Below the pieces are notes generated by a model. The model was not told where the DNA came from. It did not search any database and saw only the letters and a program-made list of their open reading frames with translations. Both the position numbers and the translations under genes were made by a program. From Candidatus Zipacnadia bacterium (GTDB lineage: Bacteria; Armatimonadota; Zipacnadia; Zipacnadales; UBA5352): a DNA stretch of 64,000 bases. Position 1 is the first letter of the stretch; each line of letters begins with the position of its first letter. This document shows, one piece after another, positions 1-64,000 of this stretch. The stretch spans positions 1 to 64,000 of the forward strand of contig JALGUJ010000006.1 of the NCBI GenBank assembly GCA_029820945.1, in the 5' to 3' direction.

Positions 1-19
1 CCGCTGTGGTGTCGTATGG

Positions 20-37
20 TCCCGCGCAAGCGCGGGA
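20..37. repeat. REP-like palindrome TCCCGCGC-AA-GCGCGGGA
   Basis: Perfect 8-bp inverted repeat; near-identical copy at 4244-4261. Confidence 0.6.
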
Positions 38-99
38 TCAGGCGCGCCGAGTCGTTGTCGTTGCATGTGCAGACCGATGCACAGTGGGGGTGCAATACC

Positions 100-957
100 G
101 TGAACTTCGCGGGGATGGTCTTCGAGCTGATGCTGTCCGGCGTGTGGTGGACGGTGGCGCTGGGGCTGTGCGTTTACATGATAGGTCAGCTCTGCGACCA
201 TTCCTTCAACTGGGTGCCGGGCCTCCTTGAGCGCGCCGAGGGGCTGGAAGCAGTCGCGGCCCTGGTCTTCTTCGTGGTCGCGTACTCCCTTGGTCAGGCG
301 GGGCGGAGACTGACGCGGATGCTCTACCGGGACTATCGGAAGTGGATCACTGCGGTGGAGGTGCACAACCGGTACATGTGTCCGAGCCCGCCCGAGCGGC
401 GGGAGGGGCAGCGGCTCCGTCAGCTGGAAGAGGCATTGAGCACACTGACTGAGCTGCAATGGTGGCACAAGCTCCAGGAGTACCTAAGAGAAGTCCGGGG
501 GATCCATAACGCATTCCTCAGAGAGGGGACTGCGTGGGTCACGGAGGGCGCTAGTCTGCCGCCAACAGGTTTCTGGGAATGGTGGACGCGCGCGAAGTTG
601 TGCAACCAGCAGCAGGACGCGCTCAACGACATTCGCTACGCCTCTGACGTGCTCCGTGACTACGTCCTCGCCTCGGACAGAAAGGACCTTCAGAAAGACC
701 TGGTGTACCACTGGCAGTGCATGGACGCGGCGCAGAATGCCGTGCTGCCTGCGCTCGCTTCCGGTTTGACGCTGGTCATCACGTTCGTCGCGACAGCTTG
801 GTCGATGTGGACAGCCAGCCTCGCGGCCATGGCCCTTACGGCATCGGTCGTGTGGCTTCTCCACCGCTCCTTCTGCGACCATTCGCGGTATCTCACGGAT
901 GCCATCTTCCGCTCCTTCCACATCGCGTGGGCGATGAGGAGCAGAGATGACCGATGA
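100..957 (+). CDS. Hypothetical membrane protein with N-terminal and C-terminal TM segments
   Basis: ORF 16-957. The ATG at 16 lies in a palindrome, so the start is probably GTG 100 or ATG 115. Hydrophobic segments (WWTVALGLCVYMIG, AALVFFVVAYSLG, LASGLTLVITFVATAW). Confidence 0.55.
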   Translation: MNFAGMVFELMLSGVWWTVALGLCVYMIGQLCDHSFNWVPGLLERAEGLEAVAALVFFVVAYSLGQAGRRLTRMLYRDYRKWITAVEVHNRYMCPSPPERREGQRLRQLEEALSTLTELQWWHKLQEYLREVRGIHNAFLREGTAWVTEGASLPPTGFWEWWTRAKLCNQQQDALNDIRYASDVLRDYVLASDRKDLQKDLVYHWQCMDAAQNAVLPALASGLTLVITFVATAWSMWTASLAAMALTASVVWLLHRSFCDHSRYLTDAIFRSFHIAWAMRSRDDR

Positions 958-979
958 CGACAGCGGCGCTTGGCGCCGC

Positions 980-1071
980 CCCCCGGCGAGGGCGCCGGGG
1001 GCACAGAGACAACAGCTCACGACAACAGCTTACGACAACGGCTAACGGCGGGCGCGGCTGAAGCCGCGCCC
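980..1071. repeat. Intergenic repeat block: GC hairpin (980-1001), three imperfect 13-bp direct repeats (1008-1046), GGGCGCGGCTGAAGCCGCGCCC hairpin (1050-1071)
   Basis: gacaacagctcac / gacaacagcttac / gacaacggctaac followed by a perfect 10-bp inverted repeat. Confidence 0.7.
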
Positions 1072-1108
1072 CCCCAGAACGGAACGTGGCACTTGAATCG
1101 AGGCGAAG

Positions 1109-2098
1109 ATGATGGTCGAGACGCTGCGCACCGTCGAGCTCAAGTCCGGCGAGCAGATGCAGATCGTGCGCGTGATCGCCCCCGACGCCGAGTGGCGTGA
1201 CCGCATCCTCCCGCTGCTGGGACACAAGGGCGAGCCGTGGCAGTGGCAGATGGAGGTCGCCTTCGATGAGGGCCTCGAGGGCGCAACGCAGTACTTCTAC
1301 GAGGGCGTCCTGGAGAGCGGCGAGATCGTCGGCAACATCATGACCGTGGAGTCGATGGACCCGCCCATCGGCATCCTCGGGCACGTCTACACCTCCCCCG
1401 AACAGCGCCGCAAGGGGATCTGCTCGCACCTGATGGAGGCGCTGACCGAGGACTTCCGCGCCCGCGACGGCCGCGCCATGTTCCTGCACACCGGCTACGA
1501 CTCCGCGCCCTACCACATCTACGCCTCCTGGGGGTTCGTCGGCTACCGGGACACCGGCAGCATGGCCTGGGTGCTCGAGGAGGACTTCGCGGAGAAGCAG
1601 TTCGCCGACCGCCCCGTATTCGTGCGCGAGACTAACTGGGGCGACTGGGCGCCGCTCGAGGCGCTCTCGGAGGTGGACACCGGGTGGCACGTGCGCAGCG
1701 TCTACCTGGGCCAGTACGGCTTCGGCGGCTTCGAGGGCCAGTACATCTACCTGCGCAGGGACATGATCCAGGGCCGCATCAGCGACTTCCGTGTCCTGGC
1801 CGCGGAGGACGGCGCCGTGATGGGCTACGCGCTGCTGGGCCGATGGCGGGCCTTCCCCGGCGAGCCGCTGGTGCTGGACCTGTTCGCACACCCAGACTTC
1901 GTCGCGCACGCGCGGGAGCTGGCGCAGGCCGTCGAGCTGCCCGCGGACGAGAAGGTGCTGGCCTTCTCCGACATCGGGTCGGTGGGCCGAGCGGCGGCGC
2001 TGCAGTCGGTGGGCTTCGAGCAGGAGGCGTCGATCGGGGGCGCGCTGACGGATGATCACGGCAACGCGCTCGATCTGCTGATCTTCTCGCGCGGATAA
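1109..2098 (+). CDS. GNAT family N-acetyltransferase
   Basis: 329 aa; GNAT-like core GHVYTSPEQRRKGICSHLMEALTEDF. Confidence 0.75.
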   Translation: MMVETLRTVELKSGEQMQIVRVIAPDAEWRDRILPLLGHKGEPWQWQMEVAFDEGLEGATQYFYEGVLESGEIVGNIMTVESMDPPIGILGHVYTSPEQRRKGICSHLMEALTEDFRARDGRAMFLHTGYDSAPYHIYASWGFVGYRDTGSMAWVLEEDFAEKQFADRPVFVRETNWGDWAPLEALSEVDTGWHVRSVYLGQYGFGGFEGQYIYLRRDMIQGRISDFRVLAAEDGAVMGYALLGRWRAFPGEPLVLDLFAHPDFVAHARELAQAVELPADEKVLAFSDIGSVGRAAALQSVGFEQEASIGGALTDDHGNALDLLIFSRG

Positions 2099-2117
2099 TG
2101 AGGAAGAGGCGATCGCA

Positions 2118-3842
2118 TTGACCGACATGACCGCAGGAGTGACCGTGCTCGCGCTGGCGCTGCTGGCCGCCTGCGCCGCGACTGCCGCGCCGGTGCCGGA
2201 GTACCTCCCGGACGCCGAGAAGGCCATCGCCAACGCGGTCGATCCGTGGGGGCTGCCCTTCAGCGACGCGCTCCAGCGCTTCGAGGAGCGCTTCGCGGGG
2301 GCGGAGGATGCCCACTTCGCCATGGGCATGAACCACGCGCTGACCAAGGTCCTCCCGAACAAGTACTGGTATCGCGGCCCGAGCTGGCTGCCGGAGCAGG
2401 CGGAGCAGCGCATCGGACCCTTCCTCGCCGCGGCGGGCGAGGTGCTGTCCTTCCAGGTCGTGGCGCTGCCCCGCGTCGGCGCGCCGGAGCGGGAGTACAC
2501 GCTGTCCGTGGCGATCGACAACGCGCAGGGTGCGACCGCGACGGTCTTCCGGGAGGTCTTCGTGTACACGTCGCCAAACGCGGCGTATCCGCGCCTGCAC
2601 TCCGACCGCTGGCCGGACCCGCTGGTGCCGGAAAGCACCGCGGCGGCCTCGGGCCTCGACTGCGCCGTGTTCTGGGTGGACATCGACATCCCCGCCGGGC
2701 ACTCCGGAGGCGAGACCGCGTGCCACCTGAGCCTGAGCGACGGGGAGCAGACCGCCCGCCAGACGGCCGCAATCGAGGTTGTGCCCGGGCTGGCGCTCGA
2801 TCCGAAGGCGTACCCCTTCGTGAGCTGGTTCCGGCGGCGGTGGGGTGGGGGAGAGCTGACGGACGAGCAGTTCCGCGGCATGTGCGAGATGGTGCTGGCG
2901 CATCACATGCAGCCGGTGGACGCGCTCGCCGGGCTCTGGGACTCGCAGGACCCGTCGCGCTTCGACGCCATGCACGACCTGCTCGCCGGGCGGGGGCAGC
3001 ACCTCTTCGACCTGCGCGGGATCGCGGACGACGATATGCCCGCCGCGTACGAGCACATCAAGGCCGCCGGGTGGCTCGACCAGTGCCTGCTCTATCGCGG
3101 CCCCGACGAGCCCGATGACGAGACCTTCGCCGAGCAGAACATCCCGCGCTGCCAGGAGATACACGAGCGGTACCCGGGCGTGCGCGTGTATCTGGCGTCG
3201 GAGTGGCACGAGAACATGGAGCGGGGCTGCGACATCTGGCTGACCGACATCTCTGCGAGCCGCTATGACCCGGACCGGCACCGCGAGCTGGAGGTGCCGA
3301 AGCTCTGGCACTACTACTGCCACCTGCCGGTGCGCTGGCAGATGCGGGCGCCGCTGGTCGATGCGCCGAACATGGAGATCGACGACCGCGCGGTCGAGCA
3401 CCGGCTCGCGTTGTGGATGAGCTACCTCGCCGGCGCCAGAGGCGTCTTCACCTGGGCGGGCTTCATCGCGGGCGACCTCAAGGCCGACTTCTGGGAGACG
3501 CTGCGGCTCTCGGACAAGGCGGGAGGCTTCCCGTACGGCGGAGTGCACAACGGCAACAACTTCCGCGTCTACCCCCCGCGCGAGGAGGGCGGCGAGGTGC
3601 TGCCCTCGATCCGCCTGAAGATCACGCGCGATGCCATGGAGGACCTCGCGCTCTTCCGGCTCGCCGAGGAGGCGCTCGGGCGCGGAGAGCTGCAGCCGCG
3701 GCAGAGCGAGCGGCTGCAGATGCTGCTCGACCCAACGCCCGAGGTGTACGTGGACTTCCACTACTGGAACGCAGACCCGGCGGCGCTGCTGAACCATCGC
3801 GATGCGCTGCTGCGCGCGCTCGGTGAGATCGCGGAGGGCTGA
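2118..3842 (+). CDS. Secreted glycoside-hydrolase-like protein, DUF4091-type
   Basis: 574 aa with signal peptide; LWHYYCHLPVRWQMRAPLVDAPNMEIDDRAVEHRLALWMSYLAGARGVFTW resembles DUF4091 proteins. Confidence 0.6.
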   Translation: MTDMTAGVTVLALALLAACAATAAPVPEYLPDAEKAIANAVDPWGLPFSDALQRFEERFAGAEDAHFAMGMNHALTKVLPNKYWYRGPSWLPEQAEQRIGPFLAAAGEVLSFQVVALPRVGAPEREYTLSVAIDNAQGATATVFREVFVYTSPNAAYPRLHSDRWPDPLVPESTAAASGLDCAVFWVDIDIPAGHSGGETACHLSLSDGEQTARQTAAIEVVPGLALDPKAYPFVSWFRRRWGGGELTDEQFRGMCEMVLAHHMQPVDALAGLWDSQDPSRFDAMHDLLAGRGQHLFDLRGIADDDMPAAYEHIKAAGWLDQCLLYRGPDEPDDETFAEQNIPRCQEIHERYPGVRVYLASEWHENMERGCDIWLTDISASRYDPDRHRELEVPKLWHYYCHLPVRWQMRAPLVDAPNMEIDDRAVEHRLALWMSYLAGARGVFTWAGFIAGDLKADFWETLRLSDKAGGFPYGGVHNGNNFRVYPPREEGGEVLPSIRLKITRDAMEDLALFRLAEEALGRGELQPRQSERLQMLLDPTPEVYVDFHYWNADPAALLNHRDALLRALGEIAEG

Positions 3843-3875
3843 CGGCGCGGGCGTCACCCGGGTGCGAGGTCAAGG

Positions 3876-3951
3876 GCAAACGGCCGGGCGGGAACGGAGG
3901 TCCGCCCCTCCAAACGCCACGGCGAACGGCGCGTGGGCGTGGACGCTCGTG
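3876..3951. repeat. Intergenic structured repeat, copy 1 (76 bp)
   Basis: gcaaacggccgggcgggaacggaggtccgcccctccaaacgcc...gtggacgctcgtg, identical to 4143-4218. Confidence 0.85.
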
Positions 3952-4047
3952 CCGCGGACCTGCCTACTCCGTCCCGGAGGGCGGGGGGCCGGTAGCGCGG
4001 GCCGTCGCGCGAGGAAGATGAGCATACGGCAACCAAGTCGTACGGAG

Positions 4048-4069
4048 GGGCGGCGTGCCTACGCCGCCC
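4048..4069. repeat. Perfect 9-bp hairpin GGGCGGCGT-GCCT-ACGCCGCCC
   Basis: Inverted repeat read directly. Confidence 0.7.
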
Positions 4070-4142
4070 GCCGTTGGGCCCTCGTAGAGGTGGCCCCGGC
4101 CTTGCCCGTGACCGGTCCTCAAGCCGGGAGATGTGAGGTCCC

Positions 4143-4218
4143 GCAAACGGCCGGGCGGGAACGGAGGTCCGCCCCTCCAAACGCCACGGCGAACGGCGCG
4201 TGGGCGTGGACGCTCGTG
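4143..4218. repeat. Intergenic structured repeat, copy 2 (76 bp)
   Basis: Direct repeat of 3876-3951. Confidence 0.85.
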
Positions 4219-4243
4219 GCACGGAGTCGGCCTCCATCCCCCG

Positions 4244-4261
4244 TCCCGCGCACGCGCGGGA
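4244..4261. repeat. REP-like palindrome TCCCGCGC-AC-GCGCGGGA
   Basis: Second copy of the 20-37 palindrome, followed by similar flank (atcgggc vs atcaggc). Confidence 0.6.
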
Positions 4262-4326
4262 TCGGGCTGCCAGCCCGACTCGATGTCGTGACCCGCTCTC
4301 ACCGATCGAGAAGAGGGAGCCAAGCC

Positions 4327-5343
4327 ATGTCACAGAGCAGACAGATCAGATGCGCCGTCGTCGGGCTGAGCCCTCGCAGTCCCTCGTCCCGGGCCAACTC
4401 GGTTGCGGAGTGTCCGAACACGGAGCTCGTCGCGGTGTGCGACATCAACACCGACCTCGCCGACGACATCGGCGGGGCGTACGGCGTCCCGGCCTACGCG
4501 GACTTCGAGGCCCTATTGGAGCAGGATGACGTGGAGATGGTCTTCATCGCCACGCCCGATGCGGCGCACGCGCCGCAGACCATCGCGGCGCTCGAGGCCG
4601 GCGTTCATGTGCTGTGCGAGAAGCCCATGGCCATCAGCATCGACGAGGTCCGCGCCATGCTCGCCGCCCAGGAGCGCTCGGGTTGCAAGCTCGGCATCAA
4701 CCAGGTGCTGCGCACGAACCCGCGCTTCGTCGAGGCCAAGCGCATGGCCGCCTCCGGCTACCTGGGGGAGATCTTCTACTGCGAGGGCGACTACATCCAC
4801 AACATCTCGCGGTTGATCCTGACCGGCTGGCGCGGCGACCGCGAGCAGGGCCACACGCCCTTCGTGGGCGGCGGATGCCACATGATCGACCTGCTGCGGT
4901 GGTGCGTGGGCGAGGTCGAGGAGATCTTCGCCTACGGCTCGAAGAAGTGCCTGACCGATGAGCAGTACCCGTTCCCCGACTGCTCGGTGTCGGTGCTGAA
5001 GTTCGAGAGCGGCGCCTGCGGCAAGTTCGGCGTCAGCTACGCCTGCCGGCGGCCCTCATTCCGCAACTTCCAGCTCTACGGCACGAAGGCCACCTACCTC
5101 GCGGGCCGCGACGCCGATCGCGTGCGCGTCAATGACCGGAGGTCGGACCTCATCACGGTGGACATCCCCGTGCAGGGCCACCCCTATGGCCCGGTGATCC
5201 GGGACTTCGCGCAGGCGATCATCGACGACACGGAGCCGCCGATCTCCGGCCGCGACGTCGCGAACACCATCGCCGTCGCGCTCGCGGGCGACGAGTCGCT
5301 GGCGACGGGACAGCCGGTGAGGCCGGAGCGGTTTGAGTTCTGA
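4327..5343 (+). CDS. Gfo/Idh/MocA family oxidoreductase
   Basis: AALEAGVHVLCEKPMAISIDEVRAM motif (EKP); start ATG 4327 within ORF 3802-5343. Confidence 0.9.
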   Translation: MSQSRQIRCAVVGLSPRSPSSRANSVAECPNTELVAVCDINTDLADDIGGAYGVPAYADFEALLEQDDVEMVFIATPDAAHAPQTIAALEAGVHVLCEKPMAISIDEVRAMLAAQERSGCKLGINQVLRTNPRFVEAKRMAASGYLGEIFYCEGDYIHNISRLILTGWRGDREQGHTPFVGGGCHMIDLLRWCVGEVEEIFAYGSKKCLTDEQYPFPDCSVSVLKFESGACGKFGVSYACRRPSFRNFQLYGTKATYLAGRDADRVRVNDRRSDLITVDIPVQGHPYGPVIRDFAQAIIDDTEPPISGRDVANTIAVALAGDESLATGQPVRPERFEF

Positions 5344-5433
5344 GGACCAACGGCGTGCGGAGGGCGTCCGCAGGACGGGACGACCCACGACGACACGGGC
5401 AACGACGGGCGCGGCACAGGTCCGCGCCCTACA

Positions 5434-5510
5434 AGACGGCCGGGCGGGCACGGAAGCGCGCCCTTCCGTACGGCAAACGGCCCACGGGCGTGGACGCCCG
5501 TGGCACGGAC
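5434..5510. repeat. Intergenic structured repeat, diverged copy 3
   Basis: acggccgggcgggcacggaagcgcgccc...ccacgggcgtggacgcccgtggcacgga; aligns to copies 1 and 2. Confidence 0.7.
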
Positions 5511-5533
5511 AGGCGGGTCTGACCTCGGGGCGA

Positions 5534-6952
5534 TCAGCGAGTCAGCGACCACCACGGCCGCATGGTCTCCCTCAGCGGCCTGTCCGTGGTGAGGGCTGCG
5601 AGGCACGCGACGAGGCCGTCCGTCGCATCGTCGTCGCACAGCCGCGAGAACTGGGCGCACTGGCGGAACTTCGCGACCACCTCTGCCTCGCTCACCGCAG
5701 CCGGAGCGAAGACCCGTGCCGGGCACTCCGCGCGCATCAGCCGACGGCCGTCGGTGGTGTGCACAATCACGCCCTGCCACTTGGTCGTGTAAGGCGAGAA
5801 GTCGGCGGGCGGTGTCAGGGGCTCCGGGACGTCGTCCGGCACGTCCACGAACTCGATGGCGCGCGCGAGGTCCGCGACCTCCTCGTCCGCACGGATCGCC
5901 TCGTCCGTCCAGTCCTCCAGTCGCTGCCGGCCGCGCAGGAGCGCGTAGGCAACGCAGTACCGCACGCTGAACTGCGCCGAAACCTGCGGGTCATCGCCGA
6001 GCTCGAATGGCTTGCTGACGAAGCCGCCCTCCCGGTGGCCGAAGATCTCGACGCGGTCGATCTCATGCGGCGACAGGGCCTCCTCCTCGCGGAGCCGCTC
6101 CGCGGCGTGCAACGGCGGATGGCAGCTCCCGCAGGAGGTGTGGCGCTTCACCGAGACGCGCTCGATCTCCCATTGCGGGCGCTCGGCCATGACCTCCTCG
6201 AGCGCCGGCGGCTCGGCGCCATGGTAGACGCGGAAGATGTTGCCCTCACCATCGAGGGCGCCCCTCGGCCCGGTGATGCCCCGCGCGGCCAGGGCCGCCG
6301 CCCACAACGCCGAGCGCGCGGCGAAGCCCGGCTGCAGGCGCTTGGTCAGCGTGCGGTCGTGCAGGGCCTGGCGGTTGCCCGAGGTCTGCGCGTAGTTCAG
6401 GCCCATGGCGTTGGCGCACTGCTCGATGGACAGCCCGAGCAGCCGCGCCGCTGCGGCGACCGCGCCGAAGCCCCCGAAGACGGACGTGGGCAGCCAGTGC
6501 CAGGCGTGCGCGTGAGTCGCCACGTTGCGGCGCGCGATCGCCAGCCGCCCGGCCACCTCAACGCCGAGGATGATCGCCTCAAGCGCCTGGCGGCCGCCGG
6601 CATCGGCCATCTCGCCGGCCGCCAGGATTGCCGGGACCACCACCGAGGTGATGTGCAGCGAGCCGGGGATGTGCACGTCGTCGTAATCGAGCGCGTGGAT
6701 CATCGCCGAGTTTGAGAAGGCCGCGTTCGGCGCGGGGAGCCGCCATCCGCGCACGAGCAGCGACGCCTCCTCCGCTCCGCCCCAGTCGCGCATCTGCTCG
6801 ACGACCTCGGCGACGCCCGGCGCGTCCCAGCCCGCCAGTGCGCAGGCAAGCGCGTCGAGCGTCATCGTGCGCGCGGCGGCGAAGGCCGACTCCGCGATGG
6901 CGTCGGTCGGCGTCTCGACGGCGAGCTGCGACAGCGCCTCGGTGAGCGTCAT
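5534..6952 (-). CDS. MmgE/PrpD family protein
   Basis: 472 aa; SNSAMIHALDYDDVH, GFAARSALWAAALAARGITGP and other family-like blocks. Confidence 0.88.
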   Translation of the reverse strand: MTLTEALSQLAVETPTDAIAESAFAAARTMTLDALACALAGWDAPGVAEVVEQMRDWGGAEEASLLVRGWRLPAPNAAFSNSAMIHALDYDDVHIPGSLHITSVVVPAILAAGEMADAGGRQALEAIILGVEVAGRLAIARRNVATHAHAWHWLPTSVFGGFGAVAAAARLLGLSIEQCANAMGLNYAQTSGNRQALHDRTLTKRLQPGFAARSALWAAALAARGITGPRGALDGEGNIFRVYHGAEPPALEEVMAERPQWEIERVSVKRHTSCGSCHPPLHAAERLREEEALSPHEIDRVEIFGHREGGFVSKPFELGDDPQVSAQFSVRYCVAYALLRGRQRLEDWTDEAIRADEEVADLARAIEFVDVPDDVPEPLTPPADFSPYTTKWQGVIVHTTDGRRLMRAECPARVFAPAAVSEAEVVAKFRQCAQFSRLCDDDATDGLVACLAALTTDRPLRETMRPWWSLTR

Positions 6953-8448
6953 TCGCTCTCACCCATGATCGCGTCGATCTCCGCCTGCAGGCGCTCCAGC
7001 GCTTCCTCGATCTTGTCCCTGCGGGCCTGCTGGCGGTCGCGCGCGTCGCTGAGTGCCTCACGGCGCTTGGCGACCAGCCGCCGTGTCTCCTGCGGCTTCG
7101 GGTCGCCGAGGTTACACGCCGTCTCGTGGAAGTGCTCGAGCCCCATGTCATGCCGGACGGCCTCGTCGCTGAGGTTCGGCTCGGGGTCATTCGAGATGCG
7201 AGCTGCCTCGTCCAGCAGCGCCCCGGTGCACTCCCACGGCCGGATGCCTCGCTCACGCGCGATGCGCACCATGGTGCAGCAGATGCGATGTGCGCAGCGC
7301 CCTCCCAGGCCCCGCTCCTTCACGATGCGGATCGCCAGGTCCACCGCACCCGAGTACCCCTCGCGCACCAGCTCCCACATACGGTCCGCGCGCGGGCGGA
7401 CGTTGGGCAGCAGGTGGCGGAAGATACCGAGGCCGGCCTCGAGTTCGGCCAGTCCGCTGCGGACGTAGCGGTCGGCATGGTAAACGGGCAGGATATCCTG
7501 CAATGGCTCGTTCTTGAAGGAGAACAGGCAGGTCTGCATCTCGCCGAGGACCCGGTTGCAGTTCTCCCGGATGTTCTCGAAGCGATTGCCCGCGTTGGCC
7601 TTGTGCGGCATGAATGAGCTGACACCGCGCCAGGCCATGTCCACGTCGAAGATGTCCCACTCCTCGGTGACCCAGACGTTCAGGTCGAGACAGACGCGGC
7701 TGAGGGTGACCGCGATGTTCGAGGCCGCGAAGAGGATGGTGAGCATCTCCTCCTGGCCGGCCTCGCAGTCGTAAGCCGGCTCGACGGTCTCGTCGAAGCC
7801 CAGCAGATCGGTGATGAGCTCGCGGTCCACGTCCCAGCGGGCACCGGAGCAGGCGCCGCAGCCTCCGGAGTTCATGTTCGTGTGCCGGTAGGCCAGCTCG
7901 AGTTGCTCAAGGCCGCGGGAGAGCCCGTCGTGCACCGCCAGCAGATAGGCCCCCCAGGTGGTCGGCTGGGCGTGGGCCCAGTGGCTGTGGCCGGCCATGA
8001 GGACATCGGCGTGCTCTTCGGCGACATCCAGGACGCTCTCGAGGGTGAGGAGCAACTCGTCGAAGGCATACAGCAGCGACTCGCGCATCATCATGCGCGC
8101 CATCGGCTCCTGGAGGGTGCGTCCGTGGTTGACCGCGAAGGCGGTATCTTCGTCGCCGCCGAGCTTCTCGCGAATCCACGCCTCCCCGCCCCAGCCCTGC
8201 TCTTCGTTCGCCTGGGCGAGCACGGGGAAGAGCTTGCGGACCTCCTCGTCTGAGACATGGCCCTTGCGGTAGAGCATCACCAGCCATGCCTTGTCCATCA
8301 GTGCGCAGAAGGGCAGCCGGTTGCCGGTCTCCTTCACGCGCATGGCGGGCAGCCGGCGGTAGTGGTTCCACTGCGCGGCATCGGGCACGCCGGGCGTGTG
8401 GCGGCGGTGGTCGTGACTGGCCCGGTACTCCTCGGAGTCGAACTCCAT
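6949..8448 (-). CDS. Fumarase/aspartase superfamily C-N lyase (argininosuccinate/adenylosuccinate lyase-like)
   Basis: 499 aa; SSFMPHKAN signature, GHSHWAHAQPTT; 4-bp overlap (ATGA) with the downstream MmgE/PrpD gene. Confidence 0.88.
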   Translation of the reverse strand: MEFDSEEYRASHDHRRHTPGVPDAAQWNHYRRLPAMRVKETGNRLPFCALMDKAWLVMLYRKGHVSDEEVRKLFPVLAQANEEQGWGGEAWIREKLGGDEDTAFAVNHGRTLQEPMARMMMRESLLYAFDELLLTLESVLDVAEEHADVLMAGHSHWAHAQPTTWGAYLLAVHDGLSRGLEQLELAYRHTNMNSGGCGACSGARWDVDRELITDLLGFDETVEPAYDCEAGQEEMLTILFAASNIAVTLSRVCLDLNVWVTEEWDIFDVDMAWRGVSSFMPHKANAGNRFENIRENCNRVLGEMQTCLFSFKNEPLQDILPVYHADRYVRSGLAELEAGLGIFRHLLPNVRPRADRMWELVREGYSGAVDLAIRIVKERGLGGRCAHRICCTMVRIARERGIRPWECTGALLDEAARISNDPEPNLSDEAVRHDMGLEHFHETACNLGDPKPQETRRLVAKRREALSDARDRQQARRDKIEEALERLQAEIDAIMGESE

Positions 8449-8612
8449 GGGGGGGCCTCCCTCAGATTCGCGGCGGGTCGTGCGACGCGATTGAGGAGTA
8501 TTTCGTGTGCGTCAGGAGCTTCCCTTTAGCGGATACAGATCGGCTCGAAGGGTTGGTTTGCACCGCGGGTGCGCGGGGTAGAACGTCTGTGTGTCCGGAC
8601 GAAGCGCCCACT

Positions 8613-8701
8613 CAGTGGGATCCTCCAAAATCAGGGCGGCCCCGGGGTGTAGGGAGGGCCGCTCTGCCAGCCGGCGGTTGGGCCTCGCGGCCCAGCGCCG
8701 G
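8613..8701 (-). terminator. Tandem hairpins 3' of the ACT-domain gene; candidate terminator or leader
   Basis: Minus strand: CCGGCG..TGGGCC-GCGA-GGCCCA..CGCCGG, then GCGGCCC-N13-GGGCCGC followed by CCTGATTTT. Confidence 0.5.
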
Positions 8702-8740
8702 AAAACCTGATACCTGGGATAAGTTTCGATGCCGGTCCTC

Positions 8741-9154
8741 TCAGTCCTCCTCGTCGAGTCCCAGCGCTATTGCCGCGGCCTCCAGGTCGGCGTCGGCGAA
8801 GGTGAGCACCGCGGCATAGCGCCGTGCGGCGGACAGCGCCGCGAAGTCCTCGATGCTGAGGCCCGCGTTCACGATGGCCCCGGTGATGTCGCACAGAGCG
8901 GCGACCTCGTCATCGCTCTCGATCAGGAACACCTGGCGTGTCTGTAACGCGACGCCTCGCTGTGCCGCAAGCTCACGTACGGCCTGCACGTCCTCGGGTA
9001 TCGCCATGAGCGCGGTCCCGCGCTTGCGCTGGCTGGCGATGGCGAGCATATTCACCCCCGCGTCGCGCAGCGTGCACAGGACGTGATGCAGCACTCCGAC
9101 CTCGTCCCTAACCTGCATCACCACCGCCGTCACCTGTCGGATTGAGTGAGACAT
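8741..9154 (-). CDS. ACT-domain protein (tandem ACT-like)
   Basis: MSHSIRQVTAVVMQVRDEVGVLHHVLCTLRDAGVNMLAIAS...CDITGAIVNAGLSIEDFAAL; start at internal Met of ORF 8741-9181. Confidence 0.75.
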   Translation of the reverse strand: MSHSIRQVTAVVMQVRDEVGVLHHVLCTLRDAGVNMLAIASQRKRGTALMAIPEDVQAVRELAAQRGVALQTRQVFLIESDDEVAALCDITGAIVNAGLSIEDFAALSAARRYAAVLTFADADLEAAAIALGLDEED

Positions 9155-9196
9155 TGCCACACCCGGCCTCTCGCAAGGCATACTACCCCATTTGCC

Positions 9197-9224
9197 ATTA
9201 TACCCGCAGACAGCGTCCGGTGAA
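9197..9224 (-). promoter_or_regulatory. Sigma70-like promoter upstream of the ACT-domain gene
   Basis: Minus strand TTCACC-N16-TATAAT. Confidence 0.5.
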
Positions 9225-9400
9225 CCCAGAATGTGGCATGGAACGGCATTCCGGCCGGCCTAACGCAGCCGCCGTCCCCTGTGTGTACCCATATAAGAAC
9301 CGGCAGGCCGCCCGCAAGTTCCTCGCGCGTGGCACTCGATGTAGCAGCGTCTCTCCGGCTGCGAACCACGTCCGGACCGGTTTCGCGCAGCCTCGCCCAT

Positions 9401-10459
9401 CTACACGTCGCGCGGCAGCCGCGCCTCCACCGCCGGCATCGGCTCGAAGGGCCTGTGCGGGAGTGTCTGATACCAGTAGGCGGTGGAGGAGTAGTCGTCC
9501 GAGCGGTGATTCGCGTGACCGTGCTCGATGCTCACGCGAATCCGCTCCTGGAAGCTGATCGGGTCGGCGATGTGGAAGCGGTAGACCGTCCACTTGCCCT
9601 CCCAGTTGGTGTGCTCCCGGTTGTACAGCGAGGTGCCGTGGTAGAGGCCGCGCACGTCCTGCATGCCGTAGGCGTGCGAGAAGTAGTCCTCCGTGCCCGT
9701 CCCGTGCAGTGACGGGGGCCAGGTGTCGCCGTCGATGAAGATCATGTCATCGCCCTCGCCCCACCAGTGCCCGTCCCAGTTGTGGATGGAGAGGTTGCAG
9801 CCCACGTAGTGGCCTCGGCCCTCGGCCTCGAGGATAAGGTAGTTGTCCTCGCCGCTGAGGTTGGGGACCTTGTTGAGCTTCCGCTCCGCCCACATGGCGT
9901 TCGGCTCGGCCCAGCCCTCGCAGGGGTTCTCGCGCCGCCAGCAGGCGTGGAAGTAGAGGTGATCGGGGATCGGCTCGTCCTGCTCTTCGTAGTCCACGTA
10001 GAAGTAGAGCGGCCGGGGCTCTTCACCCTCGTTGGCCACCTCGATCCGAGCGCCGCTGGAGAAGGGCATCGGGAGCCAGCAGTTGAAGGCCGAACGCGGC
10101 TCTCCGCTTGGGTGGTGAGTCATGCTCAGGGCGATCGACTCCCACTGGGCGATCTCGCCGTGGCCCACGCCGAAGAAGTCGCCCATCGGCACCTCGACAC
10201 TGGGCTCCGCCTGATCGTCCCAGTACATGCGGATGAGCACCCGCCTCGGCCAGGCCGGCTCATCGGAGCTGGAGGTCATCCAGATATGGTTGATGCAGCC
10301 GGCACCCTCGATCTCCGCGATGGTCTTCACATCGCCGGGCTCAAAGCGCCAGTAGTCGGCATTCGCCCCGCTCTCGTCCCAGCTCGAGATGCGCTTCGAG
10401 CGGGTGTTGCGCGGCAGGATCAGCCCTCGCAACGGGTTGGTCAGACTCGGCATGTCCAT
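9401..10459 (-). CDS. DUF2961 domain-containing protein
   Basis: 352 aa; SSWDESGANADYWRFEPGDVKTIAEIEGAGCINHIWMT...DGDTWPPSLHGTGTEDYFSHAYG. Confidence 0.85.
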   Translation of the reverse strand: MDMPSLTNPLRGLILPRNTRSKRISSWDESGANADYWRFEPGDVKTIAEIEGAGCINHIWMTSSSDEPAWPRRVLIRMYWDDQAEPSVEVPMGDFFGVGHGEIAQWESIALSMTHHPSGEPRSAFNCWLPMPFSSGARIEVANEGEEPRPLYFYVDYEEQDEPIPDHLYFHACWRRENPCEGWAEPNAMWAERKLNKVPNLSGEDNYLILEAEGRGHYVGCNLSIHNWDGHWWGEGDDMIFIDGDTWPPSLHGTGTEDYFSHAYGMQDVRGLYHGTSLYNREHTNWEGKWTVYRFHIADPISFQERIRVSIEHGHANHRSDDYSSTAYWYQTLPHRPFEPMPAVEARLPRDV

Positions 10460-10486
10460 AGTCGTACCTCCCGTGATGTGAGCTCA

Positions 10487-13400
10487 TCATCGGGCAACGA
10501 AGCCCGGTATCTCCTGACTGAAGTACAGTGGCATGGTGCGGTGGTAGTCCCTCTCTCCGCGCGTCTCCGTCAGCCACCAGACGCCGGCCTGGCCGTCGGG
10601 TACCGCGATCGCGTGCTCCTGCTCGCGCCTGTCCGGCGAGACGTCGAGCGCCGTCCCGCCGGCGGGGTTGTTCACCACCAGCCGGATGTCGTCCTCCGCG
10701 GCGCGGGTGGTGACTGAGAACTCCTCGACGCCGGGGGGCACGAGAAACCGCAGCCCGCCCGCCGTGCCCGCGAGCTGTATCGGCCGGGAGGCGGTCGTGG
10801 GCAGGATGATCGCGGCATTATCGAGGGCGACGCGCCAGACGGCGTAGCCGCCGTCACCGCAGATGAGGTGCAGGCCGCCGCGCTCGCAGAGCACCTCGAA
10901 CTGGGCCGGAGCATCGCCACCCGCTGCGCCGCGGTGAAGGATCGCGCCGGTCGGGCCCATGACCCAGAAGCGCGCGCCCCAGTCACTGCGCTCGGGCACC
11001 TCGAATGTGCCGCTCAGGCGCTCTCCGCTCTCGCGCGGCACGATGACGACCTGGTCCAGCCCGAGCCAGGGCGTGACCGCCACGGCCTGCCGCCGACCCA
11101 TCAGCGGCTCCGGCAGCGGGCGCGCGGCCTCGTCGCGAAGGGCGAAGAAGGGGGGCGCCGCCTTCGCCGGCAGCGACGCCCCGAGCAGGTCCTGGGTGCG
11201 GCCCTCCGCGTCCGGCTCCGCCTCGGCGAGACTCACCTCGATGGCGGCATAGATGCGCAGATCCGGCACCTCGACCGCGATGCCGTCGGCGAGTTGCTCG
11301 AAGTCGGCCTGCACGGTGCCGGCCTCCGGGCGATGCAGCGCCACCTCGCGCGCGCTCGTGCCCTGTGGCGTGCGCAGCACGACCGTGCAGCGCTTCGAGC
11401 GCAGCTCGGCGTGCGTGGGCTGATCGAGGAAGTCGGTGCTGCGCTCCTCGTCGGCGTCCCAGCGCACGTCGTAGTTGACCAGGTGCGCGATGAGTCGGCG
11501 GTCGGCGTGGTCGCGCGGCTCGAAGAGGCTGACCCGCACCCCCGGGGCGTCGCCCGCCACGATGGACGCGTTCTCCGGTAGCAGGCGGTTCAGCGTGTCC
11601 GCGAACAGCTCGCGGTTGCCGTCGCCCTGCAGGCGCTCCAGCGGGTTGTGCCCGCGCAGCGCCATCCGCCGGTACCAGCCGGCCTCGCGGCGGAAGGAGA
11701 TGTCCGGGAGGCCGTCGCGCCAGAGCCAGCCAGGGTGCCACGCGACGCGGCCCGCGCCCACCGTGCGCACGCCCGCGCCGTCGGGCAGAACGTCCGCGAG
11801 GCAGGAGCGCTCCCGCACCGCCCCGCAGAGGTGCCTCGTGCCGACATCGCCCGAGGCCAGGAGGCCGCCGCCCGCGCGCACGTACTCGCGCAGGATCGCC
11901 GCGTGATCGTCGCTCATGCAGGTGATGCCGGGCAGCAATACCACGGAGTAGCGCGCCAGTCGCTCCGGCGTGAGCGCGGCCTCAGGGATGAGGTCGAACG
12001 GGATGTGGTGGTCCAGCAGGAGATTGCGCGTGCACCGCGCCTCCAGCTCGTATTCGCGGTTCTCCGCGATGCTCTCGTCCACGAAGGCAAGGACGATGCC
12101 CACCTCGGCGCGCGAGCGCACGCCGCTGTAGAGGTCATGCCGCTCGTGATAGAACCGGTACAGCTCCTCGCGCAGCGCCTCGGTGTTGGGGAAGAGGTCG
12201 TAGACGCCGATGAGGTTCCCGGTATCGCAGAAGATGCCGTCGAAGGCCAGGGCCTCGAACATCGCCAGCGCGAAGGTCTCCGGATGCGCGCGCAGGTAGT
12301 ACCGTGCCTGCTGCGGCGCCGCCCGCACGCCCGGGCGGTCGAGGCCGGACACAGTCGCATAGTGAGTGATCTGGTCCTGCAGCTCGTTGAAGCACAGGCC
12401 ATCCGCGATCTCCCGCTGGGGCATGCCCGTCTCGGTGCCATCGTGCTCGTTGAACGCCACCGTCATCCCCGCGTCGGCCCAGTCGCTGATGGCACAGCAG
12501 TAGCCCGGCAGCAGCCCATAGGCGGTGCCGTTGGTGATGACCATGAACTCTTCGCGGCCCTCGGCCGCGCTCCCGCCGCGCCGCAGGTGCTCGAGGAGGC
12601 CCGCCATCGACTTCGACCACACCCGCCGCGTCTCGATCTGCAGCGGGACGCTGTCGGGGCTGTTGATGCGCAGCTCGCTCACATCGCGGCTCCCGAAGAA
12701 GCGCTCCCGCTCGTCGGGGGTGTACTCGCTTCGCAGGTGCTCCTCGAAGGCGCGCCGGCAGTACCCGCACTCGCAGCGGTGCATGGTGTTGTCCACGAAC
12801 ACCCCATCGATGCCGTCCTCGGCAATGTTGGTGCACACGGCCTCCATGTACCGCCGCCAGTGCGGGTTCTGCACGCAGACGTTGTAGCGCCGGTAGCCGT
12901 AGTAGTCGTCGGGATTGACGCGCCACTGCCGCCGCTCGCCGTCGATGACCGAGATCCAGTCCCACGGGTCCTCGTCGGGCCTGGGGCCGAAGTGCAGGGG
13001 GCCGTAGTCGTCCCAGTTGTCGTAGAACGCCCAGAAGCCCTGACGCTTGTCGTAGTTGCCGAAGATGCGAAAGGCCGAGACGTAGGTGAAGAGACCGCCG
13101 GCGCCGGCCTCGTGCATCTGCCGATGCACCTCGCGGCCGAGCGCCTTCTGCCGCTCGATCCACTCAAGCGGAGTGGGGCAGACCTCAGGCCTGCCCCACC
13201 AGTCCATCGTCAGGACCCTGTTGTTGTCGTACTGCAGGTCTGGGGCATAGCGCTCGATGGCCCCCAGCAGGTTCTCGCGGTCGGAGCCCGGCGGCGCGGA
13301 GATGTCTACCTCTGCGGCATCGACCGCGAAGCGGTTCTGCAGGCCCATGCGGTGAAAGTACTGTCCACGCTGCGGCCAGACGGTGTAGACGAACTGCATC

Positions 13401-13501
13401 ACGCGCGGCTCGTCGTTGGGCTCCAGCGCCGGGCACCGTGCCGTCGTCACGCCCGCAAGCGCGACGAGCAGCGCGGTGAGGTTCCTCTGCACCGGGCTCA
13501 C
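10487..13501 (-). CDS. Secreted glycoside-hydrolase-like protein with beta-galactosidase trimerisation (GATase-like) domain
   Basis: 1004 aa; signal peptide; VVLLPGITCMSDDHAAILREYVRAGGGLLASGDVGT. Confidence 0.65.
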   Translation of the reverse strand: MSPVQRNLTALLVALAGVTTARCPALEPNDEPRVMQFVYTVWPQRGQYFHRMGLQNRFAVDAAEVDISAPPGSDRENLLGAIERYAPDLQYDNNRVLTMDWWGRPEVCPTPLEWIERQKALGREVHRQMHEAGAGGLFTYVSAFRIFGNYDKRQGFWAFYDNWDDYGPLHFGPRPDEDPWDWISVIDGERRQWRVNPDDYYGYRRYNVCVQNPHWRRYMEAVCTNIAEDGIDGVFVDNTMHRCECGYCRRAFEEHLRSEYTPDERERFFGSRDVSELRINSPDSVPLQIETRRVWSKSMAGLLEHLRRGGSAAEGREEFMVITNGTAYGLLPGYCCAISDWADAGMTVAFNEHDGTETGMPQREIADGLCFNELQDQITHYATVSGLDRPGVRAAPQQARYYLRAHPETFALAMFEALAFDGIFCDTGNLIGVYDLFPNTEALREELYRFYHERHDLYSGVRSRAEVGIVLAFVDESIAENREYELEARCTRNLLLDHHIPFDLIPEAALTPERLARYSVVLLPGITCMSDDHAAILREYVRAGGGLLASGDVGTRHLCGAVRERSCLADVLPDGAGVRTVGAGRVAWHPGWLWRDGLPDISFRREAGWYRRMALRGHNPLERLQGDGNRELFADTLNRLLPENASIVAGDAPGVRVSLFEPRDHADRRLIAHLVNYDVRWDADEERSTDFLDQPTHAELRSKRCTVVLRTPQGTSAREVALHRPEAGTVQADFEQLADGIAVEVPDLRIYAAIEVSLAEAEPDAEGRTQDLLGASLPAKAAPPFFALRDEAARPLPEPLMGRRQAVAVTPWLGLDQVVIVPRESGERLSGTFEVPERSDWGARFWVMGPTGAILHRGAAGGDAPAQFEVLCERGGLHLICGDGGYAVWRVALDNAAIILPTTASRPIQLAGTAGGLRFLVPPGVEEFSVTTRAAEDDIRLVVNNPAGGTALDVSPDRREQEHAIAVPDGQAGVWWLTETRGERDYHRTMPLYFSQEIPGFVAR

Positions 13502-13573
13502 CCTCGATTGCTGCAGGCATCCCGCCGCGCCCGCGGCACGGCGGTGCCGGTCGGTGATCCATCTCGGCCCCGC

Positions 13574-14266
13574 TTAGTGCACGCCCGCCTGCGATCCCGG
13601 CATCTGGTCGTACGGGATCGCATCCTTGGGCCGTGCACCTCCCTGCTGGCCGCCCTCGTCGGGCTCCGGCACGGTCCCCCCGCTCCCCGGATCGAGCTCG
13701 TAGAGGATGGGCAGGAGCTCCGGCGCCACCCCGCCACCGACCTCCGGGACCATGCTGTAGACGCGGAAGGCGGGCCGGAAGAGGATGGGGATGGAGAGCG
13801 CCCCCTCCTCATCCCATTCCGCGAAGTCCACGACATTGCCGGCGTCGAAGTGGGCGTTCCAGATGCGGAGCGTCCCTCTCAGGTCGCCTCGCTGTCTGCC
13901 GAGCTGCATGACGTACGAGAGGTCATGGCTGCCGTTCACCAGTGCGGCGGCCTCCTGCTCGGAGACCTGCTCGCTCCATATCTGCGACGGGCGGCTCACC
14001 GACGTGCACAGAGCGAAGTTGTTGCGGATCACTCCCCAGGTGCCCGCGACGGGATCGCCGTCCGGCGCCGTCCTGCTGGTCATCGTGAAGATGCCCTCCG
14101 GTGAGAACGCCAGCACGAAGCCCAGCGACTCCTCCACCCACACGGTCGGGAACCGGGGGGTGTCGGCCTAGGGCACGAGCCCGTCCGACCAGGCCGGCGC
14201 CGCGCCCACCATCACCATCGCGACCATCACCACCGCGACGCACGCACAGACTGGATGATTCCCCAT
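13574..14266 (-). pseudogene. Secreted hypothetical protein interrupted by one in-frame TAG at codon 33 (14168-14170)
   Basis: ATG 14266 preceded by AGGAG; MGNHPVCACVAVVMVAMVMVGAAPAWSDGLVP*ADTPRFPTVWVEESLGF... continues in the same frame into ORF 13574-14143. Confidence 0.6.
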
Positions 14267-14382
14267 CCCTGCTCCTCGCTTCGCTCGATACGACAGATCC
14301 CCCCCGACCGGCCATCCTCGCATCGGACCTGCGGTACCGCGCCACGACGAAGCTCAAGCGGCACCCGCCGCGCCGCTTGGGC

Positions 14383-15495
14383 TCAGACGTTGAACATCGG
14401 CGCGTCGGTCGGCTCCGGGATGCCGTACATCTCTCGCTTCGTGCGGAGGTAGAACAGGTAGTCCTCGTAGCTGACGTCCGGCGGCACGCGGTGATCGACG
14501 TGCGGGATGTAGCCGCCCTCCTCCACCAGGGGCTTGATCCGCCGCAGCTCCTTCACGATCTCATCGCGGCCGGCCGCCAGCGCCCGCTTGTTCACACCGC
14601 CCATCATCAGCACGTCCCGGCCCCAGTGCTGGCGAATCTCGACCGGGTCTGAGCCCGCGGCGACCTCGACCGGGAACATGCAGTTCACCCCGCCGTCCAC
14701 CCAGCCGTCGATGACGTCGGTGACGTTGCCGTCGGAGTCCACGAAGCACATCGTCGCTCCCGCCGAGTAGATCATGTCCGTGATCCGCCGGTAGCGCGGC
14801 GTCAGCCACTCGTGGAACATCTCCGGAGAGATGATGCAGCCCTGCTTGAAGTTCATGTCCTCCCAGAACGAGCCGCAGTCGATCTGGCAGTGCTGCACTG
14901 CGGGCTCGATGACAGCACACGCGATGTTGCAGAGGTGCTCGATCATCTCCTCCAGCAGCTCCGGGTCGTCATAGCACATCAGGGCGATCCCCTCGAAGCC
15001 CACCCAGTTGCGGAGCCGGCCGAACAGGCTGCCGGCGTGGATCTGCACCGGCACATCGACCTCGCGCGACTTGCGCGCCAGCTCGTCCCAGTCGTCGCGA
15101 TAGCGCCTCGGGTCCTGCGCGTCCAGCCTCTCCTTCATCTCCTCCCACGAGGCGCGGTCCTTGATGGGGAACTCCAGGTACTTGGGGATGGTGTCGGTGC
15201 CATCGGTGTAGATGATCTTCTTGACGCCCTCAGAGTCCTGGACGATGCGGTACTGCTCGGTCTCCTCCAGCACGCGGCTCTCGAACCCCGGCATGAGACC
15301 GACCGGCGCCGGGAGCATCCAGTGTCCCTCGAAGCCGAAGAACGGGTCGGCGACGGCGTTGTTGTTGATCTCCTCGGGCAGGCCCTCCTGGTGCCAGCGC
15401 TTGAAGGTGTCATCCCAGTACCCGAACTCGCGGTCCGGGACGTGATCGACCGGCTCGTAGCGCATGCATGCCACGAAACGTTCTCGCTGTGTCAT
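14383..15495 (-). CDS. Uroporphyrinogen decarboxylase-family (URO-D/MtaA-like) protein
   Basis: 370 aa; FHEWLTPRYRRITDMIYSAGATMCFVDSDGNVTDVIDGWVDGGVN. Confidence 0.82.
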   Translation of the reverse strand: MTQRERFVACMRYEPVDHVPDREFGYWDDTFKRWHQEGLPEEINNNAVADPFFGFEGHWMLPAPVGLMPGFESRVLEETEQYRIVQDSEGVKKIIYTDGTDTIPKYLEFPIKDRASWEEMKERLDAQDPRRYRDDWDELARKSREVDVPVQIHAGSLFGRLRNWVGFEGIALMCYDDPELLEEMIEHLCNIACAVIEPAVQHCQIDCGSFWEDMNFKQGCIISPEMFHEWLTPRYRRITDMIYSAGATMCFVDSDGNVTDVIDGWVDGGVNCMFPVEVAAGSDPVEIRQHWGRDVLMMGGVNKRALAAGRDEIVKELRRIKPLVEEGGYIPHVDHRVPPDVSYEDYLFYLRTKREMYGIPEPTDAPMFNV

Positions 15496-15496
15496 G

Positions 15497-16318
15497 TCAG
15501 CTTCCCTCGACTTCCGCGATCCGATCGCGCAGGAACTCGACGACTTGGCCGATGTTGTTCTCGTTCGCGTACTCGATGATCAGCGGCACGTCGCCGAGAG
15601 CCATTAGCCGCTCGATGAAGACGGGCCAGTCAACCTCACCCTCGCCCGCCGATGGGAAGCCGGGCATGCCCTTCTCGTCCACGGTGCAGTCCTTGGCGTG
15701 GGCGAGGATGATGTGCTCGCCCAGCACGTCGAAAGGCCGCTGCGTGTCGTCGTAGCAGAGGATATTGGCCGGGTCGAGCAGGACCTTCAGGTTCGGGCTG
15801 GCGACTTCCTCGATCAGCCCTCGCATGGTCCAGGAGTTGGGCACGCTCTGGGCGTAGGAGGGCTCGATGCAGACCGTGACGCCCGCGTCCTCCGCCGGCG
15901 GCATGATCTCGCGCATCGACTGCACGCACCGCTCGAAGCCGCCGACGCCGCGGCGCCCCGACTCGGTCACGATGGCGCTGCAGCCGAACCCGGGCGCGGC
16001 CTCGATGGAGCTCCTGACGGCCTCCACGGCGGCCGCGCGTGCCTCGTCGTCTTCGGCGCTGATGTTGTTGTAGGCGTCCATGACCCAGGTCTCCAGCCCC
16101 TCGGACCGGAAGGCCCCGATGATGGTGTCCACCGCGTCCTGCGGAAACGCGGCCGGGTTCATCGCCGGATGGCGGGTGCAGTACTCGGGATACTCCTGAT
16201 ACCACGTTGGCACGGCCACGCCCTCGAGGCCGTGGGCGGCGATAAGCCGTGCCGCCTCCTCGACCGGATGATTGCGCGTGAAGATGATCGCGCGTACGCC
16301 AAGCTTCACCGACGTCAC
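15497..16318 (-). CDS. Sugar phosphate isomerase/epimerase (xylose-isomerase-like TIM barrel)
   Basis: 273 aa; [38 protein letters not shown]. Confidence 0.85.
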
Positions 16319-16554
16319 CTCTCGCTGATGGAATGGTGCTTCGTTTCAGGACCCGCCGTCTCCAACATCCGCTCGATCGTCCAGCTCCCGGACCTTGCGA
16401 TCGGCTCGGTCTCAAGGGGAAGCCGCACCGTGAACCGCTGCAGGCAGCGTGGCGCGAACGCGGCCGCGAGCGCTATCGGCACCCACCGGCGCGCGGGCGG
16501 TCCGCCGCTACCAGAGCCCGACGCCATGGAGGTCATCCCTTCGGTGCAGGTCCG

Positions 16555-17319
16555 TCAGTCCGCCAGCTCCGAGGACAGCTCCTCCACCAGCTCCGGCATG
16601 ACCTCGCCCGCGGGGCCCCGCAGCGACACGTCCACCACCGCGCTGAGGGCCGTGGCCTCGGGATTCACCTCGATCAGCACCGCGCCGGACCGGAACGCCA
16701 TTACCGGCAGCGACGCGGCGGGCTGCACGGTCGCCGACGTCCCAACGATGAGCATGACGCCCGCGAGCCGCGACCACCGCTGGGCGTCCTCCATGGCCTG
16801 CCGGGGAAGCTGCTCGCCGAACCAGACCACGTCGGGGCGCAGGATCGCGCCGCACTCGCACAGCGGCGGCAATCGGTCGAACCGTTCGGGCAGGTCCTCG
16901 GAGACGAACTCGCACGCGGTGCACCTGACGCGGCCGGCGTTGCCGTGCAGCTCAATCACGTTGGAGCTGCCCGCCGCCTGGTGCAGGCCGTCGATGTTCT
17001 GGGTGATGACCGGTGCCGGCGCGCGCTCAGCCACCGCGGTCTCCATCCACGCCAGCGCCATGTGCGCGGCGTTCGGGTCGGCCTCCCGGCACATCGCGCG
17101 CAGTTCCTCGTGAAAGCGCCAGACGGCCTCGGGGTCGCGCTCGAGCGCCTCGGCCGTCGCCACCAGCTCGGGGTCTCGCTCCGCCCACAGACCGGACTCG
17201 CCGCGGAAGGTCGGGATGCCGCTCTCCTGCGAGATGCCGGCACCCGTGAAGCACACGATCGGGAGGCCCTCGGCGACCCGGGTGGCGATCCTGTCGGCCG
17301 CGCGCTCGACGTCATCCAT
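16555..17319 (-). CDS. Sir2 family NAD-dependent protein deacylase
   Basis: [32 protein letters not shown]...CEC zinc motif. Confidence 0.95.
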
Positions 17320-17899
17320 CGCGCACCGGCCGCCCGACGAGCCCTGCCCAGGCGGCGTGCCCCAGGCGCCAGCTACCCAGCGCGCCCGCGATCTTCACGG
17401 CGTCGCCGGGGAGGAAGGGCAGCACTCCCAGCGCGAAGGCCTGCGCCGGGGAGAGGCCGTTGAGGTGGGCCAGCCACGCCGCGCCCAGCAGCAGCAGCGC
17501 CAGGTTGCCGGCCACCATCGCCGCCCCCACGGCCATGGTACTGCGGCTGCGCCCGGCCACGAACCCGACCATGAGCGCCGCGACCACGAAGCCCACCAGG
17601 TAGCCGCCGGTCACGCCCGTGAGCGACCCGCCCGCGAAGGTGGCGACGCCGGCCGCGCCCAGGCCCAGGAAGAGGACCTGGCTGAGCGCGCCGCCGGCCG
17701 CCCCCAGGGTGGCGCCGGCCAGCAGCACGATCATCGTCTGCAGCGTGACGGGAACCGGCGAGAAGGGAAGAGGCAGCCGCACGTGCGCCGCCAGCGCCGT
17801 GGCCGCCGTGGCACCGGCGATGCCCGCGGCCAACAGCATGTGGCGGCGCGTAATGGGAACGCAGAGCGGCGAGGCGATGATGGTCCGCGATCGATCCAC
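17312..17899 (-). CDS. bioY: Biotin transporter BioY
   Basis: RLPLPFSPVPVTLQTMIVLLAGATLGAAGGALSQVLFLGLGAAGVATFAGG...GYLVGF; GTG start at 17899 inferred. Confidence 0.9.
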   Translation of the reverse strand: MDRSRTIIASPLCVPITRRHMLLAAGIAGATAATALAAHVRLPLPFSPVPVTLQTMIVLLAGATLGAAGGALSQVLFLGLGAAGVATFAGGSLTGVTGGYLVGFVVAALMVGFVAGRSRSTMAVGAAMVAGNLALLLLGAAWLAHLNGLSPAQAFALGVLPFLPGDAVKIAGALGSWRLGHAAWAGLVGRPVRDG

Positions 17900-18001
17900 A
17901 GGCCCACATCCTTCCTGCAGGCGCACGCGGGGTGCGCGTAGAAGCTTCACATCGACGGAAGTATAGCACACCTGCACGGCTGAGAAGAAGGGCGGAATGG
18001 C

Positions 18002-18973
18002 ATGCTCGCCAGCTCGTTCATCTTCATCCGCTCGCCCCGGCGACCTTCCTGTCACTGCGCCTCGATTGCCGATCTCGGTGAGGGCGACCTCTTTGCCGCC
18101 TGGTATGCGGGGACGCGTGAGGGCGCGGACGACGTGGCCATCATGTGCGCCCGCTGCGTCGGGGGGCAGTGGCGGGAGCCCCGCGTGCTGGTCGATCCGC
18201 CCGGTATGCCCGGCGGCAACACGGTCGTATACCGGCACGGCGACGAGCTGTGGCACTTCTTCGACGTCATCGAGGGCCGGGGCTGGGTCTCGGCCGTGCT
18301 TTACTTCGCGCGGTCCACCGACCGCGGGCGGAGCTGGTCGGAGCCGAAGGTCTTCGACCCCGAGCCGGGGATGATGGTGCGCCACCGGCCCATGCAGCTC
18401 TCAACGGGGCGCATCCTCCTGCCCGCCTACGACGAGACCTGCTGGCACGGCTTCGCCTACATCACCGATGACGGTGGCGACACCTGGTGGCCGTCGGAGC
18501 GGATGATCTCCGACACCGGCTGCATTCAGCCCGCCATCATCGAGCGCGACGACGGTTCGCTCTTCGCGCTGCTTCGCTCCGACGGCTACGTGCCCCACGC
18601 ATGGGAGTCCCTGTCGGCCGATGGGGGCCGGAGCTGGACCCGCTGCGAGCCCTCGGAGCTGCTCAACCCCAACTCCGGCGCCGACATGATCCGCCTGCGC
18701 ACGGGCGAGACGATCTGCTGCTTCAACGATACGCGGAGCGGTCGGACGCCGCTCACGCTGGCCGTCTCATATGATGAGGGCCGGACCTGGGCGGCGCGGC
18801 GCAATGTCGAGGATGGGCCGGGGGAGTACTCCTACCCGACGCTCATGGGCGGCGCGGACGGCACGGTGCACCTCGTCTACACCTGGCGCCGCGAGCGCAT
18901 CCGCCATCTGCGCTTCGAAGTTGACTGGATAGCAGGGGGAGAGCGCGACGCCGCCACCCGTCGCTCCCCATGA
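18002..18973 (+). CDS. BNR-repeat sialidase/exo-alpha-sialidase family protein
   Basis: Asp-box-like repeats STDRGRSW, TDDGGDTW, SADGGRSW, SYDEGRTW. Confidence 0.85.
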   Translation: MLASSFIFIRSPRRPSCHCASIADLGEGDLFAAWYAGTREGADDVAIMCARCVGGQWREPRVLVDPPGMPGGNTVVYRHGDELWHFFDVIEGRGWVSAVLYFARSTDRGRSWSEPKVFDPEPGMMVRHRPMQLSTGRILLPAYDETCWHGFAYITDDGGDTWWPSERMISDTGCIQPAIIERDDGSLFALLRSDGYVPHAWESLSADGGRSWTRCEPSELLNPNSGADMIRLRTGETICCFNDTRSGRTPLTLAVSYDEGRTWAARRNVEDGPGEYSYPTLMGGADGTVHLVYTWRRERIRHLRFEVDWIAGGERDAATRRSP

Positions 18974-19041
18974 TGGGGCCGAACACAGGCCGCCGGGCGG
19001 GCGTGGGGAGTCGATCGTGTGCATTGTATCCGCCGTCTCCG

Positions 19042-20997
19042 TCAGCTCCAGAACGACCACACCGACCGCTGGAAGGCGATGCCGTAGAGGCTCCAGATCG
19101 AGGCCATGGTGAACTCGCCGAGCGCCAGGCCCATGAACAGCGGCGCGGCTCGGCGGTAGATGTTGCCCCCGCCGTAGCGCAGCAGGGCGGTTTTCGCCAG
19201 CCAGACCACGAGCAGGGCGAACCAGATGTGCCGCATCATCCAGCCGCCCTGCAGCGCGAAGCCCACCGGGTACAGCGGCCACCAGGGGTAGGTCAGCTTC
19301 CCCTGATTGAGCAGCACCGTGAAGAGCGCTCCGGCCGCCACGAAGGCCATCGCCCGGTAGTCCGCGCCGCCGGGCACCGCCAGCCACTGCCAGAGCTTGC
19401 GGTAGAGCTGGTTGCCGAAGGGCACGCTCTCGCCCCGGATCATCGCCGTCGCCTCGCCCCAGCGGTAGAACGAGTAAAGCATCCCCCAGAAGGTAGTCAC
19501 GATGGCGACCAGGTAGGCCAGCCAGGTGCTGGTGAGGATGGAGCGCTGGCTGGCGCCGATGCGTTCGGCCATCTTGAAGCCCTCGAGCTGCACGGGCATC
19601 GGATGTGTGCGATAGCCGCGCGTGAACCACAGCATCAAGGCGGAGAGCGCCCGGTCCTGCCTGCTGTAGGAGCCGGTCCCTCCCAGCCCGATGAGGATCT
19701 CGCCGGGTGAGGCGTAGGGCAGGTCGTGCGCGGGCGGCCCCAGTTCGGCCCGGATGCGCGTGACGGTCAGCGAGGTGATGAAGTAGATCGCCATGAAGCC
19801 GACGGCGTACCACATGCCCATGCCGAACACGTTGGCGAAGAGCACCAGCAGCGCGAAGCCCACGATGGCGCCGGCGAGCGCCGCGCGATAGGACAGGGCC
19901 TCCCCGGCCTCCTCGGTCTCGGAGCCGTCGCCGAGCGCAGCGCCGATCACATTGGCCCAGTAGTGGCGCGCGTTGATGACCACCAGCGCGGCGATGGCCA
20001 CGTAGGCGCCGAATGTCTGCTCCGCCAGGTAGGGCATGCGCCGGTCGCCCTCCAGGCCCAGGAAGGCCGTGACCACGCTCTGCGACCGCGCGAAGACGAA
20101 GAAGAACCAGCATGAGAAGAGCACCGGCAGCGGCAGGAAGTAGCCGAGGCCGATGACGAAGGGCGGGGTGCCGAACTCCAGCCGCCCCACGGCGCTCCAC
20201 GGCTTGTGATCGAAGACGCGGACACCTCTGTAGCTGCGCACGTCCAGGTGCGGGAGCGCGGGGTAGTAGTGGCTCAGGCCGCCCAGCAGGTCGATGACCA
20301 GGGCGATGCCGAAGCCGATCCACAGCAGGCGGCTGGCGAACAGGCCCGTGAAGTTCGTGCTCATCTCCAGCGGCAGCTCGACGAGGGGGAAGGACAGCTT
20401 CTCCCGGTCCATCCAGCGCCGGCGTATTAGCACGTTCAGTGACGTCATCACCACGAACAGCAGGCAGGCGAAGACCGACCAGAGCCCGAGCGGCACGAGC
20501 CACGGCCGCAGGTGCCCGGGCTCGAAGAGCGCGGTTCCGCCCTCGTAGACATCGCGCAGCACCGCCGGATCCCGCACGGTCAGCGCGCCCGGGAGCAGCG
20601 GGAACATCTCCTCCCACCCGTTCTCGGGGCTGGCGAACCAGAAGGCGTGGGTCATCGTCGCCATCAGCGGCTGCAGCATGTCCAGGCCGGCGATCGACGA
20701 GGCGAGGAAGACGGAGGTGTAGACCACCACGAGCTCGGTGGGGTTGAGCGCGAGCCGGGGCCACAGCCGCCGCAGCAGGGCGTTGGCGGCCGCCAGCAGC
20801 ATCAGGGTGAAGATGGCGTTGTAGGTGAGCGAGAGCTTGGTGATGACGCCGTCGTGGCGCACCCCATCGGCCTGCACGACCCAGTGCACGTTCGCGACGA
20901 CGAGCAGGACGGTCAGCGCCAGCGCGCGGGCGCGCACGCCCCTGGCCACCTGGCCCGAGCGCTCGGCCGCACCGCTCTGTGTCTGAGGTATCGCCAT
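19042..20997 (-). CDS. Polytopic membrane protein, DUF6785/DUF6784-like
   Basis: 651 aa, many TM segments; ELVVVYTSVFLASSIAGLDMLQPLMATMTHAFWFASPENGW. Confidence 0.65.
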   Translation of the reverse strand: MAIPQTQSGAAERSGQVARGVRARALALTVLLVVANVHWVVQADGVRHDGVITKLSLTYNAIFTLMLLAAANALLRRLWPRLALNPTELVVVYTSVFLASSIAGLDMLQPLMATMTHAFWFASPENGWEEMFPLLPGALTVRDPAVLRDVYEGGTALFEPGHLRPWLVPLGLWSVFACLLFVVMTSLNVLIRRRWMDREKLSFPLVELPLEMSTNFTGLFASRLLWIGFGIALVIDLLGGLSHYYPALPHLDVRSYRGVRVFDHKPWSAVGRLEFGTPPFVIGLGYFLPLPVLFSCWFFFVFARSQSVVTAFLGLEGDRRMPYLAEQTFGAYVAIAALVVINARHYWANVIGAALGDGSETEEAGEALSYRAALAGAIVGFALLVLFANVFGMGMWYAVGFMAIYFITSLTVTRIRAELGPPAHDLPYASPGEILIGLGGTGSYSRQDRALSALMLWFTRGYRTHPMPVQLEGFKMAERIGASQRSILTSTWLAYLVAIVTTFWGMLYSFYRWGEATAMIRGESVPFGNQLYRKLWQWLAVPGGADYRAMAFVAAGALFTVLLNQGKLTYPWWPLYPVGFALQGGWMMRHIWFALLVVWLAKTALLRYGGGNIYRRAAPLFMGLALGEFTMASIWSLYGIAFQRSVWSFWS

Positions 20998-21114
20998 CGG
21001 GCGTGAGCATTTCGCCGCCCGCCCGTGCCCACCTGCGGCTACCGCATGTCGCGCGCGTGGCCGTGGCCAAACTCAATCGACGGTCAACGCTCGCGGCCCT
21101 GTGGGCGCCCCTGC

Positions 21115-21144
21115 TTGCCTTGGCTGCGCGCCACGTTGTATACT
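21115..21144 (+). promoter_or_regulatory. Sigma70-like promoter upstream of the L,D-transpeptidase gene
   Basis: TTGCCT-N18-TATACT. Confidence 0.5.
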
Positions 21145-21197
21145 TCCGCGCAGAATCCGGGGCTGATGGCGGCAGGAGAGGGAGCTTCGCAGCAGCG

Positions 21198-22247
21198 ATG
21201 ACCGCGGCAGAGACCGGAGCCGCACGGAGGTGGCTGGCGGAGGCGCTGCAGGTTGCGCTCGCGCTTGCGGGCGCCTGGTTCCTGCTTGCGCTGACCGACG
21301 TGGCGCTGTATGAGCGGCTTTCGGACGGCGAGCCGGATGCCGGCTCCGCGGCGCTGGCGTGCGTCATGACCGGCCCGCTGTCCGAGCGCGTTCGCGGCGG
21401 CAAGCCCGATTGGGGTGGGGACCAGCAGGAGCTGCGTCGGGAGGTCGTTCCCGAGGCGAGCGGCACAGGCGAGCTGGCCGCCGCACTGGCGCGGGTCAAG
21501 GCGCGCGTGGGCCCCCTTACCGCAGGCGTACGCCACGGCGAGGCGTTCTATGTAGCCGTGGACGGCATTGCCGAGCTGGTCGGCGCCGACCTGCACCAGG
21601 CTTCATCCGGCGCGCCCGCCAAGCTGGTGTGCCCGGCGGGCATCATCGAGATCGTTCCGTTCAGCCGCACCGCGTGGCGCAACTTCGCGCCGCTCGACCT
21701 GGCCGAGGCGCCGCGCGTGATCGACGAGCGCCTCTACGTGCCGGTCGAGGGGCTCGACGCGCTCCTGCCATTGAGCGTCAAGCGGGACGAGAGGGCGCGC
21801 ACCTGGACGCTGAGCTGCGGCGAGCGCGAGGTGAAGGTCGCGGCCCCCGAGGACCTGTTCGAGATCGAGATCGACCGGTCGGATCGTACGCTCACCGTGA
21901 GCTTCGGGGGCCAGCGGCTGGTGTGCTGGTCATGCTGCGTCGGCGCCGGGAACAACAGCCCGATCGGCCACTTCCACATCCAGAACAAGGCGCGGTGGGC
22001 CCCCTGGCGGGCCTACTGGGGGGAGTACATCCCCGGTGGCAGCCGGCGTAACCCGCTCGGGGCCCGCTGGCTGGGCACCACCGCCCGCGGCTACGCCACG
22101 GGCAGGGCAATCGGGATACACGGGACCAACCAGCCGTCCTCCATCGGCCGCCGCATCTCGGGTGGCTGCATCCGACTGACGAACGCACACGCGATCGAGC
22201 TCTACGACACCATCCCGATCGGCACGCGCCTAACCATCCGCGAGTAG
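21198..22247 (+). CDS. L,D-transpeptidase (YkuD) with N-terminal TM and copper-amine-oxidase-N-like region
   Basis: AIGIHGTNQPSSIGRRISGGCIRLTNAHAIELYDTIPIGTRLTI; start Met at 21198 inferred. Confidence 0.85.
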   Translation: MTAAETGAARRWLAEALQVALALAGAWFLLALTDVALYERLSDGEPDAGSAALACVMTGPLSERVRGGKPDWGGDQQELRREVVPEASGTGELAAALARVKARVGPLTAGVRHGEAFYVAVDGIAELVGADLHQASSGAPAKLVCPAGIIEIVPFSRTAWRNFAPLDLAEAPRVIDERLYVPVEGLDALLPLSVKRDERARTWTLSCGEREVKVAAPEDLFEIEIDRSDRTLTVSFGGQRLVCWSCCVGAGNNSPIGHFHIQNKARWAPWRAYWGEYIPGGSRRNPLGARWLGTTARGYATGRAIGIHGTNQPSSIGRRISGGCIRLTNAHAIELYDTIPIGTRLTIRE

Positions 22248-22257
22248 GCGGGCACGC

Positions 22258-22650
22258 ATGATCCTGGGCATCGGGACCGACATCGTCTCCACCGAACGCC
22301 TCTCGAGGCTGACGGAGCTGCACGGCGACCGCTTCCTCCTGCGTGTGTTCACGCGACGCGAGGTGGAGACCGCCGAGCAGCGCGCGACGCTGTCAGAGCG
22401 ACTCGGCACGCGCTTCGCCGCCAAAGAGGCCACCATGAAGGCGCTCGGCACAGGCTGGCGGGGCGGCGTGCAGTTCACGCAGATCGAGGTGCGCAAGCAG
22501 CCCACCGGCATGCCCGAGATCGTGCTTAGTGGTGCGGCGAAGCAGCGCGCGGAGGAGATGGGCGTTACCCGCATCCACGTCTCGCTCTCGCACGAAGCTG
22601 AAGTGGCGACGGCGGTGGTGATCCTCGAGGGCGACGACCGGGCGACGTAG
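22258..22650 (+). CDS. acpS: Holo-[acyl-carrier-protein] synthase
   Basis: MILGIGTDIVSTERL...RFAAKEATMKALGTG...HVSLSHE. Confidence 0.93.
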   Translation: MILGIGTDIVSTERLSRLTELHGDRFLLRVFTRREVETAEQRATLSERLGTRFAAKEATMKALGTGWRGGVQFTQIEVRKQPTGMPEIVLSGAAKQRAEEMGVTRIHVSLSHEAEVATAVVILEGDDRAT

Positions 22651-22674
22651 GGCCGCCGCCCCGCGGAGCATCCG

Positions 22675-23751
22675 ATGCGAATCCTCGACCGCTACCTGCT
22701 CGGACGGGTCCTGCTGCCCTTCATCATCGGCCTGCTCCTCTTCGTGCTGATCCTGCTGGCCGAGGTGGCCTACCACATCAGCGCCACCATCCTCGGCGGT
22801 CGGGTCGCGCCCCTGCTCATCATCAAGTACCTGCTGCTCCGCACACCGCGCGCGGTCGTCTGGTCGCTCCCCTTCGGTGCGCTGTTGGGGGTCTCGATGG
22901 CGATCACCGGCCTCGCGCACTACGGCGAGATCACCGCCATGCGCGCCGGCGGCGTCTCCTTCGGGCGCATCTGCCTCGGGCTCATGCTGCTGGCGGCCCT
23001 GATCGGCGCCGGGGGGATCGCGCTCAACCAGTACGTGGTGCCCGGCGCCATGCAGGGCGCGCAGGACGTGCTGGCGCAGATGATGATGACCCAGCCGGTG
23101 GTGAGGGAGGCGCACAACCAGTACTTCCGGGATGAGCGGGGGCGGATCTTCTACGTCCAGGATATGCTGCCCGCGCAGAATCTGCTGCGCAGGGTGGTCA
23201 TCTGGGAGCGCGACGAGGCCGGCCGCGTGCGCTCGATCACCGTCGCCGAGCAGGCGGAGCTGCACGGCACCGTCTGGGCCCTGCAGCGGGGCGCGGCCGT
23301 CAGGCTGGACGCGCGCGGCGACCCGGTGGGCGAGATCGAGCGCTTCGCCCGCCGCGAGATCCGGCTGACGCGGGCGCTGCAGTACTACTACGCTGAGCGC
23401 CGCAGCGCGGCCGAGCTGGCGCCCTTCGAGCTGCAGGAGCTGATCGAGGTGAAGCAGCGGACGGGCAGCGATACCCAGCAGCTCGAAGTCTACCTGCACT
23501 TCAAGTACTCGATCCCCGTCGCCTGTCTTGTCTTCGCGCTCATTGCCGCTCCACTGGGGCACCGCTACGCGCGGCATGGCACCTACGTGGGCGTGGTGCT
23601 CGCCATCCTGGTGGTCTTCCTGTACAATGGGGTGCGGTCGTGGACGCTGGCCTTCGGTCTGGCCGGGGCGCTCGATCCCGTGGTGGCCGGATGGGCGCCG
23701 GACGCCATCTTCGGCCTCATCGGGATCGTGCTGCTCGTGACCGAGCGGTAG
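22675..23751 (+). CDS. LptF/LptG family permease
   Basis: ILDRYLLGRVLLPFIIGLLLFVLILL...VVWSLPFGALLGVSMAITGLAHYGEITAMRAGGVS. Confidence 0.88.
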   Translation: MRILDRYLLGRVLLPFIIGLLLFVLILLAEVAYHISATILGGRVAPLLIIKYLLLRTPRAVVWSLPFGALLGVSMAITGLAHYGEITAMRAGGVSFGRICLGLMLLAALIGAGGIALNQYVVPGAMQGAQDVLAQMMMTQPVVREAHNQYFRDERGRIFYVQDMLPAQNLLRRVVIWERDEAGRVRSITVAEQAELHGTVWALQRGAAVRLDARGDPVGEIERFARREIRLTRALQYYYAERRSAAELAPFELQELIEVKQRTGSDTQQLEVYLHFKYSIPVACLVFALIAAPLGHRYARHGTYVGVVLAILVVFLYNGVRSWTLAFGLAGALDPVVAGWAPDAIFGLIGIVLLVTER

Positions 23752-23819
23752 GCAGGCCTTCGGGAACGTGCAGGGAAGGGGCGGTTCGGGTCAGTTGCTC
23801 TGAGGGAACGTGAAGGCGT

Positions 23820-24677
23820 ATGCGTGAGCAGATCTCCGCCGGCGAGCTGACGGCGGTGATCGGGGACAATCGGGCGGCCGACGGGCAGCGCGCCGGCTAC
23901 AACGGCGTGCAGTCGCTTGTCAGCGTGCACTGCGCGGACAACCTGTTCGTCCCCGGCATCGCCGGCATCAACCTGGAGCACCTCTTCGACGGCCGGGACA
24001 TGTCCGAGCCAGACGCGTACTTCGAGCCACGCCGGCACCCGATGGAGATCGAGAAGCTCGACGAGCAGAGCGTCATCCTGCACCAGAGCGCGACGCCGAC
24101 GCTGGGCGTTCAGTCGATGGCGAGCTTCGCCCTGCGCGTCCCGCATTACCTGGACATCGAGCTGCGCATCGTGCTGCGGGAGCCGTCGCTCACGCACGAC
24201 TACCTGCTCGCCTTCTGGGCCAGCTACATCAACGCGCCCGAGAACCGGGCCATGCACTTCCTGGGCCGGCCGCGCGTCGAGCCGGTTGGCGAGGCCTGGC
24301 TCACGCTCGACACCGCCGAGCACGGCGACGAGAGCACCGTCTGCCACGTGGACGTCGAGCCGCAGCTCCCGCACGAGATGTCGCGGGACACGCTCGCCTA
24401 CAGCTACTCGAAGCTGGCGCACATCCGGCCGCTCTTCTACGGCCGCCGCAGGCGGATGGTGTTCGCGCTGATGTTCGACCGGGCGGATGATGTCCGCCTC
24501 ACGCACTCGCCGACCGGCGGGGGGGACGGCAACCCCGCGTGGGACTTCCAGTGGGTGCTGCACGAGCCCGAGGTGGGCGAGGAGCACCTGCTGCGCGCGC
24601 GGGCCATCTACAAGCCCTGGGTCAGCCCAAACGATATCTGGCGGGAGTACCAGTCGTGGGATCCGCTGCTGAGCTGA
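23820..24677 (+). CDS. Hypothetical protein, possibly mutarotase-like fold
   Basis: 285 aa; AGINLEHLFDGRD...VQSMASFALRVPHYLDIELRIVL. Confidence 0.55.
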   Translation: MREQISAGELTAVIGDNRAADGQRAGYNGVQSLVSVHCADNLFVPGIAGINLEHLFDGRDMSEPDAYFEPRRHPMEIEKLDEQSVILHQSATPTLGVQSMASFALRVPHYLDIELRIVLREPSLTHDYLLAFWASYINAPENRAMHFLGRPRVEPVGEAWLTLDTAEHGDESTVCHVDVEPQLPHEMSRDTLAYSYSKLAHIRPLFYGRRRRMVFALMFDRADDVRLTHSPTGGGDGNPAWDFQWVLHEPEVGEEHLLRARAIYKPWVSPNDIWREYQSWDPLLS

Positions 24678-24693
24678 GTCGGGAGGGAGCCAC

Positions 24694-25506
24694 ATGGAGG
24701 GCCGCTGGATCCGACTGAACCGGCTGTTCGCCGACCGCAAGCGCGCCGTCGTCGTCGCCGCTGACCATGGCTTCTTCATCGGGCCGACGCAGGGTGCCAT
24801 CGACCTGCCCACCGCCGTTGAGAGCTGGGGCGAGGCCGACGGCATCTTGCTCTCGCCCGGCATGCTCCAGTCCTGCGGCCACGCCTTCAGCTACCGCGGC
24901 GCGCCGTGCGCCGTCATCCGGCTGGACTGGAGCACGGTCTTCGGGGGCCGCTGGGGCTTCACGGGAGCGCATCCGACCAAGGTCCTGGACCCCGCCACCG
25001 CCCTCGCCATGGGCGCGGACATCGGCATCGCGACCTTCACCTTCACCATGGAGCAGGAGCTGGTGGACCGCGAGAACATCGAGCACTTCGCGCGGTTGGT
25101 GGACGCCAAGCGCCAGTGCGGGCTCCCACTCATCGGCGAGCTGTTCCCGATCGCGCCCGGCGACCTGAGCGCCGACGAGCTGTTCCGCCAGGTGCAGACG
25201 GGCTGCCGAATCCTGGCCGAGCTGGGCGCGGACGTCATCAAGACCTACTTCACGGGCGAGCGCTTCGCGGAGACCGTCGAGGCCACGCCGGTGCCCATCC
25301 TGTGCCTGGGCGCCGAGAAGCTGCCCAACGACATCGACGCCCTGGAGCTGGCGCAGCGCGCGATCCAGGCCGGCGCGCGCGGCGTGGTCTTCGGCCGCAA
25401 CGTCATCCAGTCACGCGACCCGGCCGCGATGATCTCCGCCCTGCGCATGGTCGTCAAGGAGGACGCGGATCCGGCAGAGGCCGCCGGCGAGGCCGGGCTG
25501 GCTTGA
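24694..25506 (+). CDS. Class I (DeoC/FbaB/LsrF-like) aldolase
   Basis: 270 aa; VVAADHGFF, ADVIKTYFTGERF (Schiff-base Lys), GARGVVFGRNVIQ. Confidence 0.82.
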   Translation: MEGRWIRLNRLFADRKRAVVVAADHGFFIGPTQGAIDLPTAVESWGEADGILLSPGMLQSCGHAFSYRGAPCAVIRLDWSTVFGGRWGFTGAHPTKVLDPATALAMGADIGIATFTFTMEQELVDRENIEHFARLVDAKRQCGLPLIGELFPIAPGDLSADELFRQVQTGCRILAELGADVIKTYFTGERFAETVEATPVPILCLGAEKLPNDIDALELAQRAIQAGARGVVFGRNVIQSRDPAAMISALRMVVKEDADPAEAAGEAGLA

Positions 25507-25537
25507 GTCGCCGAGACGCCGTCCCAGGGGGGCTGAG

Positions 25538-27832
25538 ATGATACGCGCATGGCAGATCGCCGTCCTTCTCACCTGCGTCACCTTCGGTGCCGCGGGCGTT
25601 GACGCCGCGGAACTCACGGTGACCGGCACGGTCCTGACGCCCGAGGCCGGGCCGGCGGCCGGTGCGACGGTCTTCGCGAACTGGCTCTTCGTCGAGAAGC
25701 CGGGGAAGTACAACCACGTCCAGGCCGAGACCGCCGCCGGGGCCGATGGCGCGTTTGAGCTGACGCTGGAGGGCGAGGGCGAGCCGATCCACAGTTGGGC
25801 CGTAGGCGCCATGATGGACGGCTACGGCCTCGGGTGGGCGTTCGTCGAGCGTGCGGAGGCCGAGGGCGTGGTCATCCGCCTGCATGAGCCCGCGACTGTC
25901 GCCGGGCGGGTGATCGGTCCCGACCGGCAGCCCGTAGAGGGCGCCCGGGTGACGGTGCAGGAGATCAGCGCCTCCGGGGATCGCGGGGACTCGATCTACC
26001 CACCGCTGACGATCCGGCAGACGACCGGCCCTGACGGCCGCTTCGAGTTCCCCGGGATGCCGGCGGACGCCCTCGTGCGCCTGTCCGCCGGCGCCTCCGG
26101 CTACGCTCCGCACTACGGCTCGCAGAAGCCTGTAGCGGCAATGGGCGATGCCGAGATCGTGCTCACGCCCGGCGGGGTCATCACCGGCCGCGTCACGCGC
26201 GGCGGCGAGCCCGTGCCGGAGGTGCGCGTGTGGTCGCGGCGCGAGCAGCAGTACTACGGGCGGAGCGCGGCGGTCACCGACGAGCGGGGGGCGTTCGCCC
26301 TGGATCAGTTCAAGCGCGGCGTGCAGACCGTGTATGTGGAGGCGCCGGAGGGCTGGACGGCAGAGCCGATCGAGCACGTGGCGGCGAACGCGGGCGAGCC
26401 GGTCGAGTTGGCGGACATTGAGCTCATCCGCGGCGGGGTCGTCACAGGCGTGGTCGGCGACCGGGAGACCGGGGAACCCGTGACCATGGCCGCCGTGATG
26501 GCCTACGCGTCGGAAGAGGACTTCCCCTTCGCGGGCCTCTGGACGGCGTTCGCCGACGCGGAAGGGCAGTATGAGTTGCGGATGCCGCCGGGCCGCTACT
26601 GGCTGCATGCGGACGGGCGAGGCGCGGGCTACCGGTACCGTGGCGAGGAGCCGTGGCTGCACGAGGTGGAGGTCGTTGAGGGCCAGAGCGCGGAGCTGAA
26701 CATCCCGCTCACGCCCGTGGCGCGACTGGCGGGGACGGTGGTGGACGCGGAGGGCGCGCCGGTCGAGGACGCGCTGGTCATAGCGTCCGGAGGAGTGCAC
26801 GGGGAGGCGCACACCGACGCAGAGGGGCGCTTCCGGCTCTCGGGGGATGGCGAGGCCATGACGGCGCTGCTGGCGATCGGCAAGGAGCGCGGACTGGTGG
26901 GGCGCGCGGTCGTGAAGGACATCTCCGAGCGGCCGCGCATCACGCTGGAGCCGGGCGCCTGGGCGACGCTGACGATGGTGGACCCCGCCGGCCGGCCTAT
27001 CGCGGGCCAGCACATGGCCTGCAGCTACTCGGTCTGGGATGCGGAGCGAACGCATGGCTGGACGCTCTATGTCCCCATGCAGTACACCGACGAGGGCGGC
27101 CGTGTGCGGCTCGGACCGCTGCCGGGCGGCGTGGAGCTGAGGCTGTGGTGCTACGACGCTCAGGCCTTTATCGTTGAGGACGACTGGGGCGAAGCCGTCA
27201 CCTTGCGGCCGGGCGAGGAGCGCGACGTGGGCCGGGTGGTCGTGGACCGCTTCGGGGCCACCATCGCCGGGCAGGTCCTCGACATCGGCGGCCAGCCCGT
27301 CGAGGGAGCGCTCGTGATCGACATGATCGGCGGCCAGGAGACGCGCTCGAACGAGCACGGGCGCTTCGAGCTGACAGGGCTGCCGTTCAGCCGTCAGGGC
27401 GTGCGGCCGACGTCGCCCTACCGCGCCTTCATCGTCGCGGGCGTGCCGGCCGAGGACCTGTGCGCGGCGCTCCCGGACTTCGACGTCTCGTGGGAGTTCG
27501 ATGCCCGGGTCACGCTCGAGCCGTTGGGATCGGTGACGGGCCGGCTGGTGCAGGCGGACGGGACCACGCTGCCGGAGGCGCGGCTTGACCTCTGGCCGAT
27601 GTACTCCGGCCGTGTCCCCGAGGTCGATGCCGCCCGCCTCGGCAGTGCCCGGCTGTTCGCCGAGACGGCTACAGACGACGACGGTCGCTTTCGGTTCGAC
27701 GGCCTCATTGCGGGCGTGACGTACAGACTGATCTGCCACGGCGCGTCCGGCGGGCGGAACACCCTCCCGCCCGAGATCGTCACAGAGCCGGGCGCAGTCC
27801 GGGAGCTGGGCGACGTGAGCCCGAATCCGTGA
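25538..27832 (+). CDS. Secreted multi-domain protein with repeated carboxypeptidase-regulatory-like domains
   Basis: 764 aa; repeated G(R)V...G.PV.GA.V.......T..DG.F..... Confidence 0.8.
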   Translation: MIRAWQIAVLLTCVTFGAAGVDAAELTVTGTVLTPEAGPAAGATVFANWLFVEKPGKYNHVQAETAAGADGAFELTLEGEGEPIHSWAVGAMMDGYGLGWAFVERAEAEGVVIRLHEPATVAGRVIGPDRQPVEGARVTVQEISASGDRGDSIYPPLTIRQTTGPDGRFEFPGMPADALVRLSAGASGYAPHYGSQKPVAAMGDAEIVLTPGGVITGRVTRGGEPVPEVRVWSRREQQYYGRSAAVTDERGAFALDQFKRGVQTVYVEAPEGWTAEPIEHVAANAGEPVELADIELIRGGVVTGVVGDRETGEPVTMAAVMAYASEEDFPFAGLWTAFADAEGQYELRMPPGRYWLHADGRGAGYRYRGEEPWLHEVEVVEGQSAELNIPLTPVARLAGTVVDAEGAPVEDALVIASGGVHGEAHTDAEGRFRLSGDGEAMTALLAIGKERGLVGRAVVKDISERPRITLEPGAWATLTMVDPAGRPIAGQHMACSYSVWDAERTHGWTLYVPMQYTDEGGRVRLGPLPGGVELRLWCYDAQAFIVEDDWGEAVTLRPGEERDVGRVVVDRFGATIAGQVLDIGGQPVEGALVIDMIGGQETRSNEHGRFELTGLPFSRQGVRPTSPYRAFIVAGVPAEDLCAALPDFDVSWEFDARVTLEPLGSVTGRLVQADGTTLPEARLDLWPMYSGRVPEVDAARLGSARLFAETATDDDGRFRFDGLIAGVTYRLICHGASGGRNTLPPEIVTEPGAVRELGDVSPNP

Positions 27833-27870
27833 GCCGATGCGGCAGCAATCAACGCGCTTGAGGTGACGCG

Positions 27871-29280
27871 GTGACACGCAGGGCTCTTGGCGGCACAATC
27901 GCAGCCATCTTCCTCGTCGCGGCGATCCTTCGCGCGGACCCCTCGCCGGGCCTGTCGCATTTGCGGGCCAGGAGCATCGCGGATTCGCTGTCGCACCTGA
28001 ACGCGCACCGGCCGGGACTGCCGCCGCCGGCGCTGCTGGTGCCGCTGGGCAACGGGACCGACGGCGTGCTCAAGGGCGTGACGCTCGCCGACGAGGCCCG
28101 GCTGGCGGACGCGCTCGCCCGCCGGAACCTCGTGCAGGTCGTGCTGCGGGTGGGCTCGGCGCGCGTGGACGGGCGCCGCATGGGGCTGATCAAGCTGCAG
28201 GCCGGCACGCGCGCGGGCGACTTCTCGGTCGGTGACCTGCGCGGCGACGCCGCCGCCTGCATGAGCGCGGCCTTCGACGGGAAGCTGCGCCTCGACCACC
28301 TCGACCTGTGGTCGGTGGTGCCCGGCGCGCGCCTGATCGGCGACCAGCAGGAGCACCTGCCCGTCTTCTCGCTGTCCGTCTCCCGCGGCCAGCACAGCCT
28401 GCTCGTGAGCGAGGTGGGTGGCGACGGGCCCGAGGTGCTCGATCGGCTCGCGGGAGTGCGCTACGACCCGCTCTTTGCGCGCTACGCCCGGGACGGCGAG
28501 GCGCTGCAGGCGCTCCCCGAGCAGGCCTTCACCGACCCCGCGCTGGCGGAGAGCTGGGCCGATCTGCTGGCGGAGGCGAGGGCCCGGCCCGCGCGGCTGG
28601 CGATGGCCGGCCAGGATGAGGTCGAGGCGATCTTCACGGGCAGCCGTGAGGGGAACCTGGTGGCCCTGACCATCGACGACGGGCCCCACCCGCTCATCAC
28701 GCCGCTGATGCTGGAGATCCTCGCACGCGAAGGCGTGCGGGCGACGTTCTTCGTGGTGGGGCAGAAGGTCGAGGAGTTCCCCGCGCTGGCGATGGTGACC
28801 GCGGCCGCCGGCCACGAGCTGGCAAACCACGCCTACTCCAACCGCCGCATCACCCAACTGCCTGATGCCGAGGCCTGGGCCGAGGTCGCCGCGTGCGACC
28901 GCGTGGTGCGGCGGGCCACCGGAGAGCGCATGCGCTGGTTCCGACCGCCGGGCGGGCGCTGCTCGCCGGGCGGACTGCGCGCCGTCGCCGCGCTCGGCTA
29001 CACGACGGCCTTCTGGTCGCGCAACACGGGCGACTGGCGCAAGCCGCCGCCCGAGGAGATCGTGCGCAACGCCACCGAGGGCCTGCAGCCCGGCGACATC
29101 ATCCTCATGCACCAGGGCGACATGTGCAGCGTGCGGGCCCTGCCGGGCATCATCGACCGCATTCGCGCGATGGGCCTGGAGCCGACCACGCTGGCTCGCC
29201 TGGCCGAGGCCGGCGGCGTCATCGCGCGCGAGCCCAGGACCATGAGCCGGATGGTCAACGGCCAGCTCGGGCAGGAGTAG
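27871..29280 (+). CDS. Polysaccharide deacetylase (NodB) with uncharacterised N-terminal domain
   Basis: LTIDDGPHPLITPLMLEILAREGVRATFFVVGQKV, ANHAYSNR, RWFRPPGGRCS, GDIILMHQG. Confidence 0.88.
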   Translation: MTRRALGGTIAAIFLVAAILRADPSPGLSHLRARSIADSLSHLNAHRPGLPPPALLVPLGNGTDGVLKGVTLADEARLADALARRNLVQVVLRVGSARVDGRRMGLIKLQAGTRAGDFSVGDLRGDAAACMSAAFDGKLRLDHLDLWSVVPGARLIGDQQEHLPVFSLSVSRGQHSLLVSEVGGDGPEVLDRLAGVRYDPLFARYARDGEALQALPEQAFTDPALAESWADLLAEARARPARLAMAGQDEVEAIFTGSREGNLVALTIDDGPHPLITPLMLEILAREGVRATFFVVGQKVEEFPALAMVTAAAGHELANHAYSNRRITQLPDAEAWAEVAACDRVVRRATGERMRWFRPPGGRCSPGGLRAVAALGYTTAFWSRNTGDWRKPPPEEIVRNATEGLQPGDIILMHQGDMCSVRALPGIIDRIRAMGLEPTTLARLAEAGGVIAREPRTMSRMVNGQLGQE

Positions 29281-29290
29281 CCGCCGGTCC

Positions 29291-30370
29291 TCAGAACCGC
29301 GGATAGCCCGACGGAAGGAAGTGCTGCACGTACCTGTCGCGCGCGAAGCGGTCGGTCATGCCGGCGAGGTAGTCGCAGACCGCTCGCGCCCGCATCTGCG
29401 TGAACCCCGGAACGGCGCCGATGTCCCCGCGATACGCCTCGTCATCCTCCATGTACAGGTCGAAGAGCCGCTCGATGATGCCGTAGACCTGCTCGCGTGC
29501 GGGCAGCAGCGGCGGCCCCATGTACACGCGCTCAAAGAGGAAGTCCTTCAGCTCGTCCATCGCGCGCATGATGCGCTCGCTCATGGCCAGCTCCGGCAGG
29601 CCGTCGCTGTGGGCGATGACGTCCTCGACCATCGTCCCGACGCGGTCGCTGTGGCGGTCGCCCAGCACCTCGATGCAGGTGCGGGGCACCTGCTCGAGCC
29701 GCAGCACGCCTGAGCGCAGGCAGTCGTCGAGGTCGTGGTTGAGGTAGGCGATGCGGTCGGACACGCGCACCACCATCGCCTCGAGGCTGAGCTCACCCGC
29801 ACCGGCGAGCGAGGCCCTGGTGTCCTCGGCGCCCTTGGAGTGCGCGGCGATGCCCTCGAGGGTGTCGCGCGTGAGATTCAGGCCGCGGCCGTCGCGTTCG
29901 AGCACGGTCAGCACGCGCACGCTGTGCTCGGCGTGGCTGAAGCGCGCGTCGGGGACGTAGCGGCGGTAGCTCTCATCCAGCGCCCACTCGCCCGCGTGTC
30001 CGAAGGGCGTGTGCCCGACGTCGTGCCCCAGCGAGATGGCCTCGGTGAGGTCCTCGTTGAGCCGCAGTGCCTTGGAGATGGTGCGCGCGATCTGCGACAC
30101 CTCCAGCGTGTGGCTGAGGCGGGTGCGCAGGTGGTCCTCGCGCGGGGCGACGAAGACCTGGGTCTTGTGCGCGAGCCGGCGGAAGGCGCGGCAGAGGTGG
30201 ATGATGCGGTCGCGGTCGCGCTGGAAGGCGGTGCGCACGGGGTCGGGCTCGGTCGGCCGCTCGCGGCCCTTCATCTCGGCGGCGAGAGTCGCGTAGGGCG
30301 AGAGCTGCTCGCGCTCCATCTCCTCGAGCCGCTCTCGGATCGTCCGCTTCGGCTCGTCCTGGGAAGACAT
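29291..30370 (-). CDS. dgt: Deoxyguanosinetriphosphate triphosphohydrolase-like protein
   Basis: FRRLAHKTQVFVAPREDHLRTRLSHTLEVSQIARTI...GHDVGHTPFGHAGE HD motif. Confidence 0.92.
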   Translation of the reverse strand: MSSQDEPKRTIRERLEEMEREQLSPYATLAAEMKGRERPTEPDPVRTAFQRDRDRIIHLCRAFRRLAHKTQVFVAPREDHLRTRLSHTLEVSQIARTISKALRLNEDLTEAISLGHDVGHTPFGHAGEWALDESYRRYVPDARFSHAEHSVRVLTVLERDGRGLNLTRDTLEGIAAHSKGAEDTRASLAGAGELSLEAMVVRVSDRIAYLNHDLDDCLRSGVLRLEQVPRTCIEVLGDRHSDRVGTMVEDVIAHSDGLPELAMSERIMRAMDELKDFLFERVYMGPPLLPAREQVYGIIERLFDLYMEDDEAYRGDIGAVPGFTQMRARAVCDYLAGMTDRFARDRYVQHFLPSGYPRF

Positions 30371-30392
30371 TGTCTCGCGCCCCCGGGTGCGG

Positions 30393-32531
30393 CTACTGCG
30401 GCTCGCCCTCGATGACGATCTCCCGCACGTCCAGCAGCCGCAGGAACAGGTCGTCCACGGCGGCCAGCAGGCCGAGTCGGTTGCGCCTGACCGCGTCGTC
30501 CTCGGCCATCACGAGCACCTCGTCGAAGAAGACGTCGATGGGCTCGCGCAGGCCCGCCAGCGCCTCCCACGCGGCCTCGTAGTCGCGCTCGGCATCGCTC
30601 GCGAGGGCATCCCGCATCGTCTCGCCGGCGGCCTCGAACGCCCCGTGGAGGGCCTTCGCCTCGGGCTCGGTCAGGGCGCGCGCGTCAAGCGCGAGCTCCT
30701 CCTCGGCCTTCGGGCCGCGCACGATGTTGGCGGTGCGCTCGGCGGCGATCACGACCAGCCTGAAGGCGTCCTCATCGCGCCGGCGGATGTCGCGCAGCGC
30801 CAGGCCCCGGTCGAAGGCGTCCAGCAGATCGGGACAGGGGGCGCCCAGCACGGCGCGCGCCAGGTCGTGGGTTACGCCGCGGGACTGCAGCTCGGCGACA
30901 AGGCGCCGGGCGAGGAAGTCCTCCATCTGTGCCGCCGCCTCGGCGGCGGGCACGGCGCCAGCGGCGTCCGGCTCGGGCAGCGCCTCCAGCGCCGCCGCGA
31001 TGAACTCCGGCGTGTCGATGCGCCAGCGGGCCTCCAGGATGATGCGCACGATGCCCTGGGCGGCGCGTCGCAGCGCGTGCGGGTCCGCGGAGCCCGTGGG
31101 CCGCAGGCCGAGCCGGAAGCAGGCCGCGATGTGATCGATCTTGTCGGCCAGCGCCAGCACCCGGCCGGGCGTCGTGGTCGGCGGCTCGTCGGTGGCGCCG
31201 AGAGGCCGGTACTGCTCGGCGATCGCGAGCGCCACCGGCTCGGGCTCGCCCGAGCGGCGCGCGTACTCCGCCCCGACGCGCCCCTGCAGCTTCGCCAGCT
31301 TCGTGTCGCCGATCATGTTCGTGTTCAGGTCGCATTTGGAGAGCATCGCGGCGCGCGACGCATGCTCCTTGGCGCCCGGCCGCACCTGTCTGACGTGGTC
31401 GCAGAGCCAGCCGACCAGGCGCTGCAGGCGCAGGGTCTTGTCGTAGAGGCTGCCGAGGCCCTCGATGTAGGTGACGCGCTTGAGGCCCTCGAGGCGGTCC
31501 GGTAGGGGTGTGCGCACGTCCTCGGTGAGGTAGAACTCGGCGTCGGCCAGCCGCGGCTCGATCACGCGCTCGTTCCCGCGCCGCACGATGTCGAGCCCCT
31601 GGTCGTCACCGTTGCGGATGGCCACGAAGAGAGGCAGCAGACGGCCGTCCTCGTCCTCGATGGCGAAGTAGCGCTGGTGCCCGCTCATCACGGTGACGAT
31701 GACGTCGTCAGGCAGCTCGAGGTAGCGGGCGTCGAAGCGGCCGACCAGCGGGGTCGGGTACTCGACCATGAAGTTGACCTCGTCGAGCAGCTCCGGGTCG
31801 AGCCGGACGCGCCCGCCGGCCTCCTCCGCCGCCTCCTGCGCTCCCCGGGCGATCATCTCCCGCCGGCGCTCGTGATCCGCGATCACGAAGGCGTCCTCGA
31901 GGGCGCTCAGATACTGCGCGGGCTCCTCGATCTGCACCGGTCCGTCGCTGAGGAAGCGGTGTCCCCACGTGATGCGGCCCGATCGCAGGCCGGCGAGCTC
32001 CATCGGGATGACGTCCCGGCCCATCAGGGCGAGAAGCCATCGGATCGGCCGCGCGAAGCGGAAGTCGCCGCTGCCCCAGCGCATGGTCTTGGGGAAGCTG
32101 AGCGAGCAGGCGGCGTGGCGCAGGACCTGGGGCAGCACCTCGAGCGCGTCGCGCCCCGGCTCGGCCACCATCGCGAACACGTAGCTGCCCCGGTCGGTGT
32201 CGCGCACCTCGAGGTCCTCGACGGCCAGTCCCTTGCCCGCCGCGAAGCCCTGCGCCGCCCTGGTCGGCTCGCCCTGGTCATCGAAGGCCGCCGAAGCCGG
32301 CGGGCCCTTGACCTCCTGTGCCAGGTCCGGCTGGTGCGCCGCGACGTCGCGCACTATGATCGCCAGGCGGCGAGGAGTGCCCCAGATGCTGATCTCGCCG
32401 TGGCCGAGGCGCTGCTCGGAGAGCCCGGCGGCGACCAGGCGTTCGAGCTGGCCGAGCGCCGGCAGCACGGTGTCGGCCGGCACCTCCTCGACGCCGATCT
32501 CGAACAGCAGGTCCGCTGTCTCCTCTGCCAT
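30393..32531 (-). CDS. glyS: Glycyl-tRNA synthetase beta subunit
   Basis: MAEETADLLFEIGVEEVPADTV...FRFARPIRWLLALMG; adjacent to glyQ. Confidence 0.95.
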   Translation of the reverse strand: MAEETADLLFEIGVEEVPADTVLPALGQLERLVAAGLSEQRLGHGEISIWGTPRRLAIIVRDVAAHQPDLAQEVKGPPASAAFDDQGEPTRAAQGFAAGKGLAVEDLEVRDTDRGSYVFAMVAEPGRDALEVLPQVLRHAACSLSFPKTMRWGSGDFRFARPIRWLLALMGRDVIPMELAGLRSGRITWGHRFLSDGPVQIEEPAQYLSALEDAFVIADHERRREMIARGAQEAAEEAGGRVRLDPELLDEVNFMVEYPTPLVGRFDARYLELPDDVIVTVMSGHQRYFAIEDEDGRLLPLFVAIRNGDDQGLDIVRRGNERVIEPRLADAEFYLTEDVRTPLPDRLEGLKRVTYIEGLGSLYDKTLRLQRLVGWLCDHVRQVRPGAKEHASRAAMLSKCDLNTNMIGDTKLAKLQGRVGAEYARRSGEPEPVALAIAEQYRPLGATDEPPTTTPGRVLALADKIDHIAACFRLGLRPTGSADPHALRRAAQGIVRIILEARWRIDTPEFIAAALEALPEPDAAGAVPAAEAAAQMEDFLARRLVAELQSRGVTHDLARAVLGAPCPDLLDAFDRGLALRDIRRRDEDAFRLVVIAAERTANIVRGPKAEEELALDARALTEPEAKALHGAFEAAGETMRDALASDAERDYEAAWEALAGLREPIDVFFDEVLVMAEDDAVRRNRLGLLAAVDDLFLRLLDVREIVIEGEPQ

Positions 32532-32574
32532 CGCTCCGCCTCGCTCCCGGGTCGGTGGCCGTCGGGCCGCGTGG

Positions 32575-33465
32575 TCAGCCCGTCGCGTCAGTCGCCTGCT
32601 CTGCCAGCAGCGGGAAGCCCAGCTCCTCGCGGCGGGCCACGTAGGCCCGCGCCACCGCGGCGGCCAGGTTGCGTACGCGCTCGATCATGCCGGTCCGCTC
32701 CGAGACGCTGATCGCGCCGCGCGCGTCCAGCAGGTTGAACAGATGCGAGCACTTGAGCACGTAGTCATAGGCCGGCAGCGGCAGGCCCTCCCCGGTCACG
32801 CGTTGCGCCTCGGCCTCGCACATGTCGAACATCGACGAGAGCATCTCGGTGTCGGCCAGCTCCAGGTTGTAGCGGGAGTACTGCCGCTCCTCCTCGAAGC
32901 GCAGCTCCCCGTAGCTGACCGCGTCCGACCACATCAGGTCGCGGTAGTCCTCGACGCCCTGCAGGTACATCGCGAGCCGCTCGGGGCCGTAGGTCAGCTC
33001 GACGGAGACCGGCCTGCACTGCATTCCGCCGACCTGCTGAAAGTACGTGTACTGGCAGATCTCCATGCCGTCAAGCCACATCTCCCAGCCGACGCCGGAC
33101 GCGCCCAGAGTGGGCGACTCCCAGTCATCCTCGACGAAGCGGATATCGTGCCGGGTGGGGTCGACGCCCAGAGCCTCGATGCTGGCGATGGCCAGCTCCT
33201 GGAAGTCCTGCGGCGATGGCTTCATGATGACCTGGTACTGGAAGTACCGCTGCAGGCGGTTGGGGTTCTCTCCGTAGCGGCTGTCGGCCGGCCTGCGGCA
33301 GGGCTGTACGTAGGCCACGTTCCACGGCTCGGGGCCGAGCGAGCGCAGGAAGGTGTCCGGCGACATCGTGCCCGCGCCGACCTCTATCTCGTAGGCCTCG
33401 GCGAGCAGGCAGCCCCGGTCGGCCCAGAAACGATCGAGCGTGGCAAAGACGTCCTGCAGGTTCAT
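32575..33465 (-). CDS. glyQ: Glycyl-tRNA synthetase alpha subunit
   Basis: [71 protein letters not shown]. Confidence 0.96.
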
Positions 33466-33576
33466 CGGCACACCAGCTCCCTGCGGCGTGCGATCGCGAC
33501 GAGCTACGACTTCCCATGGAGGTAGCAGGCCCGCGCGGTCGCCTCGCCGCGGTGCACGCACTCCTTCTACATACGA

Positions 33577-33604
33577 AGGGGCGGGTCAACGCCGACCCGC
33601 CCCT
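33577..33604. terminator. Perfect 10-bp hairpin AGGGGCGGGT-N8-ACCCGCCCCT between the sigma-factor gene and glyQ
   Basis: Inverted repeat 33577-33586/33595-33604; no strong T-tract. Confidence 0.45.
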
Positions 33605-33645
33605 CTGTCTGCATGGAAGCTCCGTCTTCGGGCCAGTTGTCCCGG

Positions 33646-34335
33646 TCAGACCCGTCCCAGGCGCGCCGCCTGCTCGGGCGCCACCTTGGGGAGCTTGCGG
33701 CGGATGCGCGACAGCGCATTGTCGATCGACTTGATCTTGCATCCCAGCGCCGTCGCCATCTCCTTGTAGGACTTGCCCGTGCGGTACTCGGTCAGGACCT
33801 GCCACTCGAAGGGGGAGAGGTGTTCCTTCAGGGACTCCTTGAGCAGCCGCTCGCCTTCGAGGCCCAGCACTTCGGTCTCAGGGTCCATCTGGGGCACGGC
33901 GGTGAGGACCTCGGAGAGGGAGCGCTCGTCATCGTCATCGCCGCCCGGGGCGGCCTCGAGGGAGATGGAGGAGTTGAGGGGGACTTGCTTCTGGCGGGTG
34001 GCGGCCTTGACGGCTGAGATCATCTGGCGCTGGATGCAAACCTTTGCGAAGCAGGCGAATGACGTATGTCGGTCGGCTCTGAAGTCGTTAATCGCCTCCC
34101 ACAGCCCCACCATGCCTATCTGCAGGAGGTCATCGCGCTCTGCACCCATGAGGAAGTACGACTTCACCTTGGCCCTGACGAGGTTGCGATACTTATGCAG
34201 CAGGAACTCACACGCCTCTTTGTCGCCGTCCTCCTGAGCGGAGCGCACCAACTCCTCGTCACTGCACTCACTCAGGGACAGAGTACGTCTGCCGGCGACG
34301 CCGGCATCCCGGAAGAACTCCGCTGGATTAACCAT
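33646..34335 (-). CDS. Sigma-70 family RNA polymerase sigma factor, SigH-like
   Basis: DLLQIGMVGLWEAINDFRADRHTSFACFAKVCIQRQMISAVKAATRQKQVPLN...LSPFEWQVLTEYRTGKSYKEMATALGCKIKSIDNALSRIRRKL; ATG 34335 preceded by GAGGTGA. Confidence 0.92.
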   Translation of the reverse strand: MVNPAEFFRDAGVAGRRTLSLSECSDEELVRSAQEDGDKEACEFLLHKYRNLVRAKVKSYFLMGAERDDLLQIGMVGLWEAINDFRADRHTSFACFAKVCIQRQMISAVKAATRQKQVPLNSSISLEAAPGGDDDDERSLSEVLTAVPQMDPETEVLGLEGERLLKESLKEHLSPFEWQVLTEYRTGKSYKEMATALGCKIKSIDNALSRIRRKLPKVAPEQAARLGRV

Positions 34336-34721
34336 CCGCTCACCTCGGCCTTGACGGTTGAGGTTGAGGGCCAATGCGGCCGGTCCGTCGTCACTTGGTC
34401 CATTTGGCCGGCGATGGTGCGAACCACCGCCCTGCACTGAGTTCGAGCGTTGCCGCTCGCAAGCGATCCTATTGAGTTGTCTATGCGCCCCCGCCTTCCG
34501 CCACAGTCCGCCCAACGCGACATCGAAGGTCCTCAGTTCCACCTCCCTGTTGGTGAAGGCGTATCTCCTCGGCGGCGCCGCCATCCACCCCCACCGGCCC
34601 GCCTCGCATGCCTCAGCACCGCGTAGGCTGACCACGCGTTGCGCACCTGGTCATGTCGCCTGCTGGATACGCTGCTGCAGTGAGGCTGCGATGGCTGATT
34701 CCGCTGCGAACGACCGGGGTC

Positions 34722-35183
34722 TTACCTGCCCATGAGCGTATGTAAAAACTTCGTGAACTCCTCGAAGCCGGTCCACTCAAGGAGCACCCAACTGAGGATC
34801 GAGTCCCTGATGATGTGAGCGCTGCTCCCGTAGCGGATGGCCAACCACTCGAAGAATGTGAAGGACAGCAATGCCGCCGTGCACAACCCGAACAGCACGC
34901 CCACCGCCGACTCCCAGGCGGTCACGTGTATCCGCAGTCTTCTCGACACATAGATGGAAATGAGCGCGGTTATCACGACGAGTAGGCCGACGAGCAACAG
35001 ATACGCGTTTGACGGCTGAAGGTGCTGGCTGAGGGGCAGCAAAGCCGTCCGCACCCCTATCAGCCCCACCAGCACGCAGACGAAGTCCACCAGCGCCGGG
35101 ATTATGCCGCGGTTGCCCTCGAGTGCAACCATCCCAATGAAGATCGCCAGGCAGAACACGTCCGCCGCCGATACCATCGGCAT
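34722..35183 (-). CDS. CvpA family membrane protein
   Basis: 153 aa, four TM segments; GIIPALVDFVCVLVGLIGVRTALLPLSQHL. Confidence 0.7.
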   Translation of the reverse strand: MPMVSAADVFCLAIFIGMVALEGNRGIIPALVDFVCVLVGLIGVRTALLPLSQHLQPSNAYLLLVGLLVVITALISIYVSRRLRIHVTAWESAVGVLFGLCTAALLSFTFFEWLAIRYGSSAHIIRDSILSWVLLEWTGFEEFTKFLHTLMGR

Positions 35184-35263
35184 AGGGACCTCCGGGCCGG
35201 CAGATGCGCGATCCCTAGCTCATTTGCTGCCGCACACGGACCCCCGGCGTATCGATGGGGAGG

Positions 35264-35292
35264 ATTATACACCATGAGGTCAACAGCGTCAA
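35264..35292 (-). promoter_or_regulatory. Strong sigma70-like promoter for the CvpA-family gene
   Basis: Minus strand TTGACG-N17-TATAAT; the -35 overlaps the stop codon of the upstream GATase gene. Confidence 0.65.
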
Positions 35293-36356
35293 GGACTTCC
35301 CCGGTGCGCGTCTCCGTGACTGACCCGTGTCCCCTTCGCGGCCGAGAACACCAGCCGGGGAGCGTCCAGGCCCGGCTCTGCTCCCGGTACCGAGAGCGTT
35401 GTGCACGCGATCCTGCCCTCGCGCAGCAGCTCCCACAGCGTCTCGTAGACGGGGTCGCAGGTGACCACCAACTCCTCGCGCTGAGATAGCGTCCTGACGG
35501 CCTGGGCGAGCGCGCCGAAGCCCACCTGCTCCTCGTCGGACAGGCGCTCAAGGATGACCCGCCGCGCCTCAGAGCGGGCGATGTCGTCGGTCACGGCATC
35601 CGAGGGCGATCCGAGCGGTCGCATCTGCAGCCCGCCCGCGCGTACCGTGGCGACCGAGCAGGGCGGCACCCAGGTCCACCACCGGAGGTCCGCCGGGAGG
35701 GCGGTCGGGCTGCTGGCCACGCGCGCGCCGGTGTCATCGACCGCCACGCACATCGGCATTGTGTAGCGCGCCCCGAAGATGGCGTCTGGATGTGACGGAG
35801 TTATGAACACCCCCACGATCTCCGCTGGCAGTCGGAGGAACACTCGTGCCATGGCTTGTTCGGGCTCGCCGCCCCCCTGCAGTTCGGCCTCAATCGAGTG
35901 CGCCATGACGTCGCTGACGTGCACCGAGCGCCCGCCGCTGAGCGAGGGGTACTTCCCGATCTGCTCGTCAGCCACGGCGGTGAAGGCGTGGCCCTCGGCC
36001 TCAAGCCGTCGCGCCGCCGCCGCTGTGTCGGTCTTCCCCTCGAAGTAGCCCATCGATCCGTTGGCGATGTAGGCGAGTGCATCGTCGCAGGCGATGAAGG
36101 GGTGCGACCAACGCCGGTCTCCGCCCGAGTTGCTGCGGCTGTGCGCCAGGCCGATGGTGCCCGGCAGCTCCTCCGCGTCGGTCTCGGCCCGCAGGCGGGC
36201 CGCGTCGCCGACCACCTTCGCCCAGTGCAGTCGTCCCTCGTCGATAGTCGCGATGCCGGTGTAGTAGCCGCCCGCGAGGCCCTCCTGGTGCTCGATCAGC
36301 TCCAGGAGAATGGGCGCGGCGCGTTCGCTGCCGACGTACCCGGCGATGTTGCACAT
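35289..36356 (-). CDS. Class II glutamine amidotransferase domain protein (Ntn hydrolase) without a recognisable synthase domain
   Basis: MCNIAGYVG with Cys2, GLAHSRSNSGGD, IANGSMGYFEG. Confidence 0.75.
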   Translation of the reverse strand: MCNIAGYVGSERAAPILLELIEHQEGLAGGYYTGIATIDEGRLHWAKVVGDAARLRAETDAEELPGTIGLAHSRSNSGGDRRWSHPFIACDDALAYIANGSMGYFEGKTDTAAAARRLEAEGHAFTAVADEQIGKYPSLSGGRSVHVSDVMAHSIEAELQGGGEPEQAMARVFLRLPAEIVGVFITPSHPDAIFGARYTMPMCVAVDDTGARVASSPTALPADLRWWTWVPPCSVATVRAGGLQMRPLGSPSDAVTDDIARSEARRVILERLSDEEQVGFGALAQAVRTLSQREELVVTCDPVYETLWELLREGRIACTTLSVPGAEPGLDAPRLVFSAAKGTRVSHGDAHRGSP

Positions 36357-36505
36357 CCTGGCTCACTCCCCGAACGTCACGCCGGAGAGGATAGCACGCT
36401 GTGGCGCCTCCGTCAAAGCCGTGCAGGTGCCGCTCGCATGACGGCGAAGTGCAGCGCGACGCAACGCGGCATGCAGGCGCAGAAGCGCCCACGGAGGAGC
36501 ACGCG

Positions 36506-38974
36506 ATGAACGGGCTTCGGCCGCATCTGTGCTGGGCTCTGGTACTGATCGCGGGCGCGTGGTGCGCGGCCGAGCCGCCGCCGCCTCCGCCGCCGCTGCC
36601 GGGCGTCACGCTGCTCGACGTGCTCGCGGCGCCGCAGGGCGAGTCGATCGCCGACCTCTGGCGCGCGGGAACCGCCATCGATGACGAGGGCGCGATCATC
36701 GCGAAGCAGAGCTCGGCGCCCGCCGGGAGCCTCGTGCTCGCCGGCCGGCCGGTGCTCAAGCTCACATGCAACTTCGCGGACACCACGATCCCGCGCGGCG
36801 TGTGGGACCGCGAGGTGGATCTGGACCTGACCCGGTGCACGGCCGTCTGCTTCGACGTCTACGCCGAAGGCCTCGCGGCCATCGGCAACGCCAACCTGTA
36901 TCTGCGCAGCGGCGACGGTTGGTACGGCGCCTACTGGTATCCGAAGGAGAAGGGCCGGTGGTGTCGCATCCGCCTGCCGTGCAGCGAGTTCTACGTTGAC
37001 CGCCCCGGTGGAGGCTGGGGGAGCATCCGAACCATCCGCTTCAGCCCGTGGGCGGCCGCGCGCGAGGATGCGGTGCTGCACATCGCCAACTTCGGGCTGG
37101 AGCACAACCCGGTGCGGGCGGCGATCGTTCTGCCGGAGTACGACGACCGCGATGGCCGGCCGGTCGAGGCCGAGAAGTACACGAGCACCGTGGCCTGCAT
37201 TCTTGATGACGCCGGCTGCCCGCTGGCGGCACTCAGCTCCCAGGACCTTGCGGTCGAGCGGCTGGCGGACCTGGAGCTGCTCGTGCTGCCCTACGTCTCG
37301 GGCATGCCCGCGGAGCAGGTGGAGCCGGTCGTGGAGTTCGTGCGCGGCGGTGGCAGGCTGCTCGCGTTCTACGGCATGCCGGGCCCGCTGGCGGAGCTGC
37401 TTGGAGTGCAGCAGCTCGGCTACCGGAGCGCCGAGCACCGGGGTGAATTCTCGTCGATGCAGTTCGCCGGTGAGCCACCCGAGGGTGCGCCCGCGCAGGT
37501 CCGCCAGGGGTCGTGGGGCCTCATCAACTCGGAGGCGATGGAGGGCGTCGGCCGCGTCGCCGCCTGGTGGCACGATGCGGAGGGCACGCGCACCGATGCT
37601 CCGGCCATCATCCGCTCGGACAACGGCGCGTGGTTCTCGCACGTGCTGCTCAAGGACGATGCGGCCGCAAAGGGCCGCCTGCTGGTGGCGCTGGTCGAGC
37701 AGCTTGCGCCGGGCACGGCGGAGTTCGTCGCCGCGCGTCGCATCGCCGTGATGGGCCGGAGGCTGCAGGTGGAGGACTGGAACGAGGCGCTGGCGATGGT
37801 GCGCGCCCAGCCGGCGTTCGGCGATGAGGCCCGGACGCTGGCGGCCCGCGCAGTGGAGCTGCGCGACAGCTCGATGGCGGCCGCGGACCCCTTCGAGGCG
37901 ATGTCGCTGGCCGATGAAGCGGAGAGCGCCCTGGAGGAGTCCTTCTGCCGGGCGCAGCAGTCGGTCGAGGGCGAGTTCCGGGCTACCTGGTGCCATCCGC
38001 CGCAGGGCATTGAGGGGTGGGGCTGGCCGAGGACCGCGCAACGGCTCGCCGAGGCCGGCATCGACCACCTCTTCCTGAACGCGCTGCACGGGGCCTCGGC
38101 GGCCTACCCCAGCGAGGTGCTGCCCTTCGACAGAAGCAATGCTGAAGGCCACGATCACCTCCAGGATGCCGTGGATGCCTGCACCGAGCACGGCATCAAG
38201 GTCCACGTGTGGATGACCAACTTCAGGGCCGGCGGTCACACTCCCGATGACCTGATGCAGCAGTTCCGGGACGAGGACCGGCTGGCCGTTCGCGATGATG
38301 GCACCGTGACCGAGACGCTCTGTCCCTCGGATCCGCGGAACCAGCGCCTGCAGATCGACGCGATGGTGGAGGCCGCGCTACGGCCGGGCGTGGCCGGCGT
38401 CCACTTCGACTACATCCGCTACCCCGACCACCGCACCTGCTTCTGCGACGGCTGCCGCCGGCGCTTCGAGGCCGCCATCGGCGAGGCGGTCGAGGACTGG
38501 CCGGCCGGCGTGCAGGCCGACGGCCCGCTCCACGAGCAGTGGCTCGAGTTCCGCCGGGGCAACATCACCCGCGTGGTGCGCGAGGTCTCTGAGACCGTCA
38601 GGCGCGAGGCGCCGGACTGCATCCTCTCGGCGGCGGTCTTCAAGAACTACCCGCAGTGCGCCGACTCGGTCGGGCAGGACTGGGTCGCCTGGGCCGACGC
38701 GGGCTACCTCGACTTCGTCTGCCCGATGAACTACACGGACAGCCACACCCAGTTCCGCCACCTGGTCGCCGCGCAGCTCGAGCACCTCGGCGGACGCGTC
38801 CCGTGCTACCCCGGCATCGGGCTGCTGAAGGGGCTGGGGCCGGTCGGCGCGGTGCGGCAGGTGAAGATCGCGCGGGAGCTGGGCACGGGCGGCTTCGTGA
38901 TCTGGAGCGTCCACCCGCAGTACATCGACGACGTCTACCCCTACCTGGGGATGTCTCTGCTGCGCGACGACTGA
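36506..38974 (+). CDS. Secreted glycosyl hydrolase-like 10 (GHL10-type) protein
   Basis: GWGWPRTAQRLAEAGIDHLFLNALHGASAAYPSEVLPFDRSN...VHVWMTNFR...VAGVHFDYIRYPDH. Confidence 0.8.
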   Translation: MNGLRPHLCWALVLIAGAWCAAEPPPPPPPLPGVTLLDVLAAPQGESIADLWRAGTAIDDEGAIIAKQSSAPAGSLVLAGRPVLKLTCNFADTTIPRGVWDREVDLDLTRCTAVCFDVYAEGLAAIGNANLYLRSGDGWYGAYWYPKEKGRWCRIRLPCSEFYVDRPGGGWGSIRTIRFSPWAAAREDAVLHIANFGLEHNPVRAAIVLPEYDDRDGRPVEAEKYTSTVACILDDAGCPLAALSSQDLAVERLADLELLVLPYVSGMPAEQVEPVVEFVRGGGRLLAFYGMPGPLAELLGVQQLGYRSAEHRGEFSSMQFAGEPPEGAPAQVRQGSWGLINSEAMEGVGRVAAWWHDAEGTRTDAPAIIRSDNGAWFSHVLLKDDAAAKGRLLVALVEQLAPGTAEFVAARRIAVMGRRLQVEDWNEALAMVRAQPAFGDEARTLAARAVELRDSSMAAADPFEAMSLADEAESALEESFCRAQQSVEGEFRATWCHPPQGIEGWGWPRTAQRLAEAGIDHLFLNALHGASAAYPSEVLPFDRSNAEGHDHLQDAVDACTEHGIKVHVWMTNFRAGGHTPDDLMQQFRDEDRLAVRDDGTVTETLCPSDPRNQRLQIDAMVEAALRPGVAGVHFDYIRYPDHRTCFCDGCRRRFEAAIGEAVEDWPAGVQADGPLHEQWLEFRRGNITRVVREVSETVRREAPDCILSAAVFKNYPQCADSVGQDWVAWADAGYLDFVCPMNYTDSHTQFRHLVAAQLEHLGGRVPCYPGIGLLKGLGPVGAVRQVKIARELGTGGFVIWSVHPQYIDDVYPYLGMSLLRDD

Positions 38975-39020
38975 TACTGCCGGGCGCGGGTCGTCGCCGG
39001 GCAGACCAAGGAGAGAAGCC

Positions 39021-40955
39021 ATGGGGATCAGGCTGAACCGCGACGAGATGTTCGACCGCGTGATGGGCTGCTGGCTGGGCAAGTCGATCGGCGGCACCCT
39101 CGGCATGCCGCTGGAGGGGAAGAAGGGTCTCTTCGACCTGACCTACTACGACCCGGTGCCCGAGGGCGCGATCTTCAACGATGACCTCGACATTCAGCTC
39201 GTCTGGCTGCGCGCGCTGCAGGAGCTTGGCCCGGAGCTGACCACGCACGACCTCGGCCGCTACTGGCTGGAGCACGTGATCTACCCGTGGGATGAGTACG
39301 GGCTGGGCGCGTTCAACCTGCGCAGGGGCTTCGCGCCGCCGGTGAGCGGCGCCTTCGACAACTGGTACGTGGACTGCGAGGGCTCGCCGATCCGCTCGGA
39401 GATCTGGGCGATGGTCGCCCCCGCCGCGCCGGAGGTCGCGGCGCGCTACGCCTACATGGACGCGATCATCGACCACGCTGGAGGCGAGGGCGTCTGGGGT
39501 GAGATGTACCTCGCGGCGCTCGAGAGCGCGGCGTTCATCGTGCATGACGCGCATGAGCTGATCGAGATCGGCCTGTCGCTGATCCCGGAGGACTGCCGCA
39601 CCGCACGCGCGGTGCGTGATGTGCTTCGGTGGCACCGCGAGGGCGTGGAGTGGACGCGCTGCCGGGAGCTGCTGCTGGAGGCCCACGGGCACTACAACCC
39701 GCAGGACTCGCCGCAGAACCAGGGGATCGTCACGCTCGGCTGGCTCTACGGCGACGGCGACTTCGGGGACTCGATCCTCAAGGCCGTTAACTGCGGCGAG
39801 GACACCGACTGCACGGGCGCGACCCTCGGAGCGATCATGGGCATCGTGCACGGGGCTGAGGCCATCCCCGCGAGGTGGAAGGACCCGGTCAGCGAGGGCA
39901 TCGCGGTCGGCTGGGGCATCGTCGGCCTCGACTACCCGACCAGGCTGGAGGAGCTGACGCGGCAGACGCTGGAGATGACGGAGAAGGTGCTGGCTGCCAA
40001 GGCCCCGCACGTACAGGTGGTCGATGAGCCGACGGGCGCGGCATATGAGATCGAGGCGCTGAAGGCGCCGGGGCTGATGCGCGAGGTGGAGGAGACCGAC
40101 CCGATGACTGCGGTCTACGACCTCGGGCCAGTGGCCCTGCACGTGGGCTACGGCGAGACGCCCACGATCGGCTACGACGCGCCCGCGCAGGTGATGGTGA
40201 CGCTGGAGAGCCGCTCGGATGTCGCGCTGGCGGGTCAGCTCCGCGTGCAGGCGCCGCACGGTTGGGAGGCCGAGGGAGGCGGCGAATTCACGCTGGTCAG
40301 CAGGGGTACGACCGAGACGTTCTCGTGTGAGTTTAGCGCCGACCCCGAGCGCGTGAAGCTGCAGGTGAGCAACCCGATCACCGTCCGCATCGCGGTGCAG
40401 GGGCAGGGCGAAATCGTCCACCGCTTCCCGCTTGCCGGCGAGTACGCCTGGCTGGTCGCCGGGCCCTTCGCGGGAGGACTACACGATGCGGTCGGCCCGG
40501 AGGAGGACTTCGACCCCCTCGGCAACTGGGAGGGCCGCGACGGGGCCGTGCGCTTCGAGCGGCGCTCCTTCCCCGCAAGCGAGATGCACCTTGACGATGT
40601 GCTCGGGGGCGAGGCCGGCGTGGTCTGCGCGATGACCTATCTCTTCACGTCCGTGGACACGCACGTCGAGCTTGGGCTGGACTGCAGCGGGAGCTTCCGC
40701 GTCTACGTCGATGGTGAGCTGGCCGGCCAGGTGATCGACCCGCCGCCCGTCAGGCCGGTGCGGCATATCTTCGGCCTGGATGTGGCGGAGGGCTGGCATC
40801 AGGTTCTGGTGAAGGCGCTCTCGGAGGATGGGGAGCTTGAGCTGCACTTCTACCTCATGGACGACCGGCCGGAGGTCAAGAGCAGACGAGGGCACGGCCG
40901 CACCGACCTCATCAATACGTATCTGCCCGACGACATCGCGCCGGACTTCGACTGA
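39021..40955 (+). CDS. ADP-ribosylglycohydrolase-family protein with C-terminal accessory domains
   Basis: MFDRVMGCWLGKSIGGTLGMPLEGKK, FNDDLDIQLVWLRALQE, CGEDTDCTGATLGAIMGI. Confidence 0.85.
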   Translation: MGIRLNRDEMFDRVMGCWLGKSIGGTLGMPLEGKKGLFDLTYYDPVPEGAIFNDDLDIQLVWLRALQELGPELTTHDLGRYWLEHVIYPWDEYGLGAFNLRRGFAPPVSGAFDNWYVDCEGSPIRSEIWAMVAPAAPEVAARYAYMDAIIDHAGGEGVWGEMYLAALESAAFIVHDAHELIEIGLSLIPEDCRTARAVRDVLRWHREGVEWTRCRELLLEAHGHYNPQDSPQNQGIVTLGWLYGDGDFGDSILKAVNCGEDTDCTGATLGAIMGIVHGAEAIPARWKDPVSEGIAVGWGIVGLDYPTRLEELTRQTLEMTEKVLAAKAPHVQVVDEPTGAAYEIEALKAPGLMREVEETDPMTAVYDLGPVALHVGYGETPTIGYDAPAQVMVTLESRSDVALAGQLRVQAPHGWEAEGGGEFTLVSRGTTETFSCEFSADPERVKLQVSNPITVRIAVQGQGEIVHRFPLAGEYAWLVAGPFAGGLHDAVGPEEDFDPLGNWEGRDGAVRFERRSFPASEMHLDDVLGGEAGVVCAMTYLFTSVDTHVELGLDCSGSFRVYVDGELAGQVIDPPPVRPVRHIFGLDVAEGWHQVLVKALSEDGELELHFYLMDDRPEVKSRRGHGRTDLINTYLPDDIAPDFD

Positions 40956-40959
40956 GAGG

Positions 40960-41340
40960 ATGAGAGCAGTCATCAAGAGCTACATCGCAGACGCCGCGAC
41001 CGCCGAGCCGCTGGAGTTCGACCGGGGGCGGCTGCAGTGGCTCGTCGGCGGGGAGACCCACCCCGAGGCGGAAATGACCGTCGGTGTGTGCACCATCGAC
41101 CCCGGCGGGCGCAACACGGAGCACTTCCATCCCAACTGCGAGGAGATCCTGTTCGTCCTCGAGGACGAGTGCGACCACACGCTCGGCGATGAGGTCGTGC
41201 ACCTGACGCCCCGGATGATGATCCGCTGCCCGGCCGATCTGCCGCACTACGCCGTCAACACCGGCGATGTGCCGATGCGCGCGCTGGTGTGCTTCTCCGC
41301 GCCCGACCGAGAGACCAGACACGTGGACCAGGAGGCATAG
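40960..41340 (+). CDS. Cupin domain protein
   Basis: GGRNTEHFHPNCEEILFVLEDECDHTLGDEVVHLTPRMMIRCPADLPHYAVNTGD. Confidence 0.88.
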   Translation: MRAVIKSYIADAATAEPLEFDRGRLQWLVGGETHPEAEMTVGVCTIDPGGRNTEHFHPNCEEILFVLEDECDHTLGDEVVHLTPRMMIRCPADLPHYAVNTGDVPMRALVCFSAPDRETRHVDQEA

Positions 41341-41342
41341 CC

Positions 41343-42575
41343 ATGTTCGCCCTGAAGCAGCAGCTCATCGAGGCCATGGCGGAGATGCCCGTCATCGACG
41401 CCCACGAGCACCTGCCACCCGAGGCTCAACGCGTCGCGCAAGATGTGGACCTCTTCACGCTCTTCGGGCATTACACGCAGACCGACCTGGAGTCCGCCGG
41501 GATGACGCAGGAGCAGTACGACTGGCTCCAGGACCCGTCGCAGGACCTGGACGAGCGCTGGGAGCTTTTTGAGCCATTCTACCAGCGCATTCGGCACACA
41601 TCCTACACCCGCGCGGCGCGGCTGGCGGCGCAACGGTTCTACGGACTCGACATCTCGCGCGAGACCTACGCTGGGATCACCGCGCGCATGAAGCAGGCGA
41701 ATGTGCCCGGCATCTACCGGCGCGTCCTGGCCGATGGCTGCAACATCCGCGTCGCGCTGACGCAGAACGGCGCAGTGCAGGACGACAGCCACGAATTCCT
41801 GACGCCGCTGCGCCCGCTGGCCAGTCTGACGGGAGGGGGCGGGCGCGACGCCGTCGTGGCGAACGCGCAGGCGACCGACATCTTCGTCACCGGACTGGAT
41901 GACTACGATCGGGTCATGCAATCGCTGATCGCACGGGATGCAGACCGCGGCGTGGTGGGCTACAAGACCACCTCGGTGGCGATCGGCGACCCGGACCGCA
42001 GCAGCGCCGCGCGGGAGTTCGCCGCCATGCTCCAGGGCGGGGAATACGATGGGGCGATCGTCGCCGACTGGCTGACCCACCGCGCGCTCGACCTCGTCGG
42101 CGACGCCGGCATGACCGTGGCGGCCCACTGCGGCATCATCTGGGACAACTGGAACAACTTCTACGCGCTCCACCCCCGCCACATGGTGCCCAAGCTTCTC
42201 GCCCACCGCAACACGCAATTCGATCTCTACCACGCCGGCATCCCCTGGACAGGCGACATGGCGGTGATCGGCAAGGAGCTGCCCAACGCCTGGCTCAACA
42301 TGTGCTGGTGCCATATCATCTCGCAGCGGATGAGCGTGGCGGCGCTGGACGAGTGGCTGGACATGGTGCCCGCCGGCAAGATCATCGGGTTCGGCGGCGA
42401 CTACTCCAAACCGGTCGAGAAGGTCTACGGGCACCTGGTCATGGCCCGCGAGGACATCGCCGAGGTGCTGGCCGGGCGCGTCGAGCGCGGCACCATGGAC
42501 CGCGATGAGGCCGTCGAGACCGCCCGCATGATGCTCTTCGACAACCCGCGGGACCTGTACGGACTCGAGGTGTGA
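41343..42575 (+). CDS. Amidohydrolase family protein (uronate-isomerase-like)
   Basis: PVIDAHEHLPPEA, TVAAHCGIIWDNW, NAWLNMCWCHIIS, GFGGDYSK. Confidence 0.8.
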   Translation: MFALKQQLIEAMAEMPVIDAHEHLPPEAQRVAQDVDLFTLFGHYTQTDLESAGMTQEQYDWLQDPSQDLDERWELFEPFYQRIRHTSYTRAARLAAQRFYGLDISRETYAGITARMKQANVPGIYRRVLADGCNIRVALTQNGAVQDDSHEFLTPLRPLASLTGGGGRDAVVANAQATDIFVTGLDDYDRVMQSLIARDADRGVVGYKTTSVAIGDPDRSSAAREFAAMLQGGEYDGAIVADWLTHRALDLVGDAGMTVAAHCGIIWDNWNNFYALHPRHMVPKLLAHRNTQFDLYHAGIPWTGDMAVIGKELPNAWLNMCWCHIISQRMSVAALDEWLDMVPAGKIIGFGGDYSKPVEKVYGHLVMAREDIAEVLAGRVERGTMDRDEAVETARMMLFDNPRDLYGLEV

Positions 42576-42610
42576 GGTCGCGCGGGATCGACGCGATGAG
42601 GAGTGCAGCC

Positions 42611-44824
42611 ATGTCACTCACACGGATCGTGCTTCTGACAGGGGCGATGGCAATGGCGGGCGCGGCTCCCGCTCAGCAGCCGTGGCAGGTGGCCGAGCAG
42701 CTCGACCTGGTACCGACCCCGCAGCAGATCAGCCTGGCCGGGGGCGGGCTGGAGATCGCCGGCTGGCGGATCGTGGTCGCCCGGGGCTCCGTGATGGCCG
42801 GGGTGGGAGCGGGAGAGATCAATGACCGCGTCGCCGCTCTGGGCGGCGAGGAGCTGGCGGTCGTGAACGAGCCGCCCGCCGAGGGCGGGCAGATCGTCGT
42901 CGGCCCATGCACCGACTCGGTCGTGGCGGCCGTGGCCGGGGAGCTGGGCGCCACGATTACGCCGGACGATCCGGGCCCGCAGGGCTACCTCATCGAGTTC
43001 GGCTCGGTGGACGGGCGCCCGGTCATCCTCTGCGCCGGATCTGATGACCTCGGCGCGCTCTATGCCTGCGTCACGTTGCGGCACATGATCCAGGTGCGGG
43101 AGAACATGATCGTGGCCCTGGTCGGCTCGGTGCGCGACTGGCCGGACTTCCGCTACCGCTGCGATGATCGTGTTGACCTGCGCGGCATCCAGCGGGCGGG
43201 CGACGATGAGGCCGCCCGCCAGGCGGCGGTGGACAAGGTCAAGAGACAGATCGACCGCTGCCTGCGATCGAAGGTCAATCATGTCTTCGGACGGCTCTGG
43301 GTGCTCGCGGCGGATGAGACCATTCGCGCGGCCCAGGAGGATGTTGTGGCGTACGCCGCCGCGCGTGGCATCCATCCGCGCTTCGTGGGCAACACGACTA
43401 TCGGCGAGTATCTGACCGATGAGCAGAAGCAGCAGGCCTTCGAGCCACGGGAGAACCGGATGTACATGTGGAGCGCCCTCGACGCGCACCGCGAGAAGGC
43501 GCGCTTCTACGCCGAGACGATGCGCGACGTGCAGGCCGGAATGCTGGCCCTGCACCCGGTGGACAGCGGCGCCTACGTCGATCCGGAGAAGTGGAGCCAG
43601 CGCCCGGAGCCCGACCGCGAGCGCTACGGCGACGACCGTGCCGCCGCCAGCATCGAGCAGTTCAAGCTCTACTTCGACCTGATCCGCGAGCGGTCGCCCG
43701 AGACGCTGCTGGAGGCCGTCAGCTACCCCTACCACTACCAGTTCGCGCTGCCCGACTTCCCCGAGCGCTTCCAGGAGATGAACGTCTCCCCCTACGGGAA
43801 CTGGTGGCGGGCCATCGAGAGCGAGGAGCAGGCGCGCGAGGTGCAGCAAACGCTCATGGACTACCACCGGCGCGTCTCCGAGGCACTCGACCCGAGCGTC
43901 TTCGTGACCTTCCGGGAGGCGGGCCGAGACGTCTTCCTCGCCTGCGCCAACCTCTATGAAGGCCATCCCGTCACCATCTGGACCTACCCGGAGACCTACG
44001 AGGGCTGGCATGGAACCTTCTTCCCCCAGGCGCGCTACGCGAAGTCCTTCGTGCGCGAGGACTACGACGACTACTTCTTCATGGCCTCAGGGGTCACGCG
44101 AGCGCGCGACCCGCGGGCGCAATACCTCGCCCACGCGGAGTACCTCTGGAACTCCGGCGTGCCCGACGGCTCCGACGAGTTCACGGTCAGCTCGCGCCTC
44201 TACCGGGTCGGGGGACAGGTCACCGACTACCAGCGCGAGAGCCTGATCCCGCGCATCGCCCGCATCCTCTACGGCGGCGCCGCGGAGGAGATGGCCGAGG
44301 TGATGGCCGCGAACGTCAGCTACAACTACGTGGCTCTGCCGGCGGACGTGATGTCCTCTCGCGGCGAGGACGCTGAGGACACCTTCGCACACATGCCCGA
44401 CCAGGCGCAGAAGATGGAGGCGCTCTCCCACGACCTCGCTGCGCTCATGGACCGCATAGAGGCCGGCGAAGTCGCCGGGCCCGTCTCCGACGACATCCGC
44501 GAGGATGCCGCGTTCGGCTGGGTGCTCTTCCATTACCAGTACACCGGGATTGGCGCGGTCAAGGCGCGACTCGAGGCGCGCGCCGACCGGTGCCGGAAGC
44601 TTCTCGCCGATGGCAACGGCGAGGAGGCCGCTCGGCTTGCGGCGGAGATGCGGGCTCGGATCCCGGACATGGCCGGCATCTGTCAGAGGGCCCGTGAGCG
44701 CGCGGCCGCGGCCGGAGTGCCTATCCCCGGCGCGGGCCCGACCGGCGAGGCGTTGGATGCCTTCGATCCGGGCTCATTCGACGCGGTCTTCCAGGAGATC
44801 GAGCAGCAGGCGGCGCAGCGATAG
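42611..44824 (+). CDS. Secreted glycoside hydrolase-like protein with GH20-domain-2-like N-terminus
   Basis: signal peptide; LDLVPTPQQISLAGGGLEIAGWRIVVA...GYLIEFGSVDGRPVILCAGSDDLGALYACVTLRHMI. Confidence 0.7.
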   Translation: MSLTRIVLLTGAMAMAGAAPAQQPWQVAEQLDLVPTPQQISLAGGGLEIAGWRIVVARGSVMAGVGAGEINDRVAALGGEELAVVNEPPAEGGQIVVGPCTDSVVAAVAGELGATITPDDPGPQGYLIEFGSVDGRPVILCAGSDDLGALYACVTLRHMIQVRENMIVALVGSVRDWPDFRYRCDDRVDLRGIQRAGDDEAARQAAVDKVKRQIDRCLRSKVNHVFGRLWVLAADETIRAAQEDVVAYAAARGIHPRFVGNTTIGEYLTDEQKQQAFEPRENRMYMWSALDAHREKARFYAETMRDVQAGMLALHPVDSGAYVDPEKWSQRPEPDRERYGDDRAAASIEQFKLYFDLIRERSPETLLEAVSYPYHYQFALPDFPERFQEMNVSPYGNWWRAIESEEQAREVQQTLMDYHRRVSEALDPSVFVTFREAGRDVFLACANLYEGHPVTIWTYPETYEGWHGTFFPQARYAKSFVREDYDDYFFMASGVTRARDPRAQYLAHAEYLWNSGVPDGSDEFTVSSRLYRVGGQVTDYQRESLIPRIARILYGGAAEEMAEVMAANVSYNYVALPADVMSSRGEDAEDTFAHMPDQAQKMEALSHDLAALMDRIEAGEVAGPVSDDIREDAAFGWVLFHYQYTGIGAVKARLEARADRCRKLLADGNGEEAARLAAEMRARIPDMAGICQRARERAAAAGVPIPGAGPTGEALDAFDPGSFDAVFQEIEQQAAQR

Positions 44825-44932
44825 CCGATCGCCGCCTGGCCCAGAGCAAGCTTAATTGGCGGTGGTGTTATCGGCGCCTGGTTGGGCGTATCCTCAACTC
44901 ACTGAGCATTCTGTGATGCGAGAGGGTGCCGC

Positions 44933-45544
44933 ATGAACCGCAGCGGCTTCACGCTCATCGAACTGCTCGTGGTGATCGCGATTATCGCGATCCTGGCGGC
45001 GATCCTGTTCCCGGTCTTCGCCCGCGCGCGGGAGAAGGCGCGGCGGGCGTCGTGCCTGTCGAACCTGAAGCAGATATCGCCGGCGGTGCACATGTACTCC
45101 GATGACTGGGACGAGTCGCTGCCTTACTACCAGCGGCCCTTCGGCTGGGCCTGGTACGACGACCTGCAGGCCTACCTCAGGAAGCGCAGCATCACGGTAT
45201 GCCCGAGCAAGCCGGAGTGGAACGAGAATCACGCCACGCACGAGGTGGGCTATGGGCTCAACCACCAGATCTTCCCGGCCGGGCCCTCCGCGGGTAGCTC
45301 CTCGCCCGCCCCCCCGCACATGGCGATGATCGACGACCCGGCGGAGACGATCGGGGGCGCGGACAAGGACCAGGGCAACGTGCGGCTGATCGGCCCCAGC
45401 TTCAGCGGCTCGACGAGCTGGCCCTACAATGTGGACACGCGCCACAACGACGGTGCCGACTTCTTCTTCCTCGACGGGCACGGCAAGTGGATGGGGAAGA
45501 GCGCCGAGTGGTCGAAGAGCGACGAGATGTGGGACGCCGACTAG
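44933..45544 (+). CDS. Prepilin-type N-terminal cleavage/methylation domain protein (H-X9-DG-type pseudopilin)
   Basis: [61 protein letters not shown]. Confidence 0.93.
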
Positions 45545-45566
45545 ACTCGGGAGCGCGGCAACGCGA

Positions 45567-45597
45567 CGGCCCCGGTGTGGACATCCTGCCGGGGCCG
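45567..45597 (+). terminator. Hairpin downstream of the pseudopilin gene
   Basis: CGGCCCCGG-N13-CCGGGGCCG followed by CTTCC. Confidence 0.6.
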
Positions 45598-45669
45598 CTT
45601 CCATGGGTGGATCTGCGGGCCGCGGCCGGGCAGGATTGGCGCCGTCCCCGGCGAAGCCTCCGTGCAGCC

Positions 45670-46761
45670 ATGAGGCTCACCAGGCGGCGAGAATACACGA
45701 AGGCCCTGCAGTCGGTGGCGGCGGTGTCGGCGCTCATCGGCCTGGTGGCGCTGTCCGGGTGCGCCCCTGCGCCTCGAGGCCGTTCGGGGGTCGCCGTGGC
45801 CGAGGTCCTGGATCCGCATGAGGGTGCGCACCCGGCCAGTGAGACCGCCGTCGGTGCGGATGAGCTGGTGACAGAGGCGCTGGCCGCGAAGCGGGCGGGG
45901 CGGCTGGAGGAGGCCGAGGCTGCCCTGCGCCGCGCGCTGGCGATCGATCCGACCTGCCGGTCGGCGCGATGGGCGCTCGGATGGGTCCTGGCAAACGCGG
46001 GGCAGAGCGACGAGGCCATCGACCACTTCAGGCGCTTCCTCGCGGGGGACTGCCCCGCGCGTGCGCGGCTCGAGGCCTGCGCCGCCCTCCAGCGCCTCTC
46101 GCGCCGGGAGGAGCGCCCCGCCATCGCCCTGGCCTTCGATGACTTCCCCTTTCCGGGGCAGAGCGAGGAGCTGCTGGAGATCCTCGACGAGGGCGGCGTG
46201 CGCGTGACCTTCTTCGCCATCGGCCGCAAGGTCGTGGCCCATCCGGAGATTGCTCGCCAGGCGGCGGAGGCGGACCACAGCGTCCAGAACCATACGTGGA
46301 GCCACCCGCGCGGGTCGGGCCTCTCGGACGGGGAGATACGCGAGGAGTGCCGGCGCTGTTCGGACGCAATTGAGGAGGCCACCGGCGAGCGGCCGTGCGT
46401 GCTGCGCTGGCCGGGAGCGCGCTGGAGCCGCGGGGTGGAGCTACGCGCCGCCGAGTGCGGCCTGGTGGCGATCGATCCTATCGTCACCGGCATGGGCGAT
46501 GTGAACCTGGGGCCCGGGCGCATCGGCGAGGCGCTGCGGGAGCGGGCCGGCGCGGGGCGCATCCTGGCCTTCCACGACGGCTGTTCGGCCACCCGCCGGG
46601 CGCTGCCCGAGATCATCGCCGCGCTCAAGCGCTACCGCTGCAGGTTCGTTACGGTCCCTGAGCTGCTGGGGTTGGAGCAGCCCGGCGGCGAACCGCCCGC
46701 GGAGCCGGCAGCGGTCCGCCAGATCGCACCGCATGCGCCCTCCAACGCAGAGGAGCAGTGA
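45670..46761 (+). CDS. Lipoprotein with TPR-like segment and polysaccharide deacetylase (NodB) domain
   Basis: LIGLVALSGCAP lipobox; AGRLEEAEAALRRALAIDPTCRSARWALGWVLANAGQSDEAIDHFRR; IALAFDDFPFPGQ, QNHTWSHPR, RWPGARW. Confidence 0.82.
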   Translation: MRLTRRREYTKALQSVAAVSALIGLVALSGCAPAPRGRSGVAVAEVLDPHEGAHPASETAVGADELVTEALAAKRAGRLEEAEAALRRALAIDPTCRSARWALGWVLANAGQSDEAIDHFRRFLAGDCPARARLEACAALQRLSRREERPAIALAFDDFPFPGQSEELLEILDEGGVRVTFFAIGRKVVAHPEIARQAAEADHSVQNHTWSHPRGSGLSDGEIREECRRCSDAIEEATGERPCVLRWPGARWSRGVELRAAECGLVAIDPIVTGMGDVNLGPGRIGEALRERAGAGRILAFHDGCSATRRALPEIIAALKRYRCRFVTVPELLGLEQPGGEPPAEPAAVRQIAPHAPSNAEEQ

Positions 46762-46762
46762 G

Positions 46763-47824
46763 ATGCCCCTGTCCGAGCGCGAGAACTACCTGCGCACCGC
46801 CAGCCTGACCGGTGGCGAGTGGATCCCGATCCGCTTCGTCATCTCCGACGCGACCTGGGACCACCTCCGGGAGGACCTGGAGGACGTCCTGATCCACCAC
46901 CCGCAGTTGTTCCCGGACTTCGAGAAGGGTCGGCGGGACTACGAGAACTATGAGTTCCGGCCGCAGGCACGCGCGGGCGAGGACTTCGTGGACAACTACG
47001 GCTGCGTCTGGCACGGCGAGGTGAACGGCATCGTCGGAATCGTCGAGGGCCACCCGCTGGAGAGCTGGGACGCCTTCGAGGACTTCCAGATGCCCGATCC
47101 GGAGACGCAGTTGCCGATGGGGCCCGTTGACTGGGATGCGACCCGCGAGCGCATGCGGCGCCTCAAGGAGCAGGGCGCTCTTCGATCGGCCGGCACCGAG
47201 CACGGCTTCCTCTTCCTCCGTTTGTACTACCTGCGCGGCTTCGAGAACCTGATGATGGACATGGCCACCGGCGAGCCCCGCCTGCAGCAGCTCATCGACA
47301 TGATCGTCGAGTACACCGAGTACCAGGTCCATCAGTACCTTGACATGGACATCGACGTGTTCGGCTTCGCCGAGGATCTGGGCGCGCAGGACGCCTCGGT
47401 CATGGGGCCACGCATGTTCGAGAGATGGATCGCGCCCGCCTACCGCCGCCTCATCACGCCCTGCCGCGAGCGCGGGGTGCAGGTGCACAACCACTCCGAC
47501 GGCTACGTCATGGACATCGTCGACCAGCTCATGGACGTGGGGATGACCATCTTCAACATCCAGGACCTGGTCAACGGCATCGACGACATCGCGCGCGAGC
47601 TGAAGGGCCGCGTCTGCATCGACATCGACGTGGACCGCCAGAGCGTGGTGCCCTACGGCACGCCGCAGGAGATCCACGAGCTGATCGAGTACGAGGTGCG
47701 CACACTTGGCTCCCCCCAGGGCGGGCTGATGATGACCATCGGCATCTACCCACCCACGCCCCCGGAGAACATCGATGCCGCGCTGACCGCGATGGAGAAG
47801 TTCCAGCGCTACTGGTGGCAGTAG
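46763..47824 (+). CDS. Uroporphyrinogen decarboxylase-family (URO-D/MtaA-like) protein
   Basis: LTPCRERGVQVHNHSDGYVMDIVDQLMDVGMTIFNIQDLVNGID; paralogue of 49228-50292. Confidence 0.82.
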   Translation: MPLSERENYLRTASLTGGEWIPIRFVISDATWDHLREDLEDVLIHHPQLFPDFEKGRRDYENYEFRPQARAGEDFVDNYGCVWHGEVNGIVGIVEGHPLESWDAFEDFQMPDPETQLPMGPVDWDATRERMRRLKEQGALRSAGTEHGFLFLRLYYLRGFENLMMDMATGEPRLQQLIDMIVEYTEYQVHQYLDMDIDVFGFAEDLGAQDASVMGPRMFERWIAPAYRRLITPCRERGVQVHNHSDGYVMDIVDQLMDVGMTIFNIQDLVNGIDDIARELKGRVCIDIDVDRQSVVPYGTPQEIHELIEYEVRTLGSPQGGLMMTIGIYPPTPPENIDAALTAMEKFQRYWWQ

Positions 47825-47851
47825 CGCTTAGGTCGCCGAGGGAGGCCCGAG

Positions 47852-49177
47852 ATGAGGCAGGTCGCTGTCGGCCTCGTGGTGCTTGCCGCCCTGGCGGGAG
47901 GAGGGATCGTCGTGATGTCGGCGGCACAGGACGTCGGGGAGCCGGAGATGGCCTTCGAGCTTGACTGGGCCACCTTCCTGGGCGGGGAGAGCCGGGACCG
48001 GCTTCGTGAGGTCATCGTGCACCCGGACGGCTCGATCGTGGTGGGTGGCCCGTTCAAGTCGCCGGGCATGCCCGTGAGCGAGGGGGCGGTGCAGCGCGAG
48101 TACGCCGGTGACGACCCGGCGCTGGGCCACGGCGGCATCTACGGCGGCGACGCCTATCTGGCGCACGTGAGTGCGGACGGAACCGAGATCATCGCGGCGA
48201 CCTACTTCGGCGGATCGAGGCAGGAGCGCGGGGTCTACGGCATGCTGCTCGACTCGGGCGGCAACGTGGTGATCGGCGGCGCGACCCGCTCCCCGGACCT
48301 GCCCACCACCGAGGGCTCGTACCGGCCTGCCTACGGTGGGGGCAAGGCGGACATGTACGCCGCCAAGCTCTCGCCCGACCTCTGCGAGTTGCTCTGGTGC
48401 ACCTACGTCGGCACGCCCCAGGAGGAGTGGCCGCGCGGCGGCATCGCGCCGGACGGCGATGACAACGTGCTCATCGTGGGCGGCACCGACTCGCCGTAGT
48501 TCCCGAGCAGCGCCGGCGCCTTCGGGCGGGAGCTGCGCGGCGAGCGCGACGCCGCCATCGCCATGCTCTCGGCCGACGGCTCGGAGCTGCTGGCCGCGAC
48601 GCTGCTCGGCGGCAGCGGGTGGGATGGTCTCATGGGCGTGCGGGTGGACGAGGCCGGCGACGTCTACGTCGCCGGGCACACGCAGTCGGCCGATTTCCCG
48701 GTGACCGAGGGCGCGCCACAGCGCCGACACGGCGGCGAGTCCGACTGCTTCATCACCAGGCTCTCGCCCAACCTGGGCCGCCTCGTCTACTCGACGCTCC
48801 TGGGTGGCTCGGCCAATGACTTCTTCCTCATGCCCACACCAGACCCCGAAGGGCGGCTCTTCGTGGTGGGGGAGACGGCGTCTCGCGACTTCCCGGTCAC
48901 CGAGAACGCGCTGTGGCGGAGCTTCGGGGGCGGCAATAGCGACGGGGTGCTGGCAGTGCTGAGCCCGGATGGCGCCCGGCTGCTCTACGCAACCTACCTG
49001 GGAGGGAGTGGAAAGGACATGATTCGAAGTGTAGCTTTGGGGCCAAATGGGGAAGTCTATATGGCGGGGAGCACCTCCTCCGGCGACTTCCCGGCCACCC
49101 CGGGCTGCCTCCAACGGGAACCGGGGGGTGGGGGAGACGCCTTCATCGCCAGGCTGACAGCCGTGCACGCCGGCTGA
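47852..49177 (+). pseudogene. SBBP (beta-propeller) repeat protein interrupted by one in-frame TAG (48497-48499)
   Basis: Frame identical on both sides; ...VGGTDSP*FPSSAGAFGRELRGERDAAIAMLSADGSELLAATLLGGSG; repeat motif xDFPxTxGAxQ. Confidence 0.75.
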
Positions 49178-49227
49178 GGGAAGCAGCATCACATGGTGCG
49201 GCCGAGCCGGCCGCAGGGGGAAGAGAG

Positions 49228-50292
49228 ATGGCGCTTACCGAGCGCGAGAACTGGCTGCGCACGGCCAACATGCGGGGCGGGGAGTGGATCCCCGCGCGAG
49301 TGGTGATCTCAGACGCTGCATGGCGCACCTACCGCGAGGAGCTCGAGGACGTCGTCGCACGCCACCCGCGGCTGTTCCGGGACTTCCGGCCCGGAAGCAT
49401 GGACTTCGACAGGCCCTTCCGGGGCGGCAGGGGCCCCCAGCCCGGCAGGCCCTGGCGGGATAACTGGGGCTGCGTGTGGGAGGCGGAGGTCCACGGCATC
49501 CAGGGCGTGGTCGTCGGCCACCCGCTCGCCGACTGGGATGCCCTGGACCACTTCTCCGCCCCCGACCCCTTACGCGAGACCGACAGGGAGACGATAAGCT
49601 GGGAGGGCCGCCGGCAGGCGGTGCGGCGCGCCCGGGAGAGCGGGCGGCTGGCGCAGGGGCACCTCGGCCACGGCTTCTTCTTCATGCGCCTTTACTACCT
49701 GCGCGGCTTCGAGAACGTGATGCTCGATATGGCCTCCGGCGACCCCCGTCTGCGGCGGCTCATCCAGATCGTCGAGCGCTACCACCGTTGCGTCGTTGAC
49801 CGATGGCTGCGCTGCGGCATTGACGCCATGAAGATGGGAGAGGACCTGGGCACCCGGCAGGCGTCCTTCATGGGCCCGCGGCTCTTCGAGGAGTGGGTCG
49901 CACCCACCTACCGCCGCCTCATGCGCCCCATCCGTGAGGCCGGCGCACACGTCTACCTGCACTCCGACGGCTACATCATGGACATCATGGAGAATCTGAT
50001 CGGCTGCGGCGTCACGGTCGTCAACCCCCAGGACCTGGTCAACGGCATCGACGCGCTGGCCGAGCAGGTCAAAGGACGGGTCTGTATCGACCTTGACATC
50101 GACCGCCAGAGCGTCGTGCCCTTCGGCACACCCACCGAGATTCGCGACCTGATCGAGCGCGAGGTGCGCACGCTCGGGTCCCCGCAGGGCGGGCTGATGC
50201 TCACTTGCGGCATCTACCCGCCCACGCCCCCCGAGAACGTGCACGCCGTCTGCTCGGCCATCGAGGAGTTCATGACCTGGTGGCGGGACTGA
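49228..50292 (+). CDS. Uroporphyrinogen decarboxylase-family (URO-D/MtaA-like) protein
   Basis: PTYRRLMRPIREAGAHVYLHSDGYIMDIMENLIGCGVTVVNPQDLVNGID. Confidence 0.82.
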   Translation: MALTERENWLRTANMRGGEWIPARVVISDAAWRTYREELEDVVARHPRLFRDFRPGSMDFDRPFRGGRGPQPGRPWRDNWGCVWEAEVHGIQGVVVGHPLADWDALDHFSAPDPLRETDRETISWEGRRQAVRRARESGRLAQGHLGHGFFFMRLYYLRGFENVMLDMASGDPRLRRLIQIVERYHRCVVDRWLRCGIDAMKMGEDLGTRQASFMGPRLFEEWVAPTYRRLMRPIREAGAHVYLHSDGYIMDIMENLIGCGVTVVNPQDLVNGIDALAEQVKGRVCIDLDIDRQSVVPFGTPTEIRDLIEREVRTLGSPQGGLMLTCGIYPPTPPENVHAVCSAIEEFMTWWRD

Positions 50293-50510
50293 GGCGCCAC
50301 GGGGGGGCGACGCCCTCGCCCGCGTCACCACGGTGCTGACTATGTGCGGAGGCGGCTCGTTCGCCCTGGTGTCCATCGACACGCGGCAGCCCGGGGCCCT
50401 GCGTTCGCGAACGGACTCGATCGGATTGCGCATGGGCTGGCGCCATTCACTCCAAAGCTGCGGCGGCTCAAGCTCCGCTCAACTGGAGGTGAAAAAATCT
50501 TTGCGCCGGG

Positions 50511-50538
50511 TTGACATGTGCGCTGGTTCGGGTATACT
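50511..50538 (+). promoter_or_regulatory. Near-consensus sigma70-like promoter for the Flp pilin gene
   Basis: TTGACA-N16-TATACT, about 50 bp upstream of ATG 50591. Confidence 0.75.
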
Positions 50539-50590
50539 TCAATGTACTTGGTCTGCCAGAGCGCCGGCGGAGCCGAAAGAAGGGGCACAC

Positions 50591-50794
50591 ATGCGCGTCT
50601 ATGGTCCTCTCGCTCACCTGTGGGCTGACGACAGGGGTATGACGAGCACGGAGTACGCCCTGCTGCTTGCCGTCCTGTCGCTGAGTGCGGTCGTGGCCTT
50701 TGGCCAGCTCTCCGACCGCGCGATTGACGTTGCGAATGAGAGCAGCTCTCTGCTCGAGGAGGCCTTCGGCATGGGCTGCGCCCCGGGAGGATAG
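50591..50794 (+). CDS. Flp/Fap-type pilin
   Basis: LWADDRGMTSTEYALLLAVLSLSAVVAFGQLSDRAI: G/M-TSTEYALLLA cleavage-like motif plus single TM. Confidence 0.8.
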   Translation: MRVYGPLAHLWADDRGMTSTEYALLLAVLSLSAVVAFGQLSDRAIDVANESSSLLEEAFGMGCAPGG

Positions 50795-51386
50795 GCGCCT
50801 CCCACGCCTCCATCGCAGCGCCGGCAGCGCCTCAGCATCGACGTCCCCGACGTTCGCCTCGACAGAGCTCCCGCCGTGCATAGCCGTGTTGCCCCGCAGC
50901 AGGACCATCGTCCGACCCGGTAGGATGCGCCGTCGTTCGCTGCACGTGCACTTGTGAGGATATCGTGAGCACGCTCGGCGGCCTCTCATGATAGGGTATG
51001 CCATGAGTGCGCAAGAGCGTGGCATGGTCCGGCGGCCTTGTGGGATGCCGCCGGGACGCGACGGTTGAAGCGCGACGATGCCACACACAGGAAGCACGCG
51101 GGGCCCGGCAGGCGCCTCTGCCCGACGGGCCCCGAGGGGATGGGGCCCCTGATGCGACGCCGATCCTGGCTTGGAGACCGCGGTCGGAGGGCGGTACGCC
51201 TGTCCGAGTGGGCCTGCGTGCCGTCTGTAACGTGCTCGCTTCACCTGCGCGCTCTGTCGTTGCGACGCTCACCCTCATGCCTGCCGCTGCTGCTGGACGT
51301 GTCTCCGTCCGGCGATCGGCTGCGTGCCGGCATCCGCCCCTCCCCGCGCAATTGTCTTCGTGCATCGAGTCCGCAGTCTGTTGCAG

Positions 51387-51438
51387 CCACCAGGGGGCCT
51401 CAGGCGGTATCCCTCATTGCGCCGGGGCCCCCTGGTGG
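51387..51438 (+). promoter_or_regulatory. Perfect 13-bp stem-loop in the 5' leader of the PEP-CTERM gene
   Basis: CCACCAGGGGGCC (51387-51399) pairs with GGCCCCCTGGTGG (51426-51438). Confidence 0.6.
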
Positions 51439-51470
51439 GTCACCTCACGAACAGGAAGGAGGGACAACGC

Positions 51471-52130
51471 ATGGAAGTACGAAGATGGACCGTCGTCGCA
51501 CTCATCGTCGCCGCCGCAGTCATTGGCACGGCAGCGTTCGCCAGTCCCCTGACCAACGCGGGGTTCGAGACCGGTGACCTCACGGGCTGGACGCAGAATG
51601 TGCCCAGCGGCGCCTCCGCGACGGTCGTCTCCTCGCACACCGGCGACCTCGGAAAGACGTACAGTCCGGTGTACGGCGACTGGTTCGCGCTGCTCAAGAC
51701 GGACGGCCCGGGCAGCGCCTGCACCATCTCGCAGAGCGTGAGCCTGACAGACGGCCAGACGCTCTCCGGTTGGGCCGCATTCGACCTGCGGGACTACAGC
51801 CCGTACGACGACTCGGCGTGGGTCCGGGTGTTTGACGGGACCGGCAGCCAGGTTGCCCAGCCCTGGTACCTGGGTGGAGAGACCGTTGATGACTACTACG
51901 ATGGGCCGTGGACGTACTGGAGCTGGGACGCTCCCAGTGCCGGCACGTACACGCTGGAGTACGGCGTGGTCAACGACGAGGAGAGCTACTGCGACAGCTA
52001 CGCCCTCTTCGATGCCGAGGAGGGCGCCGGCCCCGAGCCCGGAGACGACTCCCCCGAACCCGCCACGTGGGTGCTGTTGCTGGCCACCGGCGCGCTCGGC
52101 GGCTGGGCACGCCGCCGCAGGGGCGACTGA
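51471..52130 (+). CDS. PEP-CTERM sorting domain-containing secreted protein
   Basis: Signal peptide; C-terminus SPEPATWVLLLATGALGGWARRRRGD. Confidence 0.9.
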   Translation: MEVRRWTVVALIVAAAVIGTAAFASPLTNAGFETGDLTGWTQNVPSGASATVVSSHTGDLGKTYSPVYGDWFALLKTDGPGSACTISQSVSLTDGQTLSGWAAFDLRDYSPYDDSAWVRVFDGTGSQVAQPWYLGGETVDDYYDGPWTYWSWDAPSAGTYTLEYGVVNDEESYCDSYALFDAEEGAGPEPGDDSPEPATWVLLLATGALGGWARRRRGD

Positions 52131-52229
52131 GGCCGAGACGCTGCAGACGGAATGAGGTGGCGGAGGCGCGCGAGACGCCGACTGAGTTGCGGTCGGCGCT
52201 GCGAGATTTCTGAGGGACGCGCGCACATG

Positions 52230-52269
52230 CAGGGGCCGCCCGGCGGCCGACGGCCGCGGTCGGCCCCTG
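52230..52269. terminator. Hairpin between convergent genes
   Basis: CAGGGGCCG-N22-CGGCCCCTG. Confidence 0.55.
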
Positions 52270-52307
52270 CTCCGTCCATGGGCCCGGCGATCCGGCACCG
52301 GCCCATC

Positions 52308-53162
52308 TCAGCTCTGCTGGAGCACGACCTCCCCGACGCCGACGCCCACGCACTCCGCCACGCACGGGCACTTGACCATGAGGAGGAAGAAGACGCCCGC
52401 TACGTCGCTCAGGGCCTCGTAGTTCCCCTGGCCCTTGGAGATGACCACATCGTGCTCGGCGATCCAGCGCGCCACCTCCGCCGAGCCGTACGCCGGCGCG
52501 CCATCCTCGTCGCCGTTGCCGACCTCGAGCAGCTCGAGCCCCGCGATCTCCCCCAGGCCGGCCTGGCGCGCGTCCTCGATCGTCGCGTCGTTGATGAAGG
52601 GCCCGCTCTTGACCACCACCGAAAGCCGCGGCTGGCGGTGCTCGACGATGGTCTCCAGCAGGAGGCGGTCGAAGACGATCTCACCGGCGTTGTCCGCGAA
52701 GAGCAGCACCGACTCGGCCCGCTCGATTGCCTGGTGCAGCGCCGAGTAATCATCGATCGCGAAGTCGGCCGCGATGACGCGCTCGAGCGTCTCGTCCAGA
52801 TCGAAGCTGTCCAGTGCACCGAGGTCGATGATGTTGCCCGCGATGGCGATGCGCGCGGCCATGCGCAGCGGATCGGCCGCCTCGCGTACGCGCCGGCGCA
52901 GCTCGGGCAGGTGCGCCAGCGCGGCCTCGGTGGCCTCGCGCTTGGGTGAGGCGAAGGGGTCGTCGATTCCCGTCAGCTCGCGCACCGCTCGGTGCACGGG
53001 CATCCCGATGGCCATGGGGGTGCTGTCCCATGGGGCCGTCGCAAGATCACTCATGACCCGGCGCAGCACCCGCTCCTGCATCCGCTCATCGACGCCGGCC
53101 GCGCGGGCGGCGCGCAGCGCCTGCTCCTGGAAGCACGTCACACAGTCGAGCCTGACTCGCAT
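52308..53162 (-). CDS. DUF89/ARMT1-like damage-control phosphatase family protein
   Basis: LDCVTCFQEQALRAAR; LLFADNAGEIVFDRLLLETI; VVKSGPFINDATIEDARQAGL. Confidence 0.88.
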   Translation of the reverse strand: MRVRLDCVTCFQEQALRAARAAGVDERMQERVLRRVMSDLATAPWDSTPMAIGMPVHRAVRELTGIDDPFASPKREATEAALAHLPELRRRVREAADPLRMAARIAIAGNIIDLGALDSFDLDETLERVIAADFAIDDYSALHQAIERAESVLLFADNAGEIVFDRLLLETIVEHRQPRLSVVVKSGPFINDATIEDARQAGLGEIAGLELLEVGNGDEDGAPAYGSAEVARWIAEHDVVISKGQGNYEALSDVAGVFFLLMVKCPCVAECVGVGVGEVVLQQS

Positions 53163-53250
53163 GGCATCACGCTCCGGTTGGTGTGTGGTGGCAGGAAAGC
53201 GGCCCGCGACCGGCGGGCCGCGGGCCCGGTGATCCGCATAGCGCAGAGTG

Positions 53251-54066
53251 CTACCGCCAGCGCAGGACCGGCACCTCGGCCTGCTCGACGATGTCGGGCC
53301 AGGCCTCGCCCAGGAAGAAGCCGGTCAAGGCCCCCCTGACCGCGCCGCCGACGGCGATCAGGTCGGGCTTCCACTCATTGGCCTGCTCGAAGATGACGCT
53401 GGGCGCGTCGCCCTCGACGAGGATGACCTCCGCCTCCACGCCGCGCGTCTGCATTAGTGTTGCGGCGTAGCGGGCGCCCTCGGCGAGCTCGGACTCGGTC
53501 ATCGCGCCGGTGACGACGGCCACTTCCCAGTCGCCCTCGGCGGCGAGATCGGCGGCCCATTCCACCGCATGTCCCGACGCCGGGCTGCCGTCATAGCCGA
53601 CCATCACGCGCTGGACAGGGGCGTGCTGCCCCCGGACCACGAGCACCGGCTTGATGCAGCGGCGAATGACCCGGCGGGCGGTTGCGCCCAACAGCTCCGT
53701 CTCCGCGTCGCGGCGGCCCTTCGCCCCTATGACGAGCATGTCGCAGGCCTGCGCCTCCTCGCTGAGCACCTGCGCTGGCTCGCCCACCAGCAGCCGGGCG
53801 ACGAACTCAACATCGGCGACCGCGCAGGCCTCGCCGCACTCCTCGAATGCGCCCTTCATCCAGCCCAGCCCGGCCCGCCGGAGGGCCTCCAGCCACTCAA
53901 GCTCCTCGATCGCATGCTCGCCGGGCTCGGCCTCACCGTCGTAGTCGGCGGCCACGGCCGCCACGCCCACGACGTCGGCTCCGGCCAGACCGGCTATCTC
54001 CACGGCGTACTGCGCCGCCGCCCTACCCTCGGGCGATCCATCCACCCCGACCATAATCGCTCTCAT
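53251..54066 (-). CDS. Universal stress protein, two USP domains
   Basis: MRAIMVGVDGSPEGRAAAQYAVE...; VMVGYDGSPASGHAVEWAADLA; DMLVIGAKGRRDAETELLGATARRVIRR. Confidence 0.9.
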   Translation of the reverse strand: MRAIMVGVDGSPEGRAAAQYAVEIAGLAGADVVGVAAVAADYDGEAEPGEHAIEELEWLEALRRAGLGWMKGAFEECGEACAVADVEFVARLLVGEPAQVLSEEAQACDMLVIGAKGRRDAETELLGATARRVIRRCIKPVLVVRGQHAPVQRVMVGYDGSPASGHAVEWAADLAAEGDWEVAVVTGAMTESELAEGARYAATLMQTRGVEAEVILVEGDAPSVIFEQANEWKPDLIAVGGAVRGALTGFFLGEAWPDIVEQAEVPVLRWR

Positions 54067-54153
54067 CCAGCCTCGCCTCCTCTGTCTCGGCCCCTGCGTA
54101 TAGCCACTGCCTTCAACGCCGAATTCGCTCCTCCTCCGCGCGGCGGCCGGGAT

Positions 54154-56397
54154 CTACGGCATGACCAACTGCACTCGGACTCGCGGGCGTACCGTCGGCA
54201 CGTCGTCGTCCTCGTAGCGGATGACCGCGAACCTGCCCTGCCGCAGCGTCGGAAATGCGCCGCGCACGCGGTCGGACACGTCCTCGTCGCCGGCCTCCCC
54301 CTGCGCCGGCTCGATCTTCGTGGGGCCGTACCATATCCGGCCCTCCTGCCCGAAGCGGTACAGGAAGACCTGCTGAAGCTGCGTCGCGCCCTCGGGAACG
54401 GTGAACTCGCGCTCCCGCTCGCGCCACTGCTCGGCGAACTGGTTCGTCAGCCCGCCCACGTCCCTGGTCGAGCCGTCCTCGAGCACGAAGCGCAGGATCA
54501 CGTGGCTCTGGGCTCCGCCCTCGGCCCTGCCGGATATCCCTGTGAGCAGCGTCTCGCCGGGCCGCACGGCACGGTTGACCCGCAACTGCACCACCAGGTA
54601 GCCGTCGTCGAAGGACCGGAAGCCCGTCGGGTCATCGGCGTCGGCGCGAGATGACCCGTCGTCGTCAAGGAGCGGCAGCGTGATGAGGCGGCTGCCCTGG
54701 GGATCCAGCAGCAGCCGCTGTCCGAACGCGACCGTGCCCTGGAACTGCACCCGCGCGGTCCCATCGCTCACGGCCGGGTTGCGCACGGTGTCCCGGAGCG
54801 GCTCGATCACGATGGCGGGCTGCACGTCGCCGGCCAGGCGGAAGCCCGGCTCGATCCACTCAGCGCCCGATGCCCCGACCTCGTGTGGCCGCCCGAGCGG
54901 GATGGCGCTGTCCGCGGCCGCGGAGAGCTCCGTCGGGCCGCCCGCAGCGGCCTCGGCGCGGACCGTGAAGGGGTCATGCGGCTCGCCATCGAAGTCCGCC
55001 GGCACCTGCACCCACCAGTCCGCCAGCACGCGCGCTCCCGGCTGCAGGTCACCCAGGTCGATGGTCGGCGGGGCGGACTTGTCGGTGTCGATCTCGAAGC
55101 CCTGCGGCACGGACATGGTGATGCCGGCGTCGCGTACGATGGCCTCCGCAGGGTCGAGGAAGAACGATTCCTCGCGCACGTTCTCGACGATGACACGCGG
55201 GTGGATGAAGCCCCCCGGCTCGGCCGCGTCCAGGGGCAGGTCCAGCCGCAGTCGCAGTGGGGGATAGCGGCGGACCACGTCCATGCCGACGTCCTCGAGC
55301 GCCAGGTGCCGGCGGTGGTGCAGCCTGGCCGAGACCCCACGCGTGTTCCACTCCGGGCCATCCGGGATGCCCGGGTCGTCGTTCCGGGCGTTGTCGGCCG
55401 CGCAGTCGCCGGGGCAGTAGAAGAAGTAGCCCATGTTCTGCGGCACCCGCGTCTTCGCCATCCGCAGGCACTCGTCCCAGGCGCACAGCCGCATCCGTCC
55501 CGGGTGCGAGACCTGCGAGAAGAAGAGCCAGCCGTTCTCGCGCGCCAGCCGCAGATACGTGTCCCACACGCTCTGGTTGTTCGGGTAGGCGAAGAAGCCG
55601 TCGCAGACGCCCGGCTTGATGATGTCGCCCCAGCGAATGGGGATCAGCATGGGGCGGTCCAGCGGCGTGTCCTCGGGCACCATGTCCAGCGAGACGTGGT
55701 TGGTCTGCTGGTAGTACCAGACCAGTCGGCCGCCGGAGGCGTGCTTCATGCGCTCATGGATCTCGCCGAGCACCTGCACCCACTTCTCGCCCCACCACAG
55801 CCGCGTCTCGTCGTCCCACACCAGCGGCTTGCCGCGCTCGGCCTCGATCTCGGCTCGGAAGCGCTCCAGATCCCAGGTCAGCTCGCCGCCCGTCTCGTTG
55901 CTGCGGAAAGGGCCGCCGCTGAAGTGCCCGGGCAGCTCCTCGAGGAAGGTCAGGCCCACCACGTTCTCGGGCCGGCTGATGTTGTCCATCACCACCCCGA
56001 CCTGCCGGTCGATGTTCGCGAGCAGCCCGTCCCTGACGCCGGGCTTGTAGAGGTAGTGCAGGAAGGTGGCCTGGTAGCGGTTCTGGGGGCAGTCACCCAG
56101 GCCCATGATGGGCCAGACGCGGATGACGATCTTGAGCTCGGGGTTGATCTCGAGCAGCCGGTTAAGAAGCTGCGCGGTCTCCTCATTGGCGCTGATGTTG
56201 CCGAAGCAGAGGTAGACCCAGTCGTAGCGCGCCACGTCCAGCTCCGTCAGCGCGCCCAGGCCGCCGAAGTAGCAGCCCACGCCCAGGCCCCAGTAGTGGT
56301 CCTCCTCGGCCTCCGCCGGCGCCGGCGCGGCCGTCGCCAGCGACAGGATTGCGGCCAGTGCGATCGCCACCGCCCCATGTGCACGCACCGCAGGCAC
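54154..56397 (-). CDS. Secreted glycoside-hydrolase-like hypothetical protein
   Basis: 747 aa; signal peptide; DHYWGLGVGCYFGGLGALTELDVARYDWVYLCFGN. Confidence 0.6.
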   Translation of the reverse strand: MPAVRAHGAVAIALAAILSLATAAPAPAEAEEDHYWGLGVGCYFGGLGALTELDVARYDWVYLCFGNISANEETAQLLNRLLEINPELKIVIRVWPIMGLGDCPQNRYQATFLHYLYKPGVRDGLLANIDRQVGVVMDNISRPENVVGLTFLEELPGHFSGGPFRSNETGGELTWDLERFRAEIEAERGKPLVWDDETRLWWGEKWVQVLGEIHERMKHASGGRLVWYYQQTNHVSLDMVPEDTPLDRPMLIPIRWGDIIKPGVCDGFFAYPNNQSVWDTYLRLARENGWLFFSQVSHPGRMRLCAWDECLRMAKTRVPQNMGYFFYCPGDCAADNARNDDPGIPDGPEWNTRGVSARLHHRRHLALEDVGMDVVRRYPPLRLRLDLPLDAAEPGGFIHPRVIVENVREESFFLDPAEAIVRDAGITMSVPQGFEIDTDKSAPPTIDLGDLQPGARVLADWWVQVPADFDGEPHDPFTVRAEAAAGGPTELSAAADSAIPLGRPHEVGASGAEWIEPGFRLAGDVQPAIVIEPLRDTVRNPAVSDGTARVQFQGTVAFGQRLLLDPQGSRLITLPLLDDDGSSRADADDPTGFRSFDDGYLVVQLRVNRAVRPGETLLTGISGRAEGGAQSHVILRFVLEDGSTRDVGGLTNQFAEQWREREREFTVPEGATQLQQVFLYRFGQEGRIWYGPTKIEPAQGEAGDEDVSDRVRGAFPTLRQGRFAVIRYEDDDVPTVRPRVRVQLVMP

Positions 56398-56403
56398 CTC
56401 CTG

Positions 56404-57261
56404 CTAGTGATCGAGCAGCCACTGCGTGGTCGCCAGGATGCCCTCCAGGCGCTTCAGTGTCAGCTCCACCGGCAGCCCGCGTTCGCCGGGGATCTCGAGG
56501 TTGAAGATGCCGTCGTATGCCGATTCGCGCAGCGCCGCCATGCCACTATCCCAGTCGATGGTCCCACGGAATGGCGCCAGGTGCTGGTCTCTCAGGCCAT
56601 CGTTGTCCTGGATATGCGTGGCGATGAGCCGGTCGCGGCACTGGCGCACGGCCTCGTCCATGGGCACGCCCTGGACGTTCGCGTGGCCTACGTCCAGGCA
56701 GATGCCCATGTTGGGAGCGCCGACCGCGTCGATCAGCTCGTGCAGCTCGGGGATGATCGCGCCGAATCGCCGCTGACCAAGCGCCGAACGGCCGCCTCTG
56801 GCGGCGTCGGTCATGTCCTCGACCGCCAGGGAGAAGCCGTGCTGTTGGGCGTGGTCCGCGAGCCTCGCGAAGCTCTCGACGCGGCGAGCGCGCTCAAGCA
56901 GCTCGTCCTGCAGCAATGCGGGCCGGTCGCCGCCGGGGTGGATGACCCCGACGCGCACGCCCATGCGCTCGCACAGGTCGATCTGCCGCATGACCGTGGT
57001 CACGTCGCGCTCGCGCGCCTCGTCCTCGGCGGTGGCGACATTGGCCGAGAGGAACAGATGCGCCTGCGGCATCGCGATGTCCAGCTCCTCGACCACTCCG
57101 CGCACCTCGTCCGCCATGCGCTCGGGCTCGTCCGCCTCGGCGACCTGCACGAGGTGCTCGGTGGACAGCTCCAGCGCCGGCCAGCCTACCTCCGCCAGGC
57201 GCCTGATGGCCTCGACCGGCGGCAGCTCAACGACGATGCTCGTCCATACTGCCGGTATCAT
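56404..57261 (-). CDS. Sugar phosphate isomerase/epimerase
   Basis: GICLDVGHANVQGVPMDEAVRQCRDRLIATHIQDNDGLRDQHLAPFRGTIDW. Confidence 0.88.
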   Translation of the reverse strand: MIPAVWTSIVVELPPVEAIRRLAEVGWPALELSTEHLVQVAEADEPERMADEVRGVVEELDIAMPQAHLFLSANVATAEDEARERDVTTVMRQIDLCERMGVRVGVIHPGGDRPALLQDELLERARRVESFARLADHAQQHGFSLAVEDMTDAARGGRSALGQRRFGAIIPELHELIDAVGAPNMGICLDVGHANVQGVPMDEAVRQCRDRLIATHIQDNDGLRDQHLAPFRGTIDWDSGMAALRESAYDGIFNLEIPGERGLPVELTLKRLEGILATTQWLLDH

Positions 57262-57273
57262 GATGGGCCTCCC

Positions 57274-58128
57274 TTATCGCTCAAGCAACCAGCGTGCGGT
57301 CGCCAGCATGCTGCTCAGCCGCGCCACCTGCGCCGCCAGTGGCTGCCCCCGCAAGGGGACGATCTCCAGGTTGAAGATGCCCTCCCAGCCGATCTCGCGC
57401 AGCGCCGTGACGCACTCAGCCCAGTCGATGGTGCCCCGCCCGGGCTCCAGGTGCTCGTCGGCCTGTCCGTGATTGTCGTCGATGTGCGTGCCGACCAGCC
57501 GATCGCCGACCTGGCGCACCGCCTCGCCGACCGGGATGCCCTGTACATGGCAGTGGCCCGTGTCGAGACAGATGCCCAGGTTCTCGGCGCCGACGGCGTC
57601 GATCACGCCGTGCAGCTCCGGGATGACGGAGCCGAAGCGCCGCCGCCCCATCGCCGAGGTCTCTTCGCCGCGCGGGTCCATCGTGTTCTCGATGGCGATC
57701 ACGAACTGATGCCGCGCGGCGAACTCCGCGAGCCGCGCGAAGCTGTCGATGCGTACCTGCTCGGTCAGCCGGTACTCCGCCAGCGTCGGGGGCATGCCGC
57801 CCACGGGGTGCAGTACGCCCACCCTGATGCCCATGCGCGAGCACAGTACGATATGCCTCTCGACGGTCGCGAGATCGGCCTGCCGCTTCTCATCATCGTG
57901 TGAGCCGACCGCCGCCACGGTCAGGTGCACCTGGGGCATGCGCAGCCCCAGATCGTCAACCGCGGCGCGCAGCTCCTCCGCCTGCGCCTCCGGCTCGGCG
58001 GAGTCCGCCACCGCCAGCAAATGCGGCAGGGACAGCTCCGCCCCTTCGAAGCCCGTCTCGGCGATGATGCGCAGGCTCTCCAGCGGTGTGACGCCGTCGA
58101 GGACGGCCGTGCTCACTGTGATGTACAT
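57274..58128 (-). CDS. Sugar phosphate isomerase/epimerase (tandem paralogue)
   Basis: GICLDTGHCHVQGIPVGEAVRQVGDRLVGTHIDDNHGQADEHLEPGRGTIDW. Confidence 0.88.
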   Translation of the reverse strand: MYITVSTAVLDGVTPLESLRIIAETGFEGAELSLPHLLAVADSAEPEAQAEELRAAVDDLGLRMPQVHLTVAAVGSHDDEKRQADLATVERHIVLCSRMGIRVGVLHPVGGMPPTLAEYRLTEQVRIDSFARLAEFAARHQFVIAIENTMDPRGEETSAMGRRRFGSVIPELHGVIDAVGAENLGICLDTGHCHVQGIPVGEAVRQVGDRLVGTHIDDNHGQADEHLEPGRGTIDWAECVTALREIGWEGIFNLEIVPLRGQPLAAQVARLSSMLATARWLLER

Positions 58129-58170
58129 GCACTCCCGCTCCTGTCTGCTGGGTTCGTGGCCGGGCGCAGG

Positions 58171-59163
58171 TCAGTCAAGCGCCACGACCCCGGGCTCGCC
58201 GCCGATGCTCAGGATCGCCTCGGCGATGCGCGTGGCCTCGATGCCCTCGCGCGCGCCGACGGCGGGCTGCTCGCCCGTCCTCACGCACTCGACGAAGTGT
58301 GCCATCTGCCGGCGGAACCAGTCGGCGCCGGTGTCGGGCTCGAACGCCACGAGGTGCTCGCCGTCCTGGAGACGCACGGACAGCTTCGCGTCGCCGGGGA
58401 AGGTGATGGCGCCCTCGGGGCCGAGCACGTCGTGGGCGCTATCGGCGCGCACGGTGTAGCCGAAGCCGGGCAGGCCCCACGACCAGACCATGATGAGCTG
58501 GTCGCCGGACTCGAAGTCCACGACCGCGGTGCCGGTGTCCCAGGCGGTGGTGGCCTCCTTGAGCTTGCGCAGGTTGGCGCTGACGCGGGACGCCTCGCCG
58601 AAGGTGAAGCGCGCCCAGTCGTAGTTGTGCACGGCCCCGTCGATGAAGGGGCCGCCGCCGATCTCCCGGTCGAAGAACCACGGGGTCGGCGCACCGGAGC
58701 CGCCGGACACCGAGCGCCAGACGACCGGCCGGCCGATCGTGCCGTCCTGGATGATCTCGCGCAGCTTGAGCCACTCGTTGCAGTAATGGCGCACGAAGGC
58801 GATCTGCAGGATGACGCCGTTGTCCTCGCAGACCTGGGCCATCTCCTCGCACTTCTCGACCGTCATCGCCATGGGCTTCTCGCACAGCACGTGCTTGCCG
58901 GCCCGCGCCGCGGCGATCACGGCGTCGGGGTGGAAGCCGGTCGGCGTGCAGACCACCACCGCGTCCACGTCGTCGTGGGCCAGCAGGTGGTCAAGCTCCG
59001 TGGTCCCGCACTCGGTGCCGTAGTCCTCCTGGTGCTTCTTCACAGCCGCTTCGTTGACGTCCATCGCGCAGGCGATGAAGGCGTCGGGGTGCTCAACGAC
59101 ATGGGGCGCGTGGGCGCGGTGAATGCCGCCGCACCCGATGAATCCGATCCCGATCTGGGACAT
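58171..59163 (-). CDS. Gfo/Idh/MocA family oxidoreductase
   Basis: IGIGFIGCGGIHRAHAP; ARAGKHVLCEKPMAMTVEKCEEMA. Confidence 0.92.
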   Translation of the reverse strand: MSQIGIGFIGCGGIHRAHAPHVVEHPDAFIACAMDVNEAAVKKHQEDYGTECGTTELDHLLAHDDVDAVVVCTPTGFHPDAVIAAARAGKHVLCEKPMAMTVEKCEEMAQVCEDNGVILQIAFVRHYCNEWLKLREIIQDGTIGRPVVWRSVSGGSGAPTPWFFDREIGGGPFIDGAVHNYDWARFTFGEASRVSANLRKLKEATTAWDTGTAVVDFESGDQLIMVWSWGLPGFGYTVRADSAHDVLGPEGAITFPGDAKLSVRLQDGEHLVAFEPDTGADWFRRQMAHFVECVRTGEQPAVGAREGIEATRIAEAILSIGGEPGVVALD

Positions 59164-59181
59164 GCGTCCGCTCCTCTCGTG

Positions 59182-60096
<915 letters not shown>

Positions 60097-60130
60097 CGTG
60101 TTCCCGCCTTCGTGCACTGGAATGACCGAG

Positions 60131-61015
60131 CTACTGCATGGCGTCGCGCGCCGCGACCAGCGCCCGGATGTGATTGGGCGTGGTGCCGCAGCAGCCGCCG
60201 ATGATCTGCGCGCCGGCTTCCACCAGCTCCCCGAAGTGCGCCACCATCTGCTCGGGCGTCTCATCGAAGACCGTCCGGCCCTCCACGAGCCTGGGCAGAC
60301 CGGCGTTGGGCTTGCACCACAGCGGCAGGTCGGTGGCCGGGCGCATCAGCCGCGCAACCTCGACGATGTTCTCGATCCCGTGGCCGCAGTTGGAGCCCAC
60401 GACGTCCGCGCCGGCCTCCTGCAGCTCCTTGGCCGCCTGCTGGGGCGTGACGCCCATCATCGTCGCGTAGCCCGCCGGCCCCCTGTCGAATGTCATCGAG
60501 GTCACCACGGGTCCATCGAACCGGGCCTTCGCTGCCGCCAGCGCCGCCTTCGTCTCATCGAGGTCGGTCATGGTCTCGATGAGTATCCCGTCCGTCCCGC
60601 CCTCCACCATGGCCGCGATCTGTTCAGCGAAGACCGCCACCATCTCCTCCTCCGAGATAGTCCCCAGCGGCGCCATGAACTCGCCGGTGGGCCCCACGGA
60701 CGCGAAGACGAGGGCGCGGCCGTCGGCGGCCTCCTTCGACAGCTCGACGGCGCGCCGATTGAGCTCGGCCACGCTCTCGTCCAGCCCGCCCCTCGCGAGC
60801 TTCAGGCGGCTGCCGCCGAAGGTGTTGGTCAGCACGATCTCCGCCCCGGCTTCGACGTAGCGCGCCGCGACGTCCCGGACCTCGTCCGGCCGCGACAGGA
60901 CCCAGCTCTCGGGCGGCTCGCCCGGCTCGAGCCCGCGCTCGGCAAGCTGCGTGCCCCAGGCACCGTCGGCGATGAGCACTTCCCTCTCCCGTAGCAGGCG
61001 CTGTAAGCTGGTCAT
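60131..61015 (-). CDS. Homocysteine S-methyltransferase domain protein (tandem paralogue)
   Basis: LIADGAWGTQLAERGLEPGEPPESWVLSRPDEVRDVAARYVEAGAEIVLTNTFGGSRLKL; GSNCGHG; GGCCGTTPNHIRAL. Confidence 0.9.
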   Translation of the reverse strand: MTSLQRLLREREVLIADGAWGTQLAERGLEPGEPPESWVLSRPDEVRDVAARYVEAGAEIVLTNTFGGSRLKLARGGLDESVAELNRRAVELSKEAADGRALVFASVGPTGEFMAPLGTISEEEMVAVFAEQIAAMVEGGTDGILIETMTDLDETKAALAAAKARFDGPVVTSMTFDRGPAGYATMMGVTPQQAAKELQEAGADVVGSNCGHGIENIVEVARLMRPATDLPLWCKPNAGLPRLVEGRTVFDETPEQMVAHFGELVEAGAQIIGGCCGTTPNHIRALVAARDAMQ

Positions 61016-61779
61016 TGACCATCCTCCCCACTATGCGGCTCCAGGTAGCGGGCGCGCATCTCGGCCTCTCTCCCGCAACTGCGCTCTCCCTCCGGGCAGC
61101 GGCCCTGCTGCACGCACTTGGGCCCGGCGAGCTGGAAGGCGGCAGGGGCAACGGCGCGCACCCGCTCGAGCATCTGGTCGGCAACGCGCCGGATCTCCCA
61201 CTGCGCGCGCTGGCAGAGCCGCTCGCCGAAGAAGTGCAGCAGCTCCCGCGCGTTCATCGTGACCACGATCTTCGTCTCGCAGGCATTGGGCAGGACGTAG
61301 CGGGCATCCTCGTTGCTCCGCTCGCCGCTGCGGCCCAGCGCATCGTTCAGCGCCGCGTAGCGCTCCGCGATCAGCGCCATGGTCTCCTCGAAGTACTCGA
61401 CCGCGTCCACCTCATCTTCGCCCGCCCTGACCGTGCGGCCCTCAAGCCGGGGCGGGACGACGTAGTCGAAGCGGTCGTGGCTGATGTACCGCTGCGACCG
61501 CTGCGAGTAGCTGGCGACGCGATGGCGCACGAGCTGGTGGGTCAGCGCGCGGGACACGCCTTCCAGGTAGAACGTGAAGGAGGCGTGCTCCAGCGGGCTG
61601 TGATGGCCCATCGCGCAGAGCCTGGCGACGAGCTCGCGCGCCTCGCCCGGCCGGCGCTCGAACAGCCGCTCGGTGTCGCCGGCGTAGCAGACCCTGGCAG
61701 CGGTGGCGATGACCTCATCGGGGTGTTCGGTGTGCTGCACGAGGCGCACTCGCGCATCGACGCTCGGCACGGCGCTCAT
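61012..61779 (-). CDS. thyX: FAD-dependent thymidylate synthase
   Basis: HHSPLEHASFTFYLEGVSRALTHQLVRHRVASYSQRSQRY (RHRxxSxxxxSxR motif). Confidence 0.96.
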   Translation of the reverse strand: MSAVPSVDARVRLVQHTEHPDEVIATAARVCYAGDTERLFERRPGEARELVARLCAMGHHSPLEHASFTFYLEGVSRALTHQLVRHRVASYSQRSQRYISHDRFDYVVPPRLEGRTVRAGEDEVDAVEYFEETMALIAERYAALNDALGRSGERSNEDARYVLPNACETKIVVTMNARELLHFFGERLCQRAQWEIRRVADQMLERVRAVAPAAFQLAGPKCVQQGRCPEGERSCGREAEMRARYLEPHSGEDGQ

Positions 61780-61860
61780 CCGTTCGGCGCGTGGCTGGAC
61801 CCGGTGTCCGGTCGGGAGTGTGCCTCTTCGGCGCCATCGTGTCAAGTCCTCCGGCGTACC

Positions 61861-63399
61861 TCACGGCGCGGGGACCATGTTCCCGGGGTTGAGGAGCCAG
61901 GCGGGGTCGAGCGCGCGCTTGACTTGCGCGATCTCGTCGAGGCCCTCCGGCCCGTACATCAGCTCCAGGTAGGGCACATCGCGGCTCTCGATGGGGAGCG
62001 TCTTTTTCCCGACCCCGTGCTCGGCGGTGATGGTGCCGCCCAGGCCGATGGCGGTGCGCGCGAGGTGGATGTACTCGGCCATCGCGGCCGTCTGCTCGGA
62101 GTCGTCGGCGGGCAGGAAGTCCACGTGCAGGTGGTGGTCGCCCATGTGCCCGAAGAGCACCGCCGACGCCTCCGGCCGGGCGGTGACCTCCAGGAAGGCC
62201 TCGGACGAAGCGCGATAGGCGTCCATCATGCGCCCGAAGGCCTCCGCGGGCACCGCGTAGTCCGTGCAGAGCTTGTCGGTCCCGTGCTGGCGCAGCCAGG
62301 TGTTGACGCTCTCGGGGAGCGCGTGGCGGAAGGTCCGCTGCGCCTCGAGCTCGCGGTTCGAGTCGGCGAACCAGTCGTCGAGAGGCTCGCTCCTCTCGAT
62401 GATCTCCGCCACAACCTCGACAGCGTCGAAGTCGTCGGCCGCCAGCTCCGTGAAGATCGCCGCCTGGTGCTCGGGCTTGACCTGTGGCTGCTCGCTCATG
62501 AAGCGCAGGGCGCCCGAGTCGTAGTACTCGATCGACACGATCGGCACACCCTCGGCGGCCGCCTGGCGCAGCGCGTCGGCGTGGGCGACGGCCGCCTCCT
62601 CGGTGGCGAAGAACGCGGTGTCCGAGAAGAGAGTCGGCCGCGGTGTCACCCGGATGAGCACCGCCGTGATGACGCCGAGAATGCCCTCAGAGCCCACGAA
62701 GAGGTCCACCAGGTCCATGCCGTCCGCCGCGAACAGCCCCGCGGCGTTCTTGGTCTGCGGCATCTGGTATGAGGGCGCGGTGACCTCGTGCTCGATGCCC
62801 GCCTCCGAGGCGAAGCGTAGCGTTCGCCCATCCGCCACGACCTGTCCGCGGCGCAGGCGGAGGAGCTCGCCGGTGGGGAGCACGACCTCCAGTGCCTCGA
62901 TCCATCTCCGCGTGGCGCCGTGCATGAAGCTGCGCGCGCCGGAGGCGTTCTCGGCCACCGCCCCGCCCAGCATCGCCGACTGCTCGGTGGGGGCCGGCGG
63001 GAAGAGTAGATCGGGGGCGAGCAGCGCGTCGAGCGCGTCGAGCGTGATGGCCGGCGGGCACCACGCCAGCAGGCGGTCCCGATCGAGCATGACGGTATAG
63101 CGCAGGCCCTGGTGCTCCACCGTTACAGGCTCGAAGCCCTCGTGGCCGGACTCGTGCGCCATCAGCTCCATGGTCATGATGACGCCGCCGCAGGTCGCCA
63201 CGCGCGCTCCCGTCAGGCCCGTGCCTCCGCCGGAGACGGTCACGGGCGTGCCCGCGTCGCCGGCCTCGCGCAGGACCTGCGCGACGTCGTCGGCGCTCTC
63301 GGGAAAGACGACGGCCTCCACGCCCTGGGCGAAGAACGTGTTGCTCTCGTCGTCGGCGTACTGCTCGATGATCTCGGCCTCGGTGCTGCGGCGCATCAT
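61861..63399 (-). CDS. FAD-binding oxidase (GlcD/D-lactate dehydrogenase-like)
   Basis: TVSGGGTGLTGARVA; AENASGARSFMHGATRRWIEALEVVLPTG; LDPAWLLNPGNMV. Confidence 0.92.
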   Translation of the reverse strand: MMRRSTEAEIIEQYADDESNTFFAQGVEAVVFPESADDVAQVLREAGDAGTPVTVSGGGTGLTGARVATCGGVIMTMELMAHESGHEGFEPVTVEHQGLRYTVMLDRDRLLAWCPPAITLDALDALLAPDLLFPPAPTEQSAMLGGAVAENASGARSFMHGATRRWIEALEVVLPTGELLRLRRGQVVADGRTLRFASEAGIEHEVTAPSYQMPQTKNAAGLFAADGMDLVDLFVGSEGILGVITAVLIRVTPRPTLFSDTAFFATEEAAVAHADALRQAAAEGVPIVSIEYYDSGALRFMSEQPQVKPEHQAAIFTELAADDFDAVEVVAEIIERSEPLDDWFADSNRELEAQRTFRHALPESVNTWLRQHGTDKLCTDYAVPAEAFGRMMDAYRASSEAFLEVTARPEASAVLFGHMGDHHLHVDFLPADDSEQTAAMAEYIHLARTAIGLGGTITAEHGVGKKTLPIESRDVPYLELMYGPEGLDEIAQVKRALDPAWLLNPGNMVPAP

Positions 63400-63531
63400 G
63401 GACCTCCGGTGAGCGGTGTGCCTCGCGGCCGGCCATTTCGCCGCCGTGGTCTGCGTCTCCTGTCGAAGGGCAGCGGCCGCGGCGCGGCGAAGTTGCGTAT
63501 CGCGCGACCACGGGGGACCGGAGCGAGGCCC

Positions 63532-64000
63532 ATGAGCTACGAGCGCGGCTGGCAGGCGCTGAACCTGCAGATGCCGGCCCGGATCCCGCACACCGAGTAC
63601 GTCTCGAACCCCTACTGGGTAGAGCGGCTCACGGGGCTTGACCCGCGCGATCCCGATCGGGCGGGTGAGGCGAACCTGGCGCTGATCCGGGAGTGGGACT
63701 ACGATGTGCGCTGGTTCACCATGGCGCCGCCCGGCCAACCGCGCATGACGCACATGGGCACGGCGGTCTGGCGCCCGGACTACGAGGTGGTGGACAACCG
63801 CGTGTGCCCGTTCGAGACGGTCGAGGAGGTGCTGGCGTTCGACCCGGTGGCCGAGTTCCCCGTGCCGCCGCACCGTGAGTTGGTGGAGCACTACTCCCGC
63901 ACCTGGCGGGCCGCGCAGGAGCAAACGCCCACCTGCGTGGTGCCCGGAGGATACTACAACACGGTCTTCACCTGGCCCATCATGACCTTCGGGTGGGACC
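63532..64000 (+). CDS. URO-D-family-like protein, truncated by the window end
   Basis: Open frame from ATG 63532 to window end: MSYERGWQALNLQMPARIPHTEYVSNPYWVERLTG...; not in the ORF track because no stop lies within the window. Confidence 0.65.
   Translation, partial: MSYERGWQALNLQMPARIPHTEYVSNPYWVERLTGLDPRDPDRAGEANLALIREWDYDVRWFTMAPPGQPRMTHMGTAVWRPDYEVVDNRVCPFETVEEVLAFDPVAEFPVPPHRELVEHYSRTWRAAQEQTPTCVVPGGYYNTVFTWPIMTFGWD

Follow-up and report, generated by a model that had tools for sequence, protein, structure and literature searches.

A lyase of the fumarase/aspartase superfamily whose gene runs into that of an MmgE/PrpD-fold protein raises the question of which acid two such enzymes would handle together. 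Such a gene pair lies within the window, the whole 64,000-nucleotide stretch of Candidatus Zipacnadia bacterium DNA that was analysed. An earlier note on this DNA had read the lyase signature SSFMPHKAN and a 4-bp ATGA overlap between the two genes, and had proposed a lyase/epimerase route resembling the degradation of iminodisuccinate (IDS) or EDDS, rather than arginine biosynthesis or the methylcitrate cycle. The features of the locus are the following:

5534..6952, minus strand: MmgE/PrpD-fold protein, 472 aa, ATG start (ORF, Pfam, alignment, tree)
6949..6952, minus strand: ATGA stop/start overlap, lyase stop with MmgE start (sequence; also in locus L005)
6949..8448, minus strand: lyase, fumarase/aspartase superfamily, 499 aa, ATG start, “GRT-xxE” subtype (ORF, Pfam, alignment, tree)
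8741..9181, minus strand: ACT-domain protein, upstream of the lyase (Pfam; also upstream in genome G009 at L005, absent in L004)
9224-9197, minus strand: sigma-70-like match, upstream of the ACT gene (sequence match)
9401..10459, minus strand: DUF2961 protein, next gene upstream of the ACT gene (Pfam; conserved in G009)

Codon-position GC supports both reading frames (GC3 of 0.90 and 0.92 for the lyase and MmgE ORFs), and bases 6949-6952 read TCAT on the plus strand, that is, ATGA on the coding strand, so that the overlap is confirmed by the ORF coordinates and by the bases themselves. The lyase belongs to the fumarase/aspartase superfamily, with a Lyase_1 domain (1e-22, 81 bits against a cut-off of 27) and an SSxMPxKxN loop bearing the catalytic Ser, in which the signature first reported, SSFMPHKAN, is read again. 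Its partner belongs to the MmgE/PrpD family, with both Pfam domains (MmgE_PrpD_N at 1.2e-61 and MmgE_PrpD_C at 1.7e-17), the catalytic His and two Lys. AlphaFold models built from two-sequence alignments reached a mean pLDDT of 41.6 and 52.7.

The lyase–MmgE pair is rare and patchy, yet it is conserved as a pair. Among the 291 genomes of the phylum, lyase matches at E <= 1e-45 occur in three: the window’s own genome (G000), the same-family genome G009 (87% identity) and G003 (30%). The G003 lyase is a different clade member, and the window-type lyase is thus present in two of the 291; close MmgE matches are found in the own genome and G009 only, the rest standing at <=33% identity. In G009 (locus L005) the genes run DUF2961-ACT-lyase-MmgE, matching the window in order and in stop/start overlap, the lyase being 87% identical to that of the window and the MmgE fragment, cut by the contig end, 68%. 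A contig scan returned one relative only (L004), on a contig of another genome that is labelled Paceibacterota and looks misbinned; here the lyase (65% identity) is followed by a co-directional MmgE gene (51%) 313 nt away, with flanks that differ from those of the window. A gene-neighbourhood survey, one of the checks first proposed, therefore finds the pair co-directional in all three loci, with the stop/start overlap in two. Because the same order and overlap recur in L005 and a co-directional pair in L004, the arrangement is more than chance.

The surroundings of the window pair do not name its substrate, since neither a transporter nor a kinase nor any further pathway gene adjoins it. The ACT-domain protein is a possible effector-binding regulator, and the neighbours are of glycan type (GH123-like and DUF2961 at the window, BNR and GH4 at L004) and may be unrelated to the pair. 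The window also holds a direct repeat rich in GC, with 83-nt copies at 3876-3958 and 4143-4225 that agree at 98% of positions and a third, partial copy at 5436-5509, just downstream of the MmgE gene. Both the window and contig C158 encode prepilin-type N-termini, which seem to resemble those of Armatimonadota.

Against the ArgH equivalog TIGR00838 the lyase scores 172.9 bits, below the cut-off of 279.5, and the AU test rejects a grouping of the window lyase trio with ArgH (p 0.00026; here and below the p values are guides, some of the groupings having been picked after the first tree was viewed). In G009 a true ArgH (483.6 bits) stands alongside the window-type lyase (168.7 bits), which therefore is not needed as ArgH there. 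ArgH identity was rejected on the score, the AU test and the absence of the RND motif, and the initial view that the lyase stands outside arginine biosynthesis is upheld. Its best PDB match is the EDDS lyase of Chelativorans BNC1 (6g3d, E 2.8e-34; PDB 6G3D-6G3I); 6G3H is described as EDDS lyase (PMC12363623), and the PDB names 6g3d argininosuccinate lyase. The two enzymes share the superfamily and the SS-MP-K-N loop, and in the alignment the window lyase keeps R110, S155-H156 (the T-H of ArgH), the S277-S278 loop, K283 and N285. They differ in that ArgH and EDDS lyase both read GRSRND where the window lyase has GRTLQE (including R110 and T111) with a three-residue deletion, and in that EDDS lyase reads TQRK where the window lyase reads SHWA. 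R112, N113 and Q159 are substrate-proximal in EDDS lyase (PMC12363623); R112-N113 is replaced by L/Q or a gap, and the position of Q159 is taken by H156. In a lyase tree built without the BY6 C-N lyase sequence, a joint group of the window trio and EDDS lyase is rejected by the AU test (p 0.007, the EDDS lyase row being the part printed in the PDB alignment rather than the full chain), as is one that joins the trio to the proteobacterial lyases linked to MmgE (p 0.0005).

The MmgE protein, the sole MmgE_PrpD_N match in its genome, scores 24-30 bits against prpD models whose cut-offs are 458-950, and the genome gives no match to TIGR01800 (2-methylcitrate/citrate synthase II), grounds on which a PrpD/methylcitrate identity was rejected. 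In the MmgE tree a 100/99 branch separates it from E. coli PrpD, and a grouping of the two is borderline (AU p 0.056), so that the proposed exclusion of the methylcitrate cycle holds on scores and gene content and is less firm on the tree. The best PDB match is the IDS epimerase of Agrobacterium BY6 (2hp3, E 1.2e-37; PDB 2HP0/2HP3), with which the window protein shares the MmgE/PrpD fold, a lyase partner and the catalytic His and Lys. It keeps H86, D89, H100 (IDS epimerase His99), K204 and K269, equivalents of which coordinate or activate the C4-dicarboxylate in this family (PMC12290011). The position of Tyr145, the second base beside His99 in IDS epimerase (PMC7347537), is occupied by His149 in the window and L004 and by Trp in L005, and that of His150, in the Trp-His motif, by Leu154 in all three, with the same register in the HMMER alignment. 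In methylsuccinate isomerase the counterpart of His150 is His152, which coordinates a carboxylate (PMC12290011); this match was made by motif rather than by sequence alignment. That (S)-(R)-methylsuccinate isomerase is likewise an MmgE/PrpD-family enzyme with alpha-proton chemistry on a C4-dicarboxylate (PMC12290011); it differs in having Tyr148, His152 and an itaconate gene cluster, of which the window holds no equivalents. Because the Tyr145 and His150 equivalents are missing, the sequence makes a two-base epimerase activity of the IDS type unlikely, and single-base chemistry would fit the window MmgE better, as would a substrate that carries just one of the two carboxylates. The AU test rejects a clade that joins the MmgE trio to IDS epimerase (p 0.0026, again for the part of the chain printed in the PDB alignment) or to the lyase-linked Agrobacterium/Cereibacter MmgE proteins (p 0.001). 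The two PDB matches show only which solved structures come nearest by sequence, and few members of either superfamily have been solved. The phylogenetic placement by which the earlier note proposed to check its idea thus sets the pair apart from ArgH, EDDS lyase and IDS epimerase, with PrpD left at the borderline.

Some other MmgE–lyase pairs keep more of the IDS-type residues. Plasmids of Agrobacterium sp. 33MFTa1.1 (L043 1265-11345) and Cereibacter sphaeroides KD131 (L051 786-9106) each carry genes for an asparaginase, an amino-acid ABC transporter, an MmgE protein, a lyase annotated ArgH and a SIS protein, joined in the former by a PfkB kinase; Chelatococcus has a lyase, an amino-acid ABC transporter and an MmgE protein. 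The Cereibacter pair shows a 4-bp overlap, as in the window. In Agrobacterium and Cereibacter the MmgE proteins have retained both Tyr and Trp-His of the IDS type, and their partner lyases SRND. These two clusters differ from the window in gene order (MmgE then lyase) and fall in separate clades in both trees; unlike them, the window pair has no amino-acid transporter or asparaginase beside it. As natural counterparts of the IDS pair they are better candidates than the window genes. The nearest families are fructoselysine-6-phosphate deglycase for the SIS protein and fructoselysine 6-kinase for the PfkB kinase, each at a score below cut-off, and the gene content makes fructosyl-asparagine/aspartate a possible substrate of these clusters; a literature search on MmgE together with Amadori compounds or asparaginase returned nothing relevant. 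Since the Agrobacterium/Cereibacter partners lie outside the window groups in both AU comparisons, MmgE and ArgH-superfamily lyases were probably brought together on several separate occasions, which argues for a functional link. The lyase/epimerase pairing first proposed therefore survives as a real and recurring module of MmgE and ArgH-superfamily lyase, and lacks support as a claim of IDS/EDDS kinship.

In the lyase tree the window lyase groups at 100/99 with a paralogue from its own genome (contig C163), two haloarchaeal plasmid lyases and one G003 lyase, on a long window-clade branch (1.42). GRT-x-x-E is read in all lyases of this clade except that of G003 (ART). The C163 paralogue is 38% identical to the window lyase and scores 240 bits against ArgH; at its locus (L069 2-2205) the GRT-type lyase gene overlaps a gene for a ComA-type phosphosulfolactate synthase (ComA Pfam 5.8e-52). 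The haloarchaeal lyases (L034 3235-11089, L035 3325-12233) stand beside UxaA-type subunits, a TauE/SafE exporter and a succinate-dehydrogenase-like FAD/FeS pair. The UxaA pair may be the sulfolactate lyase SuyAB, these gene groups are probably devoted to sulfonate catabolism, and their lyases, annotated argH, are likely mis-annotated as argininosuccinate lyase. One haloarchaeal lyase of the clade scores 323 bits, above the ArgH cut-off; the ArgH model alone therefore does not exclude non-ArgH lyases. A further GRT-reading member of the ArgH superfamily is XcbC of bacterial coenzyme M biosynthesis, which eliminates phosphate from phosphosulfolactate (PMC8727900). A joint clade of XcbC with the window group is not rejected (AU p 0.24), XcbC being a long branch of unsure placement; the two differ in sequence (~22% identity; 122.8 bits against the NF052535 cut-off of 575), and no ComA gene lies beside the window pair. 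The ComA and GRT lyase genes on C163 look like a sulfonate pair of the XcbB-XcbC kind that stands apart from the known coenzyme M clusters. ComA relatives on Chelativorans and Natrinema plasmids had no lyase neighbour, and literature searches on haloarchaeal lyases or on sulfoacrylate brought up no relevant paper.

How the pair should be read depends on how these lines of evidence are weighed. Literal degradation of iminodisuccinate, EDDS or another aminopolycarboxylate, in which MmgE epimerises and the lyase cleaves the C-N bond to give fumarate and aspartate or a diamine, has in its favour, as its strongest point, the two top PDB sequence matches and is nevertheless quite unlikely: direct membership of the pair in the IDS/EDDS families was rejected on the AU tests (p 0.007 for the lyase, 0.003 for MmgE) and on the loss of the RND motif, Tyr145 and His150, the SHWA segment departs from EDDS lyase, and no aminopolycarboxylate uptake genes lie near the pair. 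The route favoured by the earlier note thus finds no support in the trees or in the residues. We regard as very improbable a methylcitrate- or cis-aconitate-type MmgE to which the lyase is adjacent by accident. The PrpD grouping is not quite rejected and this is the genome’s only MmgE/PrpD match, but the prpD equivalogs stay far under cut-off with no TIGR01800 match in the genome, Leu replaces the conserved histidine of Trp-His, and the ATGA overlap and the conserved pairing across loci speak against accident. It is extremely unlikely that the window lyase replaces argininosuccinate lyase in a genome that has ArgG (514 bits) and, in its assembly, no ArgH above the family cut-off: that assembly is just 90.7% complete, and the missing ArgH may be an assembly gap, G009 holds the orthologue together with a true ArgH, the RND motif is absent, the ArgH grouping is rejected and the C163 paralogue scores higher against ArgH than the window lyase does.

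A sulfonate substrate is a serious rival reading, if a rather unlikely one. The lyase would act on phosphosulfolactate, sulfolactate or sulfoacrylate, and MmgE would prepare or process that acid. The GRT clade, with its own-genome member overlapping a ComA-type gene and its haloarchaeal members adjoining SuyAB-like genes, the exporter and the succinate-dehydrogenase-like pair, points this way, as do the GRT of XcbC and the loss of the carboxylate-binding His in MmgE, which fits a substrate other than a plain dicarboxylate. Against it, no sulfonate gene lies near the window pair, the SuyAB assignment is by family only, and the branches of the window clade and XcbC are long. Similarly tentative is the idea that the GRT lyase represents a new subfamily whose active site was retuned for sulfonated or other non-dicarboxylate acids and which, joined in this bacterial group by a recruited MmgE that is short of one carboxylate-binding His, would process a natural sulfonate or a sugar-linked succinate in two steps, by a so far undescribed route.

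The best reading is that the window pair is a new form of the MmgE and C-X lyase module. We give an even chance to a two-enzyme, probably catabolic module that acts on a substituted succinate-like acid and follows the same plan as IDS epimerase and its C-N lyase, a reading drawn from three loci only, in one of which the MmgE gene is cut by the contig end. Relative to that known pair, the window enzymes are probably separately evolved subfamilies with a different substrate. The MmgE/PrpD protein would carry out alpha-proton chemistry (isomerisation or dehydration) on a succinate-like acid bearing a substituent, with His100 as the main base and Lys204 and Lys269 stabilising the enolate; the lyase would then beta-eliminate the substituent, which may be bound through N, O, S or phosphate, via its Ser277/Ser278 loop, giving fumarate or a fumarate analogue. 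We infer that both enzymes serve one pathway, that they act in this order and that the direction is catabolic.

The partnership of MmgE with a lyase was reportedly described on a man-made chelator. The recurrent and apparently independent MmgE–lyase pairs gathered here offer candidates for its role in nature, and a 2025 survey by BlastP had found a single IDS epimerase sequence (PMC12290011). The GRT lyases, some of them publicly annotated as argininosuccinate lyase, present a testable case of mis-annotation, and the candidate fructosyl-asparagine route of the Agrobacterium and Cereibacter plasmids may show what IDS-type epimerase/lyase pairs do in nature.
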